Source: Methylomagnum ishizawai
GTDB taxonomy: Bacteria > Pseudomonadota > Gammaproteobacteria > Methylococcales > Methylococcaceae
Direction of reading: 5' to 3'
DNA: 64,000 nucleotides
Assembly (NCBI RefSeq): GCF_019670005.1
Contig: NZ_AP019783.1
Location: 186,001 to 250,000 of the forward strand
Shown here: positions 1 to 64,000 of the stretch, in pieces
Numbering within the stretch: position 1 is the stretch's first letter
Layout: the number at the start of each line of letters is the position of its first letter
Notes under the pieces: model-generated
Told to the model about the DNA's origin: nothing
Databases searched by the model: none
The model's input: only the letters and a program-made list of their open reading frames with translations
Translations under genes and position numbers: made by a program

Positions 1-3000
1 AGCAAGCAGATGCCGCCTACCGCGTCCACCTTGGCAAGGGTCCGCCCGTTGGGAGAAAAGGCGACGGCGGTGGCGTTGATCTCTTTTTGTTTTTGCAGTT
101 TCCCATCGCCGCCCACCGGGATATTCCACAGGATTGCTTTGTCCTTGGACAGGGAGGCGAGCCTATCGCCCTTGGCGTTGAATTCGAGACGGGCGATGGG
201 GCTTTCGCCATGGGCGCGGAGTTCCTCGGCCAACAACAGGCCATCCGGCAACCGGTAAATTTGCAGGGAACCCTCCTTCGACCCCATTGCTAGCTTGTCG
301 CCACCCGGCGCGATGGCGACGGCGGTGGGTTGCGGGGCGTCGTATTTCTCGTTGTCAGCGTAGGGGGTATCCATGTTCGGACGGGTCTTGAGCAGCCATT
401 GCCTGGGCGGTTCGGAAGGTGCCAGCGACCAATGCCGCAGGGTATCGCCACCAACGGCATAGACATCTTGGCTGTGGATGGCCAGCGCTTGGTTGTTGCC
501 CAGGCGGCTTTCATAGCGCCTTAGAGCGCCGCTTTCGACATCCCACAGCCTGAGTGTTCCATCTTCGTAACCGGACACGAGTTGGCTGCCATCGCCACCA
601 AACTCGACTCCGGTTACCGCGACGCCCGGCAAGCCGTGCAAGGACCGGACGAACCTGGCTGCGCCATCCTTATCCACTTCCCAGAGGGCGACTTGCCCGT
701 CGCTACCGCCGGTCGCTAAATCACCGCCATCGGAGTTAAATGCGACAGCGGTCACTTTATCGGTATGGGCGTTGCTCAAGATGGAGCGGATTTGCTTTGA
801 ATGCAAATCCCAGAGGCGGGCGGTTTGGTCGCCGTAGGCGGCGGCTAGCAACCCACCACCCGGCGAAAAGGCCAAGCTATTGATCTTCGGGTTCCCACGC
901 TCCAAGGCCAAGCCGCCCATGGGTTTGCCGTTGGGTAAGGACCATAGCTCGATCTTGCCATCGGTGCCGCCAGAGGCCAGCCGCTTGCCATCCGGGCTGA
1001 GTGCCAAGGACTGGACCCCGCCCGGCACCTTCCAAACGACGGTTTTATCCTTCCCATACAGTGCCGCACGGATGATAAAACCATCGTCGTCCCCGCCACC
1101 CCCGCCGTATAGCCAGCGGCCTGTCGCATCGAGAGCGATGGCGCGCAATTCCCCGGTGGGGGCTTGGCCATCTATTAGTGGCCGTGATGTCCCGCTGCCG
1201 GTATTGAACAGGGCCAGGAAGCCTTCCTTGCCTGCGACGGCCAGCATTTTGCCATCCCGGTTGACCGCCAGCGCGGTCAGTGTCCTACCCTCGAACTGGT
1301 AAATCTGCTCGGTCCGCCAATCCATCATCTCTACATAGCCCGCCAAGAGGTTGCGGGCGTGGCGGCGTTCCACCGGGATATCCGCGTCTAGGGTATGGCT
1401 TTGTTGCAGATAGCCGCGGGCATTGGCATATTCCCTCAACCCGGCGAGCAAACTCGCGCTGATGGTTTGCGCGTCGAAGTTGTCGTGCTGTGTCCGATCC
1501 CAAGCGAATACCGCGATTAGCGCCAGCACAACCACGATGACCGGCAGGATGATTGACGCCATCACTCCGACCGTCCATGCCAATTTTTTGTTTCCTCTCC
1601 AGATAGATTCGCTGCGCTCTTTGGCCGCTATTTGCCCGATAGTCGCTGCGTGTTTTTGCTTCTCGGCTTCGAGGGATTCGATTTTCCTTTTCTGCTCGGA
1701 CGACTCTTCTTCCAGTTCAGTGAACTCCCGCGCCCTGAATTCCTGCTGGGCGGCTTCGTGGCTTTGCGTGATGAATTGGCCGGTCCACCGGAATTCGCGT
1801 TCGAGGTTGTCGTCTTGGCAATCGCTGTAGCGCCGCGCCCAGGCGGGACCAAGCCCTTCGATGGACTCGAGCCATATATCCTTGGCCGGTTCGAGCTCTT
1901 TGAGTCCGCCCTTCCATAAATCCTGGAGCGGCACTGAGCCGGTATCGCCTGATAAGCCATCCGCCCAAGCGCCGGTTTCCTTGGCGCGCCGCGACCATTT
2001 CCGATATTCCTCGCCACGTTGGTATTCATCCCTCAACCAGTTCTCGAGCCGCCGCCACTGCCGGATCAAAGCCTCGTGGGTCAGGTCGATGATGCTATTC
2101 CCGGTCAACGCCGCGCCGTAGTGGAGGAAGTTCACCCCCGGCGCGGCGTAGCGCTGGATTACCGGCACGAAGTCTTGTGCCGTGTCACCGGTCCAAGCGG
2201 CGATCTCGGCCAGGGTTTGCGGGCGGCGGACGTACCCGTTCCCACAGGACTCGGTGATGGCGCGGAACAGTCTTTCGGCCAACAGCCGTTGCCGCTCCAA
2301 GGTAAAGCTTTCGAATATGCGTTCGGCGTGGTCATCGAGCGCCCTTCCGATTTCCGCGGCGGTGCCTTGGATAATGGGGCGGTCTGGGTCAAGCTCCTTG
2401 GCCTTTATCCACAACCGGGACAAGGCGTGTTGCAAGACCGGTAACTGGTCGGCCTCCTTGAGGCCATCGGTTTCCTTATAGAAGTCATCGACGATTTCTT
2501 CCACCAAGGATTTTTGGACGTTACCGCCGAACCCCTGGGCCGGTTTGACGATAGCCTGCACCAACTCCCCAAGACTGAGCCGGGGCGGCAAATACTGTGC
2601 CCGGTTGATCGCCTCGGGTAGTTCCAGGAAGCGCCTGCATTCCCCCAGGAAATCCATCCGCATCGTCAGCACCACGAACACCTGGAATTCCGTCCCGGCC
2701 CGCGCCGCCAGCAGCAAATCCACGAACGTCTGGGCCTCGCCTGCCACGCTGCCTGCCGTCCCGGCATAGGTGAACACCTCCTCGAACTGATCCACCAGTA
2801 CCAATAGGTTGAACGGCGCGGCTTCCACCGGACGCCGCGCCGCTGCCCCGCGCAAAACATCCAGCCAACCCGGAGCTCCACGCCGCAATTCGGCGGCGAT
2901 CAAAGCCGCTTCGGCGCTCACTTCGTTGGCATCTTGGGGCGAAGAAGCCGCCCCGCCCATCAACTCCCGGCCCAAAGCATGGGGACCAAGCAGCGCCTGG

Positions 3001-3281
3001 GCCAAGGCCAGCAAGGGCTGGGCACCGGGCCGCAACCAGGCCAGCCGCCAGTCGCTGCCGGTACTCAGCACTCCCGATGCCAAGCTAGGCAACAAACCCG
3101 CCCGCACCAAGCTGGATTTGCCACAACCCGAAGGCCCGACCACGGCTAGGAAGCGTTCGCGTTCGAGGATTTCCAGTAACCGGTCGGTTTGATTTTCGCG
3201 GCCAAAGAAAATCTCGACCTCGTATGGCTCGAAGGGACGCAGGCCTGGATAGGGCGCTTCGACACGGCGGTACTCAAACAT
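1..3281 (-). CDS. nSTAND1-type NTPase with C-terminal WD40 propeller, partial (3' end off window)
   Basis: The frame is open from ATG at 3281 to the left edge (1093 codons). The N-terminus has the nSTAND1 signature PYPGLRPFEPYE (about residues 10-21), then Walker A GPSGCGKSS (49-57) and a Walker B-like LVDQFEE near residue 160. A winged-helix-like region follows, then a Glu/Lys-rich coiled coil (about 515-560) and one membrane segment (about 565-590). From about residue 630 there are at least seven WD40 blades of the type LASGGTDGKIELW. STAND proteins are ATP-driven switches that oligomerise when the repeat domain senses a ligand. The start overlaps the TIR gene stop by 8 bp and has GGAGG six bases upstream, inside the TIR gene, so translation is probably coupled. 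I infer a TIR effector/STAND sensor pair. The ligand cannot be read from sequence. GC looks lower than in the neighbouring genes. Confidence 0.87.
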   Translation of the reverse strand, partial: MFEYRRVEAPYPGLRPFEPYEVEIFFGRENQTDRLLEILERERFLAVVGPSGCGKSSLVRAGLLPSLASGVLSTGSDWRLAWLRPGAQPLLALAQALLGPHALGRELMGGAASSPQDANEVSAEAALIAAELRRGAPGWLDVLRGAAARRPVEAAPFNLLVLVDQFEEVFTYAGTAGSVAGEAQTFVDLLLAARAGTEFQVFVVLTMRMDFLGECRRFLELPEAINRAQYLPPRLSLGELVQAIVKPAQGFGGNVQKSLVEEIVDDFYKETDGLKEADQLPVLQHALSRLWIKAKELDPDRPIIQGTAAEIGRALDDHAERIFESFTLERQRLLAERLFRAITESCGNGYVRRPQTLAEIAAWTGDTAQDFVPVIQRYAAPGVNFLHYGAALTGNSIIDLTHEALIRQWRRLENWLRDEYQRGEEYRKWSRRAKETGAWADGLSGDTGSVPLQDLWKGGLKELEPAKDIWLESIEGLGPAWARRYSDCQDDNLEREFRWTGQFITQSHEAAQQEFRAREFTELEEESSEQKRKIESLEAEKQKHAATIGQIAAKERSESIWRGNKKLAWTVGVMASIILPVIVVVLALIAVFAWDRTQHDNFDAQTISASLLAGLREYANARGYLQQSHTLDADIPVERRHARNLLAGYVEMMDWRTEQIYQFEGRTLTALAVNRDGKMLAVAGKEGFLALFNTGSGTSRPLIDGQAPTGELRAIALDATGRWLYGGGGGDDDGFIIRAALYGKDKTVVWKVPGGVQSLALSPDGKRLASGGTDGKIELWSLPNGKPMGGLALERGNPKINSLAFSPGGGLLAAAYGDQTARLWDLHSKQIRSILSNAHTDKVTAVAFNSDGGDLATGGSDGQVALWEVDKDGAARFVRSLHGLPGVAVTGVEFGGDGSQLVSGYEDGTLRLWDVESGALRRYESRLGNNQALAIHSQDVYAVGGDTLRHWSLAPSEPPRQWLLKTRPNMDTPYADNEKYDAPQPTAVAIAPGGDKLAMGSKEGSLQIYRLPDGLLLAEELRAHGESPIARLEFNAKGDRLASLSKDKAILWNIPVGGDGKLQKQKEINATAVAFSPNGRTLAKVDAVGGICL

Positions 3282-4311
3282 GGCCGCCTCCGTTTCGCAG
3301 GGCATCGACAAAGCGCTTGAGCGGTTCGACGTTCAAACCCTGGCGGCAATCCAATTCCATCAGGCCGGGGCCGCCTAGACCATGGTGCAACTTTTCTTCC
3401 GGTGGGCCATCCAGCAAGCCGCTCCATGTGCCGGTGCGCTGCGCCGCTAGTAAATTGCGGGCTATGAGGTGCTGGGAATGTACCCAAGACAGCGGGGCCA
3501 AGCCGTAGATGATCAGCACGCCATGGTTGTTGTTCAACAGGGTCGCCAGATAGCGGCGATATTTTTCGAAATGTTCGCGGGGTCGGCGCTCGAGGGCGAT
3601 CGTGGAATGGACATTCAAGCCTTTGAGTAGTTTTTGCGCCGCCTTGCCGAGTTCCAGGTCGGTCTTTTCCGCGTTAATGACGATGCTCAATGGTCCGCTA
3701 GGTGGCGCGGGCGGAGCAGGAAGCTCAAACCCGGTGGATGGTGGCGCGGGAGTATCCGGCGGGAGAGAAGGAAGCATCTGAATCTGCCGGGCAATGATGG
3801 TCGCCAGCCGGTTGAGTCCGGTCCAGTAGGGCCGGTCGCCTCTGGGGTCGGGTACCGGCCAACCCAGGATTATGGGATCGGGTTGGCCCAGGCTGCTGGT
3901 CCAAAATTGTATTTCGGTGATGTTTTCGATCCTTGGATGTAATTGCCGCCATTGCTGTTCGGTGGGGAGTAACTCTACTAGGAATACCCGGTTATTGGCG
4001 TGGGCACCCGCCCATTCCAAAAAGGCGTTCATTTCCTTCTGGCACCATTCCGACTCCAGATAGCGCGGCGACATGAAGGCCAGGATGCAACGGCTCTCGC
4101 GGATATGGTTGAGCAAGGTAGCGTCCACCCTGCGCTGCGGTTCCAAACGATAATCCATCCAGCAAGTCACCTCGCTACCGCCGGGCCTCATGGCGATGGC
4201 CTTTTGTAGTTTGTCGACGAATTCGGCGATCCAGCCCCTGGCCTGGGCATCGAAGGACTGGTTGTCGGCATGGGCGTAGCTGACGAAAATTTGTGCGGTC
4301 AGTGCGGGCAT
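3274..4311 (-). CDS. TIR-domain protein, probable NADase effector of a STAND system
   Basis: 345 residues. The N-terminal TIR domain (about 4-140) starts with IFVSYAHAD and contains SPRYLESEWCQKEM (81-94). In catalytic TIRs such as SARM1 and plant TIRs, the glutamate of this WCxxE motif is the NAD+-cleaving residue; here it is E93. A Pro-rich linker (about 190-205) leads to a C-terminal domain starting PLSIVINAEKTDLEL, which resembles a second, degenerate TIR/SEFIR fold. No signal peptide or membrane segment is visible, so the protein is expected in the cytoplasm. The start has AGGGGAAG upstream. The stop lies inside the start of the STAND-WD40 gene, so the two form one operon. The likely role is NAD+ depletion or signal production on activation by the STAND partner, which is inference from domain content. 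A purely scaffolding TIR is the alternative. Confidence 0.88.
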   Translation of the reverse strand: MPALTAQIFVSYAHADNQSFDAQARGWIAEFVDKLQKAIAMRPGGSEVTCWMDYRLEPQRRVDATLLNHIRESRCILAFMSPRYLESEWCQKEMNAFLEWAGAHANNRVFLVELLPTEQQWRQLHPRIENITEIQFWTSSLGQPDPIILGWPVPDPRGDRPYWTGLNRLATIIARQIQMLPSLPPDTPAPPSTGFELPAPPAPPSGPLSIVINAEKTDLELGKAAQKLLKGLNVHSTIALERRPREHFEKYRRYLATLLNNNHGVLIIYGLAPLSWVHSQHLIARNLLAAQRTGTWSGLLDGPPEEKLHHGLGGPGLMELDCRQGLNVEPLKRFVDALRNGGGHV

Positions 4312-4483
4312 GTGGCTATCTTCCCCTAGATAAAGCTAGGCATGACTTTTTTTAGCAGCGTCGCGCCTTATGCTTGTTAGGTGGAAAATATATATCAGCC
4401 CGCCATTGTGACGCACCTAGTTTTATAAAACATGTATCACCCAAGGATTAGCTAAGCGAGAGCCACCTAATCCAACCCAGCCT
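4312..4483. promoter_or_regulatory. AT-rich spacer between thiD end and TIR gene start
   Basis: This 172-bp spacer is clearly more AT-rich than its surroundings and must hold the promoter of the minus-strand TIR/STAND operon. A TATA-rich stretch lies at 4386-4396. A short inverted repeat CCTAG/CTAGG (4325-4329 and 4336-4340) sits next to the TIR ribosome binding site. A second pair, GGATTAG/CTAATCC (4445-4451 and 4467-4473), lies just after the thiD stop and could end thiD transcription, though no T-run follows. TTAGGTGG at 4377-4384 is mirrored by CCACCTAA at 4463-4470. No confident -35/-10 pair could be assigned. Confidence 0.4.
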
Positions 4484-5260
4484 TCATTTCCCCCGCCACG
4501 GCAACCACTGCCCGCCACCGGGCCGGAATCCCCGGCTCAGGGCCTGCCACGTAAAGCCCTGGGCCTCGCGCAAGGCGGCTTCCATCGTCAAGCCCAGCGC
4601 CAAGCCCGCCGCGCTGGCCGCCGCCAAGGTGCAGCCCGAGCCATGATAAGTGCCGGGCAGGCGCGGCCAGCGGTAGCCGGTGATACCCTGGGCGCTATAC
4701 CAGCGGTTCACCAACTCGGGTCCGTCCTCGTGCCCGCCGGTCAACAGCACGTTCCGGCAGCCCAAATCCAACAGGGCGCGGGCCTGCGCCCCGGCCTCGT
4801 CCAGGCCGGTCAGCCGTTGGGCTTCCGGGGTGTTCGGGGTCGTCAATGTGCAATGGGGCAGCAAACGGGTCCTTACCGCCTCGATCAAGCCATCGCCGGC
4901 CAAATCCTGGCCGCCGCCCGCCGCCAGGATGGGGTCCAGCACCACCGGGATTCCAGGCCCCGCCAGTTCCAACACCTCCGCCACCGCCCAGGCGATATCC
5001 ACGCTGCCCAAAAGCCCGATCTTGATGGCGGCGACCGGCAGATCGGCCAGCACCAGCTTGGCCTGTTCCAGGAAAGCCTCCGGGGCTTGGGGCAGCACCC
5101 GCAGCACATTATGGGTGTCCTGGACGGTAAGGGCAGTGATGACGGTGCAGGGATGGCAGCCTAGGCGGCACTGGGTTTCGATATCGGCCTGGATACCGGC
5201 CCCGCCGGTGGGATCGTGGCCGGACAGGTTGAGGACGACCGGGGGGGGCGGATGATTCAT
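4484..5260 (-). CDS. thiD: Hydroxymethylpyrimidine/phosphomethylpyrimidine kinase
   Basis: 258 residues, normal for ThiD. The enzyme phosphorylates HMP and then HMP-P to HMP-PP, the pyrimidine half of thiamine, in the cytoplasm. Visible family features are the N-terminal LNLSGHDPTGGAGIQAD segment, IKIGLLGS, VVLDPILAAGGG, TPNTPEAQRL and the C-terminal anion-hole motif GTYHGSGCTLAAASAAGLA of the ribokinase fold. It lies 48 bp downstream of the macrodomain gene on the same strand, so the two may be co-transcribed. No thiamine (TPP) riboswitch is visible upstream, and no other thi gene is present in the window. Confidence 0.95.
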   Translation of the reverse strand: MNHPPPPVVLNLSGHDPTGGAGIQADIETQCRLGCHPCTVITALTVQDTHNVLRVLPQAPEAFLEQAKLVLADLPVAAIKIGLLGSVDIAWAVAEVLELAGPGIPVVLDPILAAGGGQDLAGDGLIEAVRTRLLPHCTLTTPNTPEAQRLTGLDEAGAQARALLDLGCRNVLLTGGHEDGPELVNRWYSAQGITGYRWPRLPGTYHGSGCTLAAASAAGLALGLTMEAALREAQGFTWQALSRGFRPGGGQWLPWRGK

Positions 5261-5308
5261 TGGGAATACCCGGATGAGGAAAGGGCGGCGATTGTGCCCA
5301 AGACCGCC

Positions 5309-5833
5309 CTAGTCCGCAACGTCGGGGGCCGCGGCCAGGGCGGCGCGGTAGGCCTCTAGCACCGCCGCGCCGAAGCACACCAGCCATACGTTCTCGATGG
5401 CCGGATATTCGGCGAGGCTCTGGCGCAGGGTGGAAATGGCGATCCGCGCCGCCTGTTCCACCGGATAGCCATAGGCCCCGCAGGAAATGGCGGGAAACGC
5501 CACGCTCGCCAAACCATGCCGCGCCGCCAGCCGCATGGATTCGCGGTAGCAGGACGCCAGCGATTCCGGTTCCCCTTGCTGGCCGCCCCGCCAGACCGGA
5601 CCGACGGTGTGGATGACATGGCGGGCGGGTAATTTATAGCCGCCGGTGAGCTTGGCCTGTCCGGTCGGGCAGCCATTCAGGCGGCGGCATTCTTCCAACA
5701 GGCCCGGTCCCGCCGCCCGGTGGATCGCCCCATCCACCCCGCTCCCGCCCAGGAGGCTGCTGTTGGCGGCGTTGACGATGGCATCGACGGCGAGTTGGGT
5801 GATATCGGCCTGGATGATTGCGAGCTGGCTCAT
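5309..5833 (-). CDS. Macrodomain protein, O-acetyl-ADP-ribose deacetylase type (YmdB-like)
   Basis: 174 residues, essentially one macrodomain. The start at 5833 was chosen over longer frames because GAGGAAAG lies just upstream and the domain begins at residue 1 ([14 protein letters not shown]). Key motifs are [20 protein letters not shown] (ADP-ribose loop 1), the Asn/Asp pattern typical of deacetylases, HTVGPVW, and [17 protein letters not shown] (loop 2). Family members hydrolyse O-acetyl-ADP-ribose or remove ADP-ribose from proteins or nucleic acids. The gene is upstream of thiD on the same strand and divergent from the YcgR-like gene, with a 106-bp gap. Its nearness to a TIR NADase-like gene may be coincidence. 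Confidence 0.92.
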
Positions 5834-5939
5834 GATCTTTCCTCGTATTCGCGATGGGGACCGGGCGGGCCACGACTTGACAGCACGCACCGCCGCGGTA
5901 GCCTTTGGGCATAGCGCCCATTTCCCGGAGCCTAGCCTT

Positions 5940-6707
5940 ATGTTGGACAAACTCAGGGGTCTTTTGGAATCCAAGCCGCCCGCCCAGAAAAAACTGGCCG
6001 AGCGCGGTAGCTGGAATCCCAATTTCATCACCGATCCGGTGCGTATCGCCTCGTTCCTCAACGATTTGGCCCACCAAAGGACGGCGCTCTTCCTGCAATT
6101 GGACGACCGCGGCATCGAGTCCGAGGACGACCAAGCGCAGAGGATGACCACCTATCTCTATAAGGTCGGCACCGAACGCGCCGCCCTCCACACCCCGGAC
6201 GATCCCGAGGACGACCAGCGCCTACGGGCGGCGGGCCGGTTCAAGGTGATCACCGATATCTACAACAACATCCTGACCTTCCCCACCGAAATCATCGCCA
6301 TCCAGGAAGAAGGCGGACAGTCCTATTACATCATCAACCTGCCGGGCCGGGTGTACTACCCCAAGAACCAAAAGCCGCGCCAGATCAGGATCGACCGCCA
6401 GCGCAATATCCACGCCTATCTGCGCTTCTTCGAGCCGGCCAAGAGCTACCGGGCGCTGATCGACGACCTCAGCGCCCAGGGCATGGGCGTCCTGCTCTCG
6501 TCCGAGGACCAAACCCTGCCCTATGTCCGCAAGGGCGATAAGCTCAAAGCCTGCTCCATCGGCCTCGGCACCCGCCAATACCCCTGCGAGGCGCGGGTGA
6601 ACCAAGTCAAGCGCATCGGCGACAAGGCCATCCGCATCGATTGCGGCTTCGTTTCCCCCGGTGCCGAGTTCCTGGACGCGGTCGCGGCCATCCTCAAGGG
6701 CGCTTAG
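5940..6707 (+). CDS. YcgR/PilZ-like protein (flagellar-brake type), tentative
   Basis: 255 residues from ATG 5940. The N-terminal half contains a segment resembling the YcgR N domain ([20 protein letters not shown] followed by [20 protein letters not shown]). The C-terminal part ([20 protein letters not shown] and [16 protein letters not shown]) is placed where PilZ would lie. The canonical c-di-GMP motifs RxxxR and (D/N)xSxxG are not cleanly present, so c-di-GMP binding is doubtful. No signal peptide or membrane helix is visible. It sits just upstream of a large chemoreceptor, which would fit a motility or surface-behaviour role. No flagellar gene is in the window. A generic PilZ-fold protein of unknown role is the alternative. 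Confidence 0.5.
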
Positions 6708-6882
6708 GTTCTGGTTGGGAAGGTCCGCGATGCCTTGTCTCGGTGCCGCTTCCATTTCAGCGTTTATATCGGTTTGAACGAAAAAAACGTCCATTCACTA
6801 TTATGCTTAGCCTAGGAGACCGTCTGGCTGGACGATCCGGCCAGCGGATTTGGAACCGGGCCAACATCGGTGAAGCGACGCC

Positions 6883-9800
6883 ATGCAACAAAAGAGCAGC
6901 CACAACCCGCCACAAGAAGTCATACCGCCGGACGGCGTGGCCTTGGTGGCCAAGACCGACACCCAAGGGCGGATCGCCTATGTCAACCCCGCCTTCGTGA
7001 AGATCAGCGGGTTCACGGAAGCCGAACTCCTGGGCCTGCCCCATAGCGTGGTCCGCCACCCGGACATGCCGGGAGCGGTGTTCGCCGACCTGTGGCGGGA
7101 TTTGCGGGCCGGGCGGCCCTGGACCGGGTATGTGAAGAACCGCTGCAAAACGGGGGATTTCTACTGGGTCGAGGCCCATATCGCCCCGATCTGGGAAGGC
7201 GGGACCATCGCCGGCTATATGGGCGTGAGCCGCAAAGCCCCCTTGGCCGCCATCCGGGACGCCGAAGCCGCCTATCGCAAGCTCCGGGGCCAGGCGGCGG
7301 GCCGGTTCCGGGTGGTCCATGGCCGGGTGGTGGACGCAGGCTGGCGCGGGCGCGGGCGGGAAGCCTGGGGGCGGCTTTCGGTGTCGGCCAAGTTGACCCT
7401 GGGATGCCTCGCCGCCATGGCCTTGGTGATGGCGCTGGGCGTGCCCATCCTCAACGGCGAGGTGGGCGGCACCCTCGACCGCAACGGCGAAGCCGGACTC
7501 AGGACCAGCGTCGGGCTGATCCGCGATATCTTCGAGCTGCGCCTGGAATCCATGCGCAACAAGGCCACCCTGCTCAACCATGCCTTCGACGCGCTGTTCC
7601 CCGAGGGCTTTTCATTGGGCGGCACGCCGGACAAACCGCTGTTGTCGTTGGGCAAGGGACCGGCCCTCAATGGCGATCACGCGGCGCTGGACCGTTTCAG
7701 CCAGGCCACCGGGACGGTCGCCACCCTGTTCGCCGCCAAGGGCGACGATTTCGTGCGGGTCGCCACTTCGCTCAGGCGCGAGGACGGCGGGCGTGCCGTC
7801 GATACCTTGATGGGCAAGCAGCATCCCGCCTATGCCAGCGTCAGCCAAGGCCAGGCCTATAGCGGCCGGGCGACCTTGTTCGGCAAGGAGTACTACACCA
7901 GCTATACCCCGCTGCGGGACGGCTCCGGCAAGGTGGTGGGGCTGAGCTTCGTCGGGATCGATTTGGCGGCGGAATTGGCCGACCTCAAAAAGCGCATCAA
8001 CGCGATCAAGATCGGCCAGACCGGCTATTACTACGTGCTGGACGGCAATCCCGGCCCCGATTACGGCAAGCTCCTGGTCCATCCCGGCAAGGAGGGCACC
8101 AATATCGCCGCTTCGAAAGATAGCTCGGGCCGCGAATTCATCCGCGAAATCCTGGAGCGCAAGCAAGGCACCATCCGCTATCCCTGGATGAACCAGGAAC
8201 TGGGCGACACCGTACCGCACGAGAAGGTGGTCGTGTTCGACAGCCTACCGGAAACCCAATGGGTGGTGGCGGGCGGCACCTTCAGCGGGGAATTCGAGGC
8301 CTTGTCCACCCAGATCGGCCATTACGTGATCCTGGGCGGAGTGGCGATGATGCTGTTGCTGATCGGCATCCTCTACGGCTTGGTGCGGCGTTCGGTCATC
8401 CGGCCCTTGCAGGCCGAGGTGTTGCCGGCTTTCCGGGCGCTGTCCGCCGGGAAATACGACACCCGCCTGGAGTTGGGCGGCCGCGACGAAATCGCCCAGG
8501 TGCTACAGGGCTTGGAAACCATGCAAATCCAACTGGGTTTCGAGGTGTCCGAGGCCAAACGGCGGGCGGACGAAATGGCCCGCGTCAAGATGGCCCTGGA
8601 CAGCGTCAGCACCCCGGTGCGCATCGCCCAACCGGATGGCGAGGTGGTCTACGCCAATCCGGCCTTGCTGGCGGTCTTGCGGCGGATCGAACCCATCTTG
8701 CGGACCCAGAATCCCGGTTTCGACCTCGAGCGCTTCGTGGGCGGCAGCATCGGGGTGTTGTACCCCGACCCGGCCGCGGCTTTGGCGCGGCTGGCCGCGT
8801 TGCGGACCGGCGAGGAGCAAATCCTGGAGATCGGTGGCCGGACCTTCCGGGTTGTCACCGGCCCGGTGTTCGACCGGGACGGCGAGCGCTTGGGCTCGGT
8901 GGGCGAATGGCAGGATATTACCGACCCGCTGCGGGCGGAGCGGGAGATTTCCGCCATCGTCGAACATGCCGGGTTCGGCGATTTCGAGCGGCGCATCGCC
9001 CTGGATGGCAAGGAAGGCTTCTTCCTGGCCCTGGCGCAGGGCATCAACCGCTTGCTCGATAGCACCCAGACGACGCTGGCGGAAACCTCGGACATCCTGT
9101 CCCGTATCGCCCGCGGCGACCTGAGCCGGACCATAGAGGCGGGTTATCGCGGTGTGTTCGGGCAATTGAGCGACGATATCAACACCACCATCGCCCAACT
9201 GCGCGGCGTGGTCGCCCAGATCAAGGACAGCGCCGAGGCCATCGACAGCGCCGCCAAGGAGATCGCGGCCGGCAACCTCGACCTATCGCGCCGCACCGAG
9301 CAGCAAGCCGCCAGCCTGGAACAGACGGCCAGTTCGATGGAACAACTCAGCGCCACCGTCCAGCAAAACGCCGAACACGCCCACAAGGCCAGCGAACTGG
9401 CGGAATCCAGCAACGCCATCGCCCGGCGCGGCGGGGAATTGGTCACGCGGGTGGTGGATACCATGGACCGCATCCGCGATAGCTCGAAGCAGATCACCGA
9501 CATCATCGCCGTCATCGACGGCATCGCCTTCCAGACCAATATCCTGGCCCTGAACGCGGCGGTCGAGGCGGCGCGGGCCGGGGAACAGGGCCGGGGCTTC
9601 GCCGTGGTCGCCGGGGAAATCCGCAGCCTCGCCCACCGTTCGGCCAGCGCGGCCAAGGAAATCAAGGCACTGATCGCAGCCTCGGTGGAGAAGGTCGAGG
9701 AAGGCGGGCGGTGGGTGGCGGAGTCGGGGTCGAATATGGACGAGATCATGGCGGGCTTCCAGCAGGTGGCGAACTGGGTCGGCGGCATCAGCACGGCCAG

Positions 9801-9969
9801 CGCGGAGCAAAGCTCGGGGATCGCCCAGGTGGCCCAGGCCATCTTGCACATGGAGGAAACCACCCAGAGGAACGCGGCCCTGGTGGAGGAAGCCGCCGCC
9901 GCTTCGGAAAGCCTGGAGGAGCAGGCCCAGGGCTTGGTCGGGGCCATCAGCCATTTCAAACTGTCCTGA
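6883..9969 (+). CDS. Methyl-accepting chemotaxis protein with PAS, Cache, HAMP and second PAS domains
   Basis: 1028 residues, about twice a typical chemoreceptor. An Aer-like PAS domain (about 15-130; [34 protein letters not shown]) is cytoplasmic. TM1 (about 171-191) and TM2 (about 481-504) enclose a large periplasmic Cache-type sensor of about 290 residues ([32 protein letters not shown]). HAMP follows (505-560), then a second PAS (about 570-690), a HAMP-like segment ([21 protein letters not shown]), and the MCP signalling hairpin with [18 protein letters not shown] (about residues 885-905). It would signal to CheA/CheW. The C-terminus (ISHFKLS) lacks a CheR/CheB-binding pentapeptide. No che genes lie nearby. 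The two PAS domains suggest that redox or small-molecule cues are combined with the periplasmic ligand. Confidence 0.93.
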
Positions 9970-10040
9970 GGGCGATCGCGGAAACCGCGGCCCGCCGGTC
10001 CTTCCCAGCCTACGTTCCGTCCGTTTCCAGTCCATCGCTG

Positions 10041-10079
10041 TGGCGCTGGCTCGGTCCAAATGAAACAATTCCAGCGCCA
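10041..10079. terminator. Inverted repeat after chemoreceptor gene
   Basis: A perfect 9-bp inverted repeat, TGGCGCTGG (10041-10049) and CCAGCGCCA (10071-10079), with a 21-base loop, lies 71 bp after the chemoreceptor stop. No T-run follows, so intrinsic termination is uncertain; an mRNA-stabilising hairpin is equally possible. Confidence 0.3.
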
Positions 10080-10189
10080 TCGTCCCAAGCGAGGTGGCTT
10101 GTGCTTCATCTGGACAATACAATAGCCAAGTCCGCCAACCCACCCGCCGCGGACCTCGCCCGTTGCCCTTCCCATTTTGCCGGTGTCCC

Positions 10190-13100
10190 ATGCAACCCAT
10201 ACGCTCCCGTATCGCGCCCGTACTTTGGTCGTTCGCCCTGCTCTCCAATGCCGTCGGCGCGGCGACCCCGCCACTCGCGGTCGAGACCGACCACCGCGAA
10301 GCCACCCGGAATTTCTTCAACGCCCTGTTCTTCGCCTCCGAGGATGTGGCGATGGGCTGGACCGGCGGTTCGATAGCCGGTTGCAAGCCGGGCACCATCG
10401 GCGCGGATTTCCAAGCCGCCAGCCTGTTGCGCATCAATCTGTTCCGCGCCCTGGCCGGGGTGCCGGCCGGCATCGTCCTCGACGACGCCTTCAGCGTCCA
10501 GGCTCAGGCCGCGGCCTTGATGATGAGCGCCAAGAACACCCTCAGCCACACGCCGAAACAGGACGATCCCCACTGGCCTTGCCTGACCGACAAGGGCGAC
10601 GCGGCGGCGGGCAAATCCAACCTGAGCCTGGGCCATGCCGGGCCCGCCGCCGTGTTCGGGCAGATGCAGGACCAGGGCGGCAACAACGCCGCCGTGGGCC
10701 ACCGCCGTTGGTTGCTCTATCCCCAGACCCAGAAAATGGGCGTGGGCGATGTGGCCGGGGATGGCACCTCGGCCCATGAATCCGCCAACGCCGTCTGGGT
10801 GCAGGACGGCCATTTCGGCGATCCCAGACCCGCCACCCGTCAAGATTTCGTGTCCTGGCCCCCGCCCGGATTCTTGCCTTATCCCCTGATGTTCCCGCGC
10901 TGGTCGTTCTCCTTGGCGGATGCCAAATTCGACGCGGCCAAGGTCAGCGTCACCCGCGACGGCGTCGGGGTACCCGTGACCTTGGAGAAAGTGGCCGAGG
11001 GCAGCGGCGAAAACACCTTGGTGTTCAAACCCAACGATCCGGCCATCGGCGACCCCACGCCCGCCCCGGCCGGCGATATCCGCTTCGATGTCAAAGTGGA
11101 AAAAGTGAAGCTCGCCGGCGCGGAGTTACCGCCCTTCACCTATAGCGTGACCCTGTTCGACCCCGCCCGCTACGACACCGACACCGTGTTGCCCGATATC
11201 AGCGGCCCGGACCATCCGGTCGCGGGGCAGGCCGCCGTCTACGACATTTTGGGCACCGTGCCGGGGGCCGATGGCTATGAATGGCTGCAAGCCCCGCCCA
11301 GCCCCTACGCCACGGTGCAAAGCGCCGAGTCGGGAACCGACCCGGATGTCGAGACCCACACCACCCTCGGCTACAACTTCGTCACCGACGAATTCGCCGC
11401 CGACGGCAGCCATGCCTACGTCCTGCGCCATTTCCGTCCCGAGGCCCAAACCCTGACCCTGAAGAAGCTGTTCCTGCCCGGTGCCGCGGCCCGGCTGAAT
11501 TTCCAAAGCCGCCTAGGCCGGGCCAGCGCGTTCGAGGTGGCGAAAGTGCAATATTCGCTGGACGGCGGGCAGGCTTGGCACGATCTCTACATCCAGGCCG
11601 GGCAGCAGGATGGCAGCGTCCCGGTCGAGAATGGTTTCAGCCCGCGCAGCATCGACCTGGATAGCCTCGCCGGACGCCCGCTCCGTATCCGCTTCCGCTA
11701 CGACCTGGCCGCGCCGGGAGCCGGTGCCTTCACCACGCCATCCAGCGGCGATGCCGTGGGTTGGTATATCGACGCGGTGGCGTTCGAAGATATGGAAGCG
11801 CTGGACCCGGTCGCCATCGCCAGCGCCGAGGCCGGGCCCGGTTTCTCGTTCACCGGCGCGGCCCCCGGTGCCCTGGTCCTGGCGGGGCGCGGCACCTTGA
11901 GCGGCCAGCCCTTGGAATGGGGGCCGGTCAAGGCGGTGCGGGTATTTTCCAGCGGTGCCAACCAAACCCCGGTGGCGGACGCCGGTCCCGCCCAGACCGC
12001 CACCGTCAACACCCTGGTTACTTTGGACGGCAGCCGTAGCCTCGATCCCGACCACAGTCCCGCCGCCCTGCGTTATCAATGGATCCAGCAATCCGGTCCC
12101 AACGCGCCCTTGGCCGCCGCCAACACCGCCCATCCCAGTTTCACCCCGGCCGCCACCGGTACCTATGTGTTCGCGCTCAAGGTGGACGACACCCAGGCGA
12201 CCAGCGCCGCCGCCACGGTCGCCATCAAAGTGATCCCGCCCAACCAAGCCCCCATCGCCGACGCCGGGCCGGATCAGCAAGGCGTGGTGGGCAAGCCGGT
12301 CACGCTGGACGGCGGTGCCAGCCACGACCCCGATAACGGTCCGAAATCCCTGGTCTACCTCTGGCAGCAAGACGCGGGACCGATTGCGGTCAAACTGGAC
12401 CCCGTGGCCCAGCCCAGCTTCGCCACCCAAGTGGCGGGTAGCTATGCCTTCCATCTCAAGGTCAACGACGGTGCCTTGGATAGCGCGGTGGACACGGTGA
12501 ACGTGACGGTCCGGGAGTCCGACCAAGCCCCGACCGCCAACGCCGGCCCGGACCGCAGCGTCGTCCTGGGTTCGACCGTGACCCTGGACGGTAGCCAGAG
12601 CCGCGATCCCGACAACGGTCCCAGCCCGCTCAGCTACGCCTGGGAAGCGCCCAACGGCGTGGTCCTCGGCGGGGCCAACACCGCCCATCCCAGCTTCAAA
12701 CCCACGCAATTGGGCACTTATGGTTTCCGCCTGACCGTGAGCGATGGCGTCGCGGCTTATAAAAGCTCCGACACCGTCACCATCACCGTGACCAACGCCG
12801 CCCCGGTGGCGAACGCCGGACCGGACCGGAGCGTCCTGCTGGGTTCGACCGTGACCTTGGACGGCAGCCAGAGCCGCGATCCCGATAACGCGCCGAATCC
12901 GCTCAAATACCTGTGGGAAGCCCCGCCCGGCTCGAATATCGCCCTGACCGGGGCCGATACCCCGCATCCGAGCTTCAAAGCCGATCAAGTCGGCAGGTTC
13001 GAGTTCAGCCTCACCGTCGACGATGGCAACCAGAAGAATTTCGACATGGTGAAGATCAACGTGACCAACGCCGCCCCGGTCGCCAACGCCGGGCCGGACC

Positions 13101-13915
13101 AATCCGTGCCCTTGGGTTCGACCGTGATCCTGGACGGTGGCCAGAGCCGCGACCCCGACAACGTGCCGGGTCCGCTGCAGTACCAATGGCAGGCACCGCA
13201 AGGTTCGGGTGTGGCGCTGACCGGGGCCGATACCGCCCACCCGAGTTTCACGCCCACCCAGCCCGGCAGCTATGAGTTCGGCCTGATCGTCACCGATGGC
13301 AACCTGCAAAACCTCGACAAAGTGATCGTCACCGTCACCAACCAAACCCCGGTGGCGAACGCCGGTCCCGATATCGGCGCCGAGACCGGAGCCACCGTCA
13401 CCCTGGACGGCAGCGCCAGCGCCGATCCCGACCACGCGCCCGGTCCCTTGGCTTATCATTGGCTGGTGCCCACGGGCATTGTCCTGAACGGGTCCGAGAC
13501 CGCCCACCCCAGCTTCGTACCGAATGAACCCGGCACCTATAGCTTCGGCTTGGTGGTCGATGATGGTGCCGCCCAGAGCGCCACCGATGCCGTCACGGTG
13601 ACGGTCTCCCCGCCGCCGCCCCTGCGCCTGCTCAGCCCCCAGCCCGGCGCGGGTTTGAAGGCCAAGCAAAAGCAGGCGGTGACGTGGCAATCGAATGGCA
13701 TCGCGGGTTCGATCAAGCTCACGCTGTCCTTGTCCAAGAACGGGGTGAAATGGACCAAGCTCGCCACGCCCAAGAACACGGGCCGCTATACCTGGAAGGT
13801 CGCCAAGGCCCAGGCGGGCGCGGCGGTGCGGCTGCGGTTGTGCGCCCCGGCCAAGTTGCCACTCAACGGCCCGCATTGCGACGAGACCGACGGTCCCTTC
13901 ACGGTATCGCGCTGA
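10190..13915 (+). CDS. Secreted CAP-domain protein with six PKD repeats
   Basis: 1241 residues from ATG 10190, chosen because it starts a clear signal peptide (MQPIRSRIAPVLWSFALLSN, cleavage near AVGA-AT). A CAP/SCP-like domain (about 40-200) includes NTLSHTPKQDDPHW and NNAAVGHRRWLLYPQTQKMG. A beta-sandwich of the immune-inhibitor/MAM type follows (about 400-560; FQSRLGRASAFEVAKVQYSL). Six PKD domains occupy about residues 590-1140, and a C-terminal beta domain (LLSPQPGAGLKAKQKQAVTW) ends the protein. No LPXTG, membrane anchor or type IX tail is seen, so release outside the cell or into the periplasm is likely. CAP domains in bacteria are often tied to the cell envelope or to host/predator interaction, and PKD repeats act as spacers or carbohydrate/protein-binding arms. 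The function is unknown. Confidence 0.88.
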   Translation: MQPIRSRIAPVLWSFALLSNAVGAATPPLAVETDHREATRNFFNALFFASEDVAMGWTGGSIAGCKPGTIGADFQAASLLRINLFRALAGVPAGIVLDDAFSVQAQAAALMMSAKNTLSHTPKQDDPHWPCLTDKGDAAAGKSNLSLGHAGPAAVFGQMQDQGGNNAAVGHRRWLLYPQTQKMGVGDVAGDGTSAHESANAVWVQDGHFGDPRPATRQDFVSWPPPGFLPYPLMFPRWSFSLADAKFDAAKVSVTRDGVGVPVTLEKVAEGSGENTLVFKPNDPAIGDPTPAPAGDIRFDVKVEKVKLAGAELPPFTYSVTLFDPARYDTDTVLPDISGPDHPVAGQAAVYDILGTVPGADGYEWLQAPPSPYATVQSAESGTDPDVETHTTLGYNFVTDEFAADGSHAYVLRHFRPEAQTLTLKKLFLPGAAARLNFQSRLGRASAFEVAKVQYSLDGGQAWHDLYIQAGQQDGSVPVENGFSPRSIDLDSLAGRPLRIRFRYDLAAPGAGAFTTPSSGDAVGWYIDAVAFEDMEALDPVAIASAEAGPGFSFTGAAPGALVLAGRGTLSGQPLEWGPVKAVRVFSSGANQTPVADAGPAQTATVNTLVTLDGSRSLDPDHSPAALRYQWIQQSGPNAPLAAANTAHPSFTPAATGTYVFALKVDDTQATSAAATVAIKVIPPNQAPIADAGPDQQGVVGKPVTLDGGASHDPDNGPKSLVYLWQQDAGPIAVKLDPVAQPSFATQVAGSYAFHLKVNDGALDSAVDTVNVTVRESDQAPTANAGPDRSVVLGSTVTLDGSQSRDPDNGPSPLSYAWEAPNGVVLGGANTAHPSFKPTQLGTYGFRLTVSDGVAAYKSSDTVTITVTNAAPVANAGPDRSVLLGSTVTLDGSQSRDPDNAPNPLKYLWEAPPGSNIALTGADTPHPSFKADQVGRFEFSLTVDDGNQKNFDMVKINVTNAAPVANAGPDQSVPLGSTVILDGGQSRDPDNVPGPLQYQWQAPQGSGVALTGADTAHPSFTPTQPGSYEFGLIVTDGNLQNLDKVIVTVTNQTPVANAGPDIGAETGATVTLDGSASADPDHAPGPLAYHWLVPTGIVLNGSETAHPSFVPNEPGTYSFGLVVDDGAAQSATDAVTVTVSPPPPLRLLSPQPGAGLKAKQKQAVTWQSNGIAGSIKLTLSLSKNGVKWTKLATPKNTGRYTWKVAKAQAGAAVRLRLCAPAKLPLNGPHCDETDGPFTVSR
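11960..13618 (+). repeat. Six tandem PKD-domain repeats inside the CAP protein
   Basis: Six copies of about 90 codons each begin with variants of N(Q/A)xPVANAGPD and contain VTLDGSQSRDPDNxP, a W in the core strand and HPSFxPxxxGxYxF. Copies 3, 4 and 5 are the most alike, also at nucleotide level (for example GGTTCGACCGTGACC recurs), which points to recent duplication. Copy number may vary between strains. Confidence 0.85.
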
Positions 13916-14041
13916 GGGATAATCCGCGGGCATGGCCGGAAACCGTGCCCGCCGCGCGCATTGGCGGGCGGGGACGGCGGGTTCCACCCTGGGAACCCCG
14001 CCCCGGCGCATCCATATAGCCCACCCAATCCCTGCCATCCT

Positions 14042-15019
14042 ATGAATATTCCTCCATCCGCCGAATCCCAAGCCGCCGCCGCCCTGCTCCAAACCCTCCG
14101 CGCCGAACTGGCCCAAGCCCTGGTCGGCCAAGCCGGCCTGATCGACGAAGTCCTGATCGGCTTGGTTTCGGGGGCGCATGTGCTGTTGGAGGGCGTCCCC
14201 GGCTTGGGCAAAACCCTGCTGGTCAAGGCGTTGGCGCGGGCTTGCGCCGGGCGGTTCGGGCGCATCCAGTTCACGCCCGACCTGATGCCTTCGGACGTGG
14301 TGGGCCATACCTTCTTCGATATGGCGAGCGGCCAGTTCATCACCCGCCAGGGTCCGGTGTTCGCCCATTGGTTGCTGGCCGACGAGATCAACCGCGCCCC
14401 GGCCAAGACCCAGGCCGCCTTGCTGGAGGTCATGCAGGAAAACCAAGTCACCCTGGACGGTGCGGCCCTGCCCTTGCCCCGGCCTTTCATGGTGCTGGCG
14501 ACCCAGAATCCCATCGAGCAGGAAGGCACCTATCCCCTGCCCGAAGCGCAATTGGACCGCTTCCTGCTCAAAATCCGCATCGACTACCCCAGCCTGGAAG
14601 ATGAATTGCGCCTCACCCGCCAAGTCACCGAAGGCCGCACCGGCGGCGATCTGGATGTGGACGCGGTCGCCACGGTGTTGACGCCCGAGCAGGTGCTGGG
14701 CCTGCAACGGGTGGCGGCGCGGGTGGTGGTGGACGAGCGGGTGCTGGCCTATGCCGTCGCCATCGTCCGCGCCACCCGCGACGATCCGCGCTTGGCGCTG
14801 GGGGCCGGGCCGCGGGGTGGCATCGCCCTGGTGCGGGCGGGCCGGGCGCGGGCGGTGCTGGCCGGGCGCGGCTATGCCACCCCGGACGATATCAAGGCCG
14901 TGGCCCTGCCCGCGCTGCGCCATCGGGTGATGTCCGCGCCGGAAGCGGATATCGAGGGGCTGACCGCCGACGATTTGCTGCGGGCCTTGTTGGAATATGT
15001 GCCCGCGCCGCGGTTGTGA
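14042..15019 (+). CDS. MoxR-family AAA+ ATPase
   Basis: 325 residues from ATG 14042. Walker A is GVPGLGKT (about residue 52), Walker B is LADEINRAPAKTQAALLEVM, sensor 1 is LATQNPIEQEGTYPLPEAQL and the arginine-finger/lid region is QLDRFLLKI. MoxR ATPases act as chaperones that help mature metal- or VWA-domain proteins. The gene is followed within 1 bp by a DUF58 gene, the usual partner. In some methylotrophs the namesake helps methanol dehydrogenase maturation, but no mxa gene is here, so this looks like the general MoxR-DUF58 type. Confidence 0.94.
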   Translation: MNIPPSAESQAAAALLQTLRAELAQALVGQAGLIDEVLIGLVSGAHVLLEGVPGLGKTLLVKALARACAGRFGRIQFTPDLMPSDVVGHTFFDMASGQFITRQGPVFAHWLLADEINRAPAKTQAALLEVMQENQVTLDGAALPLPRPFMVLATQNPIEQEGTYPLPEAQLDRFLLKIRIDYPSLEDELRLTRQVTEGRTGGDLDVDAVATVLTPEQVLGLQRVAARVVVDERVLAYAVAIVRATRDDPRLALGAGPRGGIALVRAGRARAVLAGRGYATPDDIKAVALPALRHRVMSAPEADIEGLTADDLLRALLEYVPAPRL

Positions 15020-15020
15020 G

Positions 15021-16331
15021 ATGGCGGGATTATTGCCGCACCGGCCCTTGCTCGTCGCCCTGGCCTGTTGGTTCGGCGTCGCGGTGCTGGTGGTGGTGCG
15101 GCCTGGGCTGCTGCCGGTTTGGGGATGGGGCGGGGCGGTCCTGCTGGGCGTGGCCTTGGCCGATGCCGGCTTGGCGTTGCGCCGCGGCAATCCCTTGACG
15201 GCGCGGCGCGAGGTCCGGGCCGTCTGGCCTTTGGGCGTGGCGCAAACCATCGGCTTACGCCTGGCCGGCGGGGACGGCGCGGGCTGGGTGTTCGACCGTC
15301 CGCCCGTGGCATTCGCCGCCGCGGCCCGGCCCGTGGCGTTCCGGGTGCGTGGCGGAGAATGGACCCAGGTCCATTACCGGCTCACGCCCACCGAGCGCGG
15401 CGAGCATCGTTTCGATACGGTCGAGTTGCGGCTGTTGTCGCCCTGGCGCTTGTGGCTGACCCGGCACCGGACCGGGGAAACCCAGACGGTGCGGGTCTAT
15501 CCCGATTTCGCCCGGATCGCCGAATATAGCTTGCTGGCGACCGACAACCGGCTGTCGCAATTGGGCGTATTGCGGCGGCGGCGGCGTGGCGAGGGTTCGG
15601 ATTTCCAGCAATTGCGCGAGTACCGCCGCGACGATGCCCTGCGTAGCATCGATTGGAAAGCCACGGCCAAGCACCGCAAGCCCATCGTCCGCGAATACCA
15701 GGACGAGCGCGACCAGCGTTTGATGTTCCTGTTGGATTGCGGCCAGCGCATGCGGGCGCGGGACGATGCGCTGTCCCATTTCGACCATACCCTGAACGCC
15801 TTGCTCTTGCTGGCCTATGTGGCCCTGCGCCAGGGCGACGGGGTGGGCCTCGCCACCTTCGCCCATGCCCAGCCGCGGTTCCTGGCCCCGCGCAAGTCGC
15901 TGGACACCGTCCAACACTTGCTGGACGCCACCTACGACCTGCAACCCACGCCGCGCACCCCGGATTACCTGATGGCGGCCCAGTCCTTGGCCGGGCGCTT
16001 GGAACGGCGGGCGCTGATCGTCCTGCTCACCAATCTGCGCGACGAGGACGAATCCAGCCTGGTCCTGGCCTTGCGCCTATTGGGCAGGCGGCATGGGGTC
16101 CTGGTCGCCAATTTACGGGAAACCGCCCTGGACGCGGCCTTGGCCCGGCCCATCGCGGATTTCGACGCCGCCCTGGGCTATGCCGCCGCCGTGGATTACC
16201 GCCGCGCCCGGCGGCGGCAATGGGCGATGTTGAAGGCCCAGGGTGCCCAGGTGTTGGAGGTGGCCCCGCCCGGATTGCCCACGGCCCTGGTCAACCGCTA
16301 TTGGGAGATGAAGCGTGGCGGTCTGCTATGA
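15021..16331 (+). CDS. DUF58 domain protein
   Basis: 436 residues from ATG 15021, one base after the moxR stop. Two N-terminal membrane segments (residues about 5-45) precede a soluble part with the DUF58 core RRRRRGEGSDFQQLREYRRD and DALRSIDWKATAKHRKPIVR, then a VWA-like region with MFLLDCGQRM in place of a full MIDAS DxSxS. DUF58 proteins are nearly always paired with MoxR, and the pair is thought to work in envelope or stress functions. The VWA-BatA genes and DUF4129/transglutaminase gene often found next are absent; BPSS1780-like and RDD genes follow instead. Confidence 0.92.
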   Translation: MAGLLPHRPLLVALACWFGVAVLVVVRPGLLPVWGWGGAVLLGVALADAGLALRRGNPLTARREVRAVWPLGVAQTIGLRLAGGDGAGWVFDRPPVAFAAAARPVAFRVRGGEWTQVHYRLTPTERGEHRFDTVELRLLSPWRLWLTRHRTGETQTVRVYPDFARIAEYSLLATDNRLSQLGVLRRRRRGEGSDFQQLREYRRDDALRSIDWKATAKHRKPIVREYQDERDQRLMFLLDCGQRMRARDDALSHFDHTLNALLLLAYVALRQGDGVGLATFAHAQPRFLAPRKSLDTVQHLLDATYDLQPTPRTPDYLMAAQSLAGRLERRALIVLLTNLRDEDESSLVLALRLLGRRHGVLVANLRETALDAALARPIADFDAALGYAAAVDYRRARRRQWAMLKAQGAQVLEVAPPGLPTALVNRYWEMKRGGLL

Positions 16332-16380
16332 GGAGTAATATCGCTGTTTCGCCATATCTTGTTCAAACCCGGAGCCCACC

Positions 16381-17208
16381 ATGAGTACGCCGAGTACGCC
16401 AGAACCCATCCCCGAGGCCGATGAGACCCAGAATCCCTACGAAGCGCCCCAGGCCAGGGTGGACGATCCCGGCCTCGAAGGGCTGGGCGAATTGCTGGAG
16501 ACGCCCCGCGCCCTCGAATTCACGCGGGGGTTGGGCTGGCTGGCCGGCGGTTGGGAATTGTTCGCGAGGGCGCCCGCCACCTGGATCGGCATCGTGATCC
16601 TGTGGATGGTCATCATCGGCTTGATCCTGCTGGGCCAGAGCCTGGTGGCGAACCTCGCGGTGGGGCTGGTCAATACGCTGTTCACGGGCGGCCTGATGTA
16701 TGGCTGCCATGCGCTGACCCTGGAGCGGGACGGCCTCGGGGTCGAACACCTGTTCGCGGGCCTGTTCCGCCGCTTCCTCGGCTTGGCCTTGATCGGACTG
16801 GCCGGGAGCGCCGCCAGCGCCGCGATCCTGTTCGGCTCGTTCATCGCCGCCCTGGGGATGCCGACGGGGTTCAATATCCTGGTCCATGGCGAAGCGGTGG
16901 CGATGATGCCCGATCCGGTCCGCTTGTTGCTGGCCCTGCTGATGGTATCGGCCCTGATGATGCCGGTGATGATGGCGCTCTGGTTCGCCCCGGCCCTGGC
17001 CATCTTGCACGATGTGCCGCCGGGGCGGGCCTTGGTCCTCAGCTTCCAGGGCTGCCTGCGGAACCTCATGCCGTTCCTGGCCTACGGCTTGGGTGGCGCG
17101 ATCTTAACGGTCCTGGCCGTCCTGACCCTGGGCCTGGGCTGGCTGGCGCTGTGGCCGGTGTTGATCGCCTCGACCTATGTGGCCTACCGCAACATCTTCA
17201 CCGAGTGA
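16381..17208 (+). CDS. BPSS1780-family integral membrane protein
   Basis: 275 residues. An acidic, Pro-rich N-terminus carries the NPYEAPQA motif typical of this family, followed by about five or six hydrophobic helices (for example WIGIVILWMVIIGLILLGQS and the C-terminal ILTVLAVLTLGLGWLALWPV). The biochemical role of the family is unknown. The gene is 50 bp after DUF58 and 3 bp before the RDD gene, so it belongs to the moxR operon. Confidence 0.82.
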   Translation: MSTPSTPEPIPEADETQNPYEAPQARVDDPGLEGLGELLETPRALEFTRGLGWLAGGWELFARAPATWIGIVILWMVIIGLILLGQSLVANLAVGLVNTLFTGGLMYGCHALTLERDGLGVEHLFAGLFRRFLGLALIGLAGSAASAAILFGSFIAALGMPTGFNILVHGEAVAMMPDPVRLLLALLMVSALMMPVMMALWFAPALAILHDVPPGRALVLSFQGCLRNLMPFLAYGLGGAILTVLAVLTLGLGWLALWPVLIASTYVAYRNIFTE

Positions 17209-17211
17209 GCG

Positions 17212-17928
17212 ATGGACACCCCGCCGCCCGATACCGTCCGCGTGGTCGCGACCCCCGAAGGCTGCGAATTGGTCCTGCGCCTGGCGGGACCGGCGGCGCG
17301 GGCGCGGGCGTTCTGCATCGATGCCGTAATCCGCTTCCTCGTGTTCGTGGCCGCGGCCACCTTGCTGGGACGGCTGGGTTCGATGGGCATGGGCTTGCTG
17401 CTGTTGGTCTATTTCGGGTTGGCTTGGGGGTATCCGGTGTTGTTCGAGGTCTTCAATGCCGGGGCCACGCCGGGCAAGCGCCTGTGCGGGCTGGCCGTGC
17501 TGCGCGACGATGCCACCCCGGTCGGTTGGGACGCCGCTTTCCTGCGCAACGCCCTGCGTTTCGTGGACGCCGCCCCGGTGGGCTATGCGGTGGGCTTGGT
17601 GGCCATGGGCCTGAATGGCGATGGCAAGCGCCTGGGCGATATCCTGGCCGGGACGGTGGTGGTGTATCGGGGCATGAAAAAACCCGATCCGGGCGGCCCG
17701 GCCCCGGTGGAGGGCGTGGAACCGCCGCCCTTCCCCCTGGGGGCCGGGGAACGGCGGGCGCTGTTGGAATACCGCCGCCGGGCCGCAACCCTGACCCCGG
17801 AACGCGCCTTGGAACTGGCCGCCTTGGCCGCGCCCCTGACCGCCGGGCTGTCCCCGGAGGCGGGGCGGGCGCGTTTGTTCCGCCTCGCCGATTTCTTGCA
17901 GGGCCGCGCCGTCCAGGGCCGGGATTGA
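17212..17928 (+). CDS. RDD-family membrane protein
   Basis: 238 residues. The RDD domain covers about residues 15-160: RARAFCIDAVIRFLVFVAAA supplies the R and D of the first helix, and NAGATPGKRLCGLAVLRDD is the conserved cytoplasmic loop, with three membrane helices in all. A Pro/Gly-rich linker and an Ala/Leu-rich helical tail (about 165-238) go beyond the core domain. RDD proteins are proposed transporters or channels, and some carry Na+/H+ antiport activity. It is the last gene of the moxR operon, a common place for RDD genes. Confidence 0.88.
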   Translation: MDTPPPDTVRVVATPEGCELVLRLAGPAARARAFCIDAVIRFLVFVAAATLLGRLGSMGMGLLLLVYFGLAWGYPVLFEVFNAGATPGKRLCGLAVLRDDATPVGWDAAFLRNALRFVDAAPVGYAVGLVAMGLNGDGKRLGDILAGTVVVYRGMKKPDPGGPAPVEGVEPPPFPLGAGERRALLEYRRRAATLTPERALELAALAAPLTAGLSPEAGRARLFRLADFLQGRAVQGRD

Positions 17929-18197
17929 ATCCCGGCTGTCATGATGCTGTAAACTGGCCGGGTAAACCTTAGCGCTTGGCCTTCGGGCCGCCACCGGGCA
18001 AACTTCCCCCCCATCCCAGCGGGGCTGGCATAATACCCCCCGACTCTCCGCCTTTTTCCCTGGAATCCGCGCCGCCATCCGTCCGGTTTTTCCATGGCGG
18101 GAGCGTGCGGCGCGGATTCCGGTTGTTCCCCGCCCGGACGGTATTTCCCATGGAATGCCGGGCGCGGGCGGTTCCACGAAGAGTTCATGGAGGCATC

Positions 18198-18518
18198 ATG
18201 GCAAAACTCACCGACATACTGAAAAGCGATATCACCAAGGGCGTGGCGATTGGCCTGGGCGTGGCCGCCGCGGGGCTGCTGCTGACGCCGGCCTTGCGGC
18301 CCGTCACCCGTGGCGCGATGAAGGGCGGCATCCTCCTGTTCGAGAAGGGCCGCGAATGGATGGCGGAAGCCAGCGAATCCCTGGAGGACTTGGTCGCCGA
18401 GGTACGGGCCGAATTGGCCGAGCAGCGTTTCGCCGAGGAAGCCGTGGTCGAAGAAGCCGGGGATATCGAAGACGCCATGGAGGTGGCCGCGGCAACCGCC
18501 GAAGAGGCCCAGGGCTGA
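18198..18518 (+). CDS. DUF5132 small membrane-associated protein
   Basis: 106 residues. The start at 18198 has GGAGG upstream and gives the typical DUF5132 beginning MAKLTDILKSDITKGVAIGL. One hydrophobic helix (about 14-35) is followed by an amphipathic segment and a very acidic Glu/Ala-rich tail predicted as coiled coil. Relatives occur beside cation-ATPase and stress genes; their function is unknown. It stands alone between the moxR operon and a convergent HNH gene. Confidence 0.8.
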   Translation: MAKLTDILKSDITKGVAIGLGVAAAGLLLTPALRPVTRGAMKGGILLFEKGREWMAEASESLEDLVAEVRAELAEQRFAEEAVVEEAGDIEDAMEVAAATAEEAQG

Positions 18519-18650
18519 GCGGCCCCCATCGCCCGTCGTCGCGGCGCGGCCCACCGGGCCGGTCGCGCACCCGCCGGACAAACCCCTTCCCTACCGACCT
18601 TCCCGTCGATCCCTCATCCACCCAGTCCTTAGGTTCAGGCCGGCGCCGAG

Positions 18651-19241
18651 TCAGCGCAGGCGTTGGTGCAGGGGGCTTTTGCGGGGGAAATGCGCCTTGA
18701 GGAACTCCATCTGGTCGCTCAGCACCCGGCGACCCTGTAGGTAGATGTATTCGGCGTGGGTGGGCACGAAGGGGATCGCCAGGAGCTGCATCCCGGCCTG
18801 TTCGGGGGTCCGGCCGGCCTTGTGGTTGTTGCAGCGCTTGCAGGCGGTGACGACATTGTTCCAGATGTCCGCGCCGCCTTGGCTGATGGGGGTGATGTGG
18901 TCGCGGGAAAGATCGCCCTGGCCGAAATGCTGGCCGCAATACAGGCAGAGGTTGTTGTCGCGGCGGAACAGGGCGGGATTGCTGAGCGGGGGGACGTAGT
19001 TGGGGTCGGCGCCGTAGCCGCTGCCGTGCTGATGGTAGGTGGCGATGATCGAGTTGACCTCGATGATGCTGCGCCTGCCGGTCTTGGCGTTGATGCCGCC
19101 GTGTAGGGTGTAGAGATGCGTGCCGCAGCTATAGGCGACCTGCCCCAGGTGATAGAGTTTCGCCGCCTCCTGGTAGCCTATCCATTCCAGGGGCATGCCG
19201 GAGGCGTCGGTTCGCAACACCTGTAGATGATAAATCTCCAT
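18651..19241 (-). CDS. HNH endonuclease
   Basis: 196 residues, with GGAGGAAA just before the ATG at 19241. The HNH ββα-metal core is LCLYCGQHFGQGDLSRDHIT followed by PISQGGADIWNNVVTACKRC: two CxxC pairs bind structural zinc, DH is the catalytic pair and N is the middle HNH residue. An N-terminal beta-rich domain (about 1-90) and a C-terminal tail (FVPTHAEYIYLQGRRVLSDQ) match a widely conserved chromosomal HNH family. The substrate is unknown. It is divergent from priA across a 358-bp spacer. No methylase partner is seen, so a restriction system is unlikely. Confidence 0.9.
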   Translation of the reverse strand: MEIYHLQVLRTDASGMPLEWIGYQEAAKLYHLGQVAYSCGTHLYTLHGGINAKTGRRSIIEVNSIIATYHQHGSGYGADPNYVPPLSNPALFRRDNNLCLYCGQHFGQGDLSRDHITPISQGGADIWNNVVTACKRCNNHKAGRTPEQAGMQLLAIPFVPTHAEYIYLQGRRVLSDQMEFLKAHFPRKSPLHQRLR

Positions 19242-19325
19242 GTTTCCTCCATAGTCGAGCGCTGGCGGGTTTTCATTCGGGATGGGTGGTTAGGGTTCAC
19301 TTCGAAAGATCGCTAAAGCAAAGAC

Positions 19326-19334
19326 TTATGCACA
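19326..19334 (+). promoter_or_regulatory. DnaA-box-like sequence TTATGCACA
   Basis: TTATGCACA fits the DnaA consensus TT(A/T)TNCACA exactly. It lies 266 bp before the priA start. One match alone is weak evidence; the second match 180 bp away strengthens it. Confidence 0.4.
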
Positions 19335-19433
19335 GTGTATTCAATTTGGCCGGGGAGGGAAAACTTTGCGGGAACCGGCCCGGCCCCGGATTTTTATCTA
19401 TGCATAGGTGCTTGCTTTTAAAGGAGGATTTTT

Positions 19434-19505
19434 ATGGGGGCGAAGCGCCGCGGGGCGTTCCGCATCCAAAAATCCCATCGGGTCGAAGCGGTTCCGCGCC
19501 GATAA
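19434..19505 (+). CDS. Possible 23-residue basic leader peptide upstream of priA
   Basis: An AAAGGAGG Shine-Dalgarno sequence sits at ideal distance before ATG 19434. The frame encodes MGAKRRGAFRI and 12 further residues, ends at TAA 19503-19505, and has nine Arg/Lys. The stop overlaps the DnaA-box-like cluster. It could be a leader peptide or a small protein upstream of priA, or a chance match. I recognise no family. Confidence 0.3.
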   Translation: MGAKRRGAFRIQKSHRVEAVPRR

Positions 19506-19514
19506 TCCACAAAG

Positions 19515-19523
19515 TTATCCACA
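19515..19523 (+). promoter_or_regulatory. DnaA-box-like sequence TTATCCACA
   Basis: TTATCCACA is the highest-affinity E. coli DnaA box sequence. It is 77 bp upstream of the priA ATG, with a one-mismatch copy (TAATCCACA) 12 bp before it. Confidence 0.5.
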
Positions 19524-19599
19524 GCTTTGCGAACAGGCCCGGACCGGGTTCCAAAGGCTCCCGCCCTATGCTAGGCGGCTTTTATGTCCTGGATTTGAC

Positions 19600-21813
19600 A
19601 TGCCCAAGGTGCTGAGGATCGCGGTCCAGGCCCCGCTGCGGAGCCTGTTCGACTACCTGCCGCCCGCCGGGGTGGACCCCGCTGCTTTGCGGCCCGGCGT
19701 CAGGGTCCAGGTGCCGTTCGGACCCCGGCGGCGGATCGGCGTGCTGCTGGAAATCGCCGATGCTTCCGAACTCGATCCCGCCAGGCTCAAGCCCGTCCTG
19801 GCCGTGCTGGACCCGGAACCCCTGCTCTCGGCGGACGACCTCGCCCTGTTGGCCTGGGCCAGCCGCTATTACCACTATCCCATCGGCGAAGCGCTGGCCC
19901 TGGCCTTCGCGCCCTTGCTGCGGGAGGGCCAATCCGCCGCGCCGGAAACGGTCCGCGTCCTCTGCCCGGCGGGTCCCGGCGGTGCCGGGGCCGAAGCCTT
20001 GGTCAAGCGCTCGCCCCGCCAAGCCGAATTGCTGCGCCTGCTGCGGGAGCATCCCGCTGGTTTGCCGCCCGCGATCCTGGCCGGGCTGGACGGTGGCAAG
20101 CACGCCGCCACCGCCTTGGTCGGCAAGGGTTTGGCGTTGTGGCGGGAACAAGCGGCCCAGGTTGCCGCCGCCGGGACCGGCACCGTCCATTCCCCCGCCC
20201 CGCCCTTGGCGCTCAATCCCGGCCAAGCCGCCGCCGTGGCGCGGGTGCTGGAAGCCCTGGGCGGCTTCCGGGCCTTCCTGTTGGATGGCGTCACCGGCAG
20301 CGGCAAGACCGAGGTGTATTTGCGGCTGGCGGGCGAAGTGTTGGCGCGGGGCGGACAGGTCATGGTGCTGGTGCCCGAAATCAGCCTGACACCGCAATTG
20401 GAAGCCCGCTTCCGTGCCCGGTTCCCGGACCCCTTGGCGGTCTATCATTCCGGGCTGGCCGCCGGCGAGCGCCGCCGGGCCTGGTTGGCGATGCAGCGCG
20501 GCGAAGCCGCGATCCTGCTCGGCACCCGCTCCGCCGTGTTCATGCCCATGCGCGCGCCGGGTTTGATCGTATTGGACGAGGAACACGACGCTTCGTTCAA
20601 GCAGCACGACGGCTTCCGCTTCTCGGCGCGGGATGTGGCGGTGATGCGTGCCCATCTGCTGAAAATCCCGGTGGTGTTGGGTTCCGCCACGCCCTCCTTG
20701 GAGAGTCTCCATAATGTCCGGCAAGGGCGCTACCAGCGTTTGCACCTACCGGAGCGGGCCGGGGGCGCGGCCCCGCCGCTGTTCCGCTTGTTGGATATCC
20801 GCGGCCAGCGCCTGGTGGAAGGCTTGTCTTCCCAGCTTTTGTCCGAGATCGGCCAAACCCTGGGCAGGCGGGAACAGGTCTTGCTGTTCGTCAACCGGCG
20901 CGGTTTCGCGCCGACCTTGATCTGCCATGCCTGCGGCTGGGTCGCGCAATGCGGCTGCTGCGACGCCAACTTGGTCATCCACTTCGGGGAGGACCGCTTG
21001 CGCTGCCATCATTGCGGCCACGAACAAGCCTTGGTCCGCGCCTGCGCCCAATGTGGCGACAGCGAATTGCGGCCCTTGGGCCTGGGCACCGAGCGCATCG
21101 AAGCCGCCCTGGAAGAGCGTTTCCCCGAGGCCCGCGTGGCCCGCATCGACCGCGATAGCACCCGGCGCAAGGGGTCTTTGCATCAACTGCTGGACGATAT
21201 CCACGCGGGCCGGGTCGATATCCTGGTCGGCACCCAGATGCTCGCCAAAGGCCATCATTTCCCCAAGGTCACTTTGGTGGGCATCGTCGATGTGGACGGG
21301 GGACTGCACAGCACCGATTACCGGGCGGGCGAGCGCACGGCGCAATTGATCATGCAGGTGGCGGGCCGGGCCGGGCGCGAAGATAGGCCGGGTTCGGTGC
21401 TGCTGCAAACCCGCCAGCCCGGCCATCCCCTGCTGTGCAGTTTGATCCGCGAGGACTACGCCGGTTTCGCCGAGGTCTGCGCGGCGGAGCGGGCCGCTGC
21501 CGGATTGCCGCCGTTCGGCTATCAGGCGCTATGGCGGGCGGAATCGGCCGAGGCGGACAGGCCAGCGCGGTTCCTGGCGGGGTTGGCGGAATTCGCGGGA
21601 CGGATGCAAGCGCCGTCCTTGCAGGTGCTGGGGCCGGTGCCCGCGCCCCTGGCCCGGCGGGCGGGACGGCACCGCGCCCAATTGCTGTTGCAATCGCCCC
21701 GGCGCGGGGAATTGCACGGCGCGGTGGAGGCGCTGTTGGATGCCATCCCGGAATTGTTGGCCGGATGCCGGGTGCAGTGGTCGATGGATATCGATCCGGT
21801 GGATGTGTATTGA
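19600..21813 (+). CDS. priA: Primosomal replication-restart helicase PriA
   Basis: 737 residues from ATG 19600; the frame stays open upstream but family alignment begins at MPKVLRIAVQAPLRS. An N-terminal 3'-DNA-end-binding domain (1-105) and winged helix precede the helicase core: Walker A GVTGSGKTEVYL (about 230) and DEEH box VLDEEHDASFKQ (about 325). Eight zinc-binding cysteines follow, in CHACGWVAQCGCC, CHHCG and CAQCG (about 442-487), then helicase motifs V-VI (VGTQMLAKGHHFP, QVAGRAGRE). PriA rebuilds the replisome at collapsed forks. The gene is convergent with the giant O-GlcNAc-transferase gene, with a 45-bp gap. Upstream DnaA-like boxes suggest regulation linked to replication. Confidence 0.96.
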   Translation: MPKVLRIAVQAPLRSLFDYLPPAGVDPAALRPGVRVQVPFGPRRRIGVLLEIADASELDPARLKPVLAVLDPEPLLSADDLALLAWASRYYHYPIGEALALAFAPLLREGQSAAPETVRVLCPAGPGGAGAEALVKRSPRQAELLRLLREHPAGLPPAILAGLDGGKHAATALVGKGLALWREQAAQVAAAGTGTVHSPAPPLALNPGQAAAVARVLEALGGFRAFLLDGVTGSGKTEVYLRLAGEVLARGGQVMVLVPEISLTPQLEARFRARFPDPLAVYHSGLAAGERRRAWLAMQRGEAAILLGTRSAVFMPMRAPGLIVLDEEHDASFKQHDGFRFSARDVAVMRAHLLKIPVVLGSATPSLESLHNVRQGRYQRLHLPERAGGAAPPLFRLLDIRGQRLVEGLSSQLLSEIGQTLGRREQVLLFVNRRGFAPTLICHACGWVAQCGCCDANLVIHFGEDRLRCHHCGHEQALVRACAQCGDSELRPLGLGTERIEAALEERFPEARVARIDRDSTRRKGSLHQLLDDIHAGRVDILVGTQMLAKGHHFPKVTLVGIVDVDGGLHSTDYRAGERTAQLIMQVAGRAGREDRPGSVLLQTRQPGHPLLCSLIREDYAGFAEVCAAERAAAGLPPFGYQALWRAESAEADRPARFLAGLAEFAGRMQAPSLQVLGPVPAPLARRAGRHRAQLLLQSPRRGELHGAVEALLDAIPELLAGCRVQWSMDIDPVDVY

Positions 21814-21858
21814 GCGGGAGCCGCCCTCGTGGGCACCGGCGCGGGGCGCGCGGGGCGG

Positions 21859-24800
21859 TCAAGTCCCGCCTGGCTCCATGCCCAAGCCGGATCGTAGCGC
21901 CGCCAGCCGTCCGGGGTCGGGCCGTTCCACGCAGGCGATGGCCCGCAATCCCCATGTCCCCGCCTGTTCCACGGCGACTTCGGCGAACCCGGCGGCCCGC
22001 AGCGCCCGCTCCAATGTCCCGGCGGTGAAGCCGGTATGGTGGGGGGCGGCGCGGTCGCCATAGATCAGGTCCAGCGGGGACGCGGCGGCGGCGGGCATCT
22101 CCGCCTCCAATTTATCTCCGGCGATCCAGTGCGCGATGGCCCCCAAATCCGGCACCTCCACCCACACATAAGCCCCCGCCGCCAGCATCCGGCGGAATTC
22201 CCCCAGCACCGTCGGCACTTCTTGCGGATACAGCCGCTGTAGCTGGTGCGGCGCGACGATGGCGTCGAGCGAGGCCGTCGCCACCTGGGCCAGCGCCGCC
22301 GGGTCGGCGTGGTCCAACCGGGTGGCGTCCCAGTCCGGGGCGGGGAATGCGCCGGGCCGGGAATCGCCGCCGATATACAGCAGCTTCCGAACGGGCCGGA
22401 CTTCCCTCGGCAAGGGCGGGATGGCGAAGGATTCGGCCACCCCACCCGCCTGCCAGATTTCCCACATGCGGACATAGGCCGCTTCCAGGTGCAGCCGCGA
22501 GCGCTCCAGATCGAACAAGGGCTCCGTGGCGCGGTGGCGTTCGAGCTTGGCTTTGAGCGCGGCCAGCGCCTCCGGCTGGGTAGCGAGGCGCAGGGCCAGG
22601 GCTTCGTAGGCTTCCGGGGTGGCGGCGATGAGTTCCGGCAGCCCCGCCGCCCGCAACAGGCTACCGGCCATGCGGCTGGCGAAGGCGCGGCCCGGCAGGG
22701 TCAGCACCGGCAAGCCCATCCACAGCGCGTCGGCGGCGGTGGTGCCGGCGTTGTACGGCAGGGTGTCGAGGAACAAATCGGCCTGCCGGAACCGCGCCAG
22801 ATATTCCGGCCTGGGCATCCGGCCCCCGAACACCAGCCGCGCCGGGTCCACGCCCCGCGCCCCGGCCTCGCGCCGCAGGTTGCTTTCCACTTCGGCATTG
22901 GCTTGGTAAAGCCATAGCACGCTGTCCGGCACCTGCCGCAACAAGCGCATCCAGATATCGAACACCGGCGGATGGATTTTGTAGGTGTTGTTGAAACAGC
23001 AGAACACGAAGCCGTGTTCGGGCAGGCCGAGTTCGGCGCGGGAGGGCGTGGGGGTGTCGAGCGGACGCCGGGCGGCGCTTTGGAAGCATTCGGGCAGCCG
23101 CGCCACCCGCTCGACATAGAAGCCCTCGTCGCCCGGCGGCACCACGAAGTCGTCGGCCAGGAGGTAATCGATATAGCCCGCGCCCAGGGTGCCGGGATGG
23201 CCGAGGTAATTGACTTGGATCGGCGCGGCGCGGCAGGCGAAGATGCCGGTGCGGGCGTTGCGGGTGTGTCCGGCCAGATCGACGGCGATATCGATTTCCA
23301 GGTCGCGGAGCCACTGGGCCAGCGCCGGGTCGGAATAGCCATGGGCATCGATGAAGCGGTCCGCCGCCCGTTCCACCCGCGTCCGCCATGCGTCCGCCGC
23401 CGGTTGGCCCAGGGCGACGGCGGTGATCTCGAAGCGGGTCCGGTCGTGCCCTTCCAGCAGGTCGGCGGTCAGGTGGGCCACGGGATGGTCGCGCCAATCG
23501 GGCGAGATATAGGCGATGCGGATGCGGTCGTGGCGGTGGCGCGGCAGTTGCGGCGCGGGTTGTTCGGGGTATTTGTCGCGGACATGGATTTCGGCGCCCA
23601 GGCGTTGTTCCAGCGGATCGCCGCCGACATTGAGCAGGGTCCAGGGCGGGCTGCCGCGGTAGCCGGCGTACACGCTCCGCCTGAGCCGCTGGTGGAGTTC
23701 GGCTTGGCCACGCCAATCGCAGACGAGGTCGCGGCAGAGGACCGCCATCCCGGCGGAATCCGGGTAATCCGGCTTCAAGGCCAGGGTGCGCTCGAAACAG
23801 GCCAGGGCTTCGTTCCACAGCCGGTTGTCGAAATACAGGGAACCCAGGTTGTCGTGGATATCGGCGCGGTTGGGGTCCAGGACCAGGGCTTGGCGGTAGG
23901 CGGCCTCGGCTTCTTGCTGGCGTCCCATGTAGCGGAGCAGGTTGCCCAGGTTGCTGTAGGCGTCCGGGTATTCCGGCCTGAGCGCCAGCGCCTTGCGGAA
24001 GGCGGCTTCCGATTCTTCCAGCCGCACGCTGACCTTGTACAGCACGCCCAGGTTGCCATAAACCTCGGCATAGTCCGGTTTCAATTCCAAAGCCTTGAGA
24101 TAGGCGGCCTCGGCCTCGGCGTAGCGGTTGCCGTCGTTCAGCAAATTCCCGAGCTCGTTGTAGAACGTGGCGGCGTCCGGTTTGAGCGCGATGGCCCGGC
24201 GCTGCATGGCCTCGGCTTCCGCCCTGCGCTTGGTTTCGCGGAGGACGGTGCCCAGGGCGTTATGGGCCTCGGCATAGTCCGGCTTGAGCCGGATCGCCTC
24301 CCGGTAGGCGGCTTCGGCGTCCGCCGGTTTCCCCCCTTGCTTGAGCAAATTGCCCAGGTTGTTCCAGGCTTCCGGGTAATCCGGTTTGAATGCCAGGGCT
24401 TGGCGATAAAGGGCTTCGGCCTCGTCCGGGCGCAAGGCTTTGCGGAGGGTGACGGCCAGGTTGTTGAGCGCCTCGGGGTTGTCGGGCTTGAGCGCCAGGG
24501 ATTGGCGGTAGGCGGCTTCCGCCGCTTCCAGGCGTCCGCCTTCGCTCAGGGCGTTGCCGATGGTGTTCAACTGTCCGGGCTGGGTGGGGTTCAAGGCCAG
24601 GGCGCGTTGGTAGAGGTCCAGCGCCTCCGGTTGGCGACCCCTGTGCCGGAGTAGCTGGGCCAGCGAGAGGTAGGGACCGACATCGCCGGGGTCGATTTCC
24701 AGCAATTGGCGGTAGGCGGTTTCGGCATCGGCGATGCGGCCCATGTCGCGGTAGATGACCGCGAGATTGCGGCGGGCTTCCCGGTACGTGGGCTGGGCGG

Positions 24801-27267
24801 CGACCAGCTTGAGCAGGAGCCGTTCCGCCGTCGCGTAGTCTTGGGTGCGGGCGGCGAGCACGGCCAGGAAATTGAGCGCTTCCGGGTCGTCGGGACGCAG
24901 GGCGAGGTATTGCTCGAGCCGGGTCCGGGCCGCTTCCAATTGGTTGGCGTGGTAGAGGCGGGCCGCTTCTTGATAAATCTGGGCGGCCTGGGTGGGTTTG
25001 GGCTTGTGCTTGGCCATGGTGGATTCGTCGGGCTTGGGGGATTCGTCGGATGTGGGTGGGAGTTCGATGGCGAGATGGGCGGGCGCGGCCCCGCGCTGCC
25101 AGTTTTCCCACATCGCCGTGTAGGCGGCTTCGAGGGTCCTGGTGGAACGCGGCACGTCGAACAAGGGCTGGTGCCGGAGGTTCCGTTCCAGCTTGGCCTT
25201 GAGCGCGGCCAGGGCGTCCGGCTCGGTGGCGAGGCGCACGGCCAGGGCTTCGTAGTCCGCCGCGTTGTGGACGATCAATTCGGGCAGGCCCGCCGCCCGC
25301 AACAGGCTCCCGCCCATGCGGGCGGCGAAGGAGCGCCCGGCCTGGGTCAGCACCGGCAGGCCCATCCACAGGGCGTCGCTGGCGGTGGTGCCGGCGTTAT
25401 AGGGCAGCGTGTCCAGGAACAGATCGGCGCGGCGGTAACGGGCCAGATAGTCCGGCGGCGGCAGGCGTCCGCCGAACACCAGCCGTCCGGGGGCGACGCC
25501 ACGGGCCTGGGCTTCGCGCCGGAGGTTGTCCTCGACCTGGGGATGCGGTTTGAGCAACCAGAGGACGCCGCCCTCGACCCGCCGCAACACCCGCATCCAT
25601 AGGTCGAATTGCAGCGGGTGGATTTTATAGGTGTTGTTGAAACTACAGAACACGAAGCCGGTTTCCGGCAGGCCGAGTTCGGCGCGGGTCGGGGTCGTCG
25701 CGGCGGGCTGGCGGTAGGCGGCGCATTGGAAGGTGTCGGGGAGCCGGACGATGCGTTCGGCATACCCACTTTCCTCCGCCTCCGGGACGACGAAGGCGTC
25801 GGCCAAGAGGTAATCCATGTAGTCCACGCCCAGGGTGCCGGGATAACCCAGGTAGTTGACCTGGATCGGCGCGGCGCGGCGGGCGAACAAACCGGGCCGG
25901 GCGTTGCGGGTGTGGCCGGCCAAATCCACCGCGATATCGATTTCCAAGTCCCGGAGACGCCGGGTCAGGTCCGCGTCGGAGACGCCGTGGCCGTCGATGA
26001 ACACATCGAAGCCCCGTTCCAGCCTTTGCCGGAAGGCGTCTTGGACCTTCGGCCCCAGCGACACGCCGACCACCTCGAAACGGGCGCGGTCGTGGCTTTC
26101 GATCAAATCGACGACGAGGTGGGCGACGGGATGGTTCTGGAAATCCGGGGAAATGTAGGCGAGGCGGATTTTCGGATGGCGGTGGCGCGGCAGGGGGCGT
26201 TCGGCACCGGGGAAAGGCGGTGGCGCGTACAGCGCGGCGCAGCGCCGTTGGGCCTCGGGGTCGTCGAGGGCGTTCATCAGCGAGAACGGCGTGGCGCAGG
26301 GCAGGCCCGCCGCGATGCCCCGCGCCAAGCGTTCCATCATGGCGGCGTGGTCGGTCCAATCGCAGAGCTTGGCCCGGCTATGCGCGGCCATGCCCTGGGC
26401 GTAGCGGTGATCCGGGGCGATGCGCAAGAGTTCGTCGAAGCATTCCACCGTTTCGACGAAGGCATCGTTCCGTCCCGACAGCAGGCTCGCCAGGTTATAG
26501 AGCACCGCCGGATTATGGGGGGCGAGCCGCCGGGCTTCGCGGTATTCGGCCTCGGCTTCCTTGAACCGGCCCATCTGTTTCATCAACACGCCCAGGCCGT
26601 TATGGGCCTCGGCGTGGCCCGGTTTGAGCTCCAAAACCCGGCGGTAGGCGGCTGCGGCTTCCTGGGGCCGGGCCAGTTCGGTCAGCAAGCGGCCCAGGTT
26701 GTGATGGGCCTCGGGGAAATCGGGCTGCAAATCCAAGGCGCGGCGGATCAGGGTTTCGGCCTCGTCCAGGCGATGGCGGTGTTGCATCAACACGCCCAGC
26801 CCCAGATGGGCCGCCGCCAAGCCGGGGTTGCGCTCCAGGGCGAGCCGGAAGCTGGCTTCGGCTTCCGCCTCCCGGCCCGTTTTCAGGAGCAGGTTGCCCA
26901 GGTTGATCCAGGCGTTGGCATGGCCGGGGTCGAGGTCCAGGGTTCGCCGGTAGAGGGCTTCGGCCTCGGCGTTCCGGCCCAGGTTGACCAAGAGTCCGGC
27001 CAGGTTGCTCTGGGCTTCGGCGAATTGCGGGAAGGCTTGGATGATCGCCCGGAATCCGGCTTCCGCTTCGGCTTCGCGCCCGGTCTGGGCGGCGACGAGG
27101 GCGGCGAGATGGCGGGCGTCCCAATGTTCGGGGTTGTCGGCGAGCAGGGCCAGCGCCATCGCCTCGGCTTCGGTCCAGCGTCCCGCGGAATAAAGGCGGG
27201 CGGCTTCGGCATAGCTGGGGCTGGGGACTGGATTCCCTGGCACGGCGGTCCGGGAGGGAGGGGTCAT
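21859..27267 (-). CDS. Giant fusion: two TPR/SPINDLY-type O-GlcNAc transferases plus C-terminal methyltransferase-like domain
   Basis: 1802 residues in one uninterrupted frame. Unit 1 has TPR repeats (about 15-290) and an OGT catalytic domain (about 355-740). Unit 2 begins at an internal Met (residue 751, MAKHKPKPTQAAQIY) with about 13 TPRs (755-1190) and a second OGT domain (about 1245-1615). The tail (about 1622-1802; LLYIGGDSRPGAFPAPDWD, AYVWVEVPDLGAIAHW) looks like a degraded class I SAM methyltransferase. Both OGT domains keep counterparts of human OGT residues: His in FQNHPVAHL and WRDHPVAHL, and the UDP-binding Lys in SFNNTYKIHP and CFNNTYKIHP. Both also keep APIQVNYLG(Y/H)PGTLG and LPYNAGTTA. 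Bacterial relatives glycosylate proteins such as flagellins or adhesins. Two genes probably fused after tandem duplication. The internal Met has no good ribosome binding site. The target is unknown. Confidence 0.9.
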   Translation of the reverse strand: MTPPSRTAVPGNPVPSPSYAEAARLYSAGRWTEAEAMALALLADNPEHWDARHLAALVAAQTGREAEAEAGFRAIIQAFPQFAEAQSNLAGLLVNLGRNAEAEALYRRTLDLDPGHANAWINLGNLLLKTGREAEAEASFRLALERNPGLAAAHLGLGVLMQHRHRLDEAETLIRRALDLQPDFPEAHHNLGRLLTELARPQEAAAAYRRVLELKPGHAEAHNGLGVLMKQMGRFKEAEAEYREARRLAPHNPAVLYNLASLLSGRNDAFVETVECFDELLRIAPDHRYAQGMAAHSRAKLCDWTDHAAMMERLARGIAAGLPCATPFSLMNALDDPEAQRRCAALYAPPPFPGAERPLPRHRHPKIRLAYISPDFQNHPVAHLVVDLIESHDRARFEVVGVSLGPKVQDAFRQRLERGFDVFIDGHGVSDADLTRRLRDLEIDIAVDLAGHTRNARPGLFARRAAPIQVNYLGYPGTLGVDYMDYLLADAFVVPEAEESGYAERIVRLPDTFQCAAYRQPAATTPTRAELGLPETGFVFCSFNNTYKIHPLQFDLWMRVLRRVEGGVLWLLKPHPQVEDNLRREAQARGVAPGRLVFGGRLPPPDYLARYRRADLFLDTLPYNAGTTASDALWMGLPVLTQAGRSFAARMGGSLLRAAGLPELIVHNAADYEALAVRLATEPDALAALKAKLERNLRHQPLFDVPRSTRTLEAAYTAMWENWQRGAAPAHLAIELPPTSDESPKPDESTMAKHKPKPTQAAQIYQEAARLYHANQLEAARTRLEQYLALRPDDPEALNFLAVLAARTQDYATAERLLLKLVAAQPTYREARRNLAVIYRDMGRIADAETAYRQLLEIDPGDVGPYLSLAQLLRHRGRQPEALDLYQRALALNPTQPGQLNTIGNALSEGGRLEAAEAAYRQSLALKPDNPEALNNLAVTLRKALRPDEAEALYRQALAFKPDYPEAWNNLGNLLKQGGKPADAEAAYREAIRLKPDYAEAHNALGTVLRETKRRAEAEAMQRRAIALKPDAATFYNELGNLLNDGNRYAEAEAAYLKALELKPDYAEVYGNLGVLYKVSVRLEESEAAFRKALALRPEYPDAYSNLGNLLRYMGRQQEAEAAYRQALVLDPNRADIHDNLGSLYFDNRLWNEALACFERTLALKPDYPDSAGMAVLCRDLVCDWRGQAELHQRLRRSVYAGYRGSPPWTLLNVGGDPLEQRLGAEIHVRDKYPEQPAPQLPRHRHDRIRIAYISPDWRDHPVAHLTADLLEGHDRTRFEITAVALGQPAADAWRTRVERAADRFIDAHGYSDPALAQWLRDLEIDIAVDLAGHTRNARTGIFACRAAPIQVNYLGHPGTLGAGYIDYLLADDFVVPPGDEGFYVERVARLPECFQSAARRPLDTPTPSRAELGLPEHGFVFCCFNNTYKIHPPVFDIWMRLLRQVPDSVLWLYQANAEVESNLRREAGARGVDPARLVFGGRMPRPEYLARFRQADLFLDTLPYNAGTTAADALWMGLPVLTLPGRAFASRMAGSLLRAAGLPELIAATPEAYEALALRLATQPEALAALKAKLERHRATEPLFDLERSRLHLEAAYVRMWEIWQAGGVAESFAIPPLPREVRPVRKLLYIGGDSRPGAFPAPDWDATRLDHADPAALAQVATASLDAIVAPHQLQRLYPQEVPTVLGEFRRMLAAGAYVWVEVPDLGAIAHWIAGDKLEAEMPAAAASPLDLIYGDRAAPHHTGFTAGTLERALRAAGFAEVAVEQAGTWGLRAIACVERPDPGRLAALRSGLGMEPGGT

Positions 27268-27434
27268 GCGGTGTCACGCTCGGGGTGGCTGTGGTTCGGC
27301 GCTTAATTATAGGGATGGACGCGGGCGGCGCGGGCCGAACATCGGCGGGACGGGGATGGTGGATCGAAACGCGGGGATGGACGGTCCTTGTCCTGGTGGC
27401 GGGCGGGTTCTGGGGAAGGGGCGGAGGCTTGGGG

Positions 27435-27875
27435 TCACTGCGGGTTTTGCTGGCCTAATAGCAGTTTGCCCGCCGCGATGAAGGCGGTGTTTTGATAGGC
27501 CACGAACACGCCCCGGCACAGGGCTTGGTAGCGCGATTGCACCCGGACCACGATGCGCATGGGCTGTGCGGGATTGAGCGCCGACTTGAATTCCAATTCC
27601 TCGAACGCCCTGGGCAGATCGGGCAAAGCGTCCAAGGCCAGGGGATCGCGCAGGTCGGAGGCGAGCACCGCGCCCATGACTTGGACCACGTTGTCGAGTA
27701 CCCATTGCCGGGTGGTTTCGGGGTTGGCCCAAGTCGCGGGGCCGGCCCAGCCCGGCGGCGGGTTGACCGAGGCGGAGCCGTGGTAGCCGGGGGTTTCGAT
27801 GTTCACGCTATGGGCTGGGGTGGGGGGAATCCGGCCCGATGGCGCGGATTCGAGGGGAAGGGCGTCCGGTTTCAT
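27435..27875 (-). CDS. Hypothetical protein, 146 residues
   Basis: I do not recognise a family. A Pro-rich N-terminus (about 1-50) is followed by a compact region with TTRQWVLDNVVQVMGAVLAS and FKSALNPAQPMRIVVRVQSR. The C-terminal hydrophobic stretch VAYQNTAFIAAGKLLLGQQ is too short and polar for a sure membrane helix. No signal peptide is seen. It lies upstream of the O-GlcNAc-transferase gene on the same strand and divergent from the alpha-2-macroglobulin gene. Only a weak AAGAGA precedes the start. The opposite-strand frame over the same bases shows no domain. Confidence 0.5.
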   Translation of the reverse strand: MKPDALPLESAPSGRIPPTPAHSVNIETPGYHGSASVNPPPGWAGPATWANPETTRQWVLDNVVQVMGAVLASDLRDPLALDALPDLPRAFEELEFKSALNPAQPMRIVVRVQSRYQALCRGVFVAYQNTAFIAAGKLLLGQQNPQ

Positions 27876-28115
27876 AGGCTTGTTCTCTTGGCGAATCGGG
27901 GAAAGGCTCGGGAAGTTGCGCGGAGCGCGCTGGAATCCGACTTTACTCGTCGGAGCGGTGCCGCTCAGTGAACTGCTGCCCTCGGGGAAGGTGATTATTC
28001 ACCGCCGGGGCGGGTCGGGTCGCAAGGGGCTGGGCGGGATGGATTGTCGGGTTGGATTCGGGGTTCCATACTATTTTCCACTATTTCCACGTCGATTTCC
28101 GGGAGGGATCGCCCC

Positions 28116-31100
28116 ATGTTGCGTGCTATCTGGTTGTGGTTTTGCGTGGTCGTCCCGGTATGGGCGGGTGAAGCCGACCTGCCGCGTGTCGAGGTCTTTT
28201 CCCCCCGTGGCACGGTGAAGGACGTGCGGCAGGTGGCGGTGCGTTTTGCCGAACCCATGGTGGCCCTGGGCGATCCACGGCGACCGGCCCCGTTCACGGT
28301 CGATTGCCCCGCACCGGGCGCGGGCCGCTGGGCCGATGCCCGCAACTGGGTGTACGACTTCGAGCGCGATTTGCCCGCCGGGGTGGCATGCCGGTTCACC
28401 CTCAAGCCCGGCCTGCGCACCCTGGCGGGCGCGGCCCTGGCCGGGGAACGGGATTTCGGCTTCGACACCGGCGGACCCGCCATCCGCGCCTCCTTGCCGG
28501 AACAAGGCGACGAGGCCATCGACGAGCATCAGGTGTTCATCCTGGGCCTGGACGGCGAGGCCGATCCCGCCTCCCTCCGCGAGCATGTGCGCTGTGAAAT
28601 CGCGGGCCTGTCCGAGCAGGTCGAGGTCGATCTCCTGGCCGGGGCGGCGCGGGAAGCCATCCTGGCCCAGCGCCGCCGTCTGGGCTACGCCTATTACGAG
28701 GTGCTGTGGAAGAACGGCGCGGAAAGCCTGCTCAGGGTCGAGGACAAAACCCTGCTGGAAAAAGCCGAGTCGCAATTGGTGGTGTTGCAATGCCGCCGCG
28801 CCCTGCCGCCGGAAGCCGGGGTGAAGCTGGTGTGGGGCCAAGGCATCCGTTCCGCCAGCGGGGTCGCGACCGCCGAAGACCAAGTCCTGGCGTTCAAAAC
28901 CCGCCCCGCTTTCAGCGCCCGCTTGCAGTGCCAACGGGTGAACGCCCAGGCCGATTGCCTGCCCATGTTGCCGATCCGCTTGTCGTTCAGCGCCCAGGTC
29001 AAGGCGGAAGATTTGGCCCGGACCCGCATCGTCGATGGCACGGGCAAAACCTATCCGCCAGAGCCTATCGACGCGGCCAAGACCCCGACCGCCGACGAGG
29101 CGGTGTTCAAAGGGCCGTTCCCGGAAAAAGCCAAGCTGCGGGTGGAATTGCCGGAGGGTTTCCAGGACGACGCGGGCCGTCCCCTGGAAAACGCCGCCCG
29201 CTTCCCCCTGCCCACCGCCACCGACGAATATCCGCCGCTCGCCAAGTTCTCCGGCGATTTCGGCATCATCGAGCGCGAGGCGGGCGGCGTGTTGCCGGTC
29301 ACTTTGCGCAATCTGGAACCCACGGTGGCGGGCCGGAATTTGACGGTGGCCCCGGACGGCATTCCCGGCCAGGTCAAGCGCTTCGACCAGGACGATGCCG
29401 AAATCGCCCGTTGGATCCGCCGGGTCGGCGCGGCGGGCCGGGTGCGGGGGCAGTGGTTGGAGCGCACCGGACCCGATGGCAAGCCCATTTGGCGGGAAGA
29501 AACCGGCGCGGAATCGGTGTTCGCCGCCCAGGACCAAGCCCAAGCCATCACCCTGCCCAAGCCCCTGGGCGGGAAGGAATTCGAGGTGGTCGGCATCCCT
29601 TTGGAAAAATCCGGCTTCTATGTGGTGGAACTCGCCAGCCCCAAACTGGGGGCCGCCTTGCTGGGCGATAGCCGCCCGCGCTATGTCGCCACCGCCGCCT
29701 TGGTGAGCAATCTGGCGGTGCATTTCCTATGGGGCCGGGAAGGCTCGGTGGTGTGGGTGACGCATCTGGATAAAGCCGATCCGGTGGCGGGGGCCGAGGT
29801 GCGGATCAGCGATTACTGCAACGGCCAGAGCCTCTGGCAAGGCCGGACCGGCCCGGACGGCATCGCCCGGATCGCGGCACCGGAAACCTTGGGCGCGCCC
29901 AGCGATGTGGCCTACTGCGACGAGGGTTGGGACGCGCATCCCTTGTTCGTCAGCGCCAGGGTGCCGGGCGATCTCGGTTTCACGGTGTCGGCGTGGAACC
30001 AGGGCATCGCGCCCACCGACTTCAATCTCCCTACCGGCGGCTATGACGGGCAGGCATTGGCGCATACGGTGCTGGACCGGGCCTTGTTCCGGGCCGGGGA
30101 AACCGTATCCATGAAGCATTTCCTGCGGCGGCATACTTTGCAGGGTTTCGCCGCCTTGCCCGAGGCTGCCGTCCCGACCCGGCTGGAAATCTATCATGCT
30201 GGCAGTGACCAGAAGTTCGAGATGCCGGTGCGGTTCGACGCGACCGGGGTGGCCGAAAGCACCTGGGCTATTCCCAAGGATGCCAAGCTGGGCGAATACA
30301 GCCTGACCCTGGTCGCCGAGGACAAGCGCTTCACCGCTGGAATGTTCCACGTGGAACAATTCCGCCTGCCGACCATGAAGGCGGCGATCCAGCCGCCCGC
30401 CGCTCCGCTGGTCAATGCCCGCTCGGTCCCGTTGGATGTGTTCGTTGCCTATCTGAGCGGCGGCGGCGCGGGCAATACGCCGGTGAAGCTGCGGAGCTTG
30501 GTGGAACCCAAGGCGCTGAGATTCGCCGATTACCCGGATTACAGCTTCGGCGGCGAGGCCGTACGGGAAGGTTTGTTCGAGGAAAGCGACTACGATGCCG
30601 ACGAGCCCGCCACCGCCCGCAAACCCGCCCAGACCTTGGCGCTGACCCTCGATGCCCAAGGTGCCCGCCGCGCCACCCTGACCGATCTGCCGGTCGCCAC
30701 CCAGCCCCAGGACTTGGTCGCCGAACTGGAATACCAGGACGCCAACGGCGAACTCGAAGCCGTGACCCAGCGGATTCCGCTATGGTCGGCCCAGGTCGTG
30801 GTTGGCGTGCGAACCGAGGGTTGGGCCTCCAGCCGCGACCAGGTCCGGCTCCGGGCCGTGGCCTTGGATTTGGCGGGCCAGCCGGTCGCGGGGCAGAAAA
30901 TCGCCGTGGAACTCTATCAGCGGACTTATTATTCCTACCGCAAGCGGCTGATCGGCGGCTTCTATGCCTACGACAACCGCTCCGAGGTCAAGCGCATCGC
31001 TGGCGGCTGCGAAGGCAGGACCGATGCCCAGGGCTTGTTGCTCTGCACCTTGGCCCCGGACGCCAGCGGCGAAATCCTGCTGCAAGCCAAGACCCAGGAC

Positions 31101-33914
31101 GGCCAGGGCAACCCGGCGCTCGCCGTGGCCAGCGCCTGGGTGGCCGGGGAGGATGACGGGTGGTTCCAGGGCGGTGCCGCCGACCGCATGGATGTGCTGC
31201 CCGAACAAAAGGAATACCAGCCCGGCACGACCGCCCGTTTCCAGGTGCGGATGCCGTTCCGCGAAGCCACGGCCTTGGTCAGCGTGGAACGCGAAGGCGT
31301 GGCCGAGACCTTCGTGACCCATTTATCAGGCCGGACGCCGGTGATCGAAGTGCCGGTCCTGGATCATCACGCGCCGAATGTTTACGTCTCCGTGTTGGCG
31401 GTGCGGGGCCGGGTGGGCGATGGGCAATCCTGGCTGGCGGATATGGCGCGGAAGTTCCATTGGCCCTGGCCGGTCGAAGGCGGCGCCCCCACGGCGCTGG
31501 CCGATTTGGGCAAACCCGCCTACCGCCTGGGCCAGGCCGAAATCCGGGTGGGTTGGAATCCCTACCGGCTGGACGTGAAGGTCGAACCCGACGCGCCGGT
31601 CTACAAGGTGCGCGATACCGCCAAGGTCAAGGTGAAGGTCAAACGCGCCGATGGCGGCACCCCGCCGCCCGGCACCGAGGTGGCCCTGGCGGCGGTGGAC
31701 GAGGCTTTGCTGGAACTCAAGCCCAATCCTTCCTGGCAATTGCTGGAAAAGATGATGGACCCGAGGCCCATCGAGGTCTACACCTCCACCGCGCAGATGC
31801 AGGTGGTGGGCAAGCGCCATTATGGCCGCAAAGCCGTGCCCCATGGCGGCGGTGGCGGGCGGCAGGCGGCGCGGGAATTGTTCGATACGCTATTGCTGTG
31901 GAAAGGCCGTTTGCCCCTGGACGGGAACGGCGAGGCCGAGGTGGAGATTCCCCTGAACGACTCGCTCAGTTCGTTCCGGGTGGTGGCGGTCGCCAACGCC
32001 GGCCTGGATCGGTTCGGGACCGGCTCCGGGGTGTTGCGTACCCACCAGGATGTGATCCTGCATTCCGGCCTGCCGCCCATGGTCCGCGAGGGCGACCGCT
32101 TCTCCGGCGTGGTCACGGTCCGCAATGCCTCCCAGCGTCCCATCGCCCTCGCGGTCGAGGCGCGGGTCGCCAACGCCGCCGGAACCGCCCTGCCGGAATT
32201 CCCGCCCCGCACGCTGGAACTCGCGCCCGGCGCGGCCCAGGAATTGGCCTTCGAGTTGACGGTGCCGGTCGATGCGGGCCGCTTGCTGTGGGAGATCGCC
32301 GCCCGCGAACCCTCCGGCGCTAGCGGGGACCGGCTGCGGGTGGGCCAGGAGGTGGTACCGGTGCATCCGGTGCGGGTCTATCAGGCCACCTTGGAACAAC
32401 TCGACCATCCCCTCACCATGGCGGTGGAGAAGCCGGCGGGCGCGGTGCCCGGACGCGGCGGGGTACGGGTGGAGGTGCAGGCCCGTCTGGGCGATGCCAC
32501 CGGCGGGGTCGCCGCCTATATGGCCCGCTATCCCTATATCTGCCTGGAACAAAGGATTTCCGTGGCCGTCGCCCTGCGCGATCCGGCCCGCTGGCACACA
32601 GTCATGGACGCCCTGCCCGCCTATCTGGACCGCGATGGCCTGCTGAAATATTTCCCCAGCGATAGCCTGGAAGGCAGCGATACCCTGACCGCCTACGTCC
32701 TCGCCATCGCCCACGCCGCCGGGTGGGAACTGCCGGAAGCCGCCAAGGAGCGGATGACCGGGGCGCTGCAAAACTTTGTCGCGGGCCGCGTGGTGCGGGA
32801 TTCCGCCCTGCCCACGGCGGACCTGTCCATCCGCAAGCTGGCGGCGGTGGCGGCTTTGGCGCGTTATGGCCTGGCGCGGCGGGAATCGCTGGATTCCATC
32901 GCCATCGAGCCCAACCTGTGGCCGACCTCGGCGGTGCTGGATTGGTTCGACCTCTTGAACCGCCTGGAAACCCTGCCCGACCGTGGGCGGCGCAAGGCGG
33001 AAGCGGAGCAAATCCTGCGTTCCCGGCTGAATTTCCAAGGCACGACCCTGGGCTTTTCGACCGAGCGCGACGACGCCCTGTGGTGGCTGATGCTGTCCGG
33101 CGATGTCAACGCCGTGCGGATGGTGCTGGAAGTGTTGGATGAACCCGGATGGCGGGCGGATTTGCCGCGCTTGGTGCGGGGCGCGGTCGGCCGCCAGCAA
33201 AAGGGCCGCTGGAACCTCACCACGGCCAACGCCTGGGGCGTGCTGGCCTTGGAGAAATTCAGCGCGGCCTTCGAATCCGTGCCCGTGACCGGGGAAACCC
33301 AGGCCACGCTGGCGGGCACGGCGCGGGGGTTCGCTTGGAACGCGGAAAGCCGCCGCGGCAGCCTGAATTTCCCCTGGCCGCAGGAACAAGCCGCCTTGGG
33401 CATCCGCCAGGAAGGCACGGGCAAGCCTTGGGTGATGGTGCAATCCAGGGCCGCCCTGCCCCTGGACGCGCCCTTGTCCAGCGGGTTCAAGCTGCAACGC
33501 ACGGTGGTCCCGGTGGAGCAAAGGCATCCCGGTGTCTGGACCCGTGGCGATACCGCCCGCGTGACCCTGGCGTTGGAAGCCCAGTCAGACATGGCCTGGG
33601 TGGTGGTGGACGATCCGGTGCCGGCGGGTTCCACCGTGCTGGGCACCGGATTGGGCCGGGATTCCCAGCTGTTGACCCAGGGCGAAAAACGCGACGATGG
33701 CTGGACCTGGCCCGCCTACGAGGAACGCCGTTTCGATGGCTTCCGCGCCTACTACCGCTTCGTGCCCAAGGGGCAATGGACGGTGGAATATACGGTGCGT
33801 TTCAATAATCCGGGCCGTTTCGAGCTGCCCGCCACCCGCATCGAGGCCATGTACGCGCCGGAGATGTTCGGGGAATATCCGAACGCGGCGGCCGAGGTGC
33901 GGCCCGCGCCCTAA
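28116..33914 (+). CDS. Bacterial alpha-2-macroglobulin (YfhM-like) with thioester motif
   Basis: 1932 residues from ATG 28116, with GGGAGGG upstream and a signal peptide MLRAIWLWFCVVVPVWAGEA. Bacterial A2Ms are periplasmic protease traps. The reactive thioester motif CLEQ (Cys about residue 1476, in YPYICLEQ) is intact, within an alpha/alpha thioester domain (about 1400-1700). MG-type beta domains fill the rest; the bait region should lie near residues 1190-1250, where VVGKRHYGRKAVPHGGGGG is exposed. The cleavage site has no lipobox Cys, unlike E. coli YfhM, so the protein may be soluble in the periplasm. It precedes pbpC by 64 bp, the classic yfhM-pbpC pair thought to repair breached peptidoglycan while trapping invading proteases. 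A perfect parS site lies inside (30343-30358). Confidence 0.95.
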   Translation: MLRAIWLWFCVVVPVWAGEADLPRVEVFSPRGTVKDVRQVAVRFAEPMVALGDPRRPAPFTVDCPAPGAGRWADARNWVYDFERDLPAGVACRFTLKPGLRTLAGAALAGERDFGFDTGGPAIRASLPEQGDEAIDEHQVFILGLDGEADPASLREHVRCEIAGLSEQVEVDLLAGAAREAILAQRRRLGYAYYEVLWKNGAESLLRVEDKTLLEKAESQLVVLQCRRALPPEAGVKLVWGQGIRSASGVATAEDQVLAFKTRPAFSARLQCQRVNAQADCLPMLPIRLSFSAQVKAEDLARTRIVDGTGKTYPPEPIDAAKTPTADEAVFKGPFPEKAKLRVELPEGFQDDAGRPLENAARFPLPTATDEYPPLAKFSGDFGIIEREAGGVLPVTLRNLEPTVAGRNLTVAPDGIPGQVKRFDQDDAEIARWIRRVGAAGRVRGQWLERTGPDGKPIWREETGAESVFAAQDQAQAITLPKPLGGKEFEVVGIPLEKSGFYVVELASPKLGAALLGDSRPRYVATAALVSNLAVHFLWGREGSVVWVTHLDKADPVAGAEVRISDYCNGQSLWQGRTGPDGIARIAAPETLGAPSDVAYCDEGWDAHPLFVSARVPGDLGFTVSAWNQGIAPTDFNLPTGGYDGQALAHTVLDRALFRAGETVSMKHFLRRHTLQGFAALPEAAVPTRLEIYHAGSDQKFEMPVRFDATGVAESTWAIPKDAKLGEYSLTLVAEDKRFTAGMFHVEQFRLPTMKAAIQPPAAPLVNARSVPLDVFVAYLSGGGAGNTPVKLRSLVEPKALRFADYPDYSFGGEAVREGLFEESDYDADEPATARKPAQTLALTLDAQGARRATLTDLPVATQPQDLVAELEYQDANGELEAVTQRIPLWSAQVVVGVRTEGWASSRDQVRLRAVALDLAGQPVAGQKIAVELYQRTYYSYRKRLIGGFYAYDNRSEVKRIAGGCEGRTDAQGLLLCTLAPDASGEILLQAKTQDGQGNPALAVASAWVAGEDDGWFQGGAADRMDVLPEQKEYQPGTTARFQVRMPFREATALVSVEREGVAETFVTHLSGRTPVIEVPVLDHHAPNVYVSVLAVRGRVGDGQSWLADMARKFHWPWPVEGGAPTALADLGKPAYRLGQAEIRVGWNPYRLDVKVEPDAPVYKVRDTAKVKVKVKRADGGTPPPGTEVALAAVDEALLELKPNPSWQLLEKMMDPRPIEVYTSTAQMQVVGKRHYGRKAVPHGGGGGRQAARELFDTLLLWKGRLPLDGNGEAEVEIPLNDSLSSFRVVAVANAGLDRFGTGSGVLRTHQDVILHSGLPPMVREGDRFSGVVTVRNASQRPIALAVEARVANAAGTALPEFPPRTLELAPGAAQELAFELTVPVDAGRLLWEIAAREPSGASGDRLRVGQEVVPVHPVRVYQATLEQLDHPLTMAVEKPAGAVPGRGGVRVEVQARLGDATGGVAAYMARYPYICLEQRISVAVALRDPARWHTVMDALPAYLDRDGLLKYFPSDSLEGSDTLTAYVLAIAHAAGWELPEAAKERMTGALQNFVAGRVVRDSALPTADLSIRKLAAVAALARYGLARRESLDSIAIEPNLWPTSAVLDWFDLLNRLETLPDRGRRKAEAEQILRSRLNFQGTTLGFSTERDDALWWLMLSGDVNAVRMVLEVLDEPGWRADLPRLVRGAVGRQQKGRWNLTTANAWGVLALEKFSAAFESVPVTGETQATLAGTARGFAWNAESRRGSLNFPWPQEQAALGIRQEGTGKPWVMVQSRAALPLDAPLSSGFKLQRTVVPVEQRHPGVWTRGDTARVTLALEAQSDMAWVVVDDPVPAGSTVLGTGLGRDSQLLTQGEKRDDGWTWPAYEERRFDGFRAYYRFVPKGQWTVEYTVRFNNPGRFELPATRIEAMYAPEMFGEYPNAAAEVRPAP
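30343..30358. promoter_or_regulatory. parS centromere site (copy 1), inside the A2M gene
   Basis: TGTTCCACGTGGAACA is a perfect 16-bp palindrome identical to the Pseudomonas-type parS core and within the general bacterial consensus TGTTNCACGTGAAACA. It is read as MFHVEQ in the A2M frame. ParB binds parS, spreads as a CTP-dependent clamp and loads SMC. Chromosomal parS sites are usually intragenic and near oriC. Confidence 0.85.
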
Positions 33915-33936
33915 ATCTTTCCTTTCGATCCAGCGC

Positions 33937-33960
33937 GGAGGGCGGTTGGCAGCGCCCTCC
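33937..33960. terminator. Hairpin between A2M and pbpC genes
   Basis: GGAGGGCG and CGCCCTCC form a perfect 8-bp stem with an 8-base loop, placed 23 bp after the A2M stop and 19 bp before the pbpC ATG. No T-run follows. It may lower read-through into pbpC or protect the transcript end. Confidence 0.4.
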
Positions 33961-33978
33961 CCCGCTCGCTCCCGACCT

Positions 33979-36123
33979 ATGAACATCATCCGCAAACCGT
34001 TGGTTTTTTTCCTTGGTTCGATCTTGCTGATCGCGGGGCTCCCCGTCGGCGTATGGCTGGCAAGCTGGACGATCCAAGCGCCCGGCTTCGATGAGGTCCG
34101 GGCGCTTTGGGTGCCTTCCGAAGCCTATCTGCTGGACCGCCATGGCGAGGTGATCCACAGCCTGCGGCTCGATCCTTCGGCGCGGCGCTTGGATTGGACG
34201 CCCTTAGCCGATATCTCCCCTGCCCTGCCCAAGGCCGTCGTGGCCGCCGAGGACCGGCGGTTCTACCGGCACCCGGGCGTGGATGTTGTGGCGGTCGCGG
34301 GGGCCGTGGCGGACCGGGTGTTCCACGGGCGCAAGCGCGGGGCCAGCACGCTGACCATGCAGGTCGCGGCTTTCCTGGATGCCGGTTTGAACCGGCGCGA
34401 CGGACGCGGCATCGGCCAGAAGCTCCGGCAGATGGCCCTGGCCCTGGCCTTGGAGCGGCGCTGGAGCAAGGCGCAAATCCTGGAAGCCTATTTCAATCGG
34501 GTTGGATTCCGGGGCGAGTTGCAAGGTATCGCCGCCACCGCCCAGGGACTGTTCGGCAAACGGCCTTCGGGGTTGGGCGAAGCCGAATCGGTGTTGCTGG
34601 CCGCGTTCCTGCCCGCGCCCCAAGCCGATCCGGCCCGGCTCCAAGCCCGTGCCCGCGCTATCGCCCAGGCCGGAATGTTCCACGTGGAACATTCCGAACT
34701 GGAGACCCTGGTGGATGGCCTGCTCAAGCATAAGCCCGGCATCCTGCCCGAGCCGAACCTGGCACCCCATTTGGCGCGGCGCTTCCTGAAAAAACCCGGG
34801 GAACGGTTGCGGACTACCTTGGAGGCCCGCTGGCAACGGTGGGTTTTGGAGGCGCTCAGGCAACAATTGGCGGGCCTGGACGGCCAGAATGTCCGCGACG
34901 CCGCCGCCGTGGTGGCCGATAACGCCAGCGGTGAAATCCTGGCCTATGTAGGTTCGGCGGGGGGCGATTCGCGCTCGCCCGGTGTGGATGGTGCCGCCGC
35001 CCGCCGCCAAGCCGGTTCCACGCTCAAGCCTTTCCTGTACGGGTTGGCCGTGGCACAAGGCTACCTCACGGCGGCTTCGGTGCTGGAGGATTCGCCGGTC
35101 AACCTGGAAACCACCACCGGACTCTATATCCCGCAAGATTACGACCGCGATTTCAAAGGCCCGGTCAGCGTGCGTACCGCCTTGGCGTCTTCCCTGAATG
35201 TGCCGGCGGTGCGCGCCCTGGGCCTGGTCGGGGTGGAGCGCTTCCGCGATCTCCTGTGGGATTTGGGTTATGCCGGCTTGACCGAGGACGGCGAGTATTA
35301 TGGATTTTCCTTGGCCCTGGGCTCGGCGGAGGTGAATTTGCCGGAACAGGTCAATGCCTACCGCAGCCTCGCCAACGGAGGATTGTGGCGTCCGTTGCGG
35401 TTATTGCCCGAGGCTTCGGGGCCGGAGCCGCGCCGGGTGTTGGACGCGGGGGCCGCTTTCATCGTCGCCGACATATTGAGCGACAGCGCGGGCCGGTCCT
35501 TGACCTTCGGCCTGGATAGCCCTCTTTCCACCCGTTACTGGACCGCCGTGAAAACCGGCACCAGCAAGAACATGCGGGACAATTGGTGCATCGGCTTCAG
35601 CCGCCGCTATACGGTGGGCGTGTGGGTGGGGAATTTCGAGGGCGACCCCATGCGCGGGGTCTCGGGCGTGACCGGGGCGGCCCCGGCTTGGTTGGCGATC
35701 ATGAACGGTCTGCACGCGGCGGAGCCTAGCCCGCCCCCGGCAGCGCCCGCCGGGCTGGCCGCGCGGGATATCCGCTATGAACCCGCTATCGAGCCGCCGC
35801 GCCGGGAATGGTTCCTGGCGGGCACCGAGGCGGAGACGCTGCGCCTCGTGGTGGCCGGCACCCATGCGCCGCGCATCGAGTCGCCGCCCCGTGGCGTCGT
35901 CATCGCCCTCGATCCCGATATTCCGCCGCGCCATCAGCGGGTTTGGTTCAAGGCGAAAGGAGGCGCGGCGGCCCGCTTCGTGCTGGATGGGGCCGATCTC
36001 GGCCCGGCCCGCTCGCCCTGGGCGTGGTCGCCCGTGCCGGGCAACCACGGCTTGGAACTCAAGCGCGGGGATGGCGCGGTGTTGGATACGGTCAGGTTCC
36101 AGGTGCGGGGGCCGCGTCCTTGA
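33979..36123 (+). CDS. pbpC: Penicillin-binding protein 1C
   Basis: 714 residues. One membrane anchor (about 7-29) is followed by a GT51 glycosyltransferase domain with the catalytic Glu in AAEDRRFYRHPG (about 90) and GASTLTMQVA. The transpeptidase domain has SxxK in AGSTLKPF (about 345), SxN in ASSLNVPA and KTGTSKNMRDNW (about 525). The C-terminal BiPBP_C domain closes the protein (about 620-714). It polymerises and cross-links peptidoglycan at the outer face of the inner membrane. Pairing with the upstream A2M gene is conserved in many Gram-negatives. A perfect parS palindrome is embedded in the linker after the GT domain (residues about 233-238, MFHVEH). The start was chosen at 33979 to give the membrane anchor. 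Confidence 0.95.
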   Translation: MNIIRKPLVFFLGSILLIAGLPVGVWLASWTIQAPGFDEVRALWVPSEAYLLDRHGEVIHSLRLDPSARRLDWTPLADISPALPKAVVAAEDRRFYRHPGVDVVAVAGAVADRVFHGRKRGASTLTMQVAAFLDAGLNRRDGRGIGQKLRQMALALALERRWSKAQILEAYFNRVGFRGELQGIAATAQGLFGKRPSGLGEAESVLLAAFLPAPQADPARLQARARAIAQAGMFHVEHSELETLVDGLLKHKPGILPEPNLAPHLARRFLKKPGERLRTTLEARWQRWVLEALRQQLAGLDGQNVRDAAAVVADNASGEILAYVGSAGGDSRSPGVDGAAARRQAGSTLKPFLYGLAVAQGYLTAASVLEDSPVNLETTTGLYIPQDYDRDFKGPVSVRTALASSLNVPAVRALGLVGVERFRDLLWDLGYAGLTEDGEYYGFSLALGSAEVNLPEQVNAYRSLANGGLWRPLRLLPEASGPEPRRVLDAGAAFIVADILSDSAGRSLTFGLDSPLSTRYWTAVKTGTSKNMRDNWCIGFSRRYTVGVWVGNFEGDPMRGVSGVTGAAPAWLAIMNGLHAAEPSPPPAAPAGLAARDIRYEPAIEPPRREWFLAGTEAETLRLVVAGTHAPRIESPPRGVVIALDPDIPPRHQRVWFKAKGGAAARFVLDGADLGPARSPWAWSPVPGNHGLELKRGDGAVLDTVRFQVRGPRP
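34676..34691. promoter_or_regulatory. parS centromere site (copy 2), inside pbpC
   Basis: TGTTCCACGTGGAACA again, 4.3 kb from copy 1 and in the same codon phase (MFHVEH). Here symmetry extends by four bases on each side to a 24-bp perfect palindrome (34672-34695). Two identical 16-bp sites this close together are very unlikely by chance. Confidence 0.87.
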
Positions 36124-36321
36124 TGGGTGTGGGCTTGGGTAGGCCCAAGGTTGATAAGCCCCGAGTCTTGGGTTGATTTGAACCATCGGTGCATCCCGCC
36201 GGACCCCTGGGTGATTTGGCCCGGAAATTACCTTCGTAATATCAAGCGGCTGGGTGGCCGTATGGGACTGGCATGGTCGTCGCATCCTGGCTTCGACTTC
36301 ATCCAACCTCATCGCTTCGTC

Positions 36322-37994
36322 ATGAACGCTCCATCCCGCTCCCTGCCCAAAACCGGCTTTCCCGGCCTGGTCGAAAACTGGCGCTCCGATATGGTGTCCG
36401 GTTTCCTGGTCTTCCTCATCGCCCTGCCCTTGTGCCTGGGCATCGCCATGGCCTCGGGGTTCCCGCCGATGGCCGGCATCATCACCGCCGTGATCGGCGG
36501 CGTGGTGGTTTCCCGCCTCAGCGGCTCCTATGTCACCATCAACGGTCCCGCCGCCGGCTTGATCGTGGTCATCCTCTCGGCGGTGCAATCGCTGGGCCAA
36601 GGCGATGCCATGGCGGGTTATCGCTATACCCTGGCCGCCATCGTGGTCGCCAGCGTGTTTCAAATCCTGATGGGTTTGCTGAAGGCCGGCAAGCTCAATG
36701 CCTATTTCCCGGCCTCGGTGGTACATGGCATGTTGGCCGCCATCGGCATCATCATCATGGCCAAGCAAATCCACACCATGCTGGGCGTCAAGCCCGAGGC
36801 CAAGGAAATCCTGGAAACCATCGCCGAGGTGCCGCACAGCTTCGTGGAGATGAACCCGGAAATCGCCTGCATCGGCTTCACCGGGCTGGCCATCCTCATC
36901 GCGTGGTCCTTGGTGAAGAACCGTTATCTCAAGATGATTCCGGCCCCGCTGGTCGTGGTGGCGGTGGGCATGGCCTTGGAGCGCTATTTCGACCTGGACC
37001 ACGAGCATGTCTATGGCTTCCTGACCGACGCCCAATTCCTTCCGCACCATGAATACACCATCGGTCCCAAATTCCTGGTGACGATCCCGGAAAATGTCGC
37101 CGAGGGTTTTTATTTCCCCGACTTCGGCAAGATCGCGACCCCGGAATTCTGGGCCGCGGTGTTGTCGATCTGCTTGGTCGGGAGTCTCGAATCCCTGTTG
37201 AGCGCCACCGCTGTCGATAAACTCGACCCCTACAAGCGCTATTCCAATTTGAACCGCGACCTGACCGCGGCGGCGTGGGTAATCTGCTGGCGAGCGCCAT
37301 CGGGGGTTTGCCGATGATCGCCGAGATCGTCCGTTCTTCGGCCAATGTCAACAACGGGGCCAAAACCGGCTGGGCCAATTTCTTCCATGGCCTGTTCCTG
37401 GCTTCGTTCGTGGTGTTCTTTCCCCGGCTGATCCATGAGATTCCCCTGGCCTCGCTGGCCTCGCTCCTGGTCTATACCGGCTTCCGCCTGGCTTCCCCCA
37501 AGGAATTCGCCAAGACCCTGGACCTTGGCAAGGAGCAATTGGCGATCTTCTGCGCCACCATCCTCGGCGTGCTGGCGACCGATCTTTTGGTCGGCGTGTT
37601 CATCGGCATCTTCGCCAAGCTGCTCATCCATATTTTGCGCGGCGTCGATATCCGCCAATTGTTGAAGATATCCTATGCGGTGGAGCAAACCCATCCCGGT
37701 ATCTACCATGTCCGGGTCGAAGGTTCGGCGATCTTTTCCAACTTCATCGGACTCAAGAGCGAAGTCGCCGAGTTGCCCGAAGGGCGGACGGTGGTTTTCG
37801 ACCTGTCCGAGGCTTATCTGGTCGATCATACGGTGATGGAATTCATCGACCACTACCGTCACGACTATATCGGTCGGGGCGGGCGTTGCGAAATCCATGG
37901 CCTGGAAAACCACGAGCCTTATTCCGACCATCCGCTCGCGGCCCGCAAGCGCAAGACCGACGACCGCGAAGGCGAACTCAGCACGCCCCGGTAA
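36322..37994 (+). pseudogene. SulP-family anion transporter with STAS domain, disrupted by a one-base frameshift
   Basis: The first part (36322-37317) has the SulP signature PLCLGIAMASGFPPMAGIIT and about ten membrane helices. It leaves frame after SNLNRDLTAAA near 37270 and stops at 37317. The missing part continues in the next frame from GNLLASAIGGLPMIAEIVRS (about 37277) to 37994, including the last helices and a cytoplasmic STAS domain (YHVRVEGSAIFSNFIGLKSE). Total length 1673 bp is one base short of a whole number of codons, so one base is missing in the GC-rich run gcggcggcg at 37268-37276. The intact protein of about 557 residues would carry sulfate or bicarbonate, in line with the SulP family. 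It is either a recent pseudogene or an assembly error. No nearby carbonic anhydrase gene was seen. Confidence 0.85.
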
Positions 37995-38212
37995 CGGTCC
38001 TGGGCGTCGTCCAGGCTTGGGGCTTGGCGATGCGCGGTTTTGGCTTTCCTCCCCATGGGGTGCGGGCGGCGCTACGTCCAAGCCCGATTCCGAACGGGTC
38101 CGTTTCCGCAAGGGGCGGACCCCGTCCGCCCCGCCCCGCCGAACCCGTGGTCCGGCATCCGCCCGCCACGGCTTATAATCGAGGGGGTCGATTCCACACC
38201 CGGACCCCGCTC

Positions 38213-39655
38213 GTGAGATCTTTTTCCTATAAATACGCCCAATGGCGCGGCTGGGCCGTGCTGCTCCTGGTCCTCTTGGTGTTCGCCCTGCTCGGGGGGA
38301 TGATCTGGCGCAACCTCGAACGCTTCGAGACCATGCGGGCCTATGTCAGCTATGCCCATCGCATCCAGCAGGTCACGTCCGACTTGCAGGCCGCGCTCAC
38401 CGATTATTTCATCCACCACACCAAGCGCCTGGACGCCGCGCAATTGTCCCGCCTGTCCGCCGAGATCGGGGATTTGGCGCGGGAGGATTATCACGTCGCC
38501 CCCGCCACGCCGACCCAATTGGCCGAACTGAGCGCGATGGTGTCCGACTTGGCGAACGAGGGCGCGACCACGGAGCAGCAGGAAGCCCGGCTGTTGCAGG
38601 CGCTGAATATCACCGGCGCGATGATGGACGCGGAGACCTTGGAGCGCGAGCGCTTGTTGGAGGATATCGGCAAGGAAACCCGCACCGAGGTCGAGTTGGC
38701 CTTCGCCGTGGTGGCGGCTTTGTTGTTGTTCGTGGGCTTGTTCATCAGCCACCGCATCCTGGCCCCGTTGCACGACCTCAAGGAATTGTTGCTGCGCTTG
38801 GCCCGCGAGGATTTCACGCCGATAGGCACCCAGGCCATCGATCCCTTGTTGCTGCCGGTGTTCCAAAGCTACAACGAGATGGTGCGCCATCTGGCCGAGT
38901 TGGAGGAGGCCAAGCGCCATTACGCCGAGTCGTTGGAGGCCGAGGTGCGTTCCGCCACCCGCGCCCTGTTGGAGCAACAGGCGAGTTTGGCGCGGACCGA
39001 GCGCCTGGCGGCGGTGGGCGAATTGGCGGCGGGGATCGCCCACGAACTCCGCAATCCCCTGGCCGGTATCCAGATGAGCATCGCCAACCTCCGCAACGAA
39101 CTGGCCGATCCCGAACAGACCGAGCGGGCTTCCCTGGTCATGGAGGAATTGAAGCGGATGGGCCGTTTGCTCAATGAATTGCTGGACCAGAGCAAGCACA
39201 CCCCGGCCCCGGTCTGCGAATTCAATCTATCGACGATGGTGGGCGAACTGGTGTCGCTGGTGCGTTATCAGGTGCCGCCGGGGGTAAGGCTGGATTTCGA
39301 GGGGCCGGAGCGGCTGATCTGCCGTCTACCCGAATGCCGTTTGCGGCAGAGCCTGTTGAACTTGGTGCTGAATTCGGCGGAGGTGTTGCGGAACGGCGAG
39401 GGCCGTATCCTGATCGAGGTCCAGGCCGAGGAGGAACGGGTGGTGTTGAGCGTCACCGACGACGGGCCGGGCTTCGGCCGGGAAATGCTGGAAAGCGGCA
39501 TCCGGCCCTTCGCCACCGGCAGGCCGGGCGGGACCGGGCTGGGTTTGGCCATGGTGCAGCGCTTCGCCCGCGACCTCGGGGGCCAGCTCAGCCTCGCCAA
39601 CATCCGGCCCCATGGTGCCCGCGTCAAGTTGCTGCTGCCGTATCGCTGTGGTTGA
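38213..39655 (+). CDS. Orphan sensor histidine kinase (two membrane helices, HAMP, HisKA, HATPase)
   Basis: 480 residues from GTG 38213, chosen because the first helix (about 14-32) follows at once; a TATAAT lies 35 bp upstream at 38173-38178. The periplasmic region (about 33-160) is helical, in the four-helix-bundle style. TM2 is at about 161-180, then HAMP (181-235) and a coiled coil. The DHp motif [13 protein letters not shown] has the phosphoryl His at residue 277. N-box [11 protein letters not shown]1 DDGPGFG and G2 [11 protein letters not shown] form the ATPase. No response regulator is adjacent, so the partner must be elsewhere. The ligand is unknown. Its 3' end overlaps the convergent cca gene by 32 bp. 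Confidence 0.92.
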
Positions 39656-40877
39656 AGGCTTCGCGGCGCGCTTGGGCCACCGCCCGGATGCGCTCCCGCC
39701 TGAGTTGCTCGCCCAGTGCCACGCCCTGATAGCCTTTGTCCAGCAACGGGGCCACCGGCACCGCCGCCGCCGCGTTCCGCGCCGCCCTCAACCAAGCGGC
39801 CTGCGGATAGGGCCGTTGCTCGAAGCCGGTACGGCCCTTGGCGTCGGCTTCGCAGGCCAGCAGGAAAGCTTCCAGGGCGTCGCCGCGATGGAAGGCTTCC
39901 AGCCGCTGCAATAGATCGACCACCGTGCCGGGGCGCAATTCCAAGGCCCGGTGGCAATGGCCGTGGTAGCGCATGGTTTTTTCCGCCAGCTTGCGGAAGG
40001 CGTTGGGCACCTTGAGCCGGTGGCACAGGCCGTCCAGCGCGGGCAGTCCGGCTTGCTCGTGGCCCCGGTGCCGGGGCCAGTGTTCCGGTGGGGTCAAACC
40101 CTTGCCGAGATCGTGGGTCAGGGCCGCGAACCGCACCACCGGATCGGGCGAGAGTTCCGCCGCCGCCGCCAGCACCAGGAGGGTGTGGATGCCGGTGTCG
40201 ATTTCCGGGTGGTGCTGTGGCGGTTGCGGCACGCCGAACAAGCGGTCGATTTCCGGGAACAGCCGCGCCAACGCCCCGCACGCCCGCAACACCTCGAAGA
40301 ACCCGCCCGGCCTGGGTTCGTTCAGCGCCTTGAGCCATTCCGCCCACACCCGCTCCGGGACCAGGGCGTCCACCTCCCCCGCTTCGACCATGCGCCGCAT
40401 CAAGTCCAGGGTCTCGTCCGCCACCCGGAATCCCAGCGGCGCGAAACGGGCGGCGAAACGCGCCGCCCGGAGGATGCGCACCGGGTCTTCGCCGAAGGCG
40501 GGCGAGACATGGCGCAATAAGCGGGCTTCCAAATCCCGCGTCCCGCCATAGGGGTCGATCACGCGGCCCTCGGTGTCCATGGCGATGGCGTTGATGGTGA
40601 GGTCGCGCCGCAACAGGTCTTGTTCCAGCGTGACCCCAGGCGCGGCGTGGACCGCGAAGCCGTGGTAGCCGGGGGCGGTTTTGCGCTCGGTGCGGGCCAG
40701 GGCGTATTCCTCGCGGGTTTCCGGGTGCAGGAATACCGGGAAATCCTTGCCCACCGGACGGAAACCCTGGGCCACCAGGCTGTCCGGGGTCTCGCCCACC
40801 ACCACCCAATCGCGTTCCTTGACCTCAAGGCCGAGCAATATGTCCCGCACCGCGCCGCCGACCAGATAGGTTCGCAT
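39624..40877 (-). CDS. cca: Multifunctional CCA-adding tRNA nucleotidyltransferase
   Basis: 417 residues from ATG 40877, where the enzyme begins [19 protein letters not shown] with no leader. The class II nucleotidyltransferase features are GGAVRD, the DxD-like [20 protein letters not shown] and the [12 protein letters not shown] motif (C/D region). A C-terminal HD domain is present (ALTHDLGKG, then [18 protein letters not shown]), as in the E. coli type that also has phosphatase and 2',3'-cyclic phosphodiesterase activity. It completes or repairs tRNA 3' CCA ends. The gene overlaps the histidine kinase end by 32 bp and is divergent from the SelW-like gene across 67 bp. Confidence 0.96.
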
Positions 40878-40944
40878 GGTTTTTCCCCCTGGGGTTCCTG
40901 TTAGCATGGGGGCTTATTGTAAACAGCAACGGGAGGAGCGAAGC

Positions 40945-41223
40945 ATGTCCGGGAAACCGCGGGTCGAGATCGAATATTGCACCCAGTGCCGCTGGTTGTT
41001 GCGGGCGGCGTGGCTGGCGCAGGAGTTATTGACCACCTTCGAGGAGGAATTGGGCGGCGTGGCCTTGATCCCCGGCACGGGCGGGGTGTTCGAGGTGCGC
41101 TGCGGGGAAAGGACGCTGTGGTCGCGCAAGCAGGAGGGACGCTTCCCCGAGGCCAAGGAGTTGAAGCAGCGGGTCCGCGACGAGATCGCCCCCGACCGTT
41201 CGTTGGGCCATTCCGACCGCTAA
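40945..41223 (+). CDS. SelT/SelW/SelH (Rdx) family protein, cysteine form
   Basis: 92 residues, with GGGAGGAG before ATG 40945. The thioredoxin-like fold shows the CxxC redox motif at the end of strand 1 (IEYCTQCRW, where animal SelW has CxxU), then GVFEVRCGERTLWSRKQEGR and FPEAKELKQRVRD. The family is thought to act in thiol redox control; bacterial function is not settled. It converges with pilE, with a 4-bp overlap at the stops. Confidence 0.9.
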   Translation: MSGKPRVEIEYCTQCRWLLRAAWLAQELLTTFEEELGGVALIPGTGGVFEVRCGERTLWSRKQEGRFPEAKELKQRVRDEIAPDRSLGHSDR

Positions 41224-41660
41224 TTGCGCCAGCAGTCGGCGACGGCCAGCCCCGGCAGCGCGTTGGCGATGCCCCGCACATTGGCCGAGCTGAGCGTCAG
41301 GGTGCCGCAACGGTCGTGGGCCTGGACGCCCACGGGCACGGCCTTCAAGGTGTAGCCGGTGGCGGTGAGGTCGGCGATCTGTAGTTGATAGTTCGGCGGG
41401 CCGTCCGCCGGGACTTGGTCGGAAAAGATCGAGCCGGGAGCCAAACCCAGCGCGGCGGTGGCGTAGCTGCTGTGGGTGGTGAACAGCCGCTCCAGGGCTT
41501 GTTGCAGGCCATATAAGGCACCTTCCGCGTCGGCCCGCCGTCCGCTCCGCACCTGCTCCGTGTAGCTCGGATAGGCGATGGCGGCCAGGATGCCGACGAT
41601 GGCGAGGACGACGATGGCCTCGACCAGGGTGAAGCCGGAAGGATGTGGAGGTTGGTTCAT
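41220..41660 (-). CDS. pilE: Type IV pilus minor pilin PilE
   Basis: 146 residues. A short leader, MNQPPHPSG, is cut by PilD before the N-methylated Phe in GFTLVEAIVVLAIVGILAAI, with Glu5 conserved. The globular part has a C-terminal disulfide candidate (DRCGTLTLSS and VADCWRN). As last gene of the fimT-pilVWXY1E operon it matches Pseudomonas pilE, a minor pilin that joins the priming complex with PilVWX and PilY1. A major pilin is less likely from the context. Confidence 0.9.
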   Translation of the reverse strand: MNQPPHPSGFTLVEAIVVLAIVGILAAIAYPSYTEQVRSGRRADAEGALYGLQQALERLFTTHSSYATAALGLAPGSIFSDQVPADGPPNYQLQIADLTATGYTLKAVPVGVQAHDRCGTLTLSSANVRGIANALPGLAVADCWRN

Positions 41661-41682
41661 GGCGGGGTGTCCTGTGGGGGGT

Positions 41683-44600
41683 TCAGCGGATTTGCCGCCA
41701 GGATTGGCGGCCTGGGTTGTCGGCGCTATTGCCCTTTTGGACTTCCGCGCTGGCCCGGCCTTCGTCGTCGACGCCCGCCGAGGTGTTGGTGATGCGGTGG
41801 ATATGGCCGCCATCGCGGACGATGCGGGTGGAACTGGGGAGGGCGTCGAAGGCCAGTCCCGTGGGTGCCCCGCCGTTCCCGATATCCTTGCCGTCGATGT
41901 GGCCGTCCTTGTTCACGTCGAACAGCGGCGCATCGACGGCGGGCGCGCCCCCGGTGAAGGCGTCCAGTTCCATGATCCAACCGCTGCCGCCGGCGGCGCA
42001 GTGCTGTTGGGTCGGCGCGAGGGTGGTGTAGGTGATCTTGCCGTCGTGCAGCACCGGGTCGCTCACGGAGCGCTCGCCCCGGACCTCGCCGCCGGGGCCG
42101 ATCAGGTCCAGATACCAGCCTTGCTGGGTGGCGTAATCGACCGGGTTGGACGAGGTGAAACGCGCCTTGTATAGCCCCAGGCGGGCTTCGCCGAGGATGG
42201 TTTGCCGGGCCAGCTTGGCCTTCGCCACCGGCGGGACCGTGCCGGTGCTTGAATTGCCGTCCCAGACGCCATAGAGCGTTTGCGGCTGCTGGCCGATGGG
42301 GGCGGTGGGGTCATTGTCGCCCTGGAGGAAATAGCGTCCCGTGCCGAAGTACACCATGAAGCCGGGCAATTGGCCCTGGGCCAGCCCGACCTGGGGCTTG
42401 CCGGTGATGGGTTGCCGGTCGGCGTCGGCGCAGGGCGTGCCGTTATTGACGCAGGCGACGAACAAGGGCGCGGGCCTGCCGCCCGCATGATGGGCGAAAT
42501 CCCAGTTCTCGAGCTTGGGATCGGTGAAATCGAGCTTCCAGAGGTTGCCGGTCAAATCCCCGGCGTAGACATAATCCGCCTTGCGGTCCTGGTTCATGTC
42601 GATGGCGATGGGCGAGGACAGGCCGTTTTTGTCGATCCAGGCGTTGCCGCCCGCCAGGGTATCGAAGCGCTTGAGGAGACTGCCGCTGGCCAGGTCGAGG
42701 ACGAACAGCACCGCGTGGCCGTTCTGGCTGTAATAGCCGTTCGCCACCAGGGCCACCCAGGGATGTTCCTCGTCGTTGGTGCGGAGCAGGACGGCCTGGG
42801 GCAGGCTATAGCCCAGGTCGGGCAGACGGGTGTTGTCGGTGGTGGCGAATTCCCACAGCACGTCGGCGGTGCCGAACCCACCCGGATGGCCGATATCCAA
42901 CGCGAAGACGCCGCGCCCGCCCGCGCCGGTCGTGCCCAGCAGGAGGGTTTTCCAGCGCCCGCCCAAATAGGCGTCGCCCACCCAGGGCGAGCCGTCCACG
43001 AAGAATTTGTGGTGGCTGGAATCCTGGATATAGGCCGGGGAACTCAGCCGGTTCAGGTTGGCATAGGCGGTGCTGGGCACATAGCCGAACACCTCCTCGC
43101 CGCCCGCCGCGCCGCCGGTGGCGTTGAAGGCGTGGAGCATCCCGTCGTTGCCGCCGATATAGAGCATGGGCGGGCGGCTGGCCTTGTCGTTGGCGAGATA
43201 ATCGGCGTAGGCGGTGCCTTCGGTGCCGGGCAGCAGGTCGTAGCCGAAATCCTGGCCACCGGCGAAGGCCGGGTTGGAATTCACGAAGTCGCCGAGCAGG
43301 CGCTCCGTGCTGCCCTTGGCGTCGGTGCGGTCGCGAAAGGGGCCGCCGTGGCGCATTTCCTTGGAGGTATCGCCCTTGAGGTATTCCACCCGCGCCGGGC
43401 CGAGCTTGTCCGGGGGGAGGGTCTGGTCGGGATCGTACCCGCTGTCGAGCTGGGCCTGTTGGTCGCAATTCAAGAATTCCCAGTCGAAGGGGATGGCCTT
43501 GCCGACCGCCCCGCCACCGCAGGCGGTGCCCTGGGGATTGTAGGAGAAGATGTGTTGCTGGCGGTAGGGATAGGAGGCGCTGGTCAGCTTCGCGGAGGCT
43601 TGCCAAACCGGCGGGTCCGAGAGCCGCCCGTCGGCGAATTTGAAGGCGTAGACCTCCCCGCTCCAATCGCCGCTGTCGAAACCGGCCATGAACACCAGGG
43701 TATCGGCGCTCAGATAGACCGAGGTGGTGGCGACCGAGGAGGCGGAGCCCGAGTTTTGCGCGATGGTGTTGATGATCTCGCCCAGTTTGTCGCGGAGGTC
43801 CACGGGGTTTTTGGCGCTGAACAACCGGCCCCGGCCATTGAGGGTGGCGTGCCAGAAGTCGTCCTCCTTGTCGGCGATGGTGAACGCGCTGGTGGTCGAT
43901 GGCCAGTCCGCAGCGGTGAGGGCGTAGGGGTCGAGCTTGGGATTGTCCGGCTTGAACAGCTTGCCCGGAACGCCCAGGCTGACCCCGTAGAAATTCATGT
44001 GGGGGTTGTTGTTGCAATCCAGGCCGGGATCGTGCCCCGGCTTGGCGCAGGCGCTGGGGATGGGCACCTGGCCTGGGGAGAGGCCTGGAGTGGCGGAATC
44101 AAGTCCGACATAATATTTCATGGCGATATCGGCGAGGGTATCCGACGCCCCATCCTTATAGGGGTCTATCCCCGAGAATATATTTTTCCCGTCGCCGCTT
44201 TTGAAGAGGCTGTTATCGACATTGCCGACGCCTATCGTGACATTGGCTTTATAGTCGTAGGCACCGTCCGTGAACAGGATACCCGAGTTTTTTTGGCAGG
44301 AGTATTGGATGGTGTCCGCCTGCTCGAACTGCATCCCCATGTATTTCACCGCCTGCCGGTTGGGCGTGGCCCCCGTGAAATTATAATAGTAAACCCCGTT
44401 GTCATTATTGGTCAGCAAGGCATTGCGGTCGCCGACATTGCTCAGATTCTTCAGCGCCAGGCTGGGTAGCGGGGTTTTTATATTGCTCACACCGGGAGGG
44501 GCTTCGATCACGGCGTTGATCCTGAAGATACCCAGGTTCATGCCCTTGATATGTTCCAGGGCGAAGCCGATGGCCCCCCGGGTCGCCAATTGCCGGCTCC

Positions 44601-45783
44601 GGTAATAGGTGAACCAATTGGCGAAATTCCGCAAGGCTGACGCGCATTGGTTCAGGTCGGAGAAATGGGCGCTATCGCAGCGGATTTCATAGCGCTTCAG
44701 CCGGGTCCGGCTTTGCCCGCCGAGGTTCCAGGTATCCTTGTCCAGATAATCGATGCCGCCGCCATTGTCCAAATCCCAATATAACGCCTGCAAGGCCGGG
44801 GGGCTGGCGGAATCCAGCCCTTTGACGATGGCGTCGTGTTCGAGGTCGTGGACGTATGAGCTGAAATACTTGGGATAGGCGGCACGGATATCGAGGGTAT
44901 CCGGCAGGTAGAAGGTCGCCGGATAATATTGCACCCCGAGTTTGTTCAGCGGCGGGAGCGAGTTGGAGGGATCGTTTAGCTTAAAGGGGTTTCTGAGCGA
45001 ATCCGGGTTGGTCACCCAGGTGCCGCTGTTGACCGAACCATTCGGGGTGCTCCATTTGAAATAAGGGGTATCCGCGGGCAGGGTCGGGGCATCCCAGGTT
45101 TTCGCGCCGTTTACAAGGTAATAGCCCTTGCCGCGGAAGGGGGTGCTGCCCGTGCCGGCATAGAAGGTATAACCCCAGCCGGCGCATTTTATGGGGCTGT
45201 CGAGCGGGAAGGTATTGGGGAAATCAGGCGTCGGGGGCGGACAGGCGGCGTTATTGTTATAGTTGGGTACGATATTTTCGGTCGGCCTGTTCGATTTGAC
45301 CGGGTCCCAACGCGCCGCGGCGGGATCGGAGGGGTTGAAAACCAGATCGTAATCGGCCCAGGGCTGGTAATCGGTGCCGGGGTCGAAATACTGGCTATTG
45401 AACGCCGGGGAGCGGGCGTCGGCATATTCGGGAAGCGGCGGCACGACGCCCGTGGTATATAGGTTGGAACCGCCCCCCTGCGTGGCCAAGCCGAAGGGGT
45501 TGTTATAGGCATCGGGAAACAGCGAAGCCTGCACATAGGTGTTGGTGGCGAAATAATAGGAGTCGTTCACGCCATAGGGCATCACCACTTCGGCGGTCAT
45601 GCTGGACGAATCGTCCACTCCCATGATGACGTTGGGCATTTCGGCATTGCCGAGGAACAGCGGCACGTCGGCAATCGAACCCTCCCCCCGCGCCGTCGGC
45701 ATGCCGCAGGACAACGCCAATACCGCCGCCCCGAGCGCACCGCGCCGGAATGGGATGGGTGGGCCGTCGAATCCGCTGTGCAT
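41683..45783 (-). CDS. pilY1: Type IV pilus tip-associated adhesin PilY1
   Basis: 1366 residues from ATG 45783, with a signal peptide ending near ARGEG. The N-terminal part has a VWA-like MIDAS start, VIMGVDDSSSMTAE (DxSxS), typical of mechanosensing PilY1. The C-terminal half is the conserved beta-propeller (NDGMLHAFNATGG, LLGTTGAGGRGVFALDIGHP) with a calcium loop DMNQDRKADYVYAGD (about 1060), which controls pilus extension in Pseudomonas. A second EF-hand-like loop, DVNKDGHIDGKD (about 1294), lies close to the C-terminus. The protein is secreted and sits at the pilus tip. Spacing of 22 bp to pilE and 10 bp to pilX supports one operon. The region before the propeller (44100-45300) is less GC-rich than its flanks, as expected for a fast-evolving adhesin domain. 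Confidence 0.93.
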   Translation of the reverse strand: MHSGFDGPPIPFRRGALGAAVLALSCGMPTARGEGSIADVPLFLGNAEMPNVIMGVDDSSSMTAEVVMPYGVNDSYYFATNTYVQASLFPDAYNNPFGLATQGGGSNLYTTGVVPPLPEYADARSPAFNSQYFDPGTDYQPWADYDLVFNPSDPAAARWDPVKSNRPTENIVPNYNNNAACPPPTPDFPNTFPLDSPIKCAGWGYTFYAGTGSTPFRGKGYYLVNGAKTWDAPTLPADTPYFKWSTPNGSVNSGTWVTNPDSLRNPFKLNDPSNSLPPLNKLGVQYYPATFYLPDTLDIRAAYPKYFSSYVHDLEHDAIVKGLDSASPPALQALYWDLDNGGGIDYLDKDTWNLGGQSRTRLKRYEIRCDSAHFSDLNQCASALRNFANWFTYYRSRQLATRGAIGFALEHIKGMNLGIFRINAVIEAPPGVSNIKTPLPSLALKNLSNVGDRNALLTNNDNGVYYYNFTGATPNRQAVKYMGMQFEQADTIQYSCQKNSGILFTDGAYDYKANVTIGVGNVDNSLFKSGDGKNIFSGIDPYKDGASDTLADIAMKYYVGLDSATPGLSPGQVPIPSACAKPGHDPGLDCNNNPHMNFYGVSLGVPGKLFKPDNPKLDPYALTAADWPSTTSAFTIADKEDDFWHATLNGRGRLFSAKNPVDLRDKLGEIINTIAQNSGSASSVATTSVYLSADTLVFMAGFDSGDWSGEVYAFKFADGRLSDPPVWQASAKLTSASYPYRQQHIFSYNPQGTACGGGAVGKAIPFDWEFLNCDQQAQLDSGYDPDQTLPPDKLGPARVEYLKGDTSKEMRHGGPFRDRTDAKGSTERLLGDFVNSNPAFAGGQDFGYDLLPGTEGTAYADYLANDKASRPPMLYIGGNDGMLHAFNATGGAAGGEEVFGYVPSTAYANLNRLSSPAYIQDSSHHKFFVDGSPWVGDAYLGGRWKTLLLGTTGAGGRGVFALDIGHPGGFGTADVLWEFATTDNTRLPDLGYSLPQAVLLRTNDEEHPWVALVANGYYSQNGHAVLFVLDLASGSLLKRFDTLAGGNAWIDKNGLSSPIAIDMNQDRKADYVYAGDLTGNLWKLDFTDPKLENWDFAHHAGGRPAPLFVACVNNGTPCADADRQPITGKPQVGLAQGQLPGFMVYFGTGRYFLQGDNDPTAPIGQQPQTLYGVWDGNSSTGTVPPVAKAKLARQTILGEARLGLYKARFTSSNPVDYATQQGWYLDLIGPGGEVRGERSVSDPVLHDGKITYTTLAPTQQHCAAGGSGWIMELDAFTGGAPAVDAPLFDVNKDGHIDGKDIGNGGAPTGLAFDALPSSTRIVRDGGHIHRITNTSAGVDDEGRASAEVQKGNSADNPGRQSWRQIR

Positions 45784-45793
45784 GGCGATACCC

Positions 45794-46354
45794 CTAGTGG
45801 CTGGTTTTATAGGTGGATTGCACGATGGCGACGGCGTCCGGGGTGCCGCCACCGCCATGCGCGGTGATGCGGTAATAATGGTTCTGTACCGGCGGACTCC
45901 CGGCGGTGAGTCCGGCGTTGCCGGGGTCGTCCACGAATTGCAGTTTTTCCACGATGTAGCTGGGCGGCTGGGCGATTTGGGCCAGGGAACCCATGTAGGG
46001 CGTCGTCCGGGCCGGGTCGTTCCAGGCGTCGGCGTTGTCGATCAGCTTCCAGACCGGGATCGCTTGGATATCGCTGGCATAGCAGCCCGAACCATCCAAG
46101 CCGTCGGCGGGGGTGCCGGTGCAGGGCACTTCGCCGCCGGGATACGCCAGGGCTTGGTTCCGCAACCATCGCTCGCCCTGCCGTAGCGCGGACTCGGCGG
46201 CCTGGAAGGCCAAATCCCGGCTGCGGGCGTTGCCGGCCATTTTTTCCTCCAGCGCCGTGGTTTGCACCGCCGCCGCGCCGATCACGGTCATGACCAGCAG
46301 CGTCACCAATCCCACGATGAGGGCTCCGCCGGCCTGGGAGGCGATCCGGCGCAT
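45794..46354 (-). CDS. pilX: Minor pilin PilX
   Basis: 186 residues from ATG 46354. The N-terminus RRIASQAGGALIVGLVTLLV is the PilX form of the class III pilin helix (GxxLIVxLV), followed by MTVIGAAAVQTTALEEKMAG and ARSRDLAFQAAESALRQGER, all family hallmarks. The C-terminal PilX domain has NHYYRITAHGGGG. It is a core part of the pilus-priming complex with PilV, PilW and PilY1. It starts 19 bp after the pilW stop. Confidence 0.9.
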   Translation of the reverse strand: MRRIASQAGGALIVGLVTLLVMTVIGAAAVQTTALEEKMAGNARSRDLAFQAAESALRQGERWLRNQALAYPGGEVPCTGTPADGLDGSGCYASDIQAIPVWKLIDNADAWNDPARTTPYMGSLAQIAQPPSYIVEKLQFVDDPGNAGLTAGSPPVQNHYYRITAHGGGGTPDAVAIVQSTYKTSH

Positions 46355-46373
46355 GCTGTGGATTCCGGGGGGC

Positions 46374-47495
46374 TTATTGGACGCGGATGCCATTGCGCAG
46401 GGCGATGGTCGCGGTGAAGACCTGCCGCAGCCGGCGGTCGTCGGCGGGGTCGATCCAGGTGCCGTTGAGGTCGTAGAGTTCGGCGTCCGGGTCTTTGCGG
46501 ACGTTGTCCTCCACGCTCCGCAGCAGCAGGGCGATCCGCACGCTGACGACCCGGTTCCAATCGGCGATGCTGGAGGCGGGGGAATATTGGAGCGTGCCAT
46601 TGCCATTTTGTACGCCGTAGACCAGTTGCATGTTTTCCACGCCCTCGACCACGGCTTCGCCGGGGGTGTTGGTGCCGCTGTTCCTGGGCTTGCGGTAGAG
46701 CGAGGTGCCGGGGTCGTTGTCGGCCCGCGACAGGTAATACAGCGTCGAGGCCACCCGGTAGACCTCGGCGGGCAGCGAGCCGTGGGGGTTCTGGAGCGAG
46801 GCGAGGTTCGCCGTTTTGATGGCGCTCCAGGTGGTGGTGGCATTGCCGGGATTGCCACCCGCCGCGTGGCCGAGGAGATTGCCGGCCCCGGTGTTCTGGA
46901 ACACATAGGCGGAAGAGCAATCGGCCACCATCACGAAATCGTCGGGCTGGAGGCCGGGTTGGCCGGGATCGCCCGAGGGCGCGACCGTCACCGTATCCGG
47001 GGTCGCGCTTTGCAACGCATCGGGAACCCCGCTATCGGCCCGCCCGCGCACCAGCAGGATATCGTTGCCGAGGACCATGCTGGTGGGGAGCGCGGCGGGC
47101 AGCCTCGGGTTCCATTGGGCGGTCGCCCCCGAAGTCTGGGGGTTGCCCGGGATGGCCAGGCGTTCCCCCGGAAAGGAACCCTTGGCCTCGTAGCCGGCGA
47201 GCCGGGTGCCGAAGTCGTAGAAAGGGTTGCCGTTGGCGTTGAGGGTATTGGTCACGGTGGCCGGGGATTGGGAGGTGCAGCCCAGGGAGCCGGCCATGCG
47301 GATATCCCGCCCCATCCGGTCCAGGGCGTAGCGGGCGTTTTCCTGGAGCCGGGAGAGTTGTTCCTGGACGGTGTAGGTTTGTTTGGTCGCGAGATAGACC
47401 TGGCCGATGCCCGCCATCAGCAGCAGCCCCGTCGCCAGGGCCACCATGATCTCGACCAGGGAGAAGCCCGCGCCGGGCCGGGGCGGGTCGCTCAT
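46374..47495 (-). CDS. pilW: Minor pilin PilW
   Basis: 373 residues from ATG 47495. The prepilin motif GFSLVEIMVALATGLLLMAG is followed by QVYLATKQTYTVQEQLSRLQ and ENARYALDRMGRDIRMAGSL, typical of PilW. The C-terminal globular part is large and includes VVSVRIALLLRSVEDN. PilW bridges PilX and PilV in the priming complex. Its start overlaps the pilV stop by 4 bp. Confidence 0.9.
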   Translation of the reverse strand: MSDPPRPGAGFSLVEIMVALATGLLLMAGIGQVYLATKQTYTVQEQLSRLQENARYALDRMGRDIRMAGSLGCTSQSPATVTNTLNANGNPFYDFGTRLAGYEAKGSFPGERLAIPGNPQTSGATAQWNPRLPAALPTSMVLGNDILLVRGRADSGVPDALQSATPDTVTVAPSGDPGQPGLQPDDFVMVADCSSAYVFQNTGAGNLLGHAAGGNPGNATTTWSAIKTANLASLQNPHGSLPAEVYRVASTLYYLSRADNDPGTSLYRKPRNSGTNTPGEAVVEGVENMQLVYGVQNGNGTLQYSPASSIADWNRVVSVRIALLLRSVEDNVRKDPDAELYDLNGTWIDPADDRRLRQVFTATIALRNGIRVQ

Positions 47496-47992
47496 GGCGA
47501 GAAGCTGGTCGAGAAGCGTTGGTATTGTTCCGCGTCCCCGGTGCGGTCGTCGTCCCACCAGATTTTCACGGTGTAGGTGCCCCCGCCGCCGCAGCCCGTC
47601 GATACCGGCGTGCCGTCGTCGGGGCTGCCGTCGGTGCAGACCACGCCGCTGCCATCGGGCAGGCGCTTTTTCACCTCGGCGGCCCATTGGCTCAGGTCGT
47701 AATCCGCGGTTTGCGCGTCCGAGCAGGCGTTCCAAAGGCAGTCGATGGCGTTGGTGCCGGCCTGGTTGTCGTAGTTGCCATTGCCGAGGGCGCCGGGGTT
47801 GGCGCGGATGCGGTCGATGATTTCGGCGGCGAGTTGGGTGGCGACGGAGCGCTGGACCGCGCTGAGGCTGCCGCGCAGTCCCAGGGTTTGCAGCCCGGCC
47901 AGTCCCAGCAGGCCGACGCCCAGGACCAGGGCGGCGATCAGGACTTCGAGCAGGGTGAAGCCTTGGCAGGCGCGGGCGGCGTTCAAGGACAT
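47492..47992 (-). CDS. pilV: Minor pilin PilV
   Basis: 166 residues from ATG 47992. The leader MSLNAARACQG is cut before FTLLEVLIAALVLGVGLLGL, the PilV form of the prepilin helix. RSVATQLAAEIIDRIRANPG and the C-terminal YTVKIWWDDDRTGDAEQYQR strand complete the family pattern. It overlaps fimT by 10 bp at its 5' end and pilW by 4 bp at its 3' end, so translation is probably coupled. Confidence 0.92.
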   Translation of the reverse strand: MSLNAARACQGFTLLEVLIAALVLGVGLLGLAGLQTLGLRGSLSAVQRSVATQLAAEIIDRIRANPGALGNGNYDNQAGTNAIDCLWNACSDAQTADYDLSQWAAEVKKRLPDGSGVVCTDGSPDDGTPVSTGCGGGGTYTVKIWWDDDRTGDAEQYQRFSTSFSP

Positions 47993-48558
47993 GCCGTGGC
48001 TCCCGTCCGCACCCTGGCGCGGCCCAGGCTGTTGAGGACGATGGCCCGGCCTTGCGCCGCGTTGTCGCCTTGGCAGAGGTTGAAGGTGTCGTCCACCTGC
48101 CCGCCCGCGCCGCTGCCCTTGCCCGTCCCGACGGAATTGAACGCGACCCAATCCGCGTCGTGGGAGCCCACCCGCAAGGTCAGCGTCTTCGGCAGGGGCT
48201 CGAATACCCGGATCAGGGTGTCCGCGTCGTCGGGCAGGTTGTTCGGCGGGACGTTGGCGTCGGCCAGGACGAGCCAGCCTTTTTCCCAGCAGCCGCCGCC
48301 GGAGCAAGGAGCGGAATCGCAGGCGGGTTGTGCCGCCTCCGTGTCCGCCTTGCATAGGAACACCATCTGGCCGCGCTTGATCGCCTCGCTACGCGCCAGG
48401 TTCAACGCGCCCAGGAAACGGTTGGAATGGGCGGCCATACGGTTGGCGCGGATCATGTCTTGGAAACTCGGAAGGCCCAAGATCAACACGAGAGCCGCTA
48501 TCGAGACAGTCGCCACAAGTTCGATCAGGGTAAAGCCCGCTATCTTTGCTTTTAACAT
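47983..48558 (-). CDS. fimT: FimT/GspH-type minor pseudopilin
   Basis: 191 residues from ATG 48558. The short leader MLKAKIAG precedes FTLIELVATVSIAALVLILG. SFQDMIRANRMAAHSNRFLG and ALNLARSEAIKRGQMVFLC identify the FimT/GspH family. In Acinetobacter and Legionella, FimT binds DNA and helps natural transformation. It is the first gene of the minor pilin operon. Its ribosome binding site (GAGG) lies inside a strong hairpin (48562-48591), so translation may be gated. Confidence 0.9.
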   Translation of the reverse strand: MLKAKIAGFTLIELVATVSIAALVLILGLPSFQDMIRANRMAAHSNRFLGALNLARSEAIKRGQMVFLCKADTEAAQPACDSAPCSGGGCWEKGWLVLADANVPPNNLPDDADTLIRVFEPLPKTLTLRVGSHDADWVAFNSVGTGKGSGAGGQVDDTFNLCQGDNAAQGRAIVLNSLGRARVRTGATACP

Positions 48559-48561
48559 ATT

Positions 48562-48591
48562 GGCCTCGTCACTTTGACTAAGGACGAGGCC
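48562..48591 (-). promoter_or_regulatory. Hairpin hiding the fimT Shine-Dalgarno sequence
   Basis: A perfect 9-bp stem, GGCCTCGTC (48562-48570) paired with GACGAGGCC (48583-48591), with a 12-base loop, begins 3 bases before the fimT start codon. On the mRNA the 3' arm contains GAGG five bases from the AUG, the only Shine-Dalgarno candidate, so it would be paired. There is no T-run and the position is wrong for a terminator. Opening of the stem by heat, protein or small RNA could control the pilin operon; this is inference. Confidence 0.6.
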
Positions 48592-48779
48592 GGAATATAT
48601 CAGTTTTGGCTATCAAGTTTAGCGCAAACCGACAATCGGCTTATCCATATGGATGAAAGGCGTTGCGGTGCCTGCTGCCTAGGTTGGGCGGTCCAAGGGC
48701 GATGGCGGTGTGGATCGGGATTGGCTAGGGCGGGGCTGGATCGTCCATAATCCGGGGTCTTCCCACGAATAGGCTGGAT

Positions 48780-48980
48780 ATGGATACGAGCGAGATGGTT
48801 AAGCGGCTGCGGATCGGTTCCGCGCTGGGGGTCGGCTTTTTACTGGGGCGGTTCCTCGCCACCGAGATGGGACACCACGCCTCCGAGTTTTTCATCGGCG
48901 GTTTCGGTTTGGGCGTGGTCTTGACCCAGGGGTTTTATTGGGCGCTGGACCGGCTCGCGGGCAGGGACGGCCCCGGATAA
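48780..48980 (+). CDS. Small membrane protein, 66 residues
   Basis: No family is recognised. Two short Gly-rich hydrophobic segments are visible (IGSALGVGFLLGRFLA and FFIGGFGLGVVLTQGFYWAL), so an inner-membrane location is likely. The ribosome binding site is weak. It is divergent from fimT and convergent with purC. It may be a real small protein or a chance frame. Confidence 0.4.
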   Translation: MDTSEMVKRLRIGSALGVGFLLGRFLATEMGHHASEFFIGGFGLGVVLTQGFYWALDRLAGRDGPG

Positions 48981-49021
48981 GCGCCGCCGTCCGCGGGGCG
49001 CGGACGGCTTGCGGGGGTGGC

Positions 49022-49915
49022 TTAGGGTTGGGTCAGCCGCGCCTGGGCTTCGCGGTATTTCTCGGCGGTCTTGGCGATGATCTCGGGCGGCAGGTGGGGG
49101 GCGGGCGGATTCTTGTCCCAAACCAGGCTTTCCAGGTAGTCGCGCACGAATTGCTTGTCGAAGCTGGGCGGGCTGATGCCGACCTGATATTGATCGACCG
49201 GCCAGAACCTGGAGGAATCCGGGGTCAGCGCCTCGTCGATCAGGTAGAGTTTGCCCGCCGCGTCCAGCCCGAACTCGAACTTGGTGTCGGCGATGATGAT
49301 GCCGCGCTCCAGGGCGTAGGCGGCGGCTTCGGTGTACAGCTTGAGGCTGGTGTCGCGTACCCGGGCCGCGAGCTCGGGGCCGAGCAGGGCTTCGGTTTGG
49401 GCGAAGTCGATGTTCTGGTCGTGCTGGCCGAATTCGGCCTTGGTCGAGGGCGTGAAGATGGGGTTCGGCAGCCGCTCGGCTTGGCGCAGTCCTTCGGGCA
49501 GGGCGATCCCGCACACCGCGCCGGTGGCTTGGTAGTCCTTCCAGCCGGAGCCGATGAGGTAGCCGCGCACCACCGCCTCCACCGGCAGGGGCCGCAGTTT
49601 CTTCACCACCACCGAGCGGCCTTCCAAGGGGGCGCGCACCGCCGGGTCGGGCAGGATATCGGCCAGCGCCAGCCCGGACAGATGGTTCGGCACGATATGC
49701 CCCAGCTTCCCGAACCAGAAATTGGAAACCGCCGTCAGCACCCGGCCCTTGCCGGGGATGGGATCGGGCAGGATGCAATCGAAGGCCGAGATGCGGTCGG
49801 TGGTGACGATCAGCATATGGTCGGCGTCGATATCGAAAATATCGCGGACCTTGCCGCGGCCGCGCAGGGCGAGCCCGGTGGCCTCGCTGTGGTAAAGGGT
49901 GTCGGTGGCGTTCAT
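49022..49915 (-). CDS. purC: SAICAR synthetase
   Basis: 297 residues, the longer yeast-like form rather than the 237-residue E. coli form. The enzyme joins aspartate to CAIR in purine synthesis. Family motifs are [11 protein letters not shown] at the N-terminal ATP-binding loop, [50 protein letters not shown] and [13 protein letters not shown]. The gene stands alone, with no other pur gene in the window. No clear Shine-Dalgarno sequence precedes the ATG. Confidence 0.97.
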
Positions 49916-49993
49916 CGGGTTGGGCTTTATGAAAAACGGCCAATCATGTAAGTTTCACGGCATTTCCGCAAGCACACCCAATAATCCGCGAAT

Positions 49994-50821
49994 ATGACAT
50001 GGTTTGGCAAAGTCGTCGGCGGAACCTTCGGCTTGTTCATGGGGGGGCCTCTGGGCGCGATCTTCGGTGCGGCGCTCGGGCATCAACTCGACCGCAAGAC
50101 GGCGGAAGCCATCTTGTTGGAGTCCGACGCCAAACCGGGCGAGCGCCAACGCTTGCAGGTGGCGTTCCTCACCGCGACCTTCTCGGTCATGGGGCATATC
50201 GCCAAGGCCGACGGACGGGTGAACGAGGCCGAGATCGACTTCGCCCGCGCCATGATGAACCGTCTGGAACTGCCGGAGGAGACCCGCCGCGCCGCCATCC
50301 GCCTGTATGGCGAGGGCAAGCGGCCCGAGTTCGCGCTCGACGGCGTGCTGGACCAATTCCAGGCCGAATGCCAACAGCGCCACGCCTTGCTGCGCATGTT
50401 CGTCGAGATCCAACTGGAATCCGCCCTGGCCGACGGCGTCCTCAACGGCCCGGAGGAACGCCTGTTGCTGCGCCTGTGCGACCGGCTGCGGTTTTCCCGC
50501 TTCGAGTTCCATACGATGCGGGCGCGGATGGAAGCGGAGCGGCGTTTCGCCCGCCCCGGTGGCCGGGGCTACCAATGGGGGCGGCGCGAGGTGGCAGGAG
50601 GCCACGAGTTTTCCCTGGCCCAGGCCTACACGGCCTTGGGCGTCTCCCCCGCCGACAACGAGGACGCCATCAAACGCGCCTACCGGCGGCTGATGAGCCG
50701 CCACCATCCCGACAAGCGGGTGGCGCAGGGCGAGTCCGAATCCCAGGTGGCCCGCGCCAACGAAAAAACCCAGCAAATCCGCAAGGCCTACGAAACCATC
50801 GCCAAGGCCCGCAAGTTCTGA
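49994..50821 (+). CDS. djlA: DnaJ-like co-chaperone DjlA
   Basis: 275 residues. A Gly-rich N-terminal membrane segment ([20 protein letters not shown], about 7-27) is the known DjlA dimerising anchor. A TerB-like helical domain follows (about 50-170; [20 protein letters not shown]), and the C-terminal J domain (about 205-275) keeps the HPD motif in [16 protein letters not shown]. The J domain stimulates DnaK at the inner membrane. It is 17 bp upstream of yajQ on the same strand and divergent from purC. Confidence 0.93.
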
Positions 50822-50838
50822 GAGAGGAGAATCCGCCC

Positions 50839-51321
50839 ATGCCATCCTTCGACGTGGTATCCGAGGTCAATCTGCACGAGGTCGCCAACGCGGTGGACCA
50901 GGCCAACCGCGAGGTCGGCACCCGCTTCGATTTCAAGGGCACGGGTGCCCATTACGAGTTGAAGGAGGCGGTCGCCACCCTGCACGCCGAGAACGATTTC
51001 CAGCTCCAGCAGATGCTGGATATCCTCCGGCCCAAGCTGACCAAGCGCGGGGTGGATATCGCCTGCCTCAAGATCGACGAGCCTAAGATCAGCGGCAAGC
51101 GGGCCACCCAGGTCGTCACCCTGCGGCAAGGCTTGGATGCCCCCCTGGCCAAGCAATTGGTCAAGCTGGTCAAGGACAGCAAGCTCAAGGTGCAGGCCGC
51201 GATCCAGGGCGAGCAACTCCGGGTGACCGGCAAGCAGCGCGACGATTTGCAGGACGCCATCGCCCTGCTACGCAAGGCCGAGGTCGATATGCCCTTGCAA
51301 TTCACCAATTTCCGCGACTGA
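50839..51321 (+). CDS. yajQ: YajQ-family nucleotide-binding protein
   Basis: 160 residues. The family start [20 protein letters not shown] and the core [16 protein letters not shown] are clear, as are [20 protein letters not shown] and the ending [11 protein letters not shown]. Members have two RRM-like folds. The Xanthomonas homologue binds c-di-GMP and acts on transcription; others bind nucleotides or RNA. AGAGAGGAGA lies before the ATG. Its last 54 bp overlap the convergent rsmE gene. Confidence 0.95.
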
Positions 51322-52047
51322 CCCCCAATCCCCCCATAACACCTGCGCCGCCGCCAGGGCCGCCAATACCGCGGTTTCCGCCCTGAGGATGCGCGGTCCC
51401 AGCCGTACCGGCACGAACCCGGCCTCCCGCGCCCAGGCCCGTTCCCGCTCCGCGAAGCCGCCTTCCGGCCCGGACAACAGGCATACCCCGCCTTCCGGCG
51501 GCGGCAAATCCTTGAGGCTGGCCGTGCCCTCCGGGTCGAAGAACAGCTTGAGTCCCGCCTGCCCGCCGATCCAATCCTCCAGCTCGACCGGCTCGTCCAC
51601 CTGGGGGACGCGGTTGCGCCCGCATTGCTCGCAGGCGCTGCGCGCGATTTTTTGCCAATGGCTATGGCGGTGGGTCTTGCGGGCTTCGTCCAGCCGCACC
51701 ACGCAATGTTCGGTATACAGCGGGGTGATGCGGGTCACGCCCAGTTCCACCGCCTTTTGGATGGCGAGGTCCATGCGCTCGCCACGGGCGATCCCCAGGC
51801 CGAGATGGGTGGCGAGCGGCGATTCGGCGTCGCGCTCGCGGCGTGCGCCGATGGCGAGGGCGACGCCGTCCTTGTGGGCTTCGGCCACGGTGGCGGCGTA
51901 TTCGTGGCCGTCGCCGTTGAACACCGTCAAATGGAAGCCGCGCTTCAGGCGCAGCACGGTCTTGAGGTAATGGGCGCTGTCTTCGTCGAGGCGCAGGGTC
52001 GCGCCTTCGGCCAGGGGCTCGGGCAGGTACAGCCGGGAAATGCGCAT
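51268..52047 (-). CDS. rsmE: 16S rRNA m3U1498 methyltransferase
   Basis: 259 residues from ATG 52047. An N-terminal PUA-like domain ([34 protein letters not shown]) is followed by the SPOUT knot domain, with [49 protein letters not shown] and [18 protein letters not shown]. It methylates U1498 in the ribosome decoding centre. The protein runs about 15 residues beyond the usual end ([15 protein letters not shown]...), and this tail is encoded opposite the 3' end of yajQ. It starts 2 bp after the bioA stop. Confidence 0.94.
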
Positions 52048-52049
52048 GT

Positions 52050-53393
52050 TCAGTCCTGGGTGGCGATGGCGATGCCCGCCTCCGCCACCTGGGCCAGGAA
52101 GCGGATTTCCTCCGGCGCGATGACATAGGGCGGCATGAAATAGATGACATTGCCCAAGGGCCGCAGCAACGCGCCGTGCTCCAGGGCATGGCGGTAAACC
52201 CGCAGGCCGCGCCGCTCTTGCCAAGCGTAGGGCGTGCGGCTGGCCTTGTCCCGGACCAATTCGATGGCGAGGATCATGCCGGTCTGGCGCACTTCGGCGA
52301 CCTGGGGGTGGTCGGCCAGGCCCGCCGTGGCCTCGGCCATATGCCGGGCCAGGATGCGGTTATGCGCCAGGGTGTTTCCGCGCTCGAACAGGTCCAGCGT
52401 CGCCAGCGCCGCCCGGCAGGCCAGGGCGTTGCCGGTATAGCTGTGGGAATGCAGGAAGGCCCGGAGCTTCGCGTATTCGTCGTAGAAGGCGGCGTAGACG
52501 GCATCGGTGGTCAACACGCAGGACAAGGGCAAATAGCCGCCGGTCAGCCCTTTGGAAAGACACATGAAATCGGGCCGGATAGCGGCTTGTTCGCAGGCGA
52601 ACAGCGTCCCGGTGCGCCCGAAGCCCACGGCGATTTCGTCGGCGATGAGGTGGACGCCGTGGCGGTCGCAGGCTTCCCGCAGCAAGCGGAGATAGATGGG
52701 ATCGTACATCCGCATCCCGCCCGCGCACTGCACCAAGGGTTCGACGATCACCGCGCAGACTTCATGGCCGTGCGCGGCCAGCGCGGCCTCCATCGCCGCG
52801 AAACTCTGGGCGCTATGCTCGGCCCAGGATTGGCCGGGTTCGCGCAGATAGCAATCGGGGCTTTGGACCGTGTGGGGCGTCATCAGCAGGGGGGCGTAGG
52901 TATCCTTGTACAAGCCCACATCGCCCACCGCCAAGGCGCCCAGGGTTTCGCCGTGATAGCTGTTGCTCAAGGCGATGAAACGGGTTTTGCCGGGTTTGCC
53001 GCTGTTGCGCCAGTAGTGGAAGCTCATCTTCAAGGCCACTTCCACGGCGGAAGAACCATTGTCGGCATAGAAACAGCGGTCCAGCCCGGCGAGCCGGGTC
53101 AGGCGTTCGGCCAGGAGGATCGCGGGTTCGTGGCTGAAACCGGCCAGGAGGACGTGTTCCAACGTATCGAGTTGGTCCTTGAGCGCCGCGTTGATCTGGG
53201 GATGGCCGTGGCCGAACAGGTTGACCCACCAGGAACTGATGGCGTCGAGATAGCGCCGCCCCTCGAAATCCTCCAGCCACGCGCCCTGCCCGCGCCGGAT
53301 CGGGATGGGCGGGAAATCCTCGTGGTCCTTCATCTGGGTGCAAGGGTGCCAGAGGACGGCGAGGTCGCGGGCGGACCAGTGGGGGTTGTTCAT
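52050..53393 (-). CDS. bioA: Adenosylmethionine-8-amino-7-oxononanoate aminotransferase
   Basis: 447 residues. BioA uses SAM as amino donor to make DAPA in biotin synthesis. Class III PLP-aminotransferase features are WHPCTQMKDHEDFPPI (BioA-specific start), SSWWVNLFGHGHPQIN, NGSSAVEVALKMSFHYWRN, ALSNSYHGETLGALAVGD, ADEIAVGFGRTGTLFACE and the PLP lysine in LSKGLTGGYLPLS (about residue 280). It is followed by rsmE, an unusual partner, with only 2 bp between. No other bio gene is present. A long palindrome lies 79-104 bp upstream. Confidence 0.96.
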   Translation of the reverse strand: MNNPHWSARDLAVLWHPCTQMKDHEDFPPIPIRRGQGAWLEDFEGRRYLDAISSWWVNLFGHGHPQINAALKDQLDTLEHVLLAGFSHEPAILLAERLTRLAGLDRCFYADNGSSAVEVALKMSFHYWRNSGKPGKTRFIALSNSYHGETLGALAVGDVGLYKDTYAPLLMTPHTVQSPDCYLREPGQSWAEHSAQSFAAMEAALAAHGHEVCAVIVEPLVQCAGGMRMYDPIYLRLLREACDRHGVHLIADEIAVGFGRTGTLFACEQAAIRPDFMCLSKGLTGGYLPLSCVLTTDAVYAAFYDEYAKLRAFLHSHSYTGNALACRAALATLDLFERGNTLAHNRILARHMAEATAGLADHPQVAEVRQTGMILAIELVRDKASRTPYAWQERRGLRVYRHALEHGALLRPLGNVIYFMPPYVIAPEEIRFLAQVAEAGIAIATQD

Positions 53394-53471
53394 GGCTGCG
53401 GGAAATGGTGGTTATCGGCGGGCACCGGTTCAGTCATGGCCGTCTTCCCGGTTGAAGCGCTCGGTTTGGCA

Positions 53472-53497
53472 ACGCCCTGGGATCGATCCCAGGGCGT
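53472..53497. promoter_or_regulatory. 26-bp perfect palindrome upstream of bioA
   Basis: Left half ACGCCCTGGGATC is followed at once by its exact reverse complement GATCCCAGGGCGT. It lies between the 70-residue membrane protein gene and bioA. It could be a dyad operator for a dimeric regulator, or a hairpin ending the upstream transcript. No T-run follows on either strand. It does not match the BirA operator. Confidence 0.55.
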
Positions 53498-53573
53498 CAA
53501 GGTCCGTTCCCGCCGCGTTTGCGCCATAAACCTGTGCCGCGATGCCGCCCATGGAGTGGTCCTCGGGTGGGTT

Positions 53574-53786
53574 TCAATCGGCCTGCATGGCCTTCGCGAT
53601 CAGGAAGATCCCCAGCGCGAACACGATGCCGCCGAATAGATCGAAGGGCACGCCCGGCAGGAGCGTGACGTTTTCCAAAGGGATGCCGAGCAAATCGGGG
53701 TACATCATGACGTAGCCCACGGCGGCGGCGAGCCCGCCCGCGACGATGCGGGCCTGTTTTCCGGCCAATAGCGAATTCAAATCCAC
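53574..53786 (-). CDS. Small inner-membrane protein, 70 residues
   Basis: It starts at GTG 53786 with a strong AGGAGG upstream. Two hydrophobic helices are visible (ARIVAGGLAAAVGYVMMYPD and FGGIVFALGIFLIAKAMQA). The family is not recognised. It lies 22 bp downstream of hypE on the same strand, so it may be the last gene of the hyp operon; any role in hydrogenase maturation is speculative. Confidence 0.6.
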   Translation of the reverse strand: MDLNSLLAGKQARIVAGGLAAAVGYVMMYPDLLGIPLENVTLLPGVPFDLFGGIVFALGIFLIAKAMQAD

Positions 53787-53808
53787 GGTTATCCTCCTGT
53801 CGTCGTTA

Positions 53809-54858
53809 TCAACAAATCCGGGGGAGTTGTTCCCCGCTCAACAAATCCAGGATGCGCCCGACCCCGAAGGCGGTTTCCAGATGCACCGCCCCGCCATGGG
53901 CCGCGACCACCCGGCCTATGATCTGGGCGTTGTCGCCCAAGGGATGGGCGCGGAGCAAGGCCAAGGCCCGTTCCGCCGCGGCGGCCGGCACGAAGGCCGC
54001 GAACCGCCCTTCGTTGGCGACATACAAAGGATCGAAGCCCAGCATCTCGCAGGCCCCGGCCACGTCTTCCCGTACCGGCACGGCGGTTTCCTCGAGCGCG
54101 ATACCCAGCCCCACGCTTTGGGCGATTTCGATCAAGGTGCTGGCGAGACCACCGCGGGTCAGGTCGCGCAGGCAATGGATTTCGACCCCGGCTTCCAGCA
54201 AGGACGCCACCAGTCCCGACAGGTCGGCGCAATCGCTTTCCAGCGTGGTCTCGAAGGCCAGCCCTTCGCGTTGGGCCATGATGGCGATGCCGTGGCGCCC
54301 GATATCGCCGTTCACCAGCACCGCATCGCCGGGCCGGACCTGGGCGGGCGAAATATCGACGCCGGGACCGACCAAGCCGATCCCGGCGGTGTTGACGAAC
54401 AGACCGTCGCCCTTGCCCCGGTCCACCACCTTGGTATCGCCGGTCACGATCATGACGCCCGCCGCCCGGGCCGTCGCCGCCATGGACTCCAGCACCCGCT
54501 GCAAATCGGCGATGGGCAGGCCTTCCTCGATAATGAGGGCCGCGCTCAGGAACAGCGGCTTGGCCCCGGCCATGGCGAGGTCGTTCAAGGTGCCGCACAC
54601 CGCCAGCTTGCCGATATCGCCGCCGGGGAAGAACAGCGGCTTGACCACATAGGAATCGGTGGTGAAGGCCAAACGCTGCCCGCCCACTTCGAACACCGCG
54701 CTATCGTGGCGGGCGGCGAGGTAGGGATTGGCGAAGGCCGGTTGCACCAACCGTTCCAGCAATTGCTGCATCAGCCGTCCCCCGCCGCCATGGGCCAGGA
54801 CGATGTGTTCATATTGGCCGATGGGGATGGGGCAGGCGGGTTGGAAATCGTCGCTCAT
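53809..54858 (-). CDS. hypE: Carbamoyl dehydratase HypE (NiFe-hydrogenase maturation)
   Basis: 349 residues, with the essential C-terminal Cys (PRIC) that receives the carbamoyl group from HypF and is dehydrated to thiocyanate using ATP. The PurM/ThiL-like fold is shown by [60 protein letters not shown] and [16 protein letters not shown]. The cyanide is passed to iron on HypC-HypD. Its start is 17 bp after a small lipoprotein gene. hypA, hypB and hypF and hydrogenase subunits are absent from the window. Confidence 0.96.
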
Positions 54859-54874
54859 GGTGGGGTTCCGGGGC

Positions 54875-55330
54875 TTATTGGGGATTGGCGGGGGTCACGG
54901 GTCCGATGGTGACATCGCCTTCGAAGCCGCGTTGCTTGAGGCATTGGCGGAAAGCGTTGCGATCCAGGCTGCCGCTGAGTTTGGTGCCGCCGGTTTCCGG
55001 GGTGGCTTGCAGGGGGCGTTCGGACTGGGCTTGGCATTTGGCGATGGCCTTGAGCAAGGGATCGGTGCTTTCGTCCTGCTTCCAGCCGAGTTTCTGCATA
55101 CAGGCGAGGTATTGGTCCTCGTCCATGCCGCCGTCGAGTTCCTGGGTGGCGATCCCCGCCATGTTCATGCGGACTTCGACGTGCTTGGCGCTTTGGGCGC
55201 GGCAGTTCTGGGCGTCGCGGCGGTATTCGGTGGGCAGGGTTTGGTGCGGCTGGGAGGCGCAACCCGCCAGCAGGGCCAGCGGCAAGGCGAAATTCAGGGC
55301 TCGGAACAAAAAGGGCTGCGGAGGGTTCAT
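54875..55330 (-). CDS. Small lipoprotein between hypD and hypE
   Basis: 151 residues from ATG 55330. The signal peptide ends in a lipobox LLAGC (Cys24). The mature part is polar and has several cysteines ([36 protein letters not shown]) that could form disulfides. No family is recognised. Asp after +1 is absent (next residue Ala), so outer-membrane sorting is expected. It separates hypD and hypE, which are normally adjacent. Confidence 0.72.
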
Positions 55331-55397
55331 GTGTGGATTCCGCCGGATGGGGTTGAAAGGGCCGGTAAGCATAACGGATATGGATGACCACGGTGGC

Positions 55398-55458
55398 TTT
55401 GGAGTGCGAGGCTTGCCCTGCGCTAAGCCGTCCTGCAGGGTAAGCCCCGCACTCCAAA
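55398..55458. repeat. REP-like imperfect inverted repeat downstream of hypD
   Basis: Two 23-bp arms (55398-55420 and 55436-55458) start and end with TTTGGAGTGCG/CGCACTCCAAA and pair with two mismatches around a 15-base loop. The form is that of a REP/MITE-type intergenic repeat, and it may also end or attenuate transcription between hypD and the lipoprotein gene. No second copy was found in the window. Confidence 0.55.
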
Positions 55459-55463
55459 AGCGG

Positions 55464-56558
55464 TTAGGCGTGGGCGGCGTGGCGGTAGCGGTAATACGCC
55501 GCGCACGCCCCTTCCGAAGACACCATGGTCGCGCCCAAGGGATGTTCCGGGGTGCAGCGGGTGCCGAAGGCCGGGCAGCGGTCGGGTTTCAGCGCCCCTT
55601 GCAGCACCAGGCCGCTGCGGCATTCGGCGGGTTCCGGCGCGGACACCCCGCCCACCTCGAAGCGGTTCTCGGCATCGAAATCGGCGTATTCCGGGCTGAG
55701 GCCCAGACCGCTGGCCGGAATCACCCCCAAGCCCCGCCAAGGCCGGTCGATCACCCGGAACACCTGGGCCAACAAGGCTTGGGCGGGCTGATTGCCTTCG
55801 CGCCGCACCGAACGGCGGTATTCGTTCTCGACCTCGTGGCGGCCTTCCTCCAATTGCTTGAGGCAGCGATGGATGCCGCTCAGGATGTCCACCGGCTCGA
55901 AGCCGGTCACCACGATGGGAATCTTATAGCGCCGGGCCAGGGGTTCGTATTCGGTATAGCCCATCACCGTGCAGACATGGCCCGCCGCCAGGAAGCCCTG
56001 CACCCGGTTGTTGGGCGCGCCGAGCAGGGCTTCCATCGCGGGCGGCACCCGCACATGGCTGACCAGGAGCGAGAAATTGGCGAGCCCTTCCCGCTTGGCC
56101 TGGAACGCCGCCATGGCGGCGGCGGGCGCGGTGGTCTCGAAACCGACCGCGAAGAACACCACCTGCCGCCGTGGATGGTCGCGGGCGGTCTTCACGGCGT
56201 CCAAGGGCGAATAGACCGTCCGCACATCGCCGCCCGCCGCCTTCACCGCCAATAAATCACGCTCCGAACCCGGCACCCGGAGCATATCGCCGAACGAACA
56301 GAGGATGGCCTCGGGCCGCTGGGCGATGGCGATGGCCTTGTCGATGCATTCCAGCGGGGTGACGCAGACCGGGCAGCCGGGACCGTGGATCAGTTCCACT
56401 TGTTCCGGCAACAGCCGGTCCAGGCCGTATTTCATGATGGAATGGGTTTGCCCGCCGCAGATTTCCATGAGCGTCCAGGGCCGCGTGACCAGGGCGGCGA
56501 TGTGTTCGGTGAGTTTCTTGGCGGTGTCGGGATTGCGGTATTCGGCGAGATGTTTCAT
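55464..56558 (-). CDS. hypD: Hydrogenase maturation scaffold HypD
   Basis: 364 residues from ATG 56558, overlapping hypC by 4 bp (ATGA). The family motifs are [70 protein letters not shown] and the 4Fe-4S region [20 protein letters not shown]. With HypC it builds the Fe(CN)2CO unit on which HypE delivers cyanide. Confidence 0.97.
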
Positions 56559-56803
56559 GGAAGCTCGGCCTCGTCCGCGTGCAGGGCCGCGAGCGCGGCG
56601 AATTCGGCCAGGGCTTCCGCCGCCTCGGCCTCGTCGAGCCGGGAAATGGCGAAGCCGGCATGGACGATCACGTAATCGCCGACCTGGGCCTCCGGCACGA
56701 AGGCGAGGCTGGTTTCCTTGACGATGCCGCCGAAGTTGACGCGGCCCGGTTGCTCGGGGGTTGCGGGGAGGCTGAGGATTTGTCCGGGGATGGCTAGGCA
56801 CAT
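56555..56803 (-). CDS. hypC: Hydrogenase maturation chaperone HypC
   Basis: 82 residues. The start at 56803 gives the invariant MCLAIPGQI, whose Cys2 binds iron after Met removal. [20 protein letters not shown] and [20 protein letters not shown] complete the OUF-type barrel. It is the first gene of the hypC-hypD-lipoprotein-hypE run and divergent from the SNF2 gene, so the operon promoter lies in 56804-56953. Confidence 0.96.
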
Positions 56804-56953
56804 AAGGGGGTCGCATGGGTTGGGCGCGTGGGCGCGGGGTTGGGAAACACGATGGCGGCGCGGGGAATCGCTGTCAAGCGCGGCAAAACCGTTCACGGCC
56901 CGCCCCGAACCGCTAAAATAGCCCGTTTTGCGCTCCGTTAATAAACACGCGAC

Positions 56954-59900
56954 ATGAAGGTATTGCATTGCGCATGGATTCCCGAATCCGGCGAAAGCTT
57001 CGTCCAGGCGGGCGATTTTTGGCTCTGGGCGGAACAGGGTGGGGCGGGCGCGGCGCGGGGTGGACGCCGCCATCCCCGCCATCTGCCCAAGACCGAACTC
57101 ATCGCCTTCCTGGAAAATCCCCTGGGGTTGACGATTTCCTCTTATGAACGGCGCTTCCATTTCCTGGCCCGCGGCCTGTCCCTGCCCACGGCGGAGGGAC
57201 TGCCGATACCCGCGCCCGAGTTCGAGCATGGCGGCGACGAGGAGCCGCCCCCCGCCGCGCTCGAACTGTGGGAGCTGGACGCCTACCGCCTGACCCGCCC
57301 CATCCGCCAACTGGGCGAACTGCGCTTCCTGGCCTATTACCATGGTCCCGAGGCCAAGCCCGGCGGCGACCTGCTGTTCTGGCATTATTTCACCCAGTCG
57401 CTGAAGGCGGTGATCCTGCGCGACCGCTATATCCCGGCCCTGGTCTACCGGGTGTCGCCCGAGGGCGGGCGCGAGTTGTACGCCGGTTGGGAGATCGTCT
57501 CCGACGACTACGAACGGCTGATCCACGAAGCCGCCCACAGGATGCCGGACGCCTGCGCCATCGTCGGCGGGGCGATGTATGAGAAAACCGGCCTGCTACG
57601 GCATTGCGCCGAGGTCTTGGTGAAACGCCTGGTGGCCCAGGCGGCGGAAGGTTCGGCCTTGGAGCGCGGCCTGCGCGGCACTTTGCTCGAAGCCTGTGTG
57701 ACCGAGGGCGAACCCGTGCCGTGGAAGGCCGGCGAGCCGGTGACGCTGTACCGCCAGTGGCAGGCGTGGCGCGGCAAACTGGCGGCACGGCGCGAGGAGT
57801 CCGGTTTCACCCTGGTGCTGCAATTGCACGAAGCCTTCGGCGAGCGCGGGGCGTGGCGGCTGGAACTCTTGGTCGCCCCGCGCCGGGAGCCTTCCCGGCA
57901 AGTGTCCTTGGCCGAATATTGGCGCATGGACCAGAAAGCCCAGCGGGCGTTCGGCCTTCTGTGCGGCGGCGATCTGGACAAAAAACTCTTGCTGGCTTTG
58001 GGGCAGGCCGCGCGGATTTATCCGCCGCTGTGGGAAGGTTTGGACGAGGCCCGGCCTTGGGGCATCGCCTTGGGCTTGGAAGACGCCTTCGCCTTCCTGC
58101 ACGAAGGGGCGTGGGTGTTGGAGGATGCCGGGTTCATGGTGCTGGTGCCCGCGTGGTGGACGCCGCAGGGCCGCCGCCGGGCCAAGGTCCGGCTCCGCGC
58201 CGGGGGCAAGCATCCCACCGGCAGCGGGCGGCGCGATGCGCTCGACGTGAGCAGCCTCATCGCCTACCGCTACGACCTGGCCCTGGGCGACGAAGTCCTC
58301 GACGAGCAGGAATGGCAAAGCTTGGTCGAGAGCAAGTCGCCCTTGGTGCGGTTCCGGGGCCGTTGGTTGGCCCTGGACCGCGACAAGATGCGCGAAATGT
58401 TGGACTTCTGGCGCCGTCACCAGCAGGGCGACAACGGCATGAGCCTCCCCGACCTGATGCGGAAGGCGGCGGAGGACGAGGATTTCTTCGAGATCGAGGC
58501 CCGCGACAACCTGGCCGAGATGCTGGACAAGCTCAGGGACCACAGCCGCTTGCAGCCGGCGGCCGATCCGCCCGGTTTCGGCGCGGCCCTGCGCGATTAT
58601 CAGCGCCGCGGCCTGGCCTGGATCGCCTTCCTGGAAAGCCTGGGGCTGAACGGCTGCCTCGCCGACGACATGGGCCTGGGCAAGACCATCCAGGTCTTGG
58701 CCCGGCTGGCCGAGGAGCGGGTCGGCGGCGCTAAGGTCGCGCCGACCCTGCTGGTCGCGCCGACTTCGGTCATCGGCAACTGGAAACGGGAGATCGAGCG
58801 CTTCACGCCGGGACTCCGTGCCTTCATCCACCACGGCACGGTCCGGCTGCGCGACGCGGCCAAGTTCCAAGCCATCTGCCTGGACCACGACGTGGTCATC
58901 ACCTCCTACGCCCTGGCCCGCAAGGACGAAAAAGTGCTGGCCCCCATCGCCTGGAAGCGGGTGGTGCTGGACGAGGCCCAGAACATCAAAAACCCGCTTT
59001 CGGCCCAGACCAAGGCCGTGCTGAAGTTCAACGCCGAGCATCGCTTGGCCCTGACCGGCACCCCGGTCGAAAACCGCCTGCTCGACCTATGGTCGATCTT
59101 CAATTTCCTCAATCCGGGCTATCTCGGGCGGCAATCGCATTTCCGCCAGCGCTACGAACTCCCGATCCAGCGCGACAACGACCCGCGCTCCGCCGAAACC
59201 CTCAAGCGGCTGATCGAGCCGTTCGTGCTGCGCCGGGTCAAGACCGATCCCGATATCATGCGCGACCTGCCCGACAAGCTGGAAAACCGCCAGTTCTGCA
59301 ACCTGTGCCGGGAACAGGCTTCGCTGTACGAAGCCGTGGTGCGCGACGTGGAACGCCATTTGAACGAGGCCGAGGGCTTCAACCGCCAGGGCTTGATCCT
59401 CTCCACCCTGACCCGGCTCAAGCAAATCTGCAACCATCCGACCCAGTTCCTGCGCGATGGCAGCCCGTTCAGCCCGCTGCGCTCGCCCAAGCTGGAACGG
59501 CTCCGGGATATGCTGGGCGATGTGGTCGGCGAAGGCGAAAGCGCCCTGGTGTTCACCCAATTCGCCGAAATCGGCGAGCGCCTGGAAAAGTATCTGGCCG
59601 AGGCGCTGGATTGCCCGATCTATTACCTGCACGGCGCGGTGCCCGCCGCCAAGCGCGAGCGCATGATCGCCGAGTTCCAGAATCCCGACACCGGCCCCGC
59701 CGTGTTCGTGCTGTCGCTGCGGGCGGGCGGGGTGGGCATCACCCTGACCAAGGCCAACCATGTGTTCCATTTCGACCGCTGGTGGAATCCGGCGGTGGAG
59801 GACCAGGCCACCGACCGCGCCTTCCGTATCGGCCAGCAAAAGAACGTGTTCGTCCACAAGTTCATCACGCTCGGCACCTTGGAGGAGCGCATCGACCGCC

Positions 59901-60025
59901 TGATCGAGGAAAAGAAGGAAGTGGCCTCGCTCATCGTCGGCAACGACGAATCCTGGCTCAGCCGCTTAGATAACGAGACCTTCCGCGAGTTGATCGCCTT
60001 GAACCGGATGGCGGTGTTGGAATAG
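56954..60025 (+). CDS. SNF2-family helicase (SWI/SNF-related, DUF3670-containing)
   Basis: 1023 residues. The N-terminal region (1-400) is lineage-specific, then the SNF2-associated segment GFMVLVPAWWTPQGRRRAKV (about 393-412). The helicase core has Walker A DDMGLGKTIQVLARL (about 570), DEAQ box VLDEAQNIKNP (about 675), ALTGTPVENRLLDLWSIFNF (about 700), FTQFAEIGERLEKYL, LRAGGVGITLTKANHVFHFD and RAFRIGQQKNVFVHKFI (about 957). It is a DNA translocase in the cytoplasm. Bacterial members are linked to DNA remodelling, repair or phage defence. The usual partner, a SWIM zinc-finger gene, lies downstream but is separated by dhaL and dhaK. The divergent partner is hypC. Confidence 0.94.
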   Translation: MKVLHCAWIPESGESFVQAGDFWLWAEQGGAGAARGGRRHPRHLPKTELIAFLENPLGLTISSYERRFHFLARGLSLPTAEGLPIPAPEFEHGGDEEPPPAALELWELDAYRLTRPIRQLGELRFLAYYHGPEAKPGGDLLFWHYFTQSLKAVILRDRYIPALVYRVSPEGGRELYAGWEIVSDDYERLIHEAAHRMPDACAIVGGAMYEKTGLLRHCAEVLVKRLVAQAAEGSALERGLRGTLLEACVTEGEPVPWKAGEPVTLYRQWQAWRGKLAARREESGFTLVLQLHEAFGERGAWRLELLVAPRREPSRQVSLAEYWRMDQKAQRAFGLLCGGDLDKKLLLALGQAARIYPPLWEGLDEARPWGIALGLEDAFAFLHEGAWVLEDAGFMVLVPAWWTPQGRRRAKVRLRAGGKHPTGSGRRDALDVSSLIAYRYDLALGDEVLDEQEWQSLVESKSPLVRFRGRWLALDRDKMREMLDFWRRHQQGDNGMSLPDLMRKAAEDEDFFEIEARDNLAEMLDKLRDHSRLQPAADPPGFGAALRDYQRRGLAWIAFLESLGLNGCLADDMGLGKTIQVLARLAEERVGGAKVAPTLLVAPTSVIGNWKREIERFTPGLRAFIHHGTVRLRDAAKFQAICLDHDVVITSYALARKDEKVLAPIAWKRVVLDEAQNIKNPLSAQTKAVLKFNAEHRLALTGTPVENRLLDLWSIFNFLNPGYLGRQSHFRQRYELPIQRDNDPRSAETLKRLIEPFVLRRVKTDPDIMRDLPDKLENRQFCNLCREQASLYEAVVRDVERHLNEAEGFNRQGLILSTLTRLKQICNHPTQFLRDGSPFSPLRSPKLERLRDMLGDVVGEGESALVFTQFAEIGERLEKYLAEALDCPIYYLHGAVPAAKRERMIAEFQNPDTGPAVFVLSLRAGGVGITLTKANHVFHFDRWWNPAVEDQATDRAFRIGQQKNVFVHKFITLGTLEERIDRLIEEKKEVASLIVGNDESWLSRLDNETFRELIALNRMAVLE

Positions 60026-60078
60026 CGGGCGGGTAGAATACCGTCGATCCGACATCGTCCATCAGCACGGGTAAGCCC

Positions 60079-60705
60079 ATGAACACCGAATCCATCCTCC
60101 GCGCCGCCGAGGCCATCCAAGCCGCCCTCCTGGCTCACGAAGCCGATATCGAAGCGCTGGACCGCGCCATCGGCGATGGCGACCATTTCATCAATATGAA
60201 GCGCGGGGCGGCGGTCGTGGTCGCGATGCGCGACGAACTGGCCGCGCTCGCGCCGGACGCCGCCTTGCAGAAGATCGGCATGAAGCTGCTGTCCAGCATC
60301 GGCGGGGCTTCGGGGCCGTTGATCGCCAGCTTTTTCCTGGCGATGGCGAAAACAATGCAAGAGCGGGGCGCGGACGGCTGGCCGCAGATCGCCGCCGCTT
60401 TCGCCGCCGGGGTCGCGGCCATCCAGAGCCGGGGCAAGGCCGATCTGGGCGAGAAGACCATGCTGGACGTGCTGATCCCGGTGTCGCGCTGCTTCACCCG
60501 TTTGGCGGAGGCGGGCACCGAGCCCGCCGCGCTGTGCGCCGAACTCAAGCGCGAGGCCGTGCAAGGCATGGAATCCACCCGCGATATGATCGCCAGCAAG
60601 GGCCGCGCCGCCTTCCTGGGCGAACGCGCCATCGGCCATATCGATCCGGGGGCCAAGACCAGCCAAGTCATGATCTGCACCGTGTGCGATTTGGCCTCGA
60701 CTTGA
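60079..60705 (+). CDS. dhaL: Dihydroxyacetone kinase subunit DhaL
   Basis: 208 residues, the ADP/ATP-binding helical-barrel subunit. The Mg-nucleotide motif is EALDRAIGDGDHFINMKRG (about 26-44), followed by SSIGGASGPLIASFFLAMA, LGEKTMLDVLIP and the ending HIDPGAKTSQVMICTV. It works with DhaK to phosphorylate dihydroxyacetone. No PTS subunit DhaM is present, so the phosphate donor could be ATP or a distant DhaM. It lies 53 bp after the SNF2 gene and 32 bp before dhaK. Confidence 0.93.
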   Translation: MNTESILRAAEAIQAALLAHEADIEALDRAIGDGDHFINMKRGAAVVVAMRDELAALAPDAALQKIGMKLLSSIGGASGPLIASFFLAMAKTMQERGADGWPQIAAAFAAGVAAIQSRGKADLGEKTMLDVLIPVSRCFTRLAEAGTEPAALCAELKREAVQGMESTRDMIASKGRAAFLGERAIGHIDPGAKTSQVMICTVCDLAST

Positions 60706-60737
60706 AATCCCATCCCCTCCATCAGGAACCCCAGCCC

Positions 60738-61727
60738 ATGAAGAAATTTATCAACGCGGTGGACGACGTTTTGGTCGAGAGCCTGTCCGGTTTCGCGGCG
60801 GCCCATGCCGATCTGGTCCGGCTCCAACTCGATCCGCATTACCTGTGCCGGGCGCAAAAAGCCCAAAACAAGGTCGCGATCATCTCGGGCGGCGGCTCCG
60901 GCCACGAGCCTTTGCACGGCGGTTTCGTGGGTTATGGGATGCTGGACGCGGCCTGTCCCGGCCATGTGTTCACCTCGCCGACCCCGGACCAGATGCTCGC
61001 CGCCGCCGAAGCGGTCGAAGCGGGCCGGGGCGTGTTGTTCATCGTCAAGAACTACGCGGGCGATGTGATGAATTTCGAGATGGCGGCGGAACTGCTGCCC
61101 TTCGACCACGCCACCGTGTTGACCAGCGACGATGTGGCGGTCGAGGATTCCACCTACACCAGCGGACGCCGCGGCGTGGCCGGCACCTTGATCGTGGAGA
61201 AGGTGGTCGGGAGCCTCGCCGAAACCGGGGCCGATCTGGCCGCCTGCCAAGCCTTGGGCGAGAAGGTGAACCGCCGCACCGCCTCCATGGGCGTGGCCTT
61301 GACCAGCGGCACCGTGCCGGCGGCGGGTCGGCCCACCTTCGACATCGGCCCGGACGAACTGGAAATGGGCGTTGGCATCCACGGCGAACCGGGCCGCCGC
61401 CGCGAAGCGCTGCGCCCGGCGGATGCCATCGTCGGCGATGTGCTCGCCGCCCTCATCGAAGACCTGAAACCGGAACCCGGCAGCCGGGCCTTGCTGTTGG
61501 TGAATGGCTTCGGCGGCACGCCCTTGATGGAACTGTATTTGCTCTACCACGCGGCGGCGCGTGGGCTGGCGGAACGGGGCGTCGCGGTGGAACGCTCCCT
61601 GGTCGGCAATTACGTCACCTCGCTGGACATGGCCGGGGCTTCGCTCACGCTGTGCTTGCTGGACGACGAAATCCTCGCCCATTGGGACGCGCCGGTACAC
61701 ACCCCGGCCTTGCGTTGGGGCCGCTAA
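60738..61727 (+). CDS. dhaK: Dihydroxyacetone kinase subunit DhaK
   Basis: 329 residues. It binds dihydroxyacetone through a hemiaminal bond to the conserved His in EMGVGIHGEPGRRR (about 215). Other motifs are NKVAIISGGGSGHEPLHGGF, GRGVLFIVKNYAGDVMNFEM, VEDSTYTSGRRGVAGTL and GNYVTSLDMAGASLTL. Order L-K is less common than K-L. In a one-carbon metaboliser, dihydroxyacetone kinase could salvage DHA formed from sugar phosphates; this is inference. It is 3 bp before the SWIM gene, so the three genes are one transcript. Confidence 0.94.
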   Translation: MKKFINAVDDVLVESLSGFAAAHADLVRLQLDPHYLCRAQKAQNKVAIISGGGSGHEPLHGGFVGYGMLDAACPGHVFTSPTPDQMLAAAEAVEAGRGVLFIVKNYAGDVMNFEMAAELLPFDHATVLTSDDVAVEDSTYTSGRRGVAGTLIVEKVVGSLAETGADLAACQALGEKVNRRTASMGVALTSGTVPAAGRPTFDIGPDELEMGVGIHGEPGRRREALRPADAIVGDVLAALIEDLKPEPGSRALLLVNGFGGTPLMELYLLYHAAARGLAERGVAVERSLVGNYVTSLDMAGASLTLCLLDDEILAHWDAPVHTPALRWGR

Positions 61728-61730
61728 GCC

Positions 61731-62573
61731 ATGACGACCAAGCAGGGCAAGACGTGGTGGGGTCGGCGTTTCCTCGAAGGCTTGGAAACCTTCACCGAAA
61801 GCGGGCGTTTGGCGCGGGGCCGGCAGTATGCCGCCACCCAGCGCATCGCCGAATGGGGCATCCGTGGCAGCCGGGTCGAGGCGAAAGTGAAGGGACAAGC
61901 CAGTCCGTACTATGGCGTCTACGAAGAGCCGGTCTATCGGACCCTGGTCGAGTTCACGCCCATCCCCGACGCGGCCTGGAACGAGGCCATCGGCCAGATC
62001 GGCGGCAAAGCCGGATTCGTCTGCCGTTTGTTGTTCAACGAGATGCCGGACGAGATCGAGCGGCCCCTGGCCGGACTCGGGCTGTCGCTCCTACCCCAGG
62101 GCCGCAAGGATGTCGCCGCCGCGTGTTCCTGTCCGGACGCCGAGAAGCCTTGCAAGCATGTCGCCGCGCTGTATCACCTCCTGGCGGCCAAGCTGGACCA
62201 CGACCCTTTCCTGCTGTTCGAACTGCGCGGGCTGTCCCGCGCCGACTTGGCGCTGCGGCTCAAGGCCACGCCTTTGGGCGCGGCCCTGGCGGCGGCGCTG
62301 ACCGAGAACCTAGGGGAACCCGAACCCGCCCGCGCCTTCTTCCACCGCCCGGAGCCGGTGGCCCTGCCCGCCACGGTGTCGCCCAGGGATTTCTGGCGCG
62401 GAGCCAAGCGCTTGCCGCAGGGGGTGGAATCGCCGCCGCCCGCCGCTTTATCCGGCATCCTGATCCGCAAGGGCGGGGATTATCCGCCGTTCTGGGATAA
62501 GGAATTGTCCTTCGTCGAGGCGATGGACGGCTTCTACGAACAGGTGCGCAAGAAGGCCAAGGATTGGATGTAA
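61731..62573 (+). CDS. SWIM zinc-finger protein
   Basis: 280 residues. The SWIM motif CSCPDAEKPCKHVAALYHLL (CxC...CxH; about 132-151) is intact. The N-terminus KTWWGRRFLEGLETFTESG and the segment ARGRQYAATQRIAEWGIRGS match the family that accompanies SNF2 helicases. Zinc-bound SWIM domains bind DNA or protein. Pairing with the SNF2 gene 1.7 kb upstream suggests that the two work together in DNA transactions. The end is 1 bp before the right end of an IS remnant. Confidence 0.92.
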   Translation: MTTKQGKTWWGRRFLEGLETFTESGRLARGRQYAATQRIAEWGIRGSRVEAKVKGQASPYYGVYEEPVYRTLVEFTPIPDAAWNEAIGQIGGKAGFVCRLLFNEMPDEIERPLAGLGLSLLPQGRKDVAAACSCPDAEKPCKHVAALYHLLAAKLDHDPFLLFELRGLSRADLALRLKATPLGAALAAALTENLGEPEPARAFFHRPEPVALPATVSPRDFWRGAKRLPQGVESPPPAALSGILIRKGGDYPPFWDKELSFVEAMDGFYEQVRKKAKDWM

Positions 62574-62715
62574 GAGCGTGTTTTAAAAGTCCTTATCGGT
62601 CGAGTCGTCTGATCATCGCGATGTGGATGAATGCCTCGCTAGCGGCGGTCTGGACCTCGTAGTCCTCGCTGAGGCGGCGGTAGCGGTAGAGCCAGGCGAA
62701 AGTCCGCTCCTGCAT
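62574..62715 (-). mobile_element. IS5-family transposase remnant (C-terminal end and terminal repeat)
   Basis: Reading from about 62715 to the stop at 62593 gives ERTFAWLYRYRRLSEDYE and SEAFIHIAMIRRL, the classic C-terminal motif of IS5-type DDE transposases, whose last catalytic Glu is in ERTFAW. A terminal-repeat-like sequence (gagcgtgttttaaaagtcc) follows at 62574-62592. The rest of the element is missing: queF begins 15 bp away. It is a dead fragment, probably left by deletion. Confidence 0.8.
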
Positions 62716-62729
62716 CCAAATAAAAACCC

Positions 62730-63119
62730 CTACGGCAACGCCACCACCACAGGCGCGACCCAAGCCGGATCGCGATGTTCCGCTACCACCGTCGTATAAA
62801 TCCCGCCCCGCACGTTGAACTTCGCGGTCAGGCGCATGAAGCGGGGCCGGGTCGCTTCGACCAGATCGTCCAGGATGCGGTTGGTCACGGCCTCGTGGAA
62901 CGCGCCCTCGTCGCGGAACGACCAGGCGTAGAGCTTCAAGGACTTCAGTTCCACGCACAACTGGTCCGGCACGTATTCGAGCAGGAGGGTGGCGAAATCC
63001 GGCTGGCCGGTCTTGGGGCACAGGCAGGTGAATTCGGGGACATCGATGCGGATGGTGTAATCGCGGCCCGGTTGGGGATTGTCGAAGGTTTCTAGCGCTT
63101 TGCTGGGTAGTGTGGACAT
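62730..63119 (-). CDS. queF: NADPH-dependent 7-cyano-7-deazaguanine (preQ0) reductase, short form
   Basis: 129 residues, type I QueF. The nitrile is attacked by Cys34 in [15 protein letters not shown], with Asp41 assisting. [20 protein letters not shown] and [16 protein letters not shown] complete the tunnel fold. It makes preQ1 for queuosine in tRNA. It is divergent from smc with 172 bp between. No other que gene and no preQ1 riboswitch are seen. Confidence 0.96.
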
Positions 63120-63188
63120 GGCTCTGAATGGCTAAAAAGGCGGGAAACAAGCCCGCCAGGATGAAGAACGCCTTGCGGATTAGCCGGT

Positions 63189-63194
63189 TATAAT
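63189..63194 (+). promoter_or_regulatory. Possible -10 element of smc
   Basis: A perfect TATAAT lies 97 bp before the smc ATG in an otherwise GC-rich spacer. No good -35 was seen 17 bp upstream, so the assignment is tentative. Confidence 0.3.
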
Positions 63195-63291
63195 AGCCGG
63201 GCCATTTTCCGCAAACCATCCGACCACGCCCACGCCCTTGTTATCCCGACCCCTCCCCCCCTTCCGGGCACCGCCCGGCCCGCGATAGCCG

Positions 63292-64000
63292 ATGCGCCTC
63301 GAAAAAATCAAACTCGCGGGCTTCAAATCCTTCGTCGATCCCACCACCCTCCCGCTGCCCGGCAACCTGGTCGGCATCGTCGGTCCCAACGGCTGCGGCA
63401 AGTCCAACATCATCGACGCCGTGCGCTGGGTCATGGGCGAAAGCTCGGCCAAGCACCTGCGCGGCGACACCATGGCCGATGTGATCTTCAACGGCTCTTC
63501 CAGCCGCAAGCCGGTGGGCATGGCCTTCGTGGAACTGGTGTTCGACAACGGTGAAGGCAAAGCCCCCGGCGAATTCGCCAAATACCCGCAAATTTCCATC
63601 AAGCGCCAAGTCACCCGCGACGGCCAATCGGTCTACTTCCTCAATGGCTCGCGCTGCCGCCGCAAGGACATCACCGATCTATTCCTAGGCACCGGCCTCG
63701 GTTCGCGCAGCTACGCCATCATCGAACAAGGCACCATCTCCCGCCTGATCGAAGCCAAGCCCGACGAACTGCGCTCCCTGATCGAGGAAGCCGCCGGTAT
63801 CTCCAAATACAAGGAGCGCCGCCATGAAACCGAACTGCGCATGGGCCACACCCAGGAAAACCTCGACCGCCTCATGGACGTGCGCGACGAAGTGGCGAAG
63901 CAACTGGAAAGCCTCAAGCGCCAGACCAAGAAGGCCGAAAAATACCTCGCCCTGCGCGACGAGGAACGCCGCCACAAACAACAACTCCTGGCCCTGCGCT
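63292..64000 (+). CDS. smc: Chromosome segregation ATPase SMC, 5' part
   Basis: 236 residues visible; the gene continues past the right edge. The N-terminal ABC head is complete up to the coiled coil: Walker [10 protein letters not shown] (31-39), [17 protein letters not shown]-loop region [20 protein letters not shown] and [17 protein letters not shown], where the coiled coil begins. SMC with ScpAB organises and separates sister chromosomes and is loaded at ParB-parS. Two parS sites lie 29 and 33 kb to the left in this window. Confidence 0.96.

Follow-up and report, generated by a model that had tools for sequence, protein, structure and literature searches.

A tandem TPR-GT41 fusion protein with a degenerate methyltransferase-like tail in Methylomagnum ishizawai

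HMW1C-type enzymes of the GT41 family glycosylate proteins in the cytoplasm; for bacterial members of the family other than those of the HMW1C and flagellin groups, to our knowledge, neither donors nor substrates are known. The window analysed here, a stretch of 64,000 nucleotides from Methylomagnum ishizawai, contains a single long reading frame in which a TPR array followed by a GT41 domain occurs twice, and which ends in a methyltransferase-like region. This raises the questions of whether such a chain is real, how it came about, and what its two modules might transfer and to which acceptor. A sequence-only reading of the locus had described it as a tandem fusion of two complete O-GlcNAc transferases and a methyltransferase-like tail, formed as if two genes had merged. 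We used comparison with a second genome of the genus, phylogenetic trees, estimates of selection, structure prediction and genomic context to investigate these questions. With a probability of roughly 55%, we consider the fusion to be a cytoplasmic two-module GT41 protein glycosyltransferase that uses a donor other than UDP-GlcNAc, acts on a multi-site substrate and carries a decayed tail.

Gene structure and origin of the fusion

The frame runs from an ATG to a stop codon with zero internal stops, its ends coinciding exactly with the positions in Table 1. Pfam detects many TPRs and four Glyco_transf_41 stretches, i.e. two lobes in each of two domains (502 bits against a cut-off of 25), and both GT41 domains have full lobes with no truncation. 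At the junction of the halves Met751 sits within ...PTSDESPKPDESTMAKHKPKPT..., and the linker around it differs by a 6-residue in-frame indel between the two species. A signal peptide is not evident at the N-terminus. GC3 is even along the gene (0.77-0.93 per 60 codons), a pattern as expected for a single native gene. The same fusion, 93% identical over residues 1-1802 and without a stop, is found in the second genome of the genus (G001:C1:151425-156812), with HNH, priA, a small ORF and alpha-2-macroglobulin as common flanks. As an uninterrupted fusion occupies the same locus in both genomes, a merger produced by assembly or sequencing is excluded. The single chain of two complete TPR-GT41 modules, its Pro/Ser-rich junction with a methionine, and the His and Lys residues that the sequence-only reading had named in both halves are thus all confirmed. 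Moreover, neither of the two observations that it had listed as counting against a functional fusion is seen: there is no stop codon between the halves in either species, and neither half is decaying, dN/dS being equal for the two catalytic domains.

Table 1. Segments of the fusion (positions in the window) and further chains with several GT41 domains (positions in the respective locus)
Feature	Positions	Strand	Details
Whole gene, TPR-GT41-TPR-GT41-methyltransferase-like fusion	21859..27267	minus	1802 aa; ORF, Pfam, conserved in G001
TPR array 1	26398..27213	minus	residues 19-290; 8 repeats x 34 aa
GT41 catalytic domain 1	25063..26187	minus	residues 361-735; D375, H379, Y547, K548, Y623 (=C917), G626 (=H920), D631; dN/dS 0.17
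Pro/Ser-rich linker	24976..25062	minus	residues 736-764; internal Met751 (codon 25015-25017)
TPR array 2	23752..24975	minus	residues 765-1172; 12 repeats x 34 aa
GT41 catalytic domain 2	22438..23562	minus	residues 1236-1610; D1257, H1261, K1430, Y1505 (=C917), G1508 (=H920), D1513; dN/dS 0.17
Degenerate class I methyltransferase-like tail	21862..22407	minus	residues 1621-1802
L060	6929-17479		Chlorobiaceae, 3517 aa, 4 GT41 domains
L066	4949-18250		Methylococcales, 4434 aa, 6 GT41 domains
L113	6950-20302		4 GT41 domains
L067, L069			4 GT41 domains each
L090			3 GT41 domains
L065			at least 3 GT41 domains, contig end
L184	7524-14369		2 GT41 domains
L094, L119, L173			2 GT41 domains each

The two halves align with 54% identity over 722 aa (E 0.0; 76% at the DNA level over 1.1 kb), and the catalytic domains are 69% identical, far beyond chance. 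We computed two trees, one of 176 GT41 modules and one careful tree of 51. In both, the first modules of the two species are sisters, as are the second modules, and all four form one clade (100/100 in the careful tree); their nearest single-module relatives are an 820-aa protein from the same family (G028) and an Azonexus tandem gene. This grouping indicates an in-place duplication of a single TPR-GT41 gene that preceded the divergence of the two species, and the trees rule out a merger of two unrelated genes. The earlier notion that two genes had merged therefore gives way to tandem duplication of one ancestral gene, and the junction methionine is not preceded by a Shine-Dalgarno-like sequence. 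The synonymous divergence between domains 1 and 2 (dS 0.65) compared with that of the catalytic domains between the species (0.11-0.17) places the duplication several-fold further back than the separation of the species, which supplies the alignment and dating of the halves that the sequence-only reading had proposed. The split two-gene form that it had suggested seeking in relatives also exists, as separate tandem GT41 genes at loci L061, L071, L076, L137, L170 and L171.

GT41 matches occur in 103 of the 251 genomes of the order Methylococcales, and chains with 2-6 GT41 modules are widespread in this order, in Chlorobiaceae and elsewhere (Table 1). Such poly-GT41 chains, typified by L060 and L066, resemble the fusion in carrying several TPR-GT41 modules per frame and differ from it in having arisen independently, as the trees show. 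At least 12 changes between one- and multi-module states are seen on the tree, and modules within one chain are sisters in L173, L184, L119 and L090, pointing to recurrent in-place duplication. In the Methylococcales giants, the last (fourth or sixth) catalytic domain is strongly divergent. A single chain can thus carry two constrained GT41 cores, and several phyla contain chains of as many as six modules. Among open-licence papers, no paper was found on tandem GT41 domains, on GT41 in methanotrophs or on ALTTAQ, and the poly-GT41 class, of which the fusion is a small member, is apparently undescribed so far.

Active sites, constraint and probable donor

An alignment to human OGT (hOGT) and the 176 modules shows that the equivalents of hOGT D554, H558, Y841, K842 and D925 are kept in both modules. 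The essential Lys (K842) and the H558/D554 pair (numbered as in PMC9715652) are present in both modules of both species, with the Lys being invariant across all 176 modules. Between the two species (Nei-Gojobori), the catalytic domains share the dN/dS value given in Table 1, while TPR arrays 1 and 2 stand at 0.23 and 0.25, the linker at 0.47 (27 codons only) and the tail at 0.40; hence both catalytic domains have been kept equally, and the tail is under laxer constraint. Such constraint would be compatible with catalysis by both modules, though it is not proof of it. Asn is found at the 'xNLx' position, where hOGT carries its ladder of peptide-binding Asn residues, in 4 of the 8 repeats of array 1 and 6 of the 12 of array 2.

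These data bear directly on the proposal that only one module is catalytic, with the other holding the substrate or providing a dimerisation surface, so that the chain amounts to a pseudo-dimer. Duplicated enzyme domains often specialise, and SPINDLY (SPY) acts as a dimer (PMC9715652), as does human OGT; however, the equal catalytic residues and purifying selection in both modules, neither of which has a truncated lobe, render this rather unlikely.

The residues lining the donor pocket depart from those of OGT. The position of Cys917 is occupied by Tyr in both modules (Tyr623 and Tyr1505), the small N-acetyl-pocket residue of OGT thus being absent, and that of His920 in the OGT HTT motif by Gly (Gly626 and Gly1508). 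A bulky residue in place of Cys917 (Y744 in SPINDLY) has been argued to exclude UDP-GlcNAc, and the same paper notes that two enzymes carrying this Tyr, XcOGT and TtOGT, gave no O-GlcNAc transfer either on bacterial lysate or in vitro (PMC9715652). Both enzymes have conserved active sites and were inactive in most assays, a point that also counts against the reading of the fusion preferred here, and TtOGT departs from His920 as well (Cys422). On account of this Tyr, UDP-GlcNAc is unlikely as the donor of either module and, by analogy, a smaller hexose or deoxyhexose would fit the pocket better. The host genome carries gmd, making GDP-deoxyhexoses plausible as available donors, though the donor is not thereby shown.

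Could the fusion nevertheless be a tandem version of a true O-GlcNAc transferase, moving GlcNAc from UDP-GlcNAc to Ser/Thr of surface proteins? GT41 homology, the conserved H558 and K842 equivalents and the high scores of hOGT chains in phmmer searches speak for this, and reading donor preference off a single residue amounts to reasoning by analogy. It is nonetheless distinctly unlikely in view of the Tyr and Gly substitutions in both modules, the behaviour of the Tyr-type enzymes XcOGT and TtOGT (PMC9715652) and the plausibility of gmd-derived donors; that no GH84 O-GlcNAcase was found in the host genome adds weakly to these, since the control of that search gave no match. The name O-GlcNAc transferase, as used in the sequence-only reading, is accordingly unsupported by the sequence, and the safe name is GT41 protein glycosyltransferase without a stated donor.

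In the PDB, catalytic domain 2 is matched best by XcOGT (Xanthomonas campestris XCC0866; PDB 2jlb, 2vsn; E 5e-82), which is likewise TPR-linked and shares the Tyr at the Cys917 position and the PYNA.TTASDALW motif, but has one module (568 aa in the PDB chain), His rather than Gly at the His920 position and no methyltransferase tail. Human and Drosophila OGT have in common with the fusion the TPR superhelix, the two-lobed core and the equivalents of D554, H558, Y841, K842 and D925; they differ in possessing one core, in Cys917 and His920, and in an intervening domain between the lobes that is absent from the fusion. SPINDLY, a plant protein O-fucosyltransferase of GT41, shares the Tyr at Y744, the Lys at K665, the His at H495 and the Gly before TT. 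However, it has a lower sequence score and a single core, and its His495 is followed by Ser496, whereas both modules of the fusion read HP.

The methyltransferase-like tail

The tail has a sole Pfam match, Methyltransf_23, at 19.5 bits and hence under the cut-off of 27. An AlphaFold2 model of it (pLDDT 82.6) adopts the class I (Rossmann) methyltransferase fold, and nearly all Foldseek matches of the model are methyltransferases, albeit with moderate scores (E 1.8e-7, TMq 0.44-0.58), the methyltransferase-like domain of anamorsin being among the best. The methyltransferase-like tail of the original description is thus supported as a fold. Relatives of the tail exist as separate proteins of some 200 aa, whose gene typically lies one gene away from GT41 (G180, G168, G154, G208, G200, G025); in one case the relative and GT41 share a frame (G108). 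The free-standing versions pass the Methyltransf_11 cut-off and bear the SAM motif I VGCGP, where the fusion tail reads IG-GDSRP with a one-residue gap. Furthermore, the SSHNIEHLYPHEVP block reads APHQLQRLYPQEVP in the fusion tail, and eight residues (GNLYMAH region) are missing from it. The host genome retains a free-standing relative with HVGCGYNRK (G000:C1:2485859-2486380). An intact methyltransferase is ruled out by motif I and the Pfam score. Judged from these sequence features, the tail is a captured neighbouring methyltransferase gene whose SAM site has since been lost, and its role may be structural or regulatory at most.

A fusion of GT41 to a methyltransferase has been reported for most enterobacterial flagellin-island GT41 enzymes (PMC4875605), in which a GT41 (COG3914) and a methyltransferase domain occupy one protein, as in the fusion. 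These enzymes are flagellin-linked and no double GT41 module is reported for them, whereas our fusion has no flagellin context and its tail is degenerate. A motif scan of the collected loci likewise found no flagellin near GT41 genes.

Genomic context and candidate substrates

The fusion is flanked by priA and the small ORF. Glycan, pilin and repeat-protein genes are absent from its immediate surroundings, which counts against the preferred reading, and none of its direct neighbours (priA, the small ORF, alpha-2-macroglobulin, PBP1C) is convincing as a substrate. The small ORF (27435-27875, minus strand, upstream of the fusion) belongs to no Pfam family and is present in 6 of the 251 genomes of the order. 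The nearest pilus genes lie 14 kb away with other genes between, and as a pointer to the substrate the minor-pilin/PilY1 set of the window carries little weight. This set (41223-48609, minus strand) comprises GspH/FimT, PilV- and PilW-like proteins, PilY1 (1391 aa) and a PilE-like pilin, and is syntenic in G001 with 93% DNA identity.

At other loci, GT41 genes are found near genes for type IV/MSHA pilins and near that of a Thr-rich giant made of ALTTAQ repeats. The latter (G000:C1:1735815-1743089; L180:11815-19089, minus) has 2425 residues, 77 repeats (PF20080) and 21% Thr, and its C-terminus holds DxNxDG; the host's gene for a 625-aa TPR-GT41 protein lies about 50 nt 3' of it on the same strand. 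Both genes recur together in G001 and also in another genus (G037), there about 125 nt apart, which makes the pair a candidate for a ready-made enzyme and substrate; repeat protein and GT41, encoded by just two well-defined genes, lend themselves to work on donor and acceptor. A pilin signature lies within 3 kb of GT41 at 7 of 38 loci in the family, namely in the six g8 genomes and in G025, where less than one is expected by chance at about three such pilin sites per genome. In all six g8 genomes (L046, L055, L047, L056, L057, L058), the TPR-GT41 gene and a gene for a major pilin-like protein are 0.4-0.5 kb apart, and in L046 and L055 the two are convergent; as these represent one inherited linkage, the independent cases number two. 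In G025 (L182:5890-17119, G025:C150), genes for GT41 and a tail-type methyltransferase are situated inside an MSHA pilus operon with MshE, T2SSF, N_methyl pilins and DUF6701. In the Betaproteobacteria L106, L111 and L121, too, pilin genes lie ahead of GT41 genes, and pilin genes occur near the multi-GT41 giants L069 and L113. A pilin 10 kb from a 481-aa GT41 in the host genome was dropped, as it is not kept in G001. In G200, a GT41-methyltransferase pair adjoins an ABC transporter/HlyD-like type I secretion gene, identified as HlyD by reading.

This context admits another interpretation, that the acceptor of the GT41 modules is a glycan or a lipid-linked sugar, as in pilin glycan assembly, and that protein is not modified directly. 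The gene order of L106 and L111 (pilin, a Wzy_C O-antigen ligase-like protein, GT41) fits an oligosaccharyltransferase pathway, and the globular domain of pilins is periplasmic, so that modification by a cytoplasmic enzyme would have to come before the pilin is inserted. However, Asn-ladder TPR superhelices are peptide-binding devices in hOGT and SPY, and GT41 enzymes of the HMW1C type modify proteins at the cytoplasmic stage, making this interpretation quite improbable.

Under the preferred reading of a cytoplasmic two-module protein glycosyltransferase, one TPR-GT41 gene was tandem-duplicated in the ancestor of the genus, its copies being joined by a flexible linker, and an adjoining methyltransferase gene was taken up as the C-terminal tail. 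Each TPR superhelix, with arms of 8 versus 12 repeats, might grip an extended, unfolded stretch of the target and deliver it to its own GT41 core, and each core would draw on a nucleotide sugar to place a single sugar on Ser/Thr. Both modules would be active, and their linkage may confer higher avidity and allow more sites to be modified on a multi-site substrate, such as a Thr-rich repeat protein or a surface or pilus protein. The two TPR sets might also, as the sequence-only reading suggested, read two substrates or make the enzyme processive. A comparison of one-, two- and multi-module enzymes would tell if linkage makes glycosylation processive. As a broader and tentative proposal, possible though on balance doubtful, poly-GT41 proteins may be recurrent processive protein glycosyltransferases, whose modules walk along giant Thr-rich ALTTAQ-type repeats or load pilins to produce dense simple-sugar coats from a non-GlcNAc donor, the architecture having repeatedly arisen by in-place duplication.

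That the cell instead makes two proteins, whether because translation also starts at Met751 or because the Pro/Ser linker is cleaved, is very improbable: both species retain the ATG of Met751, the rapidly evolving linker accommodates an in-frame indel, and relatives have the separate tandem genes listed above, but the frame is open across the junction in both species and the search ahead of Met751 yielded no Shine-Dalgarno-like sequence. Two of the arrays of separate tandem GT41 genes (L170 and L171; genomes G095 and G209) share a nearby pair of proteins (L170:5328-7615; L171:5398-6144, 11480-12346), for which a search without a positive control found no homologue in the window's family; the pair consists of a small secreted Ser/Thr-rich protein (38% identity between the loci) and an STN-like/HEAT protein (37%).
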